Source of the DNA: Alphaproteobacteria bacterium
Lineage (GTDB): Bacteria > Pseudomonadota > Alphaproteobacteria > Thalassobaculales > Thalassobaculaceae
NCBI GenBank assembly: GCA_024742605.1
Contig: JANSYC010000034.1
Coordinates: forward strand, 1-39,893
Direction: 5' to 3'
DNA length: 39,893 nucleotides
Shown in pieces: positions 1-39,893 of the stretch. The stretch's first letter is position 1. Every line of letters begins with the position of its first letter. The notes under the pieces are model-generated. The model saw nothing but the letters and a program-made list of their open reading frames with translations. It made no database searches and was not told where the DNA came from. Both the position numbers and the translations under genes were made by a program.

Positions 1-115
1 CGAGCGGTTTTGACGCCAGCCCATCACCGTTCTTGAAGGCTTTGGCCTGCTCGATCATTGCGCGCAGCTGATCCGGCGCGACCTCGTGCAGATCTAGAAA
101 GTGACTGACACCCAT
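1..115 (-). CDS. argF: Ornithine carbamoyltransferase, N-terminal part (cut by window edge)
   Basis: Only the first 38 codons are present; the gene runs off the left edge. The peptide starts MGVSHFLDLHEVAPDQLRAM, which matches the usual start of ornithine carbamoyltransferase (an HFLDL motif followed by a helix ending in a charged linker). The enzyme joins carbamoyl phosphate to ornithine to give citrulline in cytoplasmic arginine synthesis. It begins 46 bp downstream of argD on the same strand, the common argD-argF order of Alphaproteobacteria. A purine-rich stretch (GAAGAAGGGG) lies just upstream of the ATG. The active-site motifs (STRTR, HCLP) lie outside the window, so the call rests on the N-terminus and on synteny. 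Confidence 0.8.
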   Translation of the reverse strand, partial: MGVSHFLDLHEVAPDQLRAMIEQAKAFKNGDGLASKPL

Positions 116-161
116 GGGTCCGGCTGGCCCCTTCTTCGTATGTGTTTTGGAGGGAGGCTGG

Positions 162-1346
162 TCAAGCGGCATGACGCGCCACTCCCGCAGCGGCCGCGTC
201 GAGTGCGGCAACCGCTTCGTCCACATGGGTCTTGTCGATGGTCAACGGCGGCAGAAGACGAAGGACATTCTCCGCCGCGACCACGGTCAGCAGTTTGTGG
301 TCATCCCGGAGGCGGGTCATCATTTCCCCGTTCGGAGATCGCAGTTTCAGGCCGAGCAGCAACCCGGCGCCGCGCACGTCTTCGATCACGTCCGGATGCC
401 GGGTCGTCAGCGGTAACAGCTGGTTCCACATATAGCGTGCGACCTGATCGACACGCTCCATGAATCCGGGCTCCAGCAGCACGTCCAGAACCGCGTTCGC
501 AGCGGCCATCGCCAGCGGGTTGCCACCGAAGGTCGAACCGTGCAGGCCCGGCTTCATGCCGGACGCCGCTTTCTCGCTGGCGAGTACCGCACCCACCGGG
601 AAGCCGCCGCCCAGACCCTTGGCCGATGCCAGAATGTCCGGTGCGACCCCGGACCATTCGTAGGCCCAGAGCTTGCCTGTTCGACCTGCGCCGCATTGGA
701 CTTCGTCGAAAATCAGCAGGACGCCGAATTCATCGGCGATCTCACGGAGCGCCCGCAGATAGTCGAGCGAGGCGGCGTTCACTCCACCTTCGCCCTGAAC
801 CGGCTCAACCAGGATGGCGGCGACGTCGTCGTCCATCGCCGCGCGCATCTCGTTCAGATTGCCGAATGCGACATGGCTGAACCCCTGTACACGCGGGCCG
901 AACCCTTCGCGGTAGGCCTCTTTGTCGGTCGCCGATAGCATGCCGAGGGTCCGGCCGTGAAAGCTGTGGGTACAGCAGACGATCCGGGTCCGGTTCGGCT
1001 GGCCATTGTGAAAGTGATACCGGCGGGCGACCTTGGTCGAGCCTTCCAGCGCCTCGGCCCCGGAATTACAGAAGAACACCGTGTCCGCGAATGAACTCGC
1101 AACCAGGCGATCGGCCAAACGCTGCTGTTCGGTGATGTTGTACAGATTCGAGACGTGCCACAGCTTGGCGGCCTGCTCCTGCAGGGCCTGGACCAGATGC
1201 GGGTGACAGTGTCCGAGAGAATTGGTGGCGATGCCGGCGGCGAAATCGAGATATCGTCGACCATCAGCCGTATACAGATAGGGTCCCTCGCCTCTTTCAA
1301 AGGCGATGTCGATCCTTCCATAGGTCGGCATGACGCTCGTGACCAC
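162..1346 (-). CDS. argD: Acetylornithine aminotransferase
   Basis: A 394-residue class III PLP aminotransferase of normal ArgD length. Visible motifs are the N-terminal YLDFAAGIATNSLGHCHP, the phosphate-binding region FFCNSGAEALEG (residues 91-102), FDEVQCGAGRTG (213-224) and the PLP lysine in SAKGLGGGFPVG (Lys243). It transfers an amino group from glutamate to N-acetylglutamate semialdehyde in arginine synthesis, and in many bacteria also serves N-succinyl-diaminopimelate. The start is taken as the GTG at 1346 because a GGAGGAG sequence lies 9 nt upstream; an ATG five codons later (1331) lacks one at the right distance. argF follows 46 bp downstream, so the two are very probably one operon. 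Confidence 0.9.
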   Translation of the reverse strand: MVTSVMPTYGRIDIAFERGEGPYLYTADGRRYLDFAAGIATNSLGHCHPHLVQALQEQAAKLWHVSNLYNITEQQRLADRLVASSFADTVFFCNSGAEALEGSTKVARRYHFHNGQPNRTRIVCCTHSFHGRTLGMLSATDKEAYREGFGPRVQGFSHVAFGNLNEMRAAMDDDVAAILVEPVQGEGGVNAASLDYLRALREIADEFGVLLIFDEVQCGAGRTGKLWAYEWSGVAPDILASAKGLGGGFPVGAVLASEKAASGMKPGLHGSTFGGNPLAMAAANAVLDVLLEPGFMERVDQVARYMWNQLLPLTTRHPDVIEDVRGAGLLLGLKLRSPNGEMMTRLRDDHKLLTVVAAENVLRLLPPLTIDKTHVDEAVAALDAAAAGVARHAA

Positions 1347-1514
1347 GATACTTCACTCCTCCGTTTGTCACCGGGTTGCTGCAGGTCCGTTGGATCCCGG
1401 GAAAACGCAGATAGTCCCGGTGCCGCCCTGTAATGTCAACGATTCGCTTGTGACGATTCGCGGAAACTTCAGAGACCGTGGCGTAATTCGGGACCCAAGC
1501 CATCACCTGTCGTC

Positions 1515-2414
1515 TCAAGGAGCATCCTTGTCGCGGTAGAGCCGGACGGTGGCCGCGTTGTCGGCACTGCCGAGGCCCCGGCGGGAGAGCAGGCGGTGGA
1601 TCTCGTTGGCAAGGCCGGTCATCGGCAGGGAGGTGCCGAGCCGGCGGCTCTCCTCCATCACCGTGCCCAGGTCCTTGACCAGCAGATCGATCCGGCCCTG
1701 AACCGCATAGTCGCCGGACGCCATGCGCGGCAGATACTCCTGCAGGACCTTGGAATCCGCGCGCCCGCCGGACAGTGCCTCGGGGATCTTGGCAACCTCG
1801 ATCCCGGCGGCCTCGGCCAATTGGCAGGCTTCCGCCAGAACCGTGAAGGCGCAGCCGACCAGCATCTGATTGATCAGCTTGGTGCTTTGCCCCGCCCCGT
1901 TCGGCCCCATCAGGGTGAAACGGCCGGCGAGATGCGCGACGACCGGAGCGACCCTGTCGAAATCCTGCTGGCCTCCGCCGGCCATGACCGCAAGTGTTCC
2001 TTCGGTGGCGCCGGGAATTCCACCGGAGACCGGGGCATCGATCCAGCCCATGCCGGTCTCGACGCGCAGACGGTCGGCGAACTCGGCGGCCTTGTCGGGC
2101 CGCATGGAGGAGAAGTCGACCAGCACCTTGCCGGACGCGTCGGTTGTGCCCGTGGCGAACCCGTCCGCGCCGAATACGACCGCTTCCATCGCCGCTGTGT
2201 CGGTGACGCAGGTGAACAGGATGTCGCAAATGCCCGTCATCGCAGCGGGGGACGCGGCCGGGATAGCGCCGGCCTCTGTCGCCGGCCGCGTCTTGTCGGG
2301 TGAGCGGTTCCAGACATGAACCTCATAGCCGGCTGCCAATAGGCGCTGGACCATGGGGGTGCCCATCAGCCCCAACCCGACATAGCCAAGGACCGGCTTA
2401 TCGTCTTCTTGCAT
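1515..2414 (-). CDS. NAD(P)-dependent beta-hydroxyacid dehydrogenase (3-hydroxyisobutyrate dehydrogenase family), paralogue 1
   Basis: A 299-residue protein with an N-terminal Rossmann fold (GYVGLGLMGTPM near residue 10), the family signature DAPVSGGIPGATEGTLAVMAGG and the helix bearing the catalytic lysine (GQSTKLINQM). Members oxidise or reduce small beta-hydroxyacids such as 3-hydroxyisobutyrate, tartronate semialdehyde or succinic semialdehyde; the exact substrate cannot be read from sequence. The ATG at 2414 is preceded by GGAGG at good spacing, while the open frame upstream of it has no dehydrogenase character. A second member of the same family lies at 2976-3899 on the other strand, separated by one small gene. 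Confidence 0.85.
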   Translation of the reverse strand: MQEDDKPVLGYVGLGLMGTPMVQRLLAAGYEVHVWNRSPDKTRPATEAGAIPAASPAAMTGICDILFTCVTDTAAMEAVVFGADGFATGTTDASGKVLVDFSSMRPDKAAEFADRLRVETGMGWIDAPVSGGIPGATEGTLAVMAGGGQQDFDRVAPVVAHLAGRFTLMGPNGAGQSTKLINQMLVGCAFTVLAEACQLAEAAGIEVAKIPEALSGGRADSKVLQEYLPRMASGDYAVQGRIDLLVKDLGTVMEESRRLGTSLPMTGLANEIHRLLSRRGLGSADNAATVRLYRDKDAP

Positions 2415-2549
2415 GCGACTGTCCTCCGTTCGGTTTCTCGCGCGGGTCCGCCGGGATCGGTTGAGGGGGATCGACGGGGCGGCTATACAGGCAGCCGAGC
2501 ACCGGTCGTTCCGACCCCCTGACATTTTCTCTACGACTCGCGAGGCCTC

Positions 2550-2954
2550 ATGATTACCCATCACATCGCCCTGATCTACGCCATGGTTGTCGGCGCCGCC
2601 GCCGACGAGGCCTTGGCGGATTCCGAACTGGATGCGATCCACGGAATCGTTGGCCATCTGCCGATCTTCCACGATTTCGAGAAGGGCAATCTGGCCCAGA
2701 TCGCCGCCGCCGCGACCGATCTGCTGAGCGAACCCGAGGGATTGGACGCCGCGATCGGGCTGATGAAATCAGGTCTGCCCCAGCGGCTGCGCCCTACGGC
2801 CTACGCTTTGGCCTGCGATGTGGTGGCCGCTGATGGCGAGGCGACCCAGGAGGAGCTTCGCTACCTTGAGATGCTCCGGCATGAGCTTGAGGTGGATCGG
2901 CTGACCGCCGCCGCGATCGAGCGGGGCGCCGCGGCCCGCTATGCGAAGCCGTGA
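2550..2954 (+). CDS. TerB-like helical protein
   Basis: A 134-residue, alanine-rich, all-helical protein. It resembles the TerB/DjlA-type helical domain: an acidic first helix (AAADEALADSELDAIHGI) and a second repeat (CDVVAADGEATQEELRYLEML), each with the 'D-G-x-x-x-x-x-E' metal-site-like pattern. The family is linked to tellurite resistance or stress but its molecular role is not settled, so no function is assigned. No ter genes are nearby. It is followed 21 bp downstream by a dehydrogenase on the same strand and may share its transcript. Confidence 0.65.
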   Translation: MITHHIALIYAMVVGAAADEALADSELDAIHGIVGHLPIFHDFEKGNLAQIAAAATDLLSEPEGLDAAIGLMKSGLPQRLRPTAYALACDVVAADGEATQEELRYLEMLRHELEVDRLTAAAIERGAAARYAKP

Positions 2955-2975
2955 TCGGGCCTGCCGGAGGCTGAG

Positions 2976-3899
2976 GTGAAACCGGACGTCGACCTCTCCA
3001 GGTATCGGATCGGGCTGATCGGGACCGGGCTGATGGGCACCCCCATGGCGCGGCGTCTGGCCGCGGCCGGCGCCCGGCTCGCGGTCTGGAACCGGACCAT
3101 CGAGACGGCCGAACTCCTGGCCGCAGAGCTTCCGAATACAGAGCCGGTTCCCTCTCCACGGCATGCGGCCGACGGTTCCGACATCGTCGTGGTCATGGTC
3201 ACCGACGCAGATGCGGTGGAGACTGTGGTTTTCGATCCGATGGACGACAGCTACGGTGCGGCCCACGGGATCGGCGACGGCGGCCTGATCATTGACATGA
3301 GCACCACCGACGTCACCCGCACGCGGGGCTTCGCAGATCGGCTGCGCGCGCGGGGCGCGGAATGGATGGACGCGCCGGTCTCCGGAGGCACCACGGCAGC
3401 GGAGGATGGCACGCTTTCGATCATGGTCGGCGGCAGCGACGGTGGCTTCGCCCGTGCGGAGCCGATGTTTCGGGTCCTGGGCGCGCGCATCACCCATGTC
3501 GGTGCGGTCGGAGCCGGACAGATCGCAAAGACCGCCAACCAGATGATCGTCGGTATGACGATCGGGGCCGTGGCCGAGGCGTTCGCGCTTGCCCGCTCGG
3601 CCGGGGTTGAGCCGGGGGCAATCCGCGAGGCGATCCTGGGCGGGTTCGCGCAGAGCCGGATCCTGGAATTGCATGGTGAGCGGATGGTCAACGAAGACTT
3701 TCAGGCCCGTGCCCGGTCGACGATCCAGCTCAAGGACATGCGGGCGGCGGCGTCGCTCGCGGAGGCGGTCGGGATTGATCTGCCGGGCTTGACGACCAAT
3801 CTCGGGCTTTGGGAACGGCTGATCGAAGACGGCGCGGGAGACCTCGATCATTCGGCGCTTATTCTGGCCGTCGATCCCATCATGACCCGAGACGACTGA
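2976..3899 (+). CDS. NAD(P)-dependent beta-hydroxyacid dehydrogenase (3-hydroxyisobutyrate dehydrogenase family), paralogue 2
   Basis: A 307-residue homologue of the protein at 1515-2414. It has the Rossmann motif GLIGTGLMGTPM, the signature MDAPVSGGTTAAEDGTLSIM and the catalytic-lysine helix GQIAKTANQM. The start is a GTG at 2976 with GGAGG about 5 nt upstream. The reaction is presumably NAD(P)-linked interconversion of a beta-hydroxyacid and its semialdehyde; substrate unknown. A HAD phosphatase follows 19 bp downstream. The two paralogues are clearly diverged, so an old duplication or separate acquisition is more likely than a recent tandem copy. Confidence 0.85.
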   Translation: MKPDVDLSRYRIGLIGTGLMGTPMARRLAAAGARLAVWNRTIETAELLAAELPNTEPVPSPRHAADGSDIVVVMVTDADAVETVVFDPMDDSYGAAHGIGDGGLIIDMSTTDVTRTRGFADRLRARGAEWMDAPVSGGTTAAEDGTLSIMVGGSDGGFARAEPMFRVLGARITHVGAVGAGQIAKTANQMIVGMTIGAVAEAFALARSAGVEPGAIREAILGGFAQSRILELHGERMVNEDFQARARSTIQLKDMRAAASLAEAVGIDLPGLTTNLGLWERLIEDGAGDLDHSALILAVDPIMTRDD

Positions 3900-3918
3900 G
3901 CCACAGGGTAGGTGCCGC

Positions 3919-4536
3919 ATGTCGGATGTTACGATCGACGCTGTCGTTTTCGATTTTGGGGCGGTGCTCTTGGAGTGGAATCCCAGGCATCTCTACACAC
4001 GCATTTTCGATGATGCTACGCGGGTCGAGTGGTTCCTGAGCGAGGTCTGCCCGCCAGACTGGAACGTGGAGCAGGATCGCGGGCGGACCATCGTAGAGGC
4101 CGAAGCCGAAGCGATCGGCCGTCATCCGGACATGGCCGACGAGGTCCGGGCATTCTACGGGCGATTCCAGGAAATGATTCCGCATGCGATCGACGACAGT
4201 GTCGGTGCGCTGAAGGCGTTGAAGGCTGCGGGCTATCCAGTCTACGGGCTGACCAATTTTTCGGCGGAGACCCTGCCTCCGACCCGTGAGCGGTTCGATT
4301 TTTTGCGCCTCTTCGACGGGATCGTGGTTTCGGGCGAGGAGAAGGTGATCAAGCCGGATCCGGAAATCTACCGCCGCTTGATAGATCGATTTGACCTCAC
4401 GCCGGAGCGAACGGCGTTTATCGACGACTCTCCGCGCAATGTGGCGGCTGCTCAGGCGTTCGGTCTCCATTCCCATCGGTTCGAGACCGGCCCGGCCATG
4501 TTGACCTGGGCGCGCGGACTCGGCCTACCGGTCTGA
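3919..4536 (+). CDS. HAD-family hydrolase (YihX-like)
   Basis: A 205-residue haloacid-dehalogenase superfamily phosphatase. Motif I is VVFDFGAVLLEWNP near residue 10: the nucleophile Asp12 is present and the usual second Asp is replaced by Gly, as in YihX-like sugar-phosphate phosphatases. Motif II is YGLTNFSAE, motif III includes the lysine of KVIKPDPEIY, and motif IV is FIDDSPRNVAAA. The cytoplasmic substrate is probably a small phosphorylated metabolite, but it cannot be specified. It probably shares a transcript with the upstream dehydrogenase. Its last 12 bp overlap the convergent methyltransferase gene. Confidence 0.85.
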   Translation: MSDVTIDAVVFDFGAVLLEWNPRHLYTRIFDDATRVEWFLSEVCPPDWNVEQDRGRTIVEAEAEAIGRHPDMADEVRAFYGRFQEMIPHAIDDSVGALKALKAAGYPVYGLTNFSAETLPPTRERFDFLRLFDGIVVSGEEKVIKPDPEIYRRLIDRFDLTPERTAFIDDSPRNVAAAQAFGLHSHRFETGPAMLTWARGLGLPV

Positions 4537-5784
4537 TCCGGTACGTATCAGCATGCGGTTGATGCCGTTGAAGGCGCGAAACAGTTTGCGGACCTGATCG
4601 CGGAAATTCGCTTCCGACGGCATCGGCGCGCCGGAAGCCTTCAGCAGGTCGCGAATTTCGGCAACGCTGCGGTGTCCGTCGATCAGGGCGGCCAGGCGCG
4701 GCGCAAGCGCCGGAAGCGGCGCCGAATAGGATGCTCCGGAGATATCAGCCGTCAGGGTCCCTGAGGGCCGTAGGCTCCGTGCGATGGCTTCCGGGTCCAT
4801 GTCGCGGAACACCAGCAACGAGCCGTCCGCTCCGGGATCGGCCTCCGGAACGTCTCGTTCGGATCGGGTCGCATAGATCACGTGCTTGGCTATCGCACCC
4901 GACAGCCGCTCCGCCAAGGCCGCGCGGTCGATCGGGGACAGGGCGCCGGCTGCCTGGCGGAGCGGCGGATCGGACAGATAGGTCTCGGGCGCGTAGCGGG
5001 CGGGTTCGATCCAGGCGGTGATCTTCAGATCCGCCGAGGCGATAAGATCCGCCAATTCGCCGACCCGGTACGCCCGGTCCCGGCGATGCAGAAGCAGATC
5101 GTACAGGCCCGCCGCATCACCCTTCAGATGATCGCCCACGAACGGGTTCCGCTTCAGCCAGTGGCTTTCCGGCAGGCCGTCCAGCAGCTTGCGGGCCGCG
5201 GCCAGTCGATCCCGGTCGGGCAGCGCGTCGGCCAATTGGGCCAGAGCCTCCTGAACCGGGTAGACCCCGGTCCGGCCCAATGTGCCGTAGACCATCAGCC
5301 CCATGCCACCGTCGGGGGTGAGCTGCGCCGTTAACGCTCGGAGCCCGGCCTCCGGGCTCGCGAGATGATGCAGGACGCCACAACAGTCGATGTGGTGGTA
5401 GGGGCCGGGAGCCAAGTCGCCAACCTGCTCGATGGGACCGGTCACGAACCTGATATTGCTCAGGCCGCGCGCTTCGGCCCGCGCTTCCGCGATCGCACGC
5501 GAGGCGGTCGACAGATCGAGATAGGTGACCTGGGCGTCCGACGCGCCGGCATCCGCGAGCTGCTGGGCCAGCATGATCGCCGCGTCCCCGGTGCCACCCC
5601 CCGCGATCAGGGCACGGAACGGTCGTGTCAGATCGAGGCGCCCGCCGTGCAGATAGTGCCGGATTTCATCCAGGTGACTGGGCGACCCCACGATCAGGCG
5701 CTTCGCCTCGTCCGCCGGATTGCGTTCGGGATAGGGAAACTGCTCGTACTGTGCCTGAACCTGGGCGTCGGTCTTGCCGCTCAT
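4525..5784 (-). CDS. Class I SAM-dependent methyltransferase with C-terminal extension
   Basis: A 419-residue protein. An N-terminal 'YEQFPYPERNP' element precedes the SAM-binding loop (LIAGGGTGDAAIMLAQQLADAG) and the acidic residue after strand 2 (YLDLS). The IDCCGVLHHLASPEAGL stretch is typical of small-molecule methyltransferases. The last 70 or so residues look like a separate small helical, winged-helix-like domain (ALIDGHRSVAEIRDLL). Substrate unknown. I start at the ATG at 5784 because the 25 codons upstream are not family-like. It lies 20 bp downstream of the asparaginase gene and probably forms an operon with it. Confidence 0.75.
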   Translation of the reverse strand: MSGKTDAQVQAQYEQFPYPERNPADEAKRLIVGSPSHLDEIRHYLHGGRLDLTRPFRALIAGGGTGDAAIMLAQQLADAGASDAQVTYLDLSTASRAIAEARAEARGLSNIRFVTGPIEQVGDLAPGPYHHIDCCGVLHHLASPEAGLRALTAQLTPDGGMGLMVYGTLGRTGVYPVQEALAQLADALPDRDRLAAARKLLDGLPESHWLKRNPFVGDHLKGDAAGLYDLLLHRRDRAYRVGELADLIASADLKITAWIEPARYAPETYLSDPPLRQAAGALSPIDRAALAERLSGAIAKHVIYATRSERDVPEADPGADGSLLVFRDMDPEAIARSLRPSGTLTADISGASYSAPLPALAPRLAALIDGHRSVAEIRDLLKASGAPMPSEANFRDQVRKLFRAFNGINRMLIRTGSDR

Positions 5785-5804
5785 CGTTTGCGTGGACGCA
5801 GAGA

Positions 5805-6890
5805 TCAGAAGGATAGGTCTGCAGGCGGCCGGATTCGCCCGACAACCCGACCTTCCCAATTGGTGACATCCGGTGTCAGCTGACGGGCGAGCCGTGTTTC
5901 CATCGCCTCGTCGATCACGCCCAGATGCCGAAGGATCGCACCGAATGTCGCTTTCGAAGCGCGGCCTGCTCCGTCATCGACCTTGAGACAGATCCCCAGA
6001 CCCTGGCCCGGAACGGCGCCGGCGTAGACGCCCTCGGCACCGCCCTTGAGCAGGCAGGTCACGCCGGTTTCGGCCAGGACCACGCTGTTGAACTCGTCGG
6101 TTCCCGACAGCATCAGCGGATGGGCGGCGCAGGCCTTGATGATGCGGCTGATCGCCTGCTGACGGCCGGCAGACAGTTTGGACGGATCCGCCATCCGCGC
6201 CATCGCGGTCGCCAGACCTTTGAGTGAGCAGCCAAAGACCGGGATGCCGCAGCCGTCGACCCCGCGCGGCGTGCCGGACAGACCCTCCCCGCTCATCGAC
6301 TGAACGGCCTCGAAACAGCGCTGCTGGACCGGATGTTCCGGGGTTGTGTAGCCCCGGGGCGCTTCCCCCATGTGCACGGCCGTCGTCAGCATGCCGGAAT
6401 GTTTGCCGGAGCAATTGTTGTGGGCGCGGGTCGGCTGTGCTCCCGATCTGAGGATCTCTTTTGCCGCCGCGTCGTTGTAGGGCAGTTGCGGGCCGCATTC
6501 GAGATTGGCGATCGACAGGCCAAGCTTAGAGAGCCATTTGGTGACCCGGTCCACGTGCATGGGCTCGCCCGAATGACTGGCGCAGCACAGCGCAATCTGA
6601 TCCTCTGTCAGCCCGAACGCGTCTGCGGCGCCGGTTTCGAGGACTGGAAGAGCCTGGAGGGGTTTGATCGCCGAACGCGCGTAGACCAGACGGTCGATGT
6701 CGCCCCAGGCCAAGACCGGCTTGCCGTCCGCATCGACCACCGCTGCAATCGCCCGGTGGACGCTTTCCACCATGCCGCCGCGCGTCACTTCGACTGTAAT
6801 AGGCCCGGCTGGACGATCCAGATGCACGCGCAGTTCGGTGTCGGTCTCCGGCACATGGGCAGGAGACAGCGGGGGAGCGAGGTCGTTCAT
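5805..6890 (-). CDS. L-asparaginase, zinc-type (Rhizobium etli ReAV-like / asparaginase II family)
   Basis: A 361-residue member of the asparaginase II family (PF06089), which hydrolyses asparagine to aspartate and ammonia. Residues recalled from the Rhizobium etli enzyme line up with a constant offset of 25: the Ser-Lys pair is Ser73/Lys76 (YARSAIKPLQ), and the zinc-site residues are Cys160 and Lys163 (NNCSGKHSGM) and Cys214 (GVDGCGIP). All are intact, so the enzyme should be active. There is no signal peptide, so it is cytoplasmic. The ATG at 6890 is chosen because the extra 23 codons upstream are unlike the family. It faces the TrmH-family gene across a short divergent spacer. Confidence 0.88.
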   Translation of the reverse strand: MNDLAPPLSPAHVPETDTELRVHLDRPAGPITVEVTRGGMVESVHRAIAAVVDADGKPVLAWGDIDRLVYARSAIKPLQALPVLETGAADAFGLTEDQIALCCASHSGEPMHVDRVTKWLSKLGLSIANLECGPQLPYNDAAAKEILRSGAQPTRAHNNCSGKHSGMLTTAVHMGEAPRGYTTPEHPVQQRCFEAVQSMSGEGLSGTPRGVDGCGIPVFGCSLKGLATAMARMADPSKLSAGRQQAISRIIKACAAHPLMLSGTDEFNSVVLAETGVTCLLKGGAEGVYAGAVPGQGLGICLKVDDGAGRASKATFGAILRHLGVIDEAMETRLARQLTPDVTNWEGRVVGRIRPPADLSF

Positions 6891-6985
6891 GGTGCTTGTC
6901 CAGCTTTCAGATGTTCGGAACAGGGTCGGGACATTATCACGACGGCGTCTTGCTTCCACCCCCGCCCTCGGGCAAGTTCGCCGCC

Positions 6986-7549
6986 ATGCGAGGATATTTC
7001 GGAATCGGTGCGAACGGGATCAGCAAGGCCGGCAATGTCGGTGCCTTGATGCGGACCGCGCACGCCTTTGGGGCCAGCTTCATCTTCACGGTGGGCGAGA
7101 CCTATGATCGTCGGGAGCTGGATGCGGTCGACACGTCCGGATCGTCCCGGAATCTGCCCTATTACCGGTTCGGCGGGGCCGATGAGATGCTGCTGCCGCG
7201 CGGTTGCGCGCTGGTCGGTGTCGAGATCACGGATGACGCAGTCGAACTGCCCAGTTTCCATCACCCGAAATCGGCGGCATATATCCTTGGGCCCGAGCGG
7301 GGCATTCTGGACCCGGACCTGGTCGCACGCTGCGATCACGTGGTGCAGATTCCGACCAAGTTCTCGATCAATGTCGGCCTGGCGGGTGCTTTGGTGATGT
7401 ACGATCGGCTGATGTGCATGGGGCTCTTCGCCCCCCGGCCGCATCGTCCCGGTGGGCCGACAGAGCCCGCCCCGGTGCCGCAATTCGGTGCCCCCGCCTG
7501 GGTGAAGAAAGCCAAGCGCCGCGACCATTCGGACGCGACACAGGACTGA
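6986..7549 (+). CDS. TrmH/SpoU-family RNA methyltransferase
   Basis: A 187-residue SPOUT-class 2'-O-methyltransferase. It starts MRGYFGIGANGISKAGNVGAL, contains the motif-2 region YILGPERGIL and ends the knot with IPTKFSINVGLAGALVMYDR; these three motifs build the SAM-binding trefoil knot. The C-terminal 45 residues are basic and proline-rich (KKAKRR). The likely substrate is ribose of a tRNA or rRNA nucleotide, not determinable here. A longer reading from a TTG at 6896 or ATG at 6911 exists, but the family normally begins at MRGYF and neither upstream start has a ribosome-binding site, so 6986 is preferred. This leaves a 95-bp divergent promoter region. Confidence 0.82.
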   Translation: MRGYFGIGANGISKAGNVGALMRTAHAFGASFIFTVGETYDRRELDAVDTSGSSRNLPYYRFGGADEMLLPRGCALVGVEITDDAVELPSFHHPKSAAYILGPERGILDPDLVARCDHVVQIPTKFSINVGLAGALVMYDRLMCMGLFAPRPHRPGGPTEPAPVPQFGAPAWVKKAKRRDHSDATQD

Positions 7550-7559
7550 CGCTGCCGCT

Positions 7560-8228
7560 TTAAGGTCGAACGAACAGGTTCAGTACCCGGCCGATTGGCC
7601 CGGTAAACCGCAATGGACCCTCGATCACCGCGAAGCAAATGCATTCCTCAGTGGAATCCGCCACCGGCGCGTGATCGTGATCCGCAGTCGCGACGGCCAC
7701 ATCCCCGCGAGCATAGGTTCCTGTCTCATCCGAGAACGCGCCTTTGAGCACCAAGGTGCTCTCGACCCCTTCATGGGTGTGCTGGGGGATGGTCTCTCCG
7801 GGCCCGATCCGCAGCAGCGAGGCCCGCACCGATCCGTCGCCGATGCGGATCGGAAGTTCCTTCACACCCCGTCCTCGTGATTTCCATGGCAGGGAGTCCA
7901 GACTGCCTCCGACATAGTCGCGCAGGGGACGCGGTAGAACCGTCACCGTCGCATTGTCGAAACCGCCATCATCGCATGGCGCTTCGGAGGGGTCCGTTTG
8001 GTCCAGCCGTGCCATCGTAGCGGACAGCGCACCGTCGGAGAGATTCGACGGTTCGATTTGCGACAACATGGATCCGCCCATCGCTTCGTAGGTGGACGTT
8101 CGCCCACGGCAGGCGGGGCAGAGCGCCAGGTGGGTCGCCACCAGAACGCTTTCAGCTTCTCCCAAAGCCCCGCTGGCGTAGCCGAGCAACGCTTCTTCAT
8201 TCAGATGATGGCCCGGGGTCTGTGTCAA
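7560..8228 (-). CDS. chrR: ChrR-family anti-sigma factor
   Basis: A 222-residue two-domain anti-sigma factor. The N-terminal zinc anti-sigma domain shows the H-x3-C-x2-C pattern (His33, Cys37, Cys40 in ATHLALCPAC) plus N-terminal histidines. The C-terminal cupin-like domain contains QHTHEGVESTLVLKG and later HDHAP, the metal site that in Rhodobacter sphaeroides ChrR is needed for the singlet-oxygen response. The protein holds RpoE inactive until singlet oxygen triggers release. Its start overlaps the end of rpoE by 32 bp, so the pair is translationally coupled. In a bacteriochlorophyll producer this pair is the expected photo-oxidative stress switch. Confidence 0.92.
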   Translation of the reverse strand: MTQTPGHHLNEEALLGYASGALGEAESVLVATHLALCPACRGRTSTYEAMGGSMLSQIEPSNLSDGALSATMARLDQTDPSEAPCDDGGFDNATVTVLPRPLRDYVGGSLDSLPWKSRGRGVKELPIRIGDGSVRASLLRIGPGETIPQHTHEGVESTLVLKGAFSDETGTYARGDVAVATADHDHAPVADSTEECICFAVIEGPLRFTGPIGRVLNLFVRP

Positions 8229-8904
8229 AACCGTCGATCTCCTGCCGCAATCGTGCGAGCGCTAATCTAATCCGAGACTTAACGGTTCCAAGTGGAATTC
8301 CGCGCTGGTCTGCGATTTCTCGATGCGTCTTATCCTCAAAATACGCAGCGCGGATCAATTCGGATTGCTCCTGCGGCAATTTTTCGATGGCCGAGCGCAA
8401 AGATTCTTCGGTTTGTTGTACTTCGATCGATCGATCGGCGGCGTCCGGTGCGTCCGGAACCAGAGCGGGGTCGTTGGGATCCAACTCCGGCCGTCGCTCC
8501 CGGCGGAGCCGGTCGATCCGCTTGTTCCGGGCAATGGTGAAGATCCAGGTTGCCGCACTGGCTTGCTTGCGATCAAAGCTCTCGGCCTTGCGCCAGACCA
8601 TCACCATGGCCTCCTGCGCAACCTCTTCCGACATCGCCGCATCGGTGCCCAATCGGATGAGATAGGATTTCAGACGCGGCGCGAAATGCGAGAACAACTC
8701 CGCAAAGGCCGTCTTGTCACGGGTAGAGGCGATCGCATCCAGTAGGTCGTCATGCGATCGCTGATCCGTTGGCGCCTCCGGCTCCTGGCGCGCCTGGGAC
8801 GGGTTGCCGGACGAGGGTGTGCCCACCGTCGCGTCTGACACCTGGCCAGGGCCCGCTGCCGCGTTCGGCGCCGAAAGGTCGAGTGTTTGCGGAACAACTC
8901 CCAT
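8197..8904 (-). CDS. rpoE: RNA polymerase ECF sigma factor RpoE (singlet-oxygen type)
   Basis: A 235-residue ECF sigma factor. Region 2 is AFAELFSHFAPRLKSYLIRLG through ATWIFTIARNKRIDRLRRERRP; region 4 is LPQEQSELIRAAYFEDKTHREIADQRGIPLGTVKSRIRLAL. Both closely resemble R. sphaeroides RpoE, which directs transcription of photolyase, hydroperoxide-detoxifying and other genes when ChrR is inactivated by singlet oxygen. Compared with that protein it has about 50 extra N-terminal residues rich in Ala, Pro and Gln. The ATG at 8904 has no good ribosome-binding site; a GTG about 22 codons further in is an alternative start. No TGATC-type -35 element is evident upstream, so autoregulation cannot be claimed. 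Confidence 0.9.
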   Translation of the reverse strand: MGVVPQTLDLSAPNAAAGPGQVSDATVGTPSSGNPSQARQEPEAPTDQRSHDDLLDAIASTRDKTAFAELFSHFAPRLKSYLIRLGTDAAMSEEVAQEAMVMVWRKAESFDRKQASAATWIFTIARNKRIDRLRRERRPELDPNDPALVPDAPDAADRSIEVQQTEESLRSAIEKLPQEQSELIRAAYFEDKTHREIADQRGIPLGTVKSRIRLALARLRQEIDGFDTDPGPSSE

Positions 8905-9234
8905 GGGCTGGTTGTAAGACGCTTGTGCGCAGATGGGCAACAGCCGACACGCAGGTTTGAACGGATTGGTCACTTGGAACCGGTCGGGTTCCGCGTGGAG
9001 AGCGAGCCTTTCTGTTCGTGGCCGACCCGTCCTTCGCGGCAGTCTCGGATCGAATGTGCCCGGAAATTGCCACATCCATGGGACTCAATCCGCCGCATCC
9101 GGAGGTAACGGTGGCTGTCTTATCAAACCGCCGAGGGCGCTTCGGTCATATCTCGACGCTCCGTTTGCGCGGGGTCGTTCTTATGCTAACCAATCGTCAT
9201 CCGACAGAGCAGGCGGAGAGGGAGCTAGAAGCGA
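8905..9234. other. Intergenic region between rpoE and the IalB-like gene
   Basis: A 330-bp divergent spacer that should hold the promoters of both flanking genes. I see no convincing ORF, RNA gene or strong hairpin. The plus-strand end, GGGAGCTAGAAGCG, supplies the ribosome-binding site of the gene at 9235. I could not pick -35/-10 elements with confidence for either direction. Confidence 0.5.
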
Positions 9235-9810
9235 ATGAAACTTGGTTTCGTGAGTGCCGGTGTGCGTGGGGCCCGTCTCGGTCTCCGGTGCGCCCGAACG
9301 ATACGTGCGACCGTATTCGCCACCCTGGCCATATGCGTGCTCTGGGCGCCGTATCCGGTGCAGGCGGAGCAACCAAATTTCATCGGCGAGAACGGAGACT
9401 GGAAAGCCTACACGTTCAAGCGCGGCTCCGAGACCGTTTGCTACATGGCCAGTACGCCGGAAAAATCGACTGGAGACTACAACAGCCGTGCCCGGATCTA
9501 CGCTCTGATCACCAACGATCCGGGGCAGGGCGTCGACAACCAGTTCAGCATCGTCACGGGTTACACCTACAGGAAGGACAGTTCGGTCAATATCGAGATC
9601 GGTGGCACCCGGTTCGAGCTGTTCACCGATGACGACAAGGCCTGGACCCGCGGCCCGGAAGACGATGCGAAGCTGATCGGTGCCATGATCGCCGGTGCGG
9701 ACATGATCGTTGAGGGCACGTCGTCGCGGGGCACGGCCACCACAGACACCTATTCTCTGATCGGGTTTACGGCGACAAAGCGGGTGATCGACCAAGCCTG
9801 TTCACAGTAG
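9235..9810 (+). CDS. Secreted IalB-like protein (invasion-associated locus B family)
   Basis: A 191-residue protein with a long basic N-region and a hydrophobic segment ending APYPVQA-EQ, so a signal peptidase cut near residue 44 is likely and the mature protein is periplasmic. The mature part, GENGDWKAYTFKRGSETVCYMAS followed by a beta-rich domain and a C-terminal cysteine (DQACSQ), resembles the invasion-associated locus B family widespread in Alphaproteobacteria. The two cysteines probably form a disulfide. Family function is poorly understood and not specific to invasion. Good ribosome-binding site upstream. No partner genes nearby. Confidence 0.65.
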   Translation: MKLGFVSAGVRGARLGLRCARTIRATVFATLAICVLWAPYPVQAEQPNFIGENGDWKAYTFKRGSETVCYMASTPEKSTGDYNSRARIYALITNDPGQGVDNQFSIVTGYTYRKDSSVNIEIGGTRFELFTDDDKAWTRGPEDDAKLIGAMIAGADMIVEGTSSRGTATTDTYSLIGFTATKRVIDQACSQ

Positions 9811-9880
9811 CCGAGGCGCGCACGGCCCATAGGCGCTATTCCTGGTATTCCGCCTGAAATCCCGACTGCAGCGGCTGGAA

Positions 9881-11098
9881 ATGGTTGCACCTGACGATGG
9901 GATCGCCCATGTTCCGGCGATGTCCACGATCTCGACCGAAACCGTAAACGAAATCACGCCGGACGCGGCGAAGGCGGAGCTGTACGCTTTTGCGGCCAAG
10001 CCGGTCGTCGACCCCCGGAGCGATTTGGTCGGCCTTGAACGTGCCGAATTGGAATCCGTGATCACCGAATTCGGTCTGCCCAGGTTTCGGGCGAACCAGC
10101 TTTGGCATTGGATCTATCATCGTGGTGCGGTTGATTTCGACCTGATGACCAATCTGGCGAAGCCGATCCGGGCCCAGCTCTCCGAAAGCTTCAGGATTTC
10201 TCGGCCGCGTGTCGTGAGCCGTCAGGACAGTTCGGACGGTACGATCAAATGGTTGCTGCGGTTTGACGACGGAAACGAGGCGGAGACGGTCTTCATTCCG
10301 GAGGACGATCGGGGCACTCTGTGTATTTCGTCGCAGGTCGGGTGCACGCTCACCTGCTCGTTCTGCCATACCGGCACCCAGCGTCTTGTGCGCAATCTGA
10401 CTGCGGCCGAAGTGGTCGGTCAGGTTCTTTTGGCGTTGGATGAACTGGGCGGGTTCCCGTCGGCCGGCGTCAATCGGCGCCTGACCAATATCGTGCTGAT
10501 GGGCATGGGTGAGCCGCTGTACAATTTCGAGAACGTCGCCGCTGCCATGCGCATCGCGATGGACGGCGAGGGTCTGGCGCTGTCGCGCCGCCGGATCACG
10601 CTGTCGACCTCCGGGGTTGTGCCCATGATGGCCCGGTGCGGGGCCGAGATCGGTGTGAACCTGGCGATTTCCCTCCATGGAACCACCGATGAGATCCGTG
10701 ACGAACTGGTTCCGGTCAACCGCAAATGGCCGATCAAGGACCTTCTCGACGCCTGTCGCTCCTATCCCGGCATCAACAACGCACGGCGCATCACTTTTGA
10801 ATACGTGATGCTGGAGGGGGTTAACGACAGTTTGGAGCATGCACGCCAGCTGGTCGCTCTCATCAAGGGGATCCCGGCCAAGATCAATCTGATCCCGTTC
10901 AATCCCTGGCCCGGCTCGGCCTATGAATGCTCGGACCCGGAGCATATCGAGCGGTTCGCTCAGGTGCTGATGAAGGCCGGCTACGCGTCACCGGTCCGGA
11001 CGCCGCGCGGCCGGGACATCCTGGCGGCCTGTGGTCAGTTGAAAAGCGAGAGTCACAAGCTGAATCGGCGCGAACAGCGGGCTGTCGCCGCGGAGTAG
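9881..11098 (+). CDS. rlmN: Dual-specificity 23S rRNA/tRNA adenine-C2 methyltransferase RlmN
   Basis: A 405-residue radical-SAM enzyme that methylates C2 of A2503 in 23S rRNA and A37 of some tRNAs. The iron-sulfur motif is CTLTCSFC (Cys155, Cys159, Cys162). Further motifs are [34 protein letters not shown] and [10 protein letters not shown]. The C-terminal cysteine that is methylated in catalysis is present in [11 protein letters not shown] (about residue 384). Two starts are possible: ATG at 9881 or ATG at 9920 (MSTIS); neither has a clear ribosome-binding site. The gene converges with the small gene at 11107 with only 8 bp between stops. Confidence 0.95.
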
Positions 11099-11106
11099 GT
11101 CCAGCC

Positions 11107-11493
11107 CTAGTCTGGATCGTGAGGATCGAAGCCCGGCTCTTCGGCCGCATCTTCCCCGTCCAGCTTACCCACGGTTTCCAGGCGATATCCGATTCCATCG
11201 TCCGGCGGCAGCAGGCTCAGCGTGCTGAGGAGTCCGTGTCGCCGCGCTTCAAGCAGCATCCTTCCGACCGGTTGAAACAAGGTTTCGCCGCCGCCTTCGA
11301 CGGGTTTGTCCAACCGAACCACGATACTGCGGGCTGGGAGAAATCTGTTCCGCTCCAACAACTGAACGAGCGATTCCCGGGCATGCGCGAGATCCATGCC
11401 CGTCAGGTCCAATTCATAATCGGCGTGTTTCGGCCCTTTGCCCAGCTTCTGGAACAAGGCTTCTCCGGGGGTTTGGTCCTGATCACTGGTCAT
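11107..11493 (-). CDS. Small conserved hypothetical protein with Smr-like start
   Basis: A 128-residue acidic protein without signal peptide or membrane segment. Residues 27-45 (YELDLTGMDLAHARESLVQ) recall the 'LDLHGM' opening of Smr nuclease domains, but the histidine is a threonine and the rest (LPARSIVVRLDKPVEGGG...) does not continue like Smr. A later segment, LFQPVGRMLLEARRHGLLSTLSLLPPDDGIGY, is helical then beta-like. I do not recognise a firm family and assign no function. It is monocistronic, facing the end of rlmN. Confidence 0.5.
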   Translation of the reverse strand: MTSDQDQTPGEALFQKLGKGPKHADYELDLTGMDLAHARESLVQLLERNRFLPARSIVVRLDKPVEGGGETLFQPVGRMLLEARRHGLLSTLSLLPPDDGIGYRLETVGKLDGEDAAEEPGFDPHDPD

Positions 11494-11782
11494 AAAGCGC
11501 CACTTGGGTCCGACGGTGTGTACAAGTCAGCCTAACGTGGCGTGCCGACGGGGTCGTTGCAAAGCGGTAAATGGCGAGGCCTTAGAATTTAACCAGAATG
11601 GGAGACCTGTATCTCGTCTTCTCGCGTTGCAGACCGTGGGCCTTGAAGGTCAAACCCACAGAATACCTAAGGAAATAGTATTTATTTCGCGTCTAAGACT
11701 GCTCCTGAGTGTTGAATTCACCCCCTTCACACCCTACGTTCCGGGGACATAACTCGCCGTGTTTCGACGAGAAGGGAAAACG
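11494..11782. other. AT-richer intergenic region upstream of the Bax-inhibitor-1 gene
   Basis: About 290 bp between two divergent genes. The stretch 11580-11720 is clearly richer in A and T than its surroundings (TAGAATTTAACCAGAATGG, AAATAGTATTTATTTCGCG), as expected for a promoter region. The ribosome-binding site GAGAAGGGAA sits just before 11783. No ORF or RNA gene is supported; exact promoter boxes cannot be fixed by eye. Confidence 0.45.
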
Positions 11783-12532
11783 ATGGATCAGAATCGCGAC
11801 TACATGACCCAATCGCAAGCCACGTACGCTGAGTACGATGCCGGCCTGCGCTCATATATGTTGAGTGTCTACAACTACATGGGGGGTGCGCTCACACTCA
11901 CCGGAGTGGTTGCCTATGCCACGTACGTGTTGTCGGTCGCCGGGACCAATGCGAACGGGCAGATTTTGCTCACAGGGCTCGGACAGGCCATCTACCTGTC
12001 CCCTCTGAAATGGGTTGTCATGCTGGCGCCTCTGGGGATGGTGTTTCTCCTCTCTGCCCGCATCCGATCCATGTCGTTTGGCGGCGCGCAGGTCAGCTTC
12101 GCGGTGTTCGCCGCCCTGATGGGGCTGTCGTTGTCGTCGATTTTCTTGCAGTTCCAGCATGAGAGCATCGCCAAGGTGTTCTTCATCACGGCCGCGACTT
12201 TCGGCGCGTTGAGCATTTACGGCTACACGACCAAGAAGAACCTGTCCGGGATGGGCACGTTCCTGTTCATGGGCGTGATCGGGGTCCTGATTGCATCGGT
12301 GGTGAACATCTTCCTCGGATCCGCCATGCTGCAGTTCGTGATCTCGGTGGGCGGTGTGCTGGTGTTCGCGGGTCTCACGGCCTACGACACGCAGAACATC
12401 AAGAACATGTACAGCGAGCTGGACTCGTCCGACTCGGCCGGCAAGAAGGCGATTTTCGGCGCTTTGCAGCTGTATCTCGACTTCATCAACATGTTCATGT
12501 TCATGCTCCAGCTGTTCGGCAATCGCGAATAG
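11783..12532 (+). CDS. Bax inhibitor-1 / YccA family membrane protein
   Basis: A 249-residue protein with about seven hydrophobic segments: a first around YMGGALTLTGVVAYATYVL, then others through FLMGVIGVLIASVVNIFLG and VISVGGVLVFAGLTAYDTQNIK, and a last FINMFMFMLQLFGNRE. The TAYDTQNIKNMY stretch with its aspartate is the family's calcium/pH-sensor region, and the C-terminal FMFMLQLFG is diagnostic. It is an inner-membrane protein; BsYetJ-like members leak calcium, while bacterial roles are otherwise loosely defined. The ATG at 11783 (GAGAAGGG upstream) is preferred over the GTG at 11759. A strong terminator follows. Confidence 0.88.
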   Translation: MDQNRDYMTQSQATYAEYDAGLRSYMLSVYNYMGGALTLTGVVAYATYVLSVAGTNANGQILLTGLGQAIYLSPLKWVVMLAPLGMVFLLSARIRSMSFGGAQVSFAVFAALMGLSLSSIFLQFQHESIAKVFFITAATFGALSIYGYTTKKNLSGMGTFLFMGVIGVLIASVVNIFLGSAMLQFVISVGGVLVFAGLTAYDTQNIKNMYSELDSSDSAGKKAIFGALQLYLDFINMFMFMLQLFGNRE

Positions 12533-12557
12533 TTCTCGGACCAAGCGACGTCCGGAT

Positions 12558-12600
12558 CGACGCCCCATCGAGCTTTTCGGTGGGGCGTCGGTGTTTTCGG
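12558..12600 (+). terminator. Rho-independent terminator after the Bax-inhibitor-1 gene
   Basis: CGACGCCCCA at 12558-12567 pairs perfectly with TGGGGCGTCG at 12581-12590. Four further pairs inside extend this to a 14-bp stem closing on a 5-nt loop. GTGTTTTCGG follows. It lies 26 bp after the stop codon at 12532. Confidence 0.85.
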
Positions 12601-12685
12601 CGGATATGAGTGGCACGAAAGCTGACTTGTCGTTCCGACTCACCTAAACTGTGGCTATGGTAAGTATTCAGGCCGGAAGCGAAAC

Positions 12686-13114
12686 ATGACCGCGCGCAGT
12701 TTGTTCGAGGTTCACACGTTGAAGGGTGGGCAGTGGATCATTGACTCCACCTACCCCGATAAGGACTCGTCCATCGAGGTCGCAAAACAGCTCTACGGAG
12801 AAAAACGCTTCCAGGGCGTCAAGGTGATCAAGGACACCTATGACGCCAAGACCGGGCAGGGTAAGGAGATCGTCGTCTTCGACACCTCCAAGGCTCCCCG
12901 CGAGAAACCTCCGATACAGACAGCGGCCCCGGAACAGGAGCCGCCCACCGCAACAGCGCGCCCGACGGGACCCGCTGCTCCGGCCGGGAAGACGTCCAAG
13001 GGCAATAAGGATGTGTCGGTGGCGCTCAAGGCGGTGATGTGGCTGGTCCTGATTCTGGCGGGGGCCGCCGCGCTGATCTTCGGCGTCCGGTATGCGGGGC
13101 AGTTGATCTACTGA
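12686..13114 (+). CDS. Tail-anchored membrane protein, conserved hypothetical
   Basis: A 142-residue protein in three parts. An N-terminal mixed alpha/beta domain (residues 1-68; SLFEVHTLKGGQWIIDSTYP then VKVIKDTYDAKTGQGKEIVVFD) is followed by a Pro/Ala/Thr-rich linker (70-105) and one C-terminal membrane helix (about 112-135, ALKAVMWLVLILAGAAALIFG). This suggests a cytoplasmic domain tethered to the inner membrane. I do not know its function. The ATG at 12686 follows a short purine-rich stretch. It is separated from the Bax-inhibitor gene by the terminator, so it has its own promoter. Confidence 0.6.
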   Translation: MTARSLFEVHTLKGGQWIIDSTYPDKDSSIEVAKQLYGEKRFQGVKVIKDTYDAKTGQGKEIVVFDTSKAPREKPPIQTAAPEQEPPTATARPTGPAAPAGKTSKGNKDVSVALKAVMWLVLILAGAAALIFGVRYAGQLIY

Positions 13115-13130
13115 TGCTGTCTGAGATGCG

Positions 13131-13625
13131 TCACGGCCAGGGCACGTCCGCGTGGCGCATGCCGGCCTGTTCGAAGTAGCTCTCGAAATCGGTCGGCGGT
13201 CCGGCCAAGGCATGGATCAGTCGCACCAGATTGGCCTGGCCGAGGGGAACCACAACCGGCTTCTCCCAGGACGTCGGAAGCGGCAGCAGACACCTGTTCC
13301 GATCGACCTTCAAAATGGTTTCCCGGTGCGCCATCCGTCCTTGGTAGTAAATGTCCAGAAAGACCGTGCGTGCGTTTTCGCTGGCGAACGGGTTGTCCGA
13401 AGACAGCGGCACCGCACCCTGTTCGACCAGCCCATAGGCCATGCTGATCTCGATGTCCGACCTCATGGTGAACATGACCGCGTGCTCGTCCTGATCCAGC
13501 GCCGCCACCTCGCCTTCGGCCGTAAGGATCTCGGTGAAACGATGACGAAAGGTCGGCCGAAAGATAAGCTGCCAGTCGGTCGGCGCGCTTTCCGAGATGC
13601 GGCGCAGGATCTCTTTCAGGTTCAT
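13131..13625 (-). CDS. Conserved hypothetical protein
   Basis: A 164-residue soluble protein, starting MNLKEILRRISESAPTDWQL, with no signal peptide or membrane segment. It is a mixed alpha/beta protein with VFLDIYYQGRMAHRETILKVDRNRCLLPLP in the middle. No known catalytic motif is visible. The ATG at 13625 has a GGGGCAGAGC upstream; the longer open frame to 13751 overlaps the neighbour and is unlikely to be used. It lies 37 bp downstream of the next gene on the same strand, so the two probably form an operon of unknown purpose. Confidence 0.6.
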   Translation of the reverse strand: MNLKEILRRISESAPTDWQLIFRPTFRHRFTEILTAEGEVAALDQDEHAVMFTMRSDIEISMAYGLVEQGAVPLSSDNPFASENARTVFLDIYYQGRMAHRETILKVDRNRCLLPLPTSWEKPVVVPLGQANLVRLIHALAGPPTDFESYFEQAGMRHADVPWP

Positions 13626-13662
13626 GCTGCTCTGCCCCTTTGCGGCGACGCCGCGGCCCGCA

Positions 13663-14019
13663 TCAGCTTTCGAGCCTGCGGTCGTGCGGGTCCCGTTTCG
13701 GCCATTCGGGGATCTGCTTGCCCGTAACCTCCTGCAGGCAGGTGCGCGCATTTTCTATGATCATCTTGGATTTGGCGGCGATCCGGTCGCTGCCGTTGAT
13801 GGCCTTCGTCACCTCCGGTTGGGCCAGGATCAGCATCAGTTCATCCATGCTCTCCGCGAGATCCGCCGAAGCGGCGATGATTCGTGCGTTTCCGTCCCGT
13901 TCCTCCTGGGCGCCGGTCCAGTACATGGTCCCGACCTGGCTGGGGGCGCCACCGCGGCTGTAAGACCACAATTCTCCGTTGGGACGCATTTTCCACGGGC
14001 CCGGTGTGTAACGAGGCAT
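13663..14019 (-). CDS. Conserved hypothetical protein
   Basis: A 118-residue soluble protein beginning MPRYTPGPWKMRPNGELWSY, followed by a helical half (ASADLAESMDELMLILAQPEV, KSKMIIENARTCLQEVTG). The 'TPGPW...' start and 'NARIIAASADL' element resemble small proteins often found in phage and alphaproteobacterial genomes that are annotated only as hypothetical. A GGAGGGGAG ribosome-binding site just before the ATG at 14019 supports this start. It is first in a probable two-gene operon with 13131-13625. Confidence 0.6.
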   Translation of the reverse strand: MPRYTPGPWKMRPNGELWSYSRGGAPSQVGTMYWTGAQEERDGNARIIAASADLAESMDELMLILAQPEVTKAINGSDRIAAKSKMIIENARTCLQEVTGKQIPEWPKRDPHDRRLES

Positions 14020-14193
14020 TGGTTCTCCCCTCCTATGCATTTGGCCTGAAGTCTATCGGTCCTGACAGCCTGGGACAATCTGCCCCAGGCTGGTCCGATA
14101 CATTCCGATCCGACAATGCCAAAATCCCATTCGTGATAATTGCGGCGAAACCTCGCCGAATGTAGTGTATCTTCATTCAGTTGAACCAGCCCA

Positions 14194-15252
14194 TTGGAAC
14201 CCGAATTGGCGGATCCGAAACGACCCGAACCTGTCGTCATCGATAGGGCGACCTTCTCGACCATGTTCGAGAAGCACGGACGGTACCTCAAGAACCCGAA
14301 ATCCGGCGCGAAACTGCAGTTGCACGGTGCCACGGTCAAAGGTGTGCAGGCGACTGAAGTCGAACTCCACGGCGCGTCGTTCATGCAGGTCACTTTTCAG
14401 AACTGCTCCTTCTGGCGTACCGATTTCACGGAGGTCAGTTTCGAGTTGGCCGACATGACCAACTGTGTGTTCGACGGATCTTCGATGCAGCGCGCGGTGC
14501 TTCGAGGGGCGCGTCTCAAAGGGGCCAGCTTCAAGAAAACCGATCTCACCGATGCGGATGTCAGCCCGGCGCAGATTAACCTGGGGGGCGATCGGACCAG
14601 GACCGATATGTCGAATGCCGATCTGGACAAAGCGAACCTGGCGAACGCCAACCTTGAGGGGGTGGTGCTCAGGAATGCCAATCTCTTCGAGTGCAATCTT
14701 GCCGGAGCCATTTTGAAGAACGCGAACCTGGAAGGCGCCAATCTTTCCGGAGCGGACCTGTCGAACACGGATCTGTCCGGCGCGTCTTTGAAGGGTGCCC
14801 AAATGCGGAACGCCAATATGGACGGCGTTGATCTGGAGACTTTGAATCTTGAAGGCGTGGCCGGTCTGTTCCGGTTCGACAAGGTTGGCAAGGGGACACG
14901 CGCCAAGCTCCAGCGTCATGTGGATTGGGTCATGACGGAGGGACGCAAGGGGATGCGCGCCTCTTTTAAAGACGCCAACATGAAAGACATGATGCTTGCG
15001 AACGTGGAGCTGACCTGTGCCGATCTGTCCGGAGCGAATCTCTCGGGCGCGGATCTGTCAGGCGCCTATCTGGCCGGCGCGGACATGACCGGTGCCAACC
15101 TGTCGGGCGCGACCCTGGATGGGGCCGACCTGCGAGGCACCATCCTCGTCGGCGTGAATATGGAAGGTGTCGACCGTTCGAAGTTCAGATCCGGCAATCT
15201 GGTCGTCGAAGGCAAGTCGGGACGTGTGGTCCTGTCGACCCGGGGCATTTAA
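14194..15252 (+). CDS. Pentapeptide-repeat protein
   Basis: A 352-residue protein built from A(D/N)LxX repeats, which fold as a right-handed quadrilateral beta helix. Three repeat blocks are visible, at about residues 41-128 (degenerate), 138-224 (regular) and 255-327 (very regular, e.g. ADLSGANLSGADLSGAYL). The last two are separated by a charged helical insert (GLFRFDKVGKGTRAKLQRHV). No signal peptide or enzyme domain. Some such proteins mimic DNA and bind gyrase; most have no known role. The start is uncertain: TTG at 14194, TTG at 14206 or the first ATG at 14263, the last lying after a conserved-looking N-terminus. Confidence 0.8.
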   Translation: MEPELADPKRPEPVVIDRATFSTMFEKHGRYLKNPKSGAKLQLHGATVKGVQATEVELHGASFMQVTFQNCSFWRTDFTEVSFELADMTNCVFDGSSMQRAVLRGARLKGASFKKTDLTDADVSPAQINLGGDRTRTDMSNADLDKANLANANLEGVVLRNANLFECNLAGAILKNANLEGANLSGADLSNTDLSGASLKGAQMRNANMDGVDLETLNLEGVAGLFRFDKVGKGTRAKLQRHVDWVMTEGRKGMRASFKDANMKDMMLANVELTCADLSGANLSGADLSGAYLAGADMTGANLSGATLDGADLRGTILVGVNMEGVDRSKFRSGNLVVEGKSGRVVLSTRGI

Positions 15253-15270
15253 AGCCCGACGGACCTCTGA

Positions 15271-16185
15271 TCACGGCCGAGACCTGGTCCGGCTTTCCCG
15301 ATAGGTGACATAGGTTCCGCTTGCGATGATCACGCCGGCGCCCACGAAGGTCCAGATGTCGGGGAACGTGCCGAACACGAGAAAACTCAGAATCACCGCC
15401 ATAACCAGTTGGCCGTAATTGAACGGTGCCAGGACCGATGCCTCTCCGTGCTGGAATGCCTTGATCACAAAGTAATGGCCAATGCCGCCGATGAATCCGA
15501 GACCCAGAAATATTCCTGCGTCCATCAGGCTGGTCGGAATCTTGAAATCGAACGGCAACGCAAGGGTCGCGAGCACCGCCCCGACGATCGAGATATAGGT
15601 GATCGAGGTCTCGGGGGAATCGGCGGCGGAAAACTTCCGGGTCACGATCTGATAGGTGGCGTAGCTGAAGGCGGTCGCCAGAACCAGGAGCATCGCGGGA
15701 TGGGTTTCCGTCCCGCCGGGCCGGATGATGATCAGCGCTCCGATGAAGCCCGCCGCCACGGCGGCCCACCGCCGGGCGCCGACTTTCTCTCCCAGCAAGG
15801 GAGCCGCGAGCGCCGTCACGATCAGGGGCGAGGTGAAGTTGATCGCACTCGCCACCGGCACGTCGATCCAGCGCAGGGCCGAGAAGAAGCAGATGGTGGA
15901 GACGAACATCAGAAGCGAGCGGATCACGTGAACCCCGGGCCGCGTTGCCCGGAACAGCGAAAACCCCCGGCGCGGCATGAACATCAGGATCATGAACAGC
16001 AGATGGCCGGCATAGCGCGCCCAGAGAATCTGAGTGGTCGGATACTCCTGGGAGAGATAGCGCACGCTCACGTTCATGAACGGGAACAGGTTGATCGCAA
16101 TGGCCATGAACACGATCGCCCGGAGGGCGTTCTTGGAGGCGTTTCGATCCGTTTCGGAGGCGCGTGGCGCGCTGTCTGAAGGCAT
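15271..16185 (-). CDS. DMT-superfamily transporter (EamA family)
   Basis: A 304-residue inner-membrane protein with ten predicted hydrophobic segments arranged as two EamA repeats, e.g. AIVFMAIAINLFPFMN, HLLFMILMFMP, WAAVAAGFIGALIIIRPGG and GVIIASGTYVTYRES at the end. The motif ALRWIDVPVASAINFTSPLIV is typical of EamA proteins. These exporters move amino acids, nucleotides or other small metabolites; the substrate cannot be read. The ATG at 16185 is preferred to an upstream start at 16221. It converges with the pentapeptide gene and lies 51 bp downstream of the AhpD-like gene. A second EamA gene occurs at 20284-21261. Confidence 0.85.
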   Translation of the reverse strand: MPSDSAPRASETDRNASKNALRAIVFMAIAINLFPFMNVSVRYLSQEYPTTQILWARYAGHLLFMILMFMPRRGFSLFRATRPGVHVIRSLLMFVSTICFFSALRWIDVPVASAINFTSPLIVTALAAPLLGEKVGARRWAAVAAGFIGALIIIRPGGTETHPAMLLVLATAFSYATYQIVTRKFSAADSPETSITYISIVGAVLATLALPFDFKIPTSLMDAGIFLGLGFIGGIGHYFVIKAFQHGEASVLAPFNYGQLVMAVILSFLVFGTFPDIWTFVGAGVIIASGTYVTYRESRTRSRP

Positions 16186-16236
16186 TGGATGAGAGTAGGC
16201 TCGCCCTTCCGCAGGGCACAAGAGGCGACGGGCCCT

Positions 16237-16842
16237 CTATCCGTGATTCCAGTTGTTCGGATCGTCGCTCTCGCCGGGGGACAGGCCGAGGATGTCGCCT
16301 TCGGTGTTGACCCCCAGGCCGAGAACCGTGCGGTTTGCGTAGGAGAAATAGGCGGTGACCTGATTGATCTCCAGGATCTCGCCGTCGCTCCATCCGGCCG
16401 CTCTCATCGTCTCTATCATATCGTGGGACACGCCCGCGGGGTCGCGGGTCAGTGCTTCGGCATAGCGCAGCGCACTGAGATCCTTGGCGTCGAATTCGGT
16501 GTCTGCGGCCGCCCCTTCAAACGCGTTTCGGATCGCGTTGGCCCGGCCGTCGTCGCCGAGCAATCGGCGCAGGCCCTGGAAGTGATGTTCCACGCAATAG
16601 GCACAGCCGTTCAGCACGCTCACCAGAACGCCGATGGTTTCCAGGAACGCCTTTGGAACCGTATTGGCCGAATGATGCAGGACATACTTGTACAGATGCA
16701 TGTGCCCTTCCATCGAGTGCGGACGGAGCGAATGGGCCATCATGATGTTGTCGACATTTCCACCAGGGCCAACAATGCGGTCGTAGAGAACCTTCAACCG
16801 ACCCTCGGCTTGTTCGTATGGGATGGTCTCTATCCAAGGCAT
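16237..16842 (-). CDS. AhpD-like / carboxymuconolactone decarboxylase family protein
   Basis: A 201-residue all-helical member of the AhpD-like superfamily (peroxidase-related subgroup). The redox motif C-x2-C-x3-H is NGCAYCVEHH, with Cys80, Cys83 and a histidine at 86-87. It starts MPWIETIPYEQAEGRLKVLY. Members act in peroxide reduction or as thiol-disulfide partners; no specific role is shown. The first 26 residues closely match a broken gene fragment at 17719-17802, so a second copy once existed just upstream. Start at ATG 16842. Confidence 0.82.
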   Translation of the reverse strand: MPWIETIPYEQAEGRLKVLYDRIVGPGGNVDNIMMAHSLRPHSMEGHMHLYKYVLHHSANTVPKAFLETIGVLVSVLNGCAYCVEHHFQGLRRLLGDDGRANAIRNAFEGAAADTEFDAKDLSALRYAEALTRDPAGVSHDMIETMRAAGWSDGEILEINQVTAYFSYANRTVLGLGVNTEGDILGLSPGESDDPNNWNHG

Positions 16843-17151
16843 TGGCGGGCACTCTCTCTGTTTTCGAACACGGTAGATGACCTTCAAGGCAAGGTCACTA
16901 AAGCGTATTCCTAAGGTCATTCAGTTGCACTGTCGGCAGAGATTTCTGAGCGGGATCATGACCTGGGCACAGTCACTAGGTTCAGCTTTAGCCCGGTGAG
17001 GGTGAACAGCCCTTGGATCGATTCTTGGTTGTCATCTGGTTGGCGGCTGGCGGAGCTTTGCGAAGCGAGGGGGTTCAGGTAAGTTCATTTTGAAAGAGCG
17101 AGCCGCTCGCAGCTTCATAAACATGCACGAAAACATGGTGTTCGGATTATC
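16843..17151. other. Intergenic stretch before the PAS gene (left flank of island)
   Basis: About 310 bp without a supported gene. It is less GC-rich than its surroundings and contains the near-palindrome GCGAGCCGCTCGC at 17098-17110, just upstream of the PAS gene's GTG. I looked for terminal inverted repeats, target-site duplications or transposase remnants and saw none that I could support. It should contain promoters for both divergent genes. Confidence 0.4.
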
Positions 17152-17694
17152 GTGAACTTGAACCTTCATGATGCGCTCGCTCTCTTGATGCCAGAGACGG
17201 CGCCACGGCTGCTTAAAGATTTCGCGACGGTCTGGCTTGGCAAACGCGGCTCAAGGTCCATGCCCACATTCCAGGATCTCGACCCCTTAGATATGCCTTG
17301 GGCTCTCAACAACATTTTCGTCTTACGGCGCAGGGATGATGGCCTCTTTGCCTACCAACTCGTGGGCGAGGGTATGACGACGCGCATGGGCGGAAGACTC
17401 AAGAACAAGACAGCTTTCGATGTGTTCGAGGATAGTTATGCGGAATGGACCGAGGCACGATGGCAGAAGGCGGCTACCGAACGCTCTGCTTGCTTCGTCC
17501 ATACGCAACACCTAACGGCAGCTGGTATTCCCCTTAACGCGGAGCGGTTGATGTTCCCGCTACAAGGAGATGGCGATCGGGTCGACTCGTTGATTGGTGT
17601 CACTGAGTTTAGTGGGCGGGTGAGCCAGTTGCGCCCGGGGGACGGACACGTGGATTTTCTTGAAATCATCTGGACCCCAGTGGACCAACTTTGA
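17152..17694 (+). CDS. PAS_5-domain protein
   Basis: A 180-residue protein matching the alphaproteobacterial PAS_5 pattern (PF07310). It has a short helix, 'P...LDPLDMPWALNNIFVLRR', then FAYQLVGEGMTTRMGGRLKNK and a closing strand (LMFPLQGDGDRVDSLIGVTEF). There is no output domain, so it would act as a stand-alone sensor or partner protein; ligand unknown. The start is a GTG; a nearby upstream ATG (17135) is out of frame. Its coding sequence uses many A/T-ending codons and looks less GC-rich than its neighbours. It also abuts a truncated AhpD-like gene, which suggests arrival by transfer or rearrangement. Confidence 0.72.
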   Translation: MNLNLHDALALLMPETAPRLLKDFATVWLGKRGSRSMPTFQDLDPLDMPWALNNIFVLRRRDDGLFAYQLVGEGMTTRMGGRLKNKTAFDVFEDSYAEWTEARWQKAATERSACFVHTQHLTAAGIPLNAERLMFPLQGDGDRVDSLIGVTEFSGRVSQLRPGDGHVDFLEIIWTPVDQL

Positions 17695-17718
17695 ATGCCG
17701 TGCCTTGCCAAACCGTCG

Positions 17719-17802
17719 GTTGTTCGCTCCCTTGACCCGGTCGTAGAGCGTCTTCAGTCGGACCTCGGCATCCTCGTAGGGAATGGTCGTGATCCAGGTC
17801 AT
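17719..17802 (-). pseudogene. 5' remnant of a second AhpD-like gene
   Basis: Twenty-eight codons reading MTWITTIPYEDAEVRLKTLY then DRVKGANNR closely match the start of the intact AhpD-like protein at 16237-16842 (MPWIETIPYEQAEGRLKVLY). After NNR, where family members continue 'VDNIM', the similarity stops. The frame then runs into sequence antisense to the end of the PAS gene, finally stopping at 17560. The ATG at 17802 overlaps the stop of the methyltransferase gene upstream (ATGA), so the lost gene had been translationally coupled to it. The remainder, including the Cys-x2-Cys site, is gone from this place. Confidence 0.8.
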
Positions 17803-18800
17803 GGGCGGGCTCCGGGAGAGGCGTCGTGCAGAACGGCATCGAGGTCTGGAAACCCGTAAGTGCCCGGTGCGCGGATCGTAAGGCGATGGGCCAGCTTGGC
17901 GGCCCCCAGCCGCGCTCTGAAACGATGATCCTGTCTCTCGCGTTCGGCAAGGGCCTCCGGAGTGAAGGGACCGCTCAGCCCGGCGGTGCGCGCCAATGCT
18001 TCAAGATCGGCCGGCGCGATCGCCGCCGGCTCGTCCGGTTCCCGGCAGGTCAGCAGAAGCCCGAACTCCATGTCACCGGGGGCTGTGGGCCAGAAACCGG
18101 AGCACTGGATATCGAGCATCCCGAGATCCGCGACACCTGTCATCAGGCGGATCAACGAGACTGGCGTGAAGGTGCTGCAATGGGTGTCGATATAGGCCGC
18201 GCGTGAGGTGGACACCCGGGCTTTCTCAAGCCCGAAGCCGTCCGAATGGTTCGGAAGGCGCGGCAGATCGGCAGGGATGGCGGTCCCGGACCACAGCGGT
18301 TCCGGATCGGCCTGTCGGGCCACGCTGAAATGCTCGAAAACATGGCGGGCGGCGGGCCGGTCCCGGACTTCCAGATAGCCCTCGACCCAGTCGGAAAGCT
18401 CGGTCCGGCGGCGCATCACATCGAAGGTGAACCGCATGTCCGGCACGACCAGAAAGACCGCGCCCGTTGAGGTCAGCAATCTGGAGACCTGCCGGAGCCA
18501 GCCGATCGGGTTCGGCAGATGCTCGAACACATGGGACGCCACGACCAGATCGAACCGGTCGCCCGCATCTGCGATCGGGCTCAGATCGTTGTCTGGAATC
18601 ACGTAACGGATTTGCGGAATTCCGGCCGTGTCGACATCCGGATTTCCGGCATATTTCTCAGCCAACTCGGCGTTTGACGCATGGTCGAGATAGCTGACAT
18701 CTGCGTCCGCCCCGGTCACCATCGGGCGGTCCAAAGGACCGAACTCAAGCACGCGCGTCTGTGCGCTCAGCAGGTTCTGAATGCAGGAGCGGCGATCCAT
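17799..18800 (-). CDS. SAM-dependent methyltransferase
   Basis: A 333-residue class I methyltransferase. The SAM-binding strand and loop are RVLEFGPLDRPM (a variant of the usual GxGxG), followed by VSYLDHAS, and later FDLVVASHVFEHLPNPIGWLRQVSRLL, typical of the Methyltransf_11/23 type. The second half (HVFEHFSVARQADPEPLW onwards) is not recognisable. Such proteins often act on sugars or cell-surface polymers, but no neighbour shows this. It starts 7 bp after the stop of the CusF-like gene, and its stop overlaps the start of the broken AhpD-like gene, so this was a three-gene operon. Confidence 0.75.
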   Translation of the reverse strand: MDRRSCIQNLLSAQTRVLEFGPLDRPMVTGADADVSYLDHASNAELAEKYAGNPDVDTAGIPQIRYVIPDNDLSPIADAGDRFDLVVASHVFEHLPNPIGWLRQVSRLLTSTGAVFLVVPDMRFTFDVMRRRTELSDWVEGYLEVRDRPAARHVFEHFSVARQADPEPLWSGTAIPADLPRLPNHSDGFGLEKARVSTSRAAYIDTHCSTFTPVSLIRLMTGVADLGMLDIQCSGFWPTAPGDMEFGLLLTCREPDEPAAIAPADLEALARTAGLSGPFTPEALAERERQDHRFRARLGAAKLAHRLTIRAPGTYGFPDLDAVLHDASPGARP

Positions 18801-18807
18801 AACCGAA

Positions 18808-19140
18808 TTAGGACCCGGAATTCGACGAAATCTCGGTGATCACCATATCGTGGCCACGCAGCTTGAAAGTGACCGCCTGACCTTCCTTCAGGTCTTCAAG
18901 CAGCTTCGGATCCGCAACAGTGAAGCCCATCACCATCGCGTCCATCATGTCCCCTATCGGTTCATGATCGATGACCACCTGATCACGGTCCGGCAGCACC
19001 GCCACGATCGTGCCCTCGCCCTCCATCGCCATCATCTGGGCGACCGGACGGGAATCGGTGGACTGGTCTGCTGCTGACGCCGACAGGTGGACCCCGTTGG
19101 CGGCCAGCACAATACAAGCAACGCGAATGACCTGGTTCAT
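18808..19140 (-). CDS. Periplasmic CusF-like copper-binding protein
   Basis: A 110-residue protein with a signal peptide (VIRVACIVLAANGVHLSASA-A, cut near residue 23) and a small beta-barrel like CusF: GEGTIVAVLPDRDQVVIDHEPIG, then MDAMVMGFTVADPKLLEDLKEGQAVTFKLRG. The methionines of MDAMVMGF and the histidine of IDHEPI occupy the places of the copper ligands in CusF, although the tryptophan that caps copper in E. coli CusF is absent. It probably binds Cu(I)/Ag(I) in the periplasm. No CusCBA efflux genes or CopA are next to it. GGAGAA precedes the ATG at 19140. Confidence 0.75.
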   Translation of the reverse strand: MNQVIRVACIVLAANGVHLSASAADQSTDSRPVAQMMAMEGEGTIVAVLPDRDQVVIDHEPIGDMMDAMVMGFTVADPKLLEDLKEGQAVTFKLRGHDMVITEISSNSGS

Positions 19141-19213
19141 GGCTTCTCCAAGCGATCTGGTGGCTCATCAGCCTCTATCCTACCGGTCATCGCCCCGACG
19201 CCAAAGCGGTCCT

Positions 19214-20248
19214 TCAGCCCAGGGGCATCGGCCACGTGTCGCCGAGGCGATAGCCGTCGGGCCAGGGGTCGGCTGGGTCCAGCATGTGCTGATGGACGCC
19301 GGTGATCCAAGCGCGGCCCGCGATACTGGGGATGATCGCGGGGTGTCCGAGGATGGTGGTTGCCTGTTCGATGCGACCCTCGAAAAGGCTGTCGATGATC
19401 GACTCCGCGATCAGCGTTTGCCCTGGCTTCATCTGGCCGCGGGCATGCAGGACGGCCATGCGGGCGCTGAGCCCGGTACCGGTGGGAGATCGATCCACCT
19501 TGCCCGGCTTGACCACGACCGCATTGCGCCCGATCTGTCGGCCGTCGCGGGTCTCGATGGGAAGAGCGAACTGGCAGAACGAGACATGGTTCCAGTCCGG
19601 ATTCTCCGGATGGACAAAACCCACCTGTTCGGTTGCCGCGCTTGAGATCCTGTCTCCCAGTTCGGCAAGATCCTTTGCTTCGTCCGGCCGAAGCGCGAAC
19701 CCGAGTGCCTTGGCGTCGACGATCACGAAACTGTCCCCGCCATAGGCGGTATCGGCCGTCAGGGTTCCAAACCCGGTGATTTCAAGGCGCACGCCCAGTC
19801 GGTCGGCGAAGGACGGCACATTCCGGACCGTGATCCGTTCGGCCTTGCCGTCTCGGCAGTCGGCACGGACCGACACCAGCCCGCCCGGCGCCTCCAGGTC
19901 GAACTCGGTGACCGGCTCAATCATCGGGACAATCCCACTGTCCAGCAGCACCGTCGCCACGCAGATCGAATTGGACCCCGACATCGGCGGGGTATCCGCC
20001 GGCTCCATGATGATGAAGCCCATTGCGGCGCGGGGATCTTTCGGCGGAACCAGCAGGTTCACGTGCCGGAACACGCCGCCGCGCGGTTCGTTCAGGACGA
20101 AATTGCGCAGGGTCTGGTCCTGCGCGATCCACCGGGACTGCTCCCAAAGCGTGGCCCCGGGTGGGGGCGCCACGCCGCCGACGATGACGTCGCCGACCTC
20201 ACCCTCGGCATGACAGCTGACGACATGAATGGTCTTCGTCGTGCGCAT
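19214..20248 (-). CDS. Proline racemase-family protein (hydroxyproline dehydratase/epimerase-like)
   Basis: A 344-residue member of the proline racemase superfamily. The family needs two catalytic residues on opposite faces of the substrate. Here the first site reads [10 protein letters not shown] (Ser90 in place of Cys) and the second DRSPTGTG (Thr256 in place of Cys). Cys/Cys enzymes are racemases or epimerases, and Thr at the second site is known from trans-3-hydroxy-L-proline dehydratases. The Ser/Thr pair here makes racemase activity unlikely. The ATG at 20248 has GAGGA upstream. It lies 35 bp downstream of a DMT transporter on the same strand, suggesting uptake or export of its substrate or product. 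Confidence 0.8.
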
Positions 20249-20283
20249 GCAGTCCTCACTCTTTCCGAACAACCGCTCTCGAT

Positions 20284-21261
20284 CTAGGGCGCCTCGCCTC
20301 CGTGCGGCTTGACGGTCACCGTCTTCCTCTTGGCGTTCCGGTGCGCGGTGTAGAGCGTGCTGCCGACGATCACAGCTGCGCCGATCAACGTATACTCGGT
20401 CGGAATCTCTCCGAAATACCAGATCCCGATCAGAGTCGCGAACAGCAATCTACCGTACTCGAAGGGGGCGATCGCCGAGGCTTCCCCCGCTTTGTAGGCC
20501 TGGATGTTGGCCCATTGCCCGCCCGACATCAGCACACCGATGACCACAAGCAGGCCCAGATCCTCCAGCGTCGGTGTCACCCAGTACCAGATCGCGAACG
20601 GGGCGAAGGCGATCGCCAGGAAGACCGACTGATAGGCCATGATCGTCGTCGGCTTCTCGGTCTGCGACAGCAGGCGCAGCACGACCATGATGCAGGCGAC
20701 GAAGAAGGCCGAGAGCAATGCCATAAGCGCGTATTCGTTCATCCCTTCCGGCGAGGGCCGCAGGACGATCAGCACGCCGATCAGCCCGACGATGGTTGCG
20801 GTCCAGCGGCGCCAACCGACGATCTCGTGCAGAATGAAGACCGCCAGAATGGTGGTGAACAGGGTGCGGGCGAAGCCGATCGCCGTAACCTCGGCCAGCG
20901 GCAGATAGACCACCGCGGTAAATCCGGTGGTCATGGCGACCGTCGACAGACAGATTCGCAGGATATGCAGCTTCAGCCGCTTGGTCCGGAAGATCGACGG
21001 AAACCCTTTGGCGATCGCGGGCGAGATCACGACCATCACCATCATCTGACGGATGAACAGAATCTCGACCACCGGCAGATGTTTGCCGACATGTTTGATC
21101 ATCGAGGCCATTATGACCAAGATCAGGGTCGATCCGACCAGCCAGGCCGATCCGCGCAGGTTTCCCGGCAAAGCCTCCCACCGCAGCCAAAGCGCGTCCA
21201 GGCGTGCCTTTAAGGGACGTTTTGGACCGGCTTTTGGGGCCGGGGGGCTGTCTTGGGACAT
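20284..21261 (-). CDS. DMT-superfamily transporter (EamA family)
   Basis: A 325-residue inner-membrane protein with an N-terminal basic cytoplasmic leader of about 35 residues, then ten hydrophobic segments in two EamA repeats ([74 protein letters not shown]). Substrate unknown. It is the first gene of a probable two-gene operon with the proline-racemase-family enzyme. It is divergent from the SDR gene across about 98 bp. Confidence 0.85.
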
Positions 21262-21359
21262 GCGGTGAAGCCAGGATAAGGTTGGACTGCAGTATCAAGG
21301 GTTTCTAACAGGGCGTCCATGGCCGCAAGGCCGCAAGGAAGCCTTTCCAGGGAGAAGTG

Positions 21360-22148
21360 ATGATGACTGAAAGCAGCGGCGCCACATGGGCGCGCGATCT
21401 CAACGGGCAGGTGACCTGGGTTACCGGCGCCGGCACCGGGATCGGAGAGGCGGCCGCCGAGGCCCTGGCGCGTGCCGGCATGACTGTCATTCTGTCCGGG
21501 CGTCGGCCGAAGCCCCTGGAAGCTCTGGCGACCCGGCTGACGGCTGCTGGTCTCAAGGTCGAGACGCGTCCGGTCGATGTCGTGGATCGGGCAGCAATGC
21601 TGAAGGCCGGTCAGGATATCGCGACGGCCCACGGCCGGATCGACCTTCTGTTCGGAAATGCCGGCATCAATCTGACCCCGCGCAACTGGAAGGATGTGAC
21701 CGATGATCCGGCAGTTCTGGAGGAATGGGAGCAGGTGCTCGATATCAATGTGAAAGGCGTGTGGAACGGGATCGCCGCCGTCCTGCCGGCCATGCGCGCC
21801 CAGGGCGACGGTCTGATCGTGACCACGTCCTCGATGGCGGGGGTGAACTATTCCAAGGTCGCGGGTGTGCCCTACGGCGCCTCAAAGCATGCGGTCATGT
21901 CGCTGAGCGCGCATGTGAATACCGAGGAAGGCAATAACGGGATCCGCGCCACGGCGATCTGTCCGGGTGAGGTGGCGACCCCGATCCTGGAACGGCGTCC
22001 GGTACCAGTGCCCGCCGAGGACATCGCACGGCTGATCCAGCCGTGGGATATCGCCGAAGTGCTGCTGCTGCTGGCCCGGATGCCGGCGCGGACCCGCCTC
22101 AACGAGATCCTGGTGACGCCGACCTACACCCGGGCGGCGTTTCAATAG
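21360..22148 (+). CDS. Short-chain dehydrogenase/reductase
   Basis: A classical SDR of 262 residues. The NAD(P) motif is WVTGAGTGIGEAAAEAL, the NAG motif is LLFGNAGINL, the catalytic serine lies in TTSSMAGVNYSK and the Tyr-x3-Lys pair is YGASK. It oxidises or reduces an unknown alcohol or ketone. The first of two adjacent ATGs (21360, 21363) is chosen; GGGAGAAG immediately upstream serves either. It converges with crtC, the left end of the photosynthesis cluster, and I see no evidence that it belongs to that pathway. Confidence 0.85.
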   Translation: MMTESSGATWARDLNGQVTWVTGAGTGIGEAAAEALARAGMTVILSGRRPKPLEALATRLTAAGLKVETRPVDVVDRAAMLKAGQDIATAHGRIDLLFGNAGINLTPRNWKDVTDDPAVLEEWEQVLDINVKGVWNGIAAVLPAMRAQGDGLIVTTSSMAGVNYSKVAGVPYGASKHAVMSLSAHVNTEEGNNGIRATAICPGEVATPILERRPVPVPAEDIARLIQPWDIAEVLLLLARMPARTRLNEILVTPTYTRAAFQ

Positions 22149-22163
22149 GCACACGCGCGAGCG

Positions 22164-23108
22164 TCAGGCACGTCGCGGCATCCGGAAGGGCAGCATCAGC
22201 TTGACGATCGGCAGGCGGAATCGGTCGAGGTCGAGGGTCTCGTGCACGGCTTCGACCCGTTCGCCGTACAGCCGGCTGTCCAGCACGGACCGGGCGTAGA
22301 ACGGCGCGTCTTCCAGGGTCTGCCGGACGGTGACTCCGTCGGTCGTATCCGCTTGCGTCCGGCGGGCCACGCGCCAGAACGTGCCGGGCAGGGCGACGCG
22401 AGGCGGCGGTGTCAGTTCTTCAAGGCTGCCGTCTCGGTCAAAGCGCAGGGCGAGGGCCTGTTTGCTGCCGTCGCGCCGGTGCATGTCATAGAGAATGGTG
22501 GCCCGCCGGCCGGTCGTGCCGGGTTCTACCTGGGTGGCCCGCGCCCAGTCCCACCGCTCGAATCCGTCTTCCAGCGGTTCTGCTCCCCAATTGCTGTCAA
22601 GGTAGCCGTTGCCCTGCCAGCTCAAGGACGGCGAATCGAGATCGACCGAGACGCGGCAGAGCGGGGCAATCGGCCGCCAGTGATGGCGCCCGGTCCCATC
22701 AAGCTGAAAACTGCGGGGGTTCAGCGCATCGGTGTCGACCCGGATGGTGCCCCTTATGCGGCTGAGATGCGGGACCGCCAGTTCGTCCAGATGAAGCGTC
22801 AGCCCGTCGCGCTCCCAGACCATGCGGCTGGGCCCGACGCGAAATTCGGTCGCACTCCGGTCGAGGGCGCCGCGCCCGCGCTCGGTCATCGACCAGCGAT
22901 GGCCACGCTCCCCGTAGAGCGCCACATTGATGGCCACATGATTCTCGGGCTCCGTGCGGCCCGACCAGTGATAGTAGGGTGAGAAGACGCTGCCGACGAA
23001 GGCGATGATGGTCAGCCCGTGACGCCCGTCGGCGCTCAGCGCGTCCAGATACCACCACGCGTAGCCGCCCGCCGGAACGGATTGCGCGAAGTTTGGTGCC
23101 CCGTCCAT
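22164..23108 (-). CDS. crtC: Hydroxyneurosporene synthase / carotenoid 1,2-hydratase
   Basis: A 314-residue CrtC. Recognisable features are GGYAWWYLDALSADGRHGLTIIAFVGSVFSPYYHW near the start, NVALYGERGHRWSMTERG, the central GNGYLDSNWGAEPLEDGFERWDWARA and the C-terminal 'FYARSVLDSRLYGE'. The enzyme adds water to the end C1-C2 double bond of neurosporene or lycopene, the first step towards spheroidene or spirilloxanthin. It overlaps the 3' end of crtD by 73 bp in another frame and should be translationally coupled. Expression is probably controlled from the operator region upstream of crtD. Confidence 0.93.
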   Translation of the reverse strand: MDGAPNFAQSVPAGGYAWWYLDALSADGRHGLTIIAFVGSVFSPYYHWSGRTEPENHVAINVALYGERGHRWSMTERGRGALDRSATEFRVGPSRMVWERDGLTLHLDELAVPHLSRIRGTIRVDTDALNPRSFQLDGTGRHHWRPIAPLCRVSVDLDSPSLSWQGNGYLDSNWGAEPLEDGFERWDWARATQVEPGTTGRRATILYDMHRRDGSKQALALRFDRDGSLEELTPPPRVALPGTFWRVARRTQADTTDGVTVRQTLEDAPFYARSVLDSRLYGERVEAVHETLDLDRFRLPIVKLMLPFRMPRRA

Positions 23109-24634
23109 ATGCCCCGCTCCATAATACGGTCTGAAAGAATGGCGTCCGCCGCCTGTTTGCCGGACAGGGCCGCCATCGGAATTCCCGGTCCCGGATGCAC
23201 GCTGCCGCCTGCGAGGTAAAGACCCGGCAGGCGTGTCCGGCTGCCCGCGCGGTTGAAGGAGGCCCGCCAACCGTGGGAGGCAGGGCCGTAGAGCGCACCA
23301 CCGGAGGCCGGAAACAGGGCCTCGAAATCCGCCGGTGTCGTCCGCACCGTGGCGGAATCCGCGTGCTCCACCGAAAGCCCGCAGCGTTCCAGAAGTCGGA
23401 AGCTGGCGGCCTCGTAGGCGCGCAGCTCGTCGTGTCCGAAATGGTGCGTGTCGCCGATGGCCGGTGCGTTTGCCAGACAGAACAGACGCTCCGGCCCGTC
23501 TGGAACCGCGCTTTCAGCCGATGCTCCGCGGTCCTGCGCGCAGATATAGACGGTCGGTGCCCGCGGCAATCGTCCGGCCGAAAAAATGTCGCTGAACTCG
23601 TCCTGATACGTGTCGCAGAAGAAGACGGTGTGGCGGAGCAACGGGAATCCGACCGGCCGCGCGACCATCGACCAGGTCACGGCCGACAGGGACCGGTCGC
23701 CGGGTGCTGTCCCAGGGGTTGCGCGCGCCGCCGGGCCGCCGAACAGACCGTTCGCCAGGGCCGAGACATCGCTGTTCGAGACCACTGCGGCCGCGGTGAT
23801 GGTGTCACCCGATGCCAGTTTCACACCGGACACCCGGCCGTCCTCGGCAAGGATTTCGGAGACGTCCGCATTGTAGGTGATCTCGACGCCATGCGATTGG
23901 GCGAGGTCCGCCAAGGCGCGGGCGATCCGATGCATCCCGCCCTCAACGAGCCAGACCCCCTCGCGCTCCACATGGGCCACCAGCATGAGCGTCGCAGGCG
24001 CCTTGAACGGAGAGGAGCCGCAATAGGTCGAATAGCGCGCGAACAGCTGGCGCAGGCGCGGGTCGGTGAACTGCTTGCCGAGAGAGGCCCACAAGGTGCT
24101 GAACGGATCGATTCCCATCAGCCCGGATACGCCCGCCCGTTGGACCATCTCGACCGGGCTGGGGCGCGCGCCCTTGATGAAGGCGTCTTCCAGCGTCCGA
24201 TAGACCGAGGCGGAGCGCGCGCAGAATGCCGCATATCGCTCGCCTTCAGCAGGGGAGGCGAAGTCCGCAATGGCCCGGACGGTGCGATCCATGTCCGCGA
24301 ACAGATCGAGACGGCTGCCGTCCGACCAGGCGTGGCGGGCCAGGATCTCGGCCGGGGTCAGGGCCACGTGGTCGGAGAGAGAGGCACCGGCCGCCGTGAA
24401 CAGATCCTCGAACACCCACCGCATTGTCATAACCGTGGGGCCGGCATCGATGCGGGCTTCGCCGACCGCGACCTCCCGCATCTTTCCGCCCGGCGCGGCG
24501 GCCCGCTCCAGAATCCGAACCGGAAGGCCTTTCGCCGCAAGTCTCACCGCCGTCGAAAGCCCTGCGATTCCGGCTCCGATGACCACCACCGGCGGGAGTG
24601 TTCTGGAGGTGTTGGGGCCGGAGCCGACGTGCAT
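23036..24634 (-). CDS. crtD: 1-hydroxycarotenoid 3,4-desaturase (CrtD)
   Basis: A 532-residue FAD-dependent carotenoid desaturase of the CrtI/CrtD family. The N-terminal dinucleotide fold is VVVIGAGIAGLSTAVRLAAKG with ILERAAAPGGKMRE; the C-terminal FAD motif is LYLAGGSVHPGPGIPMAALSGKQAA. CrtD introduces the 3,4 double bond after CrtC hydration. Its pairing with crtC identifies it as CrtD rather than phytoene desaturase CrtI. A GGAGG lies 8 nt before the ATG at 24634. The protein carries about 30 residues beyond the usual C-terminal motif, encoded in the region shared with crtC. It is divergent from crtE across the operator region. Confidence 0.93.
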   Translation of the reverse strand: MHVGSGPNTSRTLPPVVVIGAGIAGLSTAVRLAAKGLPVRILERAAAPGGKMREVAVGEARIDAGPTVMTMRWVFEDLFTAAGASLSDHVALTPAEILARHAWSDGSRLDLFADMDRTVRAIADFASPAEGERYAAFCARSASVYRTLEDAFIKGARPSPVEMVQRAGVSGLMGIDPFSTLWASLGKQFTDPRLRQLFARYSTYCGSSPFKAPATLMLVAHVEREGVWLVEGGMHRIARALADLAQSHGVEITYNADVSEILAEDGRVSGVKLASGDTITAAAVVSNSDVSALANGLFGGPAARATPGTAPGDRSLSAVTWSMVARPVGFPLLRHTVFFCDTYQDEFSDIFSAGRLPRAPTVYICAQDRGASAESAVPDGPERLFCLANAPAIGDTHHFGHDELRAYEAASFRLLERCGLSVEHADSATVRTTPADFEALFPASGGALYGPASHGWRASFNRAGSRTRLPGLYLAGGSVHPGPGIPMAALSGKQAADAILSDRIMERGIWTGHQTSRNPFRRAATRGGIWTR

Positions 24635-24691
24635 GTGCGATGCCTCCGCTTTGGGCCTGCGCTATCGCCCGTTGCGTTTCGAGAAAGAGAG

Positions 24692-24709
24692 TGTCTATAA
24701 TTTCTGACA
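24692..24709. promoter_or_regulatory. PpsR/CrtJ-type operator, site 1 (crtD/crtE)
   Basis: TGTCTATAATTTCTGACA fits TGT-N12-ACA, with TGTC and GACA as perfect inverted arms. This is the recognised binding pattern of the oxygen- and light-responsive repressor PpsR/CrtJ in purple bacteria. Confidence 0.85.
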
Positions 24710-24717
24710 CAATGAAG

Positions 24718-24735
24718 TGACAGGAAAGGCTGACA
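24718..24735. promoter_or_regulatory. PpsR/CrtJ-type operator, site 2 (degenerate)
   Basis: TGACAGGAAAGGCTGACA has one mismatch in the left arm (TGA instead of TGT) and an intact right arm. It is 8 bp from site 1, a spacing that allows cooperative binding in the Rhodobacter bchC promoter. Confidence 0.65.
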
Positions 24736-24777
24736 CAGAATGTCGGCCGGGTCACCACCCAAGCGGGGAGCGAGAGC

Positions 24778-25647
24778 ATGGATGTGAAGACGCGGATCGA
24801 ACGGGCTCTGGATGCAGCCGTTGCGCAATGCGAAACCGCCGATGCGCCTCCCGGTCTGGCGGGGGCCTTGCGCTATGCCGTGTTTCCGGGCGGGCAGCGG
24901 ATCCGACCGCGCCTGACGCTGGCCGTGGCCATGGCCTGCGGCGACGACCGCCCGGCCGTGACCGACGCTGCTGCCGCTGCCATCGAAATCCTGCACTGCG
25001 CTTCCCTGGTGCATGACGATCTTCCGACCTTTGACGATGCCGCGACCCGGCGAGGTAAGCCCTCATTGCATCGGGCATTCAGCGAGCCCTTGGCCGTCCT
25101 GACAGGCGACGCGATGATCGTGCTCGCCTTCGAGACGCTTGCCCGTGTGGGCGTGGAGGCGGGTGACCGCCTGGTGCCGCTGCTGCTGACCCTGGGTCGG
25201 TCGACCGGCATGCCCTACGGCATTTGCGCGGGTCAGGCCTGGGAAGGCGAGCAGAAGATCGATCTTTCCGCTTATCAGCAGGCCAAGACAGGGTCGCTGT
25301 TCGCGGGGGCGACGGCAGCCGGGGCGGTCGCCGCGGGCTACGATCCCGTTCCCTGGCGCCTGCTGGGCGAACGGCTGGGAGAGGCCTATCAGTGCGCCGA
25401 CGACATCTGCGATGTGGCGGCCGACCCCGAGAAGATCGGCAAGCCGGTCGGACAGGATGAGGTCCATCATCGGCCCAGCGCCGCGCGCGAACTCGGGATC
25501 GACGGGGCGAAGAAGCGCCTGGAGAAGCTCGTCAAATCCGCGATTGACGCGGTGCCGGACTGTCCGGGCCGGGATCAGTTGCGCAAGGCAATTCTCGCCC
25601 AGGCCAGCGGCTTCCTGCCGCAGCATGTAAAGGAGCGGGCGGCCTGA
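24778..25647 (+). CDS. crtE: Geranylgeranyl diphosphate synthase
   Basis: A 289-residue trans-prenyltransferase. The first aspartate-rich motif is VHDDLPTFDDA (Asp80, Asp81, Asp86), followed by a second arginine-rich site (ATRRGKPSLH); the second aspartate motif is QCADDICD (208-212). Substrate-binding GGQRIRP is at 38-44. It extends farnesyl or shorter diphosphates to C20 GGPP for phytoene and for the bacteriochlorophyll tail. Location next to crtF and the crtDC operators supports the CrtE role over IspA. crtF follows 52 bp downstream. Ribosome-binding sequence GGGGAGCGAGAG precedes the ATG. Confidence 0.9.
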   Translation: MDVKTRIERALDAAVAQCETADAPPGLAGALRYAVFPGGQRIRPRLTLAVAMACGDDRPAVTDAAAAAIEILHCASLVHDDLPTFDDAATRRGKPSLHRAFSEPLAVLTGDAMIVLAFETLARVGVEAGDRLVPLLLTLGRSTGMPYGICAGQAWEGEQKIDLSAYQQAKTGSLFAGATAAGAVAAGYDPVPWRLLGERLGEAYQCADDICDVAADPEKIGKPVGQDEVHHRPSAARELGIDGAKKRLEKLVKSAIDAVPDCPGRDQLRKAILAQASGFLPQHVKERAA

Positions 25648-25699
25648 GGCCTGCCTGCTTCGGCGCTCTTCGGCCGTTTGCCCCGGAAGGGGATTCCTG

Positions 25700-26869
25700 A
25701 TGTCTGAGCTTTCCGACCAGCCCGGCGATGCCCTAATAAAACCGCCGGTCGGTTGGCGTGAGCGCCTGTCGGCGTGGCGCAACAGGATGGTGGCGGATCC
25801 TAAATTTCAGAGATGGGCCGCCAGCTTTCCTCTGACCCGACCGATCGCCCGGCGTCGGGCCCGGCAATTGTTCGACCTGTGTGCGGGCTTTGTCTATTCG
25901 CAGATCCTGGATGCCTTCATCCGGCTGAAACTCGCCGACATCCTGTTCGAGGGACCGGCGACCACGTCGGAGCTTGCGGGCCGACTGTCACTCTCTCCTG
26001 ACAGGACCCTCACCCTGCTCCGAGCGACATCCGCGCTCGGCCTGACGGTGAGTCTGAACCCTTTGAACGGCGAAGATCGATTCGCTCTGGGAGAGCTGGG
26101 TGCCGCCTTGATCGGCAATCCGGGCGTGGCCGCGATGGTCGAACACCACGCCATGCTCTATGCCGATCTGCGGGACCCGGTGGCTCTGCTGCGCGGAGAA
26201 ACCCGGGACACCGCGCTTGGCGGCTACTGGCCGTATGCGGCGCGCGGGGCGCTCGATCACCTTTCGGCGGAGCAGGTCTCGGCTTATAGCGGGCTGATGT
26301 CGGCCTCCCAGCCTTTGATCGCCGACGACGTGTTGGACGCGTACCGAGTCGACCGCCATCGGGTGCTGATGGATGTGGGCGGCGGCGAGGGCCGGTTCCT
26401 GGCCGCAGCCGCCCGACGCGACGCAGATCTCAAGCTCATGTTGTTCGATCTGCCTCCGGTTGCCGAACGGGCCCGCACGCATTTCGAGCACCTGGGTCTC
26501 GCTGACCGTGCTGAAACCCACGGAGGGGATTTCCAGGTCGATTCGCTTCCGAAAGGCGCGGATCTCATCAGCCTGGTCAGGGTGATTCACGACCATGACG
26601 ACGACATCGTCTTGCGTCTCCTGACGGCGGTTCACGCGGCTTTGCCCAGGGAGGGAACCCTGATCGTTGCCGAACCCATGTCCGGGGTCCGCGGCGCGGA
26701 ACCCATTGGAGACGCGTATTTCGGATTCTATCTGATGGCGATGGGGCGCGGCCGCCCACGGACGGCCACAGAGATTACTGAATTGTTAAAACAGGCGGGT
26801 TTTCGAAAAGCCCAGGAAACCGCCACGATCAGGCCGATGCTGACCGGTCTGATCGTGGCAAATGCGTAA
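25700..26869 (+). CDS. crtF: Hydroxycarotenoid 1-O-methyltransferase
   Basis: A 389-residue methyltransferase with an N-terminal dimerisation/winged-helix domain (LFDLCAGFVYSQILDAFIRLKLADIL; ATTSELAGRLSLSPDRTLTLLRA) and a C-terminal SAM domain (VLMDVGGGEGRFLAAAARR, then LMLFDLPPVAERA). CrtF methylates the 1-hydroxyl added by CrtC, giving the methoxy groups of spheroidene or spirilloxanthin. Together crtC, crtD and crtF indicate a methoxylated acyclic carotenoid. AAGGGG lies before the ATG. It is probably cotranscribed with crtE and may read into bchC, which also has its own operators. Confidence 0.93.
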   Translation: MSELSDQPGDALIKPPVGWRERLSAWRNRMVADPKFQRWAASFPLTRPIARRRARQLFDLCAGFVYSQILDAFIRLKLADILFEGPATTSELAGRLSLSPDRTLTLLRATSALGLTVSLNPLNGEDRFALGELGAALIGNPGVAAMVEHHAMLYADLRDPVALLRGETRDTALGGYWPYAARGALDHLSAEQVSAYSGLMSASQPLIADDVLDAYRVDRHRVLMDVGGGEGRFLAAAARRDADLKLMLFDLPPVAERARTHFEHLGLADRAETHGGDFQVDSLPKGADLISLVRVIHDHDDDIVLRLLTAVHAALPREGTLIVAEPMSGVRGAEPIGDAYFGFYLMAMGRGRPRTATEITELLKQAGFRKAQETATIRPMLTGLIVANA

Positions 26870-26891
26870 AACCCCTATTTTTATTGCCGAT

Positions 26892-26909
26892 TGTCTATTG
26901 AAAGTGACA
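26892..26909. promoter_or_regulatory. PpsR/CrtJ-type operator, site 1 (bchC)
   Basis: TGTCTATTGAAAGTGACA is a perfect TGTC-N10-GACA palindrome. It is nearly the same as the first crtD/crtE site (shared TGTCTAT and TGACA). Confidence 0.88.
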
Positions 26910-26917
26910 GAAGGCAC

Positions 26918-26935
26918 TGTCAGAATAAAATGACA
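26918..26935. promoter_or_regulatory. PpsR/CrtJ-type operator, site 2 (bchC)
   Basis: TGTCAGAATAAAATGACA has 5-bp perfect arms (TGTCA/TGACA). It lies 8 bp from site 1, matching the paired arrangement known in the Rhodobacter capsulatus bchC promoter. Confidence 0.88.
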
Positions 26936-26986
26936 CATTGAGAGTTCGGGCCTCACTAAACCGAACCGGTAGGGAGACGACGGAAT

Positions 26987-27922
26987 ATGCAGACCACTGC
27001 GGTAGTCCTTGAAGAGCCTGGGAGCATCGCGCTCCGGGAGCTCCCGTTGGCGCAGCCAACGGCGGACGATGTCGTGGTTGACGTCTTCTGGACGGGAATC
27101 AGCACAGGCACCGAACGTCTGCTCTATACCGGGCGCATGCCACAATTTCCCGGAATGGGTTATCCGCTGGTCCCCGGTTACGAATCGGTAGGCCGTATCA
27201 GTCAGGCTGGAACGGGCAGCGGCCTGTCCGAAGGCGAAATGGTTTTCGTGCCCGGTGCCAAGTGTTTCGGCGATGAGGTGCGGTGTCTGTTCGGCGGCTC
27301 GGCCCGGAACCTGGTTGTACCGGGCGCCCGTGTGATCTCGCTGGACAGCGGATTGGCCGAGCAGGGGGCGCTGATGGCCCTGGCCGCCACCGCGCAGCAT
27401 GCGATTGGCGAGCACGCGGTTCCCGATCTGATCGTCGGTCACGGTGTGCTGGGCCGGCTGCTCGCGCGCCTCACACTGGCCCACGGGCACCCGGCACCGG
27501 TTGTTTGGGAGACAAACCCAACCCGGCGCAGCGGTGCCGAGGCCTACAGCGTCATCGACCCCGCCGAGGACACCCGCAAGGACTACCGCGCGATCTACGA
27601 TGTCAGCGGGTCCAAGGGGCTGCTCAACGATTTGATTTCCCGACTTGCCCCGATGGGCGAGGTGGTTCTGGCCGGGTTTTACGAAGAGCCGCTCTCTTTC
27701 GATTTCCCCGCCGCCTTCATGCGGGAGGCCCGGATACGGGTCGCCGCCCAATGGCAGGCCACCGATTCCGCGACCGTCAAACGGTTGGTCGAATCCGGCC
27801 AGCTGTCGCTCGGCGGCTTGATCACCCACACACAAGACGCTGCCAACGCGAACGATGCATACCGCACCGCGTTCGAGGATGCGTCCTGCTTGAAAATGAT
27901 CCTGGATTGGAGAGCTTTCTGA
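26987..27922 (+). CDS. bchC: Bacteriochlorophyllide a dehydrogenase
   Basis: A 311-residue medium-chain dehydrogenase-like protein. FWTGISTGTERLLYTGRMPQFPGMGYPLVPGYESVGRI is the BchC signature. PDLIVGHGVLGRLLARL is the nucleotide-binding loop and WETNPTRRSGA follows strand 2. It oxidises the 3-hydroxyethyl group to the 3-acetyl group of bacteriochlorophyll a. It is first of bchC-X-Y-Z; its TGA overlaps the ATG of bchX by one base. Ribosome-binding site GGGAGACGA. Confidence 0.95.
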   Translation: MQTTAVVLEEPGSIALRELPLAQPTADDVVVDVFWTGISTGTERLLYTGRMPQFPGMGYPLVPGYESVGRISQAGTGSGLSEGEMVFVPGAKCFGDEVRCLFGGSARNLVVPGARVISLDSGLAEQGALMALAATAQHAIGEHAVPDLIVGHGVLGRLLARLTLAHGHPAPVVWETNPTRRSGAEAYSVIDPAEDTRKDYRAIYDVSGSKGLLNDLISRLAPMGEVVLAGFYEEPLSFDFPAAFMREARIRVAAQWQATDSATVKRLVESGQLSLGGLITHTQDAANANDAYRTAFEDASCLKMILDWRAF

Positions 27923-28887
27923 TGAGTACGATCGACACAGATATCGGAACCCCGGCCGAGGCCGCTGACAAGCCCGCCAAGAAGCAGACGGAAGTCATTG
28001 CGATCTATGGCAAGGGGGGCATCGGCAAGAGCTTCACCCTCGCCAATCTGAGCTACATGATGGCTCAGCAGGGCAAGCGGGTGCTGCTGATCGGCTGCGA
28101 TCCGAAGAGCGACACCACGTCCCTTCTGTTCGGCGGGCGCAGCTGCCCGACCATCATCGAGACCTCGTCCAAGAAGAAACTGGCCGGAGAGCAGGTCGAG
28201 ATCGGTGATGTCTGCTTCAAGCGCGATGGGGTGTTCGCGATGGAGCTTGGCGGTCCCGAGGTCGGGCGCGGCTGTGGCGGGCGCGGCATCATTCACGGCT
28301 TCGAGCTGCTGGAAAAGCTGGGTTTCCACGATTGGGATTTCGACTACGTCCTGCTCGACTTCCTGGGCGACGTGGTGTGCGGCGGCTTCGGCCTGCCGAT
28401 CGCCCGCGACATGTGCCAGAAGGTGATCGTGGTCGGCTCGAACGACCTGCAATCCCTGTATGTGGCGAACAATGTCTGCTCGGCGGTCGACTACTTCCGC
28501 AATCTGGGCGGCAATGTCGGCGTCGCGGGTCTGATGATCAACAAGGATGACGGCACCGGCGAGGCCCAGGCCTTCGCCAAGGCGGTCGGCATCCCGGTGC
28601 TCTGCGAGATTCCGGCCCATGAGGATATCCGCCGGAAATCGGCGAATTACGAGATCGTCGGCAAGCCCGGCGGCGAGTGGGCCTCCCTGTTCGAGCGTCT
28701 GGCGCAGAGTGCGGCCGACGCGCCGCCGGTGCGCCCGACACCTCTCAGCCACGACCAATTGCTGGATCTGTTCACCGGCGAGGCCGTCGGTCGGGACGTG
28801 AAACTTCTGCCTGCGAGCTTCGAGGACATGTGCGGCGTGACCTACGCCCCGCGCCCGTCTCTCGAAGTCGTCTACGAGGGCGCGTAA
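27922..28887 (+). CDS. bchX: Chlorophyllide a reductase iron protein, subunit X
   Basis: A 321-residue nitrogenase-Fe-protein-like ATPase. The P-loop is YGKGGIGKS (residues 29-37), and the cysteines that bind the bridging 4Fe-4S cluster are Cys118 (GRGCGGRG) and Cys153 (DVVCGGFG). GCDPKSDTTSLLF is the switch region. The dimer passes electrons, with ATP hydrolysis, to BchYZ, which reduces the C7=C8 bond of chlorophyllide to give the bacteriochlorin ring. A 20-residue N-terminal extension precedes the core, as in other BchX. The ATG at 27922 overlaps the bchC stop (TGATG). Confidence 0.96.
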   Translation: MSTIDTDIGTPAEAADKPAKKQTEVIAIYGKGGIGKSFTLANLSYMMAQQGKRVLLIGCDPKSDTTSLLFGGRSCPTIIETSSKKKLAGEQVEIGDVCFKRDGVFAMELGGPEVGRGCGGRGIIHGFELLEKLGFHDWDFDYVLLDFLGDVVCGGFGLPIARDMCQKVIVVGSNDLQSLYVANNVCSAVDYFRNLGGNVGVAGLMINKDDGTGEAQAFAKAVGIPVLCEIPAHEDIRRKSANYEIVGKPGGEWASLFERLAQSAADAPPVRPTPLSHDQLLDLFTGEAVGRDVKLLPASFEDMCGVTYAPRPSLEVVYEGA

Positions 28888-28908
28888 GCGCGGGCCCCGG
28901 GGAAAATC

Positions 28909-30393
28909 ATGGCGATCGAATTCGAACCAGAAGCTCCAACCGTATTCGACCCTTCGGCGCAGACGCCGAAGACGGACGCGGCGGGCTGCCATGCCGGCGC
29001 CGACGTGATGAACGACGCCGCCCGCAAGGCCGGAAAATCCGAGGTTCTCGATGGGCTGGCGGCCGACTATCCGAAGGGGCCGCATGATCAGCCCCAGTCC
29101 ATGTGTCCGGCCTTCGGCTCGCTCCGGGTCGGGCTGCGGATGCGGCGGACGGCGACGATCCTCTCGGGTTCGGCCTGCTGCGTGTACGGTCTGACCTTCA
29201 CCTCGCACTTCTACGGTGCCCGCCGGACCGTCGGCTACGTGCCGTTCAATTCGGAAACCCTGGTCACCGGACAGCTCTACGAAGACATCCGCAACGCCGT
29301 CACCGAGATGGCCAACCCGGACGAGTATGACGCGATCGTGGTGATCAATCTGTGTGTGCCGACCGCGTCGGGCATCCCGCTGGACCGTCTGCCGGCCCAG
29401 ATCAACGGGGTTCGGGTGATCGGGATCGACGTGCCGGGATTCGGCGTGCCGACCCATGCGGAAGCCAAAGACGTGCTGACGGGCGCGATGTTGCGCTACG
29501 CCCGCACCGAGATCGAGGCGGGGCCCGTGGCCCGTCCGCGCAATTTCGACGGCAGCAAGCCGACCGTCACCATGATCGGCGAGCTGTTCCCGGTCGACCC
29601 GATGGGGGTCGGCGCGATGCTCGAGCCCATGGGCATGGTGGTGGCGCCGCAGCTGCCCTCCCGCGAATGGCGGGACCTCTACGCAGCGCTCGACTGCCAG
29701 GTGGCGGCGGCGGTGCACCCCTTCTACACGGCCTCGGTACGTGAATTCGAGCGGGCCGGACGGCCGGTGGTCGGATCCGCGCCGGTCGGCCTCGACGGCA
29801 CGGCCGCCTGGCTGGAGAGCGTTGGCAAGGCGGCCGGTATCCCGGACAAGAAAATCGATGCGGCGAAAGCCAAGGCCCTGCCGGCGATCAAGGCGGCCCT
29901 GGCCGACAATCCGATCAAGGCGACGGTCACCGTCTCCGGTTACGAAGGCTCGGAACTGCTGGTCGCCCGCCTGCTGATCGAAGCCGGGGCCAAGGTGCCC
30001 TATGTGGGCACGGCCTGCCCGAAGACCCCGTGGAGCGATCCGGACCGCGAGTGGCTTGAGGCCAAGGGCGTCCACATCCAATACCGCGCCTCGCTGGAAC
30101 AGGATCTGGCGGCGATGCAGGACATCCGGCCGGACCTGGCGATCGGCACCACGCCGCTCGTTCAGAAGGGCAAGGAACTGGGTATTCCGTCGCTTTACTT
30201 CACCAACATGGTCTCGGCGCGGCCGCTGTTCGGCCCGGCCGGAGCCAGTTCGATGTCGGGCATCGTCGCGGCCCAGACCCGGGGCAAGGACCGCTTCGCC
30301 TCGATGGTCGATTTCTTCGAGGGTGTTGGCACCGGCGGCAAGAACGCCGGCCACAACCTGGCCAGGCGCAACACTCAAGTGGCGGAGGGCTGA
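28909..30393 (+). CDS. bchY: Chlorophyllide a reductase subunit Y
   Basis: A 494-residue nitrogenase-MoFe-like catalytic subunit. Cluster-binding cysteines are visible in QSMCPAFG (Cys66) and GSACCVYG (Cys90/91), followed by LTFTSHFYGARRTVGYVPF. Later motifs such as VSGYEGSELLVARLL and CPKTPWSDPDREWL match BchY. With BchZ it forms the substrate and 4Fe-4S site of chlorophyllide oxidoreductase. It begins 21 bp after bchX and ends 3 bp before bchZ, so the three subunits are cotranslated. Confidence 0.95.
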   Translation: MAIEFEPEAPTVFDPSAQTPKTDAAGCHAGADVMNDAARKAGKSEVLDGLAADYPKGPHDQPQSMCPAFGSLRVGLRMRRTATILSGSACCVYGLTFTSHFYGARRTVGYVPFNSETLVTGQLYEDIRNAVTEMANPDEYDAIVVINLCVPTASGIPLDRLPAQINGVRVIGIDVPGFGVPTHAEAKDVLTGAMLRYARTEIEAGPVARPRNFDGSKPTVTMIGELFPVDPMGVGAMLEPMGMVVAPQLPSREWRDLYAALDCQVAAAVHPFYTASVREFERAGRPVVGSAPVGLDGTAAWLESVGKAAGIPDKKIDAAKAKALPAIKAALADNPIKATVTVSGYEGSELLVARLLIEAGAKVPYVGTACPKTPWSDPDREWLEAKGVHIQYRASLEQDLAAMQDIRPDLAIGTTPLVQKGKELGIPSLYFTNMVSARPLFGPAGASSMSGIVAAQTRGKDRFASMVDFFEGVGTGGKNAGHNLARRNTQVAEG

Positions 30394-30396
30394 TCG

Positions 30397-31857
30397 ATGC
30401 TGGTCCTGGATCACGATCGCGCCGGCGGATACTGGGGGGCGGTCTATGCCTTCTGCGCCGTGAAGGGCCTTCGGGTCGTGATCGACGGTCCGGTCGGCTG
30501 CGAGAATCTGCCGGTCACCGCCGTCCTGCACTACACCGACGGGTTGCCGCCGCACGAGCTGCCGGTGACCGTCACCGGGCTCAGCGAAGACGAGCTGTCG
30601 ATGAACGGCACCGAGAAGGCGCTGAAGCGGGCAAGCGATACCCAGGATCAGGACATGCCGGCGGTGGTGGTCACCGGGTCGATCGCCGAGATGATCGGCG
30701 GCGGCGTGACCCCACAAGGCTCGAATCTCCGGCGTTTCCTGCCGCGCACGATCGACGAGGACCAGTGGCAGAGCGCCGATCGCGCGATCTACTGGCTGTG
30801 GACCGAGTTCGGTGCCAAGAAGGTGCCGGCCCGCGCCGACATGAAGAAGAAAGCCGGCGCCAAGCCCCGTGTGAACATCATCGGGCCGATCTACGGCACC
30901 TTCAACATGCCGTCCGACCTGGCCGAGATCCAGCGTCTGGTCGAGGGCATCGGCTGCGAGATCAATCTGACCTTCCCGCTCGGCACCGACATCAAGGATG
31001 TTAAGAAGCTGCCGGACGCGGACGTGAACATCCGGATTTACAAGGAGTTCGGCAAAGGCCTCTGCGAGGAGCTCGACCGGCCCTATCTGCAGGCCCCGAT
31101 CGGCATGCACGCCACGACCAATTTCCTGCGGAAGCTGGGGGAGCTGACCGGACTGGATCCGGAGCCGTTCATCGAGCAGGAGAAGCAGACCACGCTGAAG
31201 CCGGTCTGGGATCTGTGGCGCAGCGTCACCCAGGACTTCTTCGCAACCGCCTCCTTCGCGGTGGTCGCGACCGAGACCTATGTGCACGGGATGCGCCAGT
31301 ATTTCGAGCACGAGCTGGGGATACCCTGCACGTTCTCCTACGAGCGCAAGCCCGGACAGAAACCGGACAACGCCGCGGTCCGCCAGTCGATCAAGGATTT
31401 CCCGCCGCTGGTGCTCTACGGCTCCTACAACGAACGTCTGTACGCGGCGGAAGTCGGCTGCCGGGCGATGTACATCCCGGCCTCTTTCCCGGGCGCCATC
31501 ATCCGTCGTGCCACCGGGACCCCGTTCATGGGCTACGCCGGAGCGACCTATCTGCTGCAGGAATACTGCAACGCCCTGTTCGACGCCTTGTTTCACATCC
31601 TGCCGCTGTCGGTCGACATGGACCGGTTGGACGCGACCCCGGCCAAGGGCGCGGAAGCCGATGCCCGGCCCTGGGACGCCGATGCCAAGGCGATGTTCGA
31701 CAGCTATGTCGAGGAGCAGCCGTTCCTCGTCAGGATTTCCGCCGCGAAGAATCTTCGGGATCTGGTCCAGCGGGAGGCGAAAGCCGCCGGCGAGGCGCGG
31801 GTCACCGCGGACCGGATGGCCTTGGCGCTGCAGGCGCAGAAGGCGGGGCGGGGATGA
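30397..31857 (+). CDS. bchZ: Chlorophyllide a reductase subunit Z
   Basis: A 486-residue partner of BchY. It starts [20 protein letters not shown], with a cluster ligand at Cys35 in [26 protein letters not shown]. The C-terminal half carries [17 protein letters not shown] and [16 protein letters not shown]. It completes the BchXYZ complex. Its TGA is overlapped by the ATG of a tiny ORF that leads into pufQ, so bch and puf translation may be linked. No terminator is seen between bchZ and puf, in line with the superoperon arrangement of purple bacteria. Confidence 0.95.
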
Positions 31858-31910
31858 ACGGTTTCACAGTTCTTGCGGCCAGTGTGGTCGCGCAACAGGA
31901 GGGTAAGTGA
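31854..31910 (+). CDS. 18-codon ORF bridging bchZ and pufQ
   Basis: An ORF of 18 codons, [18 protein letters not shown]. Its ATG overlaps the bchZ stop (ATGA) and its stop overlaps the GTG start of pufQ (GTGA). It contains the pufQ ribosome-binding site (AGGAGGG). It may have no role as a peptide and simply carry ribosomes from bchZ to pufQ, or be chance; there is no similarity to known peptides that I recognise. Confidence 0.35.
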
Positions 31911-32143
31911 TCGCCATGCGCACACCCGATGTGACGGTAACCCGGGGCAAGAACGCCGAAGGGCGGGAGTTCCGAGCAATTTACCTGGCAGCCTTCGTGC
32001 TGTTCCTGGCCGCTGTTGTGGTCACCCGGTTTCTGCCGCCCAAGTGGCGCCCCTGGCCGCCAAGCGCCGAGCGCGCCCGGTCGGTTCTCGCAGAGGCACG
32101 CGCAGCTGCAAGCGCGTTCGTGCCCTTCGCGATGATGGGATGA
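31907..32143 (+). CDS. pufQ: PufQ-like bacteriochlorophyll/complex assembly protein
   Basis: A 78-residue protein (from GTG 31907) or 75 residues (from ATG 31916). It has a basic N-terminus, one membrane helix (YLAAFVLFLAAVVVTRFLP) and a C-terminal stretch SAERARSVLAEARAAASAFVPF. This pattern, EF..Y....F....... followed by R..S.AR....F, matches PufQ, a small membrane protein that helps bacteriochlorophyll supply and light-harvesting assembly. Position at the head of puf, just after bchZ, supports this. AGGAGGG lies 3 nt from the GTG and 12 nt from the ATG, so the choice is open; overlap with the bridging ORF favours GTG. Confidence 0.75.
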   Translation: MIAMRTPDVTVTRGKNAEGREFRAIYLAAFVLFLAAVVVTRFLPPKWRPWPPSAERARSVLAEARAAASAFVPFAMMG

Positions 32144-32154
32144 GATTTCGAATT

Positions 32155-32172
32155 CGTCCGGTTCGCCGGACG
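32155..32172 (+). other. UUCG hairpin in the pufQ-pufB spacer
   Basis: CGTCCGG and CCGGACG form a perfect 7-bp stem around a TTCG loop, 12 bp after the pufQ stop. It is not followed by T's, so it is more likely an RNA processing or stability element than a terminator. Confidence 0.6.
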
Positions 32173-32264
32173 GGTGCCTGGCGGGGTCTCAGGACCTCGT
32201 CGATCCCTGCCGCGCGGGAGGTGTGCGGTAACTGCCGAAAGGCAATGTTCCGGAGGTAACTCTC

Positions 32265-32492
32265 ATGAACGATAAACGGGGTGACTCACTCTCGGGTTTG
32301 ACCGCGGGCGAAGCCCAGGAGTTCCACGGCTTCTTCATGTCGAGCTTCATCGGTTTCGTGATCGTCGCCGTCGTTGCTCACATCCTGGTTTGGATGTGGC
32401 GTCCCTGGTTTCCAGGGGTCGATGGTTACTCGTCCTCGATGATCGACGGTGTGAAGGTTGCTGCCAGCAACCTCATGACCTTTATCGGATAA
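32265..32492 (+). CDS. pufB: Light-harvesting LH1 beta subunit with C-terminal tail
   Basis: A 75-residue antenna beta polypeptide. Conserved features are [21 protein letters not shown], the bacteriochlorophyll-ligand histidine in [15 protein letters not shown] and the RPW motif closing the membrane helix. Ordinary LH1 beta chains end soon after WRPWF; this one continues for about 25 residues ([20 protein letters not shown] and a few more). GGAGG lies 8 nt before the ATG. With PufA it forms the LH1 ring around the reaction centre. pufA follows 13 bp later. Confidence 0.93.
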
Positions 32493-32505
32493 GGGGGAGA
32501 CGACA

Positions 32506-32706
32506 ATGTGGAAGGTATGGCTCCTTTTCGATCCGCGGCGCACCCTCATCGGGCTCTTCACGTTCCTGATGGTTCTTGCACTGCTGATCCACTTCATCCT
32601 GCTCAGCACCGACCGATTCAATTGGATCGAAGGTCCGCGCGCGGATGCAGGCGTGTCCACCACCGTCGCCGCCGTCATGGCGCCGATGCCCGGTCGGATC
32701 GTCTAA
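32506..32706 (+). CDS. pufA: Light-harvesting LH1 alpha subunit
   Basis: A 66-residue antenna alpha polypeptide, starting [20 protein letters not shown]. The membrane helix has the bacteriochlorophyll-ligand histidine in [19 protein letters not shown]. The segment after the helix runs for about 25 residues, within the known range. GGGGGAGACGAC lies before the ATG. It pairs with PufB in LH1. The pufA-pufL gap carries a long hairpin that probably protects the pufBA mRNA. Confidence 0.95.
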
Positions 32707-32722
32707 CAACAATGAACCGCTT

Positions 32723-32768
32723 CGGAGCGGACGGGTCCGAGCCCTCGCGTTCGGTCCTGTCCGCTCCG
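32723..32768 (+). other. pufA-pufL intercistronic hairpin
   Basis: CGGAGCGGAC (32723-32732) pairs perfectly with GTCCGCTCCG (32759-32768); further pairs inside lengthen the stem past one T-T mismatch. It has no T-run. A stem-loop at this place in Rhodobacter blocks 3' exonucleases, making pufBA mRNA more stable than pufLM and so giving more LH1 than reaction centre. Confidence 0.8.
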
Positions 32769-32832
32769 GGACCCTAACAACACGCTTGCGGCATTAGCTC
32801 GCCGATACGTCTCCGAAAGGGGGGATCAGGTC

Positions 32833-33657
32833 ATGGCGTTGCTCAGTTTTGAGAGAAAATACAGGGTTCGCGGAGGCACACTGATCGGCGGCGATCTGTT
32901 TGACTTCTGGTTTGGACCTTTTTACGTCGGATTCTTTGGGGTCACGACGATCTTCTTCGCTGTGCTTGGCACAGCGCTGATCTTCTACTCCGCCGCCCTG
33001 GGTCCGACCTGGAACCCGTGGCAAATCAACATTGCACCACCTGATCTAAGTTACGGTCTCGGCCTTGCGCCGCTCCAAGAAGGCGGCTTTTGGCAGGTCA
33101 TCACGATCTGTGCGATCGGTTCGTTCGTGTCTTGGGCGCTTCGCGAAGTGGAGATCTGCCGAAAGCTTGGCATGGGCTATCACGTGCCGATTGCTTTTGG
33201 CGTTGCGATTTTCGCCTACGTTACTCTGGTGGTGATCCGTCCCGTCCTTATGGGAGCCTGGGGGCACGCTTTCCCCTACGGCATTCTCAGTCATTTGGAT
33301 TGGGTGTCGAACGTCGGCTATCAGTATCTCCATTTCCACTACAACCCGGCGCATATGCTGGCCGTGACCTTCTTCTTCACGACCACCTTGCTCCTGTCGC
33401 TTCACGGCGCCGTCGTGCTCTCCTCGGTGAACCCTCAGAAGGGCCACACCGTAAAGACTCCCGAGCATGAGGACGCCTATGTGCGCGATACCATCGGGTA
33501 TTCGATCGGTACGCTGGGAATCCACCGTCTGGGTCTCTTTATGGCCCTGAACGCCGGGTTCTGGAGCGCAATCTGTATCGTCATCAGCGGTCCGTTCTGG
33601 ACCCGCGGCTGGCCTGAATGGTGGAACTGGTGGCTCGATCTGCCGGTCTGGAACTAG
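32833..33657 (+). CDS. pufL: Photosynthetic reaction centre L subunit
   Basis: A 274-residue protein with five membrane helices, aligning from [17 protein letters not shown] without gaps to Rhodobacter PufL over most of its length. Bacteriochlorophyll and iron ligands are present: [24 protein letters not shown] (His153, His168 and His173 region), [10 protein letters not shown] (His190) and GIHRLGLF (His230); the proton-path Glu in [16 protein letters not shown] is also kept. It ends at LDLPVWN, about ten residues earlier than the Rhodobacter protein. It carries the special pair and QB site with PufM. Confidence 0.98.
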
Positions 33658-33675
33658 GCGAGGAGGGACGAGACC

Positions 33676-34644
33676 ATGGCTACTTATCAGAATATCTTTA
33701 CGCGGGTCGCCGTCACCGGCCACCCGCACATGGGGCCCGACCTGCCGGACGAGGATGACGCTCGCACCGGCACGCCGTTTCACAGCTACTGGCTCGGCAA
33801 GATCGGCAATGCTCAGATCGGTCCGATCTATCTCGGCAAGCTCGGTTTTCTGTCTCTCGTCTGCGGCCTGGTCGCGTTCGAGATCATCGGGTTGAACATG
33901 GCCGCGTCGGTCAATTGGAACCCGATCGAATTCCTGCGTCAGCTTCCGTGGCTGGCTCTGGAGCCGCCTTTGCCGGAACACGGCCTCAGTGTTATGCCGC
34001 CGCTCAACGAGGGTGGCTGGTGGCTGATGACCGGTTTCTTCCTCACCACGGCAATCCTGCTTTGGTGGGTCAGGATGTACCGCCGCGCTGTACAGCTCGG
34101 CATGGGCACCCATGTGGCATGGGCCTTCGCGGCCGCCATCTGGCTCTATCTGGTGCTGGGCTTCATTCGCCCGGTTCTGATGGGCAGCTGGTCGGAAGCG
34201 GTGCCGTTCGGGATCTTCCCGCACTTGGATTGGACGGCGGCCTTCTCCATTCGATACGGCAACCTGTTCTACAACCCGTTCCACATGCTTTCGATCGTGT
34301 TCCTGTACGGCTCGACGCTTCTGTTCGCCATGCACGGTGCGACAATTCTCGCGGTCGGTCGCTACGGCGGCGAGCGGGAGATCGAACAGATCGTCGACCG
34401 GGGTACGGCATCGGAACGGGCTGGTCTCTTCTGGCGGTGGACCATGGGCTTCAACGCCTCGATGGAATCCATTCACCGCTGGGCCTGGTGGTTCGCCGTT
34501 CTCTGTCCGCTGACCGGCGGCATCGGCATCCTGCTGACCGGAACCGTGGTGGACAACTGGTATCTCTGGGGTCAGGAGCACGGCATCGTTCCGTCCTATC
34601 CTGAGGTCTATACCCCGGCGGTCGATCCGGCCAAGGGAGGCTGA
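33676..34644 (+). CDS. pufM: Photosynthetic reaction centre M subunit
   Basis: A 322-residue five-helix partner of PufL. Landmarks are [72 protein letters not shown] (special-pair and iron histidines) and [18 protein letters not shown]. It binds QA and half of the special pair. A C-terminal tail, [20 protein letters not shown], contacts the cytochrome side, as is common where pufC follows. GGAGGG precedes the ATG; pufL ends 18 bp upstream and pufC begins 2 bp downstream. Confidence 0.98.
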
Positions 34645-34646
34645 TC

Positions 34647-35690
34647 ATGAAAAACCTCTTTGCTATCCCCCTTGCGGTCACCGCCGTAACCCTCCTGGTC
34701 CTCGCCATGATGTTTGGTGTGGGCTGGGACCGGCCGCCGGTCGCGGCCGAACAGATCGGGTTCCGGGGCGTCGGTATGGAAACCGTCAGCAATCCGCGGG
34801 TGACTGCCCAACTGGAGGCTCTCAACCAGATGCCGCCGCCGCCCTACGAGCTGACGGCGGAGGAGATCCGGGACTCACCCTTGGCCGGCGAGGTGTACGA
34901 GAACGTGCAGGTCCTCGGCGATCTTCCGGAGGTGCAGTTCACCCGGCTGATGGCGGCGATCACCGAATGGGTGGCGCCGGAAGAGGGCTGTGGCTACTGC
35001 CACAACCTCGAGAACCTGGCGGATGACAGTGTCTACACCAAGATCGTGTCCCGCCGGATGATCCAGATGACCTGGAACATCAACGAGAACTGGGGCAACC
35101 ACGTCCAGGAGACCGGCGTCAACTGCTACACCTGTCACCGGGGCAAGAACGTTCCAGAGTACATCTGGTTCGAGAATGCCGGCCTGCCGGCGGCGCAGGG
35201 TGCGATGGGCTGGCGCAACGGCCAGAACATCGGCTCCGGCGGTGTCGCGGGAACGTCTCTGCCCTATGACCCGTTCAGCGCCTATCTGGTTGGGGACGAG
35301 CCCATCAGGGTGCAGGTCCAGCAGGCTCTTCCGGCTTCGACCGGCAGCACCGGCGGCTCGATCCAGTCAACCGAGAAGACCTACGCGCTGATGCTGCACA
35401 TGTCCGAATCCCTGGGCGTGAACTGCACCTACTGCCACAACAGCCGGGCCTTCGGGAATTGGGAGCAATCGCCTCCGGCCCGGACGACCGCCTATCATGG
35501 CATCGACATGGTCCGCGAGATGAACACCGACTATCTCGTTCCTCTGCGCGACACCTATCCGGAGAACCGCCTGGGACCGACCGGCGATGCTCCGAAGGCG
35601 TATTGCTCGACCTGTCACCAGGGCGTCAACAAGCCGCTCCTGGGGGCGCCAATGCTCGAGCAGTGGCCATCACTCGCCGCGTCGCCCTGA
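34647..35690 (+). CDS. pufC: Reaction-centre tetraheme cytochrome c subunit
   Basis: A 347-residue periplasmic electron donor to the special pair. Four CxxCH heme sites are present: CGYCH (115-119), CYTCH (160-164), CTYCH (260-264) and CSTCH (320-324). Methionines such as MIQMTWN and LMLHMSESLGV supply axial ligands. The N-terminal hydrophobic segment (residues 5-25) is not followed by a cysteine at a lipobox, in contrast to Blastochloris PufC, so it is probably an uncleaved membrane anchor. QIGFRGVGM is the conserved start of the mature domain. It is the last gene of puf; no pufX-like gene is seen. Confidence 0.96.
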   Translation: MKNLFAIPLAVTAVTLLVLAMMFGVGWDRPPVAAEQIGFRGVGMETVSNPRVTAQLEALNQMPPPPYELTAEEIRDSPLAGEVYENVQVLGDLPEVQFTRLMAAITEWVAPEEGCGYCHNLENLADDSVYTKIVSRRMIQMTWNINENWGNHVQETGVNCYTCHRGKNVPEYIWFENAGLPAAQGAMGWRNGQNIGSGGVAGTSLPYDPFSAYLVGDEPIRVQVQQALPASTGSTGGSIQSTEKTYALMLHMSESLGVNCTYCHNSRAFGNWEQSPPARTTAYHGIDMVREMNTDYLVPLRDTYPENRLGPTGDAPKAYCSTCHQGVNKPLLGAPMLEQWPSLAASP

Positions 35691-35724
35691 GGGACCGGCT
35701 CAAGACGATATCGGCGCGTGGTAC

Positions 35725-35752
35725 GGGCCGGGTTGGGAGACCAGCCCGGCCC
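35725..35752 (+). terminator. Probable puf operon terminator hairpin
   Basis: GGGCCGGGTTGG (35725-35736) and CCAGCCCGGCCC (35741-35752) form a 12-bp stem, with one G-T pair, closed by a GAGA (GNRA) tetraloop. It lies 34 bp after pufC. No strong T-run follows (TCTCGCGTT), so it may act as a 3' stabiliser as much as a terminator. Confidence 0.7.
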
Positions 35753-35809
35753 TCTCGCGTTGAGAGCGGAGCCGCCGCCGCCGGTCCGTGCCGTCCGAAC
35801 TGGATCGAC

Positions 35810-35830
35810 AAAAAAGGGCCCGAAGGGGCC
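35810..35830 (-). terminator. Rho-independent terminator for idi (minus strand)
   Basis: Read on the minus strand, GGCCC-CTTC-GGGCC is followed by C and six T's. The stem is short (5 bp) but GC-only. It lies 52 bp beyond the idi stop codon. Confidence 0.75.
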
Positions 35831-35882
35831 ACTGTGTGAGCGATGATGTGAGCGTGTTGGGAAGGCTTGTCCCCGGCGGAGC

Positions 35883-36440
35883 TCAGACCGCGAGCTCGGC
35901 CCAGCGGTTGAGATAGATGCGGAACCAGGGCGTGAACCGTTCTGGATGCGCCGCCACTTCATCGTCGAGACGTGCGAGCGAGACCCACCGGGTCTCCTCG
36001 ACTTCCTCGGGGTTCGGCGCGATCGCCAGCTTGGTGCGGTCGGCGGTGCCCCGAAACACGTGCACCCGCTCGTTTTCGACCAGCCCGCCCCCCACATCCG
36101 CCGTGTAGTCCACCACGCGGGTATGGGACATGGGAACGGAGATCCCCAACTCCTCGCGCAGCCGCCGCGGGACGCAGTCCTCGATCGGCTCATCCCAGTT
36201 GGGGTGGGTGCAGACCGTGTTCGCCCACAGGCCGCCGCAATGGTATTTGGAGCTGGCGCGCCGCTGGATCAGCAGGGAATCCTCCGAGAACACAAAGGCG
36301 GAGATCGCCAAGTGCCGGAGCCCCCGACGATGGGCATCCATCTTCTCGACCGGATAGAGAGACCCGTCATCCGCGATCGCCGGGATCCAGATCGAGTTCG
36401 GTCCCGCGCCCCCATCCCACATGTTCTCGGAGACCTGCAA
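35883..36440 (-). CDS. idi: Isopentenyl-diphosphate delta-isomerase, type I
   Basis: A 185-residue Nudix-fold isomerase interconverting IPP and DMAPP. The catalytic cysteine is in HCGGLWANTVCTHPNW (Cys77). The Nudix-like helix is EDCVPRRLREELGI, and the catalytic glutamates lie in VENERVHVF (around 122-124). The start appears to be a TTG at 36440, because GGAGG sits 6 nt upstream; the ATG six codons later (36422) is poorly spaced from any such site. hemA ends 13 bp upstream, so hemA-idi are one transcript, tying precursor supply for the phytyl tail and carotenoids to the cluster. Confidence 0.93.
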   Translation of the reverse strand: MQVSENMWDGGAGPNSIWIPAIADDGSLYPVEKMDAHRRGLRHLAISAFVFSEDSLLIQRRASSKYHCGGLWANTVCTHPNWDEPIEDCVPRRLREELGISVPMSHTRVVDYTADVGGGLVENERVHVFRGTADRTKLAIAPNPEEVEETRWVSLARLDDEVAAHPERFTPWFRIYLNRWAELAV

Positions 36441-36453
36441 AGTCCGCCTCCGG

Positions 36454-37668
36454 TCAGGCCACCTGGCTGTGCAGGCCGCATTGCGCCCAGATCGACTTGA
36501 GCGACTTCAGCAGGTGCGCGACATCGGCCTCGGTGTGGATCGGCGACGGGGTGATCCGCAGCCGTTCGGTGCCACGCGGGACCGTCGGGTAGTTGATCGG
36601 CTGCACGTAGATCCCGAACTCGTCCAGCAGGATGTCGCTGATCTGTTTGCAGTGGATGGGGTCGCCGACCATGACGGGAACGATATGACTCTCGTTGTCC
36701 AGGTGCGGAATGCCGGCCCGGTCCAGACCGGCCCGGACGGCCGCCACCCGCTTCTTCTGTTCGTCGCGTTCGACCGAGCTCTGCTTCAGATGCCGGATGC
36801 TGGCGACGGCGCCGGCGGCGATCGCCGGCGGCAGGGCCGTGGTGAAGATGAAGCCCGAGGCGAAGCTGCGGACGAAATCACACAGGGCCGTGGAGGCGGC
36901 GATATAGCCGCCCATGACGCCGAACGCCTTGCCGAGGGTGCCCTCGATCACGGTCAGCCGGTGGGCGACCCGGTCGCGTTCCGAGACCCCGCCGCCGCGC
37001 GGCCCGTAGAGCCCGACGGCGTGCACCTCGTCAAGATAGGTCATGGCGCCGTATTTGTCGGCCACGTCGCAGATCGCCTCGATCGGGGCGATGTCGCCGT
37101 CCATCGAATACACGCTTTCGAATGCCACCAGTTTCGGCGCGTCCTTCGGCAGAGCGGCGAGCTTGCGCTCCAGATCTTCCACGTCGTTGTGGTTCCAGAC
37201 CACCTTCTGGGCCCGGCTGTGGCGGATGCCCTCGATCATCGACGCGTGATTGCCCGCGTCGGAGACCACGATGCAGCCCGGAATGCGGGCGGCGAGGGTC
37301 GACAGGCTGGCCCAGTTCGACACATAGCCCGAAGTGAACAGCAGCGCGGTCTCCTTGCCGTGGAGATCCGCAAGCTCGCGTTCCAGAAGCACGTGATTGT
37401 GGTTGGTGCCGGAGATGTTCCGGGTTCCGCCCGCGCCCGCGCCGGACTGCTCGAGCGCCGCATGCATGGCGTCGAGGACGGGCTGATGCTGGCCCATGCC
37501 CAGATAGTCGTTCGAGCACCAGACGGTGACTTCCGAGACCCCTTCCGACCCGTGCCGGGTGGCGCGCGGAAAGGCGCCGCGGCGGCGTTCGATGTCGGTG
37601 AAAACCCGATAATTACCTTCGTCCCTCAACCCGTCGAGCTGGTCGCGGAAAAAGCCCTCATAATCCAT
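36454..37668 (-). CDS. hemA: 5-aminolevulinate synthase
   Basis: A 404-residue alpha-oxoamine synthase that condenses glycine and succinyl-CoA to ALA, the first step of heme and bacteriochlorophyll synthesis. It starts [20 protein letters not shown], with substrate-site [12 protein letters not shown]-type residues (51-62), [32 protein letters not shown] and the PLP lysine in [14 protein letters not shown] (Lys247). The Shemin-pathway enzyme is a hallmark of Alphaproteobacteria. GGAGG precedes the ATG. Its presence inside the photosynthesis cluster links ALA supply to pigment synthesis; a second copy elsewhere cannot be excluded. Confidence 0.97.
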
Positions 37669-37740
37669 CGTCGCCTCCTATCGGCAGAATACTTTGCGCG
37701 GCACTTTCACCGCATGCCGTTGTTTTGATTTACATCGTCC

Positions 37741-38610
37741 TCATGTCGACCCCGGAAGCGAGGCCGGCCGGACCGCCTTGAAGGCGGGTTCGGCGGTCGG
37801 TTTGGCCCGGGGCGCGTCGGTCTTCACACGCGTCTCCGGGGTGCGCGATGCGTTCAGCGCCCATTGCCAAAGGGCCGCGTCGCGCAGCGGCAGAACCATG
37901 AACCAGTGCTCCAGAACGGCGAGCGCCAGGAGGGTCGCGAGAAAGACCAGGCCCGACGCCTCGAACGCCGTCACACCGGGCGCCGCCGCTTCGATCGCCA
38001 GCCAGACGGCCGCTGCGGTGGACAGGCTCACGGCGATCGGAAACAGGCCGTTCATCTGACGCACCCGAAAGTAGGTCGTCAAATAGACCAGCCGGGGAGG
38101 CAGGAACTCGTCCGTGAAGTTCGGCACGCCCAGGAAAATATTGAGCTTCGCGCTCAGCCGCATCAGCCACAGAACGCCGAAGGTCCAGAATGCCATCTGG
38201 TTGGGCGCATCCGTCGACAGGACCGCGATGGCGCCCAAGGCGATGGCCAGAGCGAGTTCGTGATAGGCGATGGCCTCGAAGGCGAACCATGCCCTGGACC
38301 AGCCGCGTGCGGTCTTCGGGCAGGCCGTGCGGCGGGGCCCGGTCACGAACCCCATCACGAAACTCATCTCGATCCAGCCCCAGATCACCAGGGCGGCGGT
38401 GAACGCGTGATAGGCGCCGCCCAGGCCGGTATCGGTCGCCCCCTCATAGACGGCATAGGACGCCATCCCGGCGAGTCCGGTGCTCAGGGCCATGCTCCAC
38501 CGACGCACCGCTTCGCTCCGCCGGTTCAGCCACAGAATCAGTCCGGTGCTGAACCACCACAGGAACAGCACGTAGACGATTGGCAAACCGTAGAGGAGCA
38601 AAGGATCCAT
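37741..38610 (-). CDS. puhE: Putative photosynthetic complex assembly protein PuhE
   Basis: A 289-residue membrane protein with about seven hydrophobic segments (LLLYGLPIVYVLFLWWFSTGLILWL at the start, then MALSTGLAGMASYAVYEGA, YHAFTAALVIWGWIEMSFVMGFVTGP). It has the conserved loop LSAKLNIFLGVPNFTDEFLPPRLVYLTTYFR and a short Pro/Ala-rich C-terminal tail. This matches PuhE, conserved next to acsF and hemA in purple-bacterial clusters and needed for full reaction-centre level. It starts 15 bp after acsF and lies 72 bp upstream of hemA. Confidence 0.9.
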   Translation of the reverse strand: MDPLLLYGLPIVYVLFLWWFSTGLILWLNRRSEAVRRWSMALSTGLAGMASYAVYEGATDTGLGGAYHAFTAALVIWGWIEMSFVMGFVTGPRRTACPKTARGWSRAWFAFEAIAYHELALAIALGAIAVLSTDAPNQMAFWTFGVLWLMRLSAKLNIFLGVPNFTDEFLPPRLVYLTTYFRVRQMNGLFPIAVSLSTAAAVWLAIEAAAPGVTAFEASGLVFLATLLALAVLEHWFMVLPLRDAALWQWALNASRTPETRVKTDAPRAKPTAEPAFKAVRPASLPGST

Positions 38611-38625
38611 TCGGCTCGGGCCCTT

Positions 38626-39708
38626 CTACCAACTGGGTACGGCGCGGACATTGCCCGGCTCGGGCAATTCGTTCGGCACCACCGGTGTCAGGTACATCCG
38701 GACGAAACACAGCCCGGCCGCAAGGGTGAGGCCGACACGTTTGACGCCGCCGACCAGGCCGCCCTGCTCCTTTGCGTCGGCGATCCCATTGCTGATCCGC
38801 CGCATCCGCTCCATCCCCGCCCGGAAGCCGGGGTTGTCGATATCGAGAGTGAAGGGGAACACCTGCTTGGAGATCTCCGAGGTGATGTGGAACACCTTGT
38901 AGTCGTACTCGGTCGGATCCAGGCCCAGAGCCGCGTGGAATTCCGGCCGTGAATGATCCCGCACGTACATGGTCGAGTAGACCGCCAACAGGAAGAAGCG
39001 GATCCAGAGCTTGTTCCGGCCCTTCAGGAGCTCCGGGTTGGCGTGCATCAGCAGGGCGAAGGCCTCGCCGTGACGGAACTCGTCGTTGCACCATTCCTTG
39101 AACCATTTGAAGATCGGATGAATGCGCTTGTCCGGATGGTTCTCCAACTGGCGATAGATCGCGATGTAGCGCGCGTAGCCGATCTTCTCCGACAGGTAGA
39201 CCGCGTAGAAGATAAATTTCGGCGAGAAGAACTTGTACTTCTTGGACTTTGTCAGAAAGCCCAGGTCGACGCCGACGCCGAAATCCTTCAGCGCGTCGTT
39301 GATGAACCCGGCATGACGGGCCTCGTCGCGGCTCATATACGCGAACAGCTCCTTCATGTCCGGGTTCTTCGCCCGCTTCTTGATCTCGGCGTAGAGTACG
39401 CAGCCGGAGAATTCCGAAGTCACCGAACTGACCAGAAAGTCCATCAGCTCGGCGCGCAGGGCTTCGGGGTAGTCGCTCGGCTTCACCGCGTTGAACTCAT
39501 CGGTTCGGGTGAAATGGCCCCGGTTCGCGTCGGCCTTGAACTCCTCCATCAGACGATCCCATTGGGCGCGAACGGAAGAAACGTCCATACGGTCCATCTG
39601 GTCGTAGTCAGTGGTATAGAAATGGGGGCTGAGGACCGTGTCCTCTTGCGCCATGCGGGTCGTCTCATTGACGTCCGCAGTGGGTAGCGTTGCGGATGCG
39701 ACGTTCAT
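38626..39708 (-). CDS. acsF: Mg-protoporphyrin IX monomethyl ester oxidative cyclase (aerobic)
   Basis: A 360-residue di-iron enzyme that builds ring E using oxygen. Iron ligands fit the family: Glu99 (SSVTSEFSG), Glu108 (YAEIKKR), EARH at 129-132 ([10 protein letters not shown]) and EFRH at 210-213 ([11 protein letters not shown]). The N-terminus reads [20 protein letters not shown]. It implies that pigment can be made under oxygen; an anaerobic BchE may exist elsewhere. The ATG at 39708 (GAGGAGAAAGCC upstream) is chosen; it overlaps the TGA of the gene upstream (ATGA), so the two are coupled. Confidence 0.96.
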
Positions 39709-39893
39709 GGCTTTCTCCTCGACGTAAAGCTTAAATCGTAGAGTTCGAAGATCTCCGACCAGGAAATGATCTTGGTCCAGAAGCGATCCCACATGGTGGC
39801 CCGGATGACGGTCGCCGTGCGCTCAAGGATAGCGCATTCGCCAAACGCGACGTGGATCGGAGGCCCGTGGACGATCACCTCGTCTCCAGGGCC
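39705..39893 (-). CDS. C-terminal part of an unidentified gene upstream of acsF
   Basis: The last 62 codons of a gene entering from the right edge. The peptide contains [20 protein letters not shown], then [20 protein letters not shown], and ends LSFTSRRKP. Its TGA overlaps the acsF ATG (ATGA). In many purple-bacterial clusters the gene before acsF is puhC or a neighbour of puhABC, but this fragment shows no motif I can tie to PuhC, so I leave it unnamed. The frame is open throughout and coupled to acsF, which supports it being a real gene. Confidence 0.6.

Follow-up and report, generated by a model that had tools for sequence, protein, structure and literature searches.

A foreign-looking PAS_5 gene beside a severed AhpD start: the apparent footprint of a one-sided DNA integration in two sister alphaproteobacterial species

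Within a 39,893-nucleotide stretch of an alphaproteobacterial genome (hereafter the window), foreign-looking DNA carrying a PAS_5 gene, a small gene of the sensor type, adjoins the severed start of an AhpD-like gene, as a sequence-only reading of the stretch had proposed in calling it an island. The intact AhpD-like gene on the other side (AhpD1) looks like a mosaic of a divergent 5' part and a 3' part that is probably the remainder of the severed resident gene. The account that we prefer, and to which we give an even chance, is that a foreign tract, made up of the PAS_5 gene plus a different AhpD's 5' part, entered the resident AhpD by homology-facilitated illegitimate recombination (HFIR) and was later shared between two species. 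The locus would then be a natural, readable footprint of an apparent one-sided DNA integration, consisting of a stub, a foreign gene and a hybrid gene, which can be checked against a sister species. Events of this kind can account for small insertion-deletions and promoter swaps across bacterial genomes, and what looks like a duplicated, destroyed gene may instead be a single gene that recombined and survived. This is ordinary bacterial DNA acquisition by known recombination and no new system, with an anatomy more intricate than the sequence-only reading had described.

The window corresponds to contig C35 in a 187-contig genome of 4.47 Mb (G000). Its locus was compared with that of a sister species (G001), an uncultured Rhodospirillaceae MAG that is 87% complete and fragmented, on a contig (CALAHL010000917.1) that ends inside AhpD1. 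These two genomes constitute the genus sample; the family sample holds 36 genomes, and the order sample is that one family. The gene order AhpD1, PAS_5, stub, methyltransferase is common to both genomes (Table 1), and past the methyltransferase the G001 locus continues with a proline-racemase family gene, EamA and SDR. The same order in G001 shows that the layout is not confined to a single genome, and with the locus found in a second assembly a misassembly is unlikely. Scanning positions 16800-17860 for promoters and terminators yielded no consensus promoter and no terminator, and neither Rfam nor tRNA searches across the window gave a match.

Table 1. Features of the AhpD/PAS_5 locus in the window.
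Feature	Position	Strand	Basis or remark
AhpD1, intact AhpD-like gene, 201 codons + stop	16842-16237	-	TIGR01926 match
AhpD1 codons 1 to ~80, putative donor-derived 5' part	16603..16842	-	dS + third-position excess
Break in AhpD1 (codon 67-86)	16585-16642		max-chi2, free cut
AhpD1 codons ~81 to 201 + stop, putative resident (vertical) 3' part	16237..16602	-	
Non-coding stretch AhpD1/PAS_5, presumed divergent promoter region	16843..17151	.	
PAS_5 single-domain protein gene, 180 aa	17152..17694	+	Pfam PF07310
Junction zone, PAS_5 stop to stub	17695..17724	.	58 bp shorter than G001
Stub, first ~26 codons of resident AhpD, pseudogene	17725..17802	-	
SAM-dependent methyltransferase	17799..18800	-	Pfam Methyltransf_23; 84% aa in G001, same place

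Read on the minus strand from 17802 to 17719, the stub gives MTWITTIPYEDAEVRLKTLYDRVKGANN, for comparison with the intact AhpD1 start, MPWIETIPYEQAEGRLKVLYDRIVGPGG. A whole-genome tblastn search with AhpD1 recovered it (E 6.9e-5, 67% identity over 27 residues), and the likeness between the two at the DNA level takes the form of a 48-nt direct repeat at 77%; judged from these alignments, the match to AhpD is not a chance one. The stub had been described as 28 codons (17719-17802) matching the AhpD start. Its existence is confirmed, but the homology is certain to about codon 26 only (range ~26-28), the window's final two stub codons falling at a 58-bp length difference relative to G001 (alignment gap at 17725). 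The 58-bp stretch concerned, which lies between stub and PAS_5 in G001 only (L085:1375-1440), was perhaps lost from the window by slippage; an imperfect GAGCxxACA repeat flanks the length difference. Taken with its flanks, this piece is single copy in G001 and has no match in G000. Past codon ~26-28 the AhpD homology passes into the 3' flank of PAS_5 in both species, as at a non-homologous join.

The stub ATG and the methyltransferase stop overlap as ATGA, just as had been noted from the letters, and the G001 counterpart reads GTGA. This start/stop overlap presumably coupled translation of the resident AhpD to that of the methyltransferase. The earlier idea that an operon had been cut holds for the methyltransferase-coupled AhpD 5' end, which was cut off, but not for CusF as an original member; CusF has no match in the G001 genome and matches in 2 of the 36 family genomes. 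The G001 stub, with its GTG start, is one base shorter than that of the window and carries an early frameshift, and the stub is therefore a pseudogene. The same PAS gene and short reading frame in a relative had been named as evidence against a broken gene: PAS gene and stub do recur in G001, but the 80-codon open frame of the window stub is not kept there and does not represent a conserved protein. The stub is a pseudogene in decay, and the insertion is found beyond the window genome too.

A DNA alignment of the two AhpD N-termini, which the sequence-only reading had suggested, gave 68% identity between the window stub and AhpD1 over 75 nt, but the stub is closer, at 71-81%, to the AhpD of 16 of 18 family loci, the remaining two being L074 (60%) and L073 (52%). 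This 75-nt comparison used 18 close family orthologues, omitting seven distant (L075-L081) and three partial or remote sequences (L082-L084). The first 75 nt of AhpD1 are 59-67% identical to 17 of the 18 orthologues and 53% to L073. The G001 stub behaves in the same direction, more weakly, with 62-74% to the same 16 loci and 62% to AhpD1. In its residues the stub is of the family type (MTW...KTLYDRVKG), AhpD1 reading MPW...KVLYDRIVG. That the stub is nearer to the AhpD of other genera than to AhpD1 is no more than suggestive of a resident, family-type start, as a fast-evolving AhpD1 start could produce the same closeness. Window stub aside, none of the 36 family genomes has more than one AhpD match of ~60% identity or more, and some also have an AhpD paralogue at 38-45%. 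On this comparison the stub is probably not the start of a second AhpD gene.

Compared with the sister species, AhpD1 looks like two parts. Between window and G001, its codons 1-80 are 95% identical with a dS of 0.174, and codons 81-171 have a dS of 0.613 that resembles those of the flanking genes (methyltransferase 0.66, racemase-family gene 0.64, EamA 0.43, SDR 0.46). Maximum chi-square analysis set the break at codon 79 for all differences (permutation p 0.0004) and at codon 67 for synonymous differences only (p 0.018). Expressed as pS, the halves differ as 9/58 vs 28/67 in the species pair (ratio 0.37) and as 0.34 vs 0.41 among seven core orthologues (ratio 0.82). The third-position excess, that is, mismatch to the seven orthologues beyond those orthologues' mutual mismatch, was 0.215 for codons 1-80 of the window AhpD1 vs 0.048 for codons 81-201 (p 0.0008). 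A free cut search put the break of the window copy at codon 86 (p 0.005) and that of the G001 copy, which is ended by the contig, at codon 75 (p 0.08). Among the control orthologues in this search, 5/7 had no break at 0.05 and 2/7 had one (L057 at codon 41, p 0.003, and more weakly L056 at codon 164, p 0.035). L057 (G048:C33) belongs to another genus, and over codons 21-40, up to its own third-position divergence break, it is 87% identical to AhpD1 of this genus vs 75-77% to two sequences of its own.

Plain identity to 34 relatives is low in the AhpD1 5' half but within the range of the others, and the mean 5'-minus-3' identity is 0.040 for AhpD1, with 0.027 the lowest among the sequences compared. 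GC3 of the halves differs in the expected direction, not significantly (p 0.07). In the 5' tree AhpD1 stays within the family and the genus joins L057 at 98/98, the ordinary grouping of L057 with its own genus not being rejected (AU p 0.20); in the 3' tree three g12 sequences stand together, and a grouping of this genus (g1) with L057 is rejected (AU p 0.007). We regard these trees as suggestive, not decisive. The break falls at the CxxC motif (residues 80-83), which makes homologous exchange in this conserved block plausible. AhpD1 is under purifying selection (omega 0.15) and scores 87.8 bits on TIGR01926, over the curated cut-off of 81.8. Compared with the peroxidase-related enzymes of that family (AhpD / carboxymuconolactone decarboxylase superfamily), with which it shares the CxxC motif, AhpD1 differs in being an apparently mosaic gene whose 5' part and upstream region seem to have been replaced.

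The low divergence of codons 1-80 extends across the PAS_5 gene, which is intact in G001 (92% aa, dS 0.146) and evolves under purifying selection (omega 0.27, p 0.0004). In synonymous differences PAS_5 does not depart from AhpD1 codons 1-80 (p 0.66) but does depart from the AhpD1 3' part (p 1e-5), the methyltransferase (Fisher p 4e-10) and EamA (EamA2; Fisher p 4e-5). In the non-coding stretch, 16843-16934 is 92% identical to G001 and 16935-17151 is 81.5% identical (JC 0.21, 0.15-0.29), a value close to that of the stub (JC 0.22, 0.12-0.36). Three other PAS_5 orthologue pairs gave dS of 0.65, 0.69 and 0.45. Two other genes with low dS (0.11 and 0.25) occurred in a small sample with wrong-frame rows mixed in, from which low-omega rows were taken as genes by eye and PAS_5 by coordinates; one ordinary intergenic stretch in the vicinity shows conservation as well (JC 0.14). 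From these divergences, the tract at ~16.6-17.8 kb, stub included, seems younger between the species than its surroundings.

The PAS_5 protein reaches 54.6 bits on PF07310, over the curated cut-off of 22. Its GC of 0.556 is low for the neighbourhood, as the sequence-only reading had pointed out, but is only the fifth lowest among the 16 compared of the 28 PAS_5 matches in G000 (range 0.493-0.714), and a lone lower-GC PAS_5 gene is unremarkable in this genome. The sliding GC over the locus does fall as anticipated, from ~0.63 to 0.52-0.57 over roughly 16.6-17.7 kb, but the drop starts inside AhpD1, not at the AhpD1 start. A studied single-domain PAS_5 protein is MopJ of Caulobacter crescentus (PMC4432633). 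The protein encoded here resembles it in its single PAS domain and in a match that spans most of the 164 positions of the NCBIfam MopJ equivalog model, and differs in scoring 25.6 bits, below the model's cut-off of 200. No title on this PAS_5 gene family appeared in the small part of the literature looked over for PF07310/Rhodospirillales. Outside the genus the nearest PAS_5 is at 47%, and at E 1e-25 the protein was found in 3/385 evenly drawn class genomes, its own genome counted; a genome-contig search confined to close relatives gave one match, the sister MAG.

The searches bear on the suggestion that the PAS_5 gene is cargo of a small mobile unit, which would have inserted into AhpD as an element of its own. 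The 28 PAS_5 matches in G000 are in keeping with it, and the following results speak against it. A DNA search of G000 revealed no second copy of the PAS_5 DNA, and no transposase or recombinase was present among ten locus proteins scanned with Pfam. No sequence is common to this site and 15 other PAS_5 loci of G000. Searches of plasmids and phages gave no related protein at E 1e-5, and viral contigs contained no pattern match. In G001, three further PAS_5 genes have collinear surroundings. Repeats at the island ends, which had been proposed as a check, amount to short imperfect ones, the only kind seen there apart from the AhpD repeat; an example is a 19-nt inverted pair at 79% (16948-16966 / 17794-17812) that is absent from the pairs listed for G001. 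A mobile element would also leave the divergent AhpD1 start unexplained, and we consider it very improbable.

Under the preferred account, the resident AhpD-like gene would once have lain directly downstream of the methyltransferase gene and overlapped it. A linear fragment from a putative donor, in which PAS_5 stood divergently upstream of a related AhpD, would have entered in a single event. On one side a homologous crossover may have occurred inside AhpD near the CxxC region, at codons ~67-86; on the other, a non-homologous join at resident codon ~27 would have dropped roughly 40-60 resident codons. The stub stops at codon ~27, and sequence of the resident type seems to pick up again at ~80. 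What results would be a hybrid AhpD whose start and upstream region come from the donor and whose 3' end is resident, together with the donor's PAS_5 gene and a dead stub linked to the methyltransferase. AhpD would thereby have been translationally uncoupled from the methyltransferase and have acquired an upstream region of its own, with the hybrid enzyme and the PAS_5 protein presumably both in use. The composite would later have been exchanged between the two species, in whichever direction, or homogenised across them after their split, and the stub would then have decayed separately in each. The need for this extra later exchange, imposed by the low dS of the tract, counts against the account.

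One study (PMC3240628) describes HFIR in Acinetobacter baylyi, Streptococcus pneumoniae and Pseudomonas stutzeri as a process with one homologous and one illegitimate end, with inserts and with deletions of ~1 kb on average, and with microhomology of 3-10 bp at the illegitimate junction in most cases. HFIR is further characterised by RecA dependence and the uptake of linear DNA. The present locus is alike in having one end apparently inside homology and the other non-homologous, with ~1.1 kb gained and an apparent loss of resident sequence. It differs in that the deletion would be ~0.12-0.18 kb against ~1 kb on average, and in being read from a sequence fossil in an uncultured lineage. A donor with PAS_5 adjoining AhpD was sought and none was found, nor was a pre-event genome. 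No PAS_5 lies beside AhpD in 11 AhpD loci outside the genus (tblastn 1e-5, at which distant ones would escape), and Pfam identified none among ten upstream neighbour ORFs of AhpD in relatives, four of which had no Pfam match and are in some cases probably spurious.

Among the other explanations, the strongest keeps the sequence-only view that a second, separate AhpD was destroyed: of two tandem paralogues, insertion and deletion would have left only the start of the methyltransferase-linked copy, AhpD1 having always been separate. The stub and AhpD1 do share I7, found in 2/18 family orthologues, and E13, found in 0/18, and the 75-nt tree does not reject stubs plus AhpD1 as one clade (AU p 0.225). 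Set against this are the family-type stub, the mosaic appearance of AhpD1 and the low copy number of AhpD in all 36 family genomes. The scheme also requires duplication, insertion, deletion and exchange together, and leaves unexplained why AhpD1 diverges more from relatives at third positions in its 5' than in its 3' part. We think it doubtful, though worth keeping in mind, together with its corollary that the uneven divergence of AhpD1 reflects a separate exchange between species. The simpler variant raised earlier, a deletion between tandem copies, would on reasoning be expected to leave one fused gene and not a stub with PAS_5 between.

Two further explanations seem quite unlikely to us. 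One is a single crossover of a circular molecule carrying a partial AhpD and PAS_5, followed by deletion. Such integration was common in an E. coli study (PMC3240628), where most of 60 integrants were partial duplications from single crossovers and only the remaining 4 HFIR; however, it should leave a stub reaching at least codon ~80 together with the circle backbone, both of which would need later deletion, and no plasmid relative of PAS_5 turned up at E 1e-5. The other takes the layout as old and vertical, ancestral to the genus, with local constraint lowering dS in PAS_5 and the AhpD1 start. The identical layout in both species, the two other low-dS genes, the conserved intergenic stretch nearby and the somewhat slower 5' part of AhpD in relatives are all compatible with this. 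However, the pS ratio of the halves is far lower between the species than among those relatives, constraint ought not to raise the divergence of the same codons from relatives, and the non-functional stub is low in divergence as well.

Around the locus, a CusF-like gene (18808-19140) lies between the methyltransferase and the racemase-family gene in the window and is absent from the G001 locus, where the methyltransferase and racemase-family reading frames overlap slightly. The racemase-family gene (19214-20272) matches the NCBIfam trans-3-hydroxy-L-proline dehydratase model at 633 bits vs a cut-off of 550. Relatives of the methyltransferase outside the genus reach at most 41% identity. Around four homologues of the methyltransferase (L086, L099, L101, L103), tblastn with AhpD1 at 1e-5 detected no AhpD in the flanking sequence retrieved, and the surroundings of the remaining homologues were covered to 1.5 kb. 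Of the four, L101 (G001:C450) is a second methyltransferase homologue of G001, 45% identical; G000 has, besides the window methyltransferase, much weaker matches only.

We also considered whether one-sided recombination recurrently uses the conserved AhpD core (codons ~30-90, including the CxxC block) as its anchor, with fragments repeatedly swapping the AhpD start and promoter there and bringing in neighbours such as PAS_5. One of the seven control orthologues, L057, also has a 5' break at codon 41, which points this way; both the anchor and the repeated swapping remain long shots. In related genera AhpD lies near other genes (loci L087, L088, L089, L090 and L091), DUF1203 among them in two loci. 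Because two such neighbour genes sit off C35 in G000, AhpD or its surroundings have probably moved.
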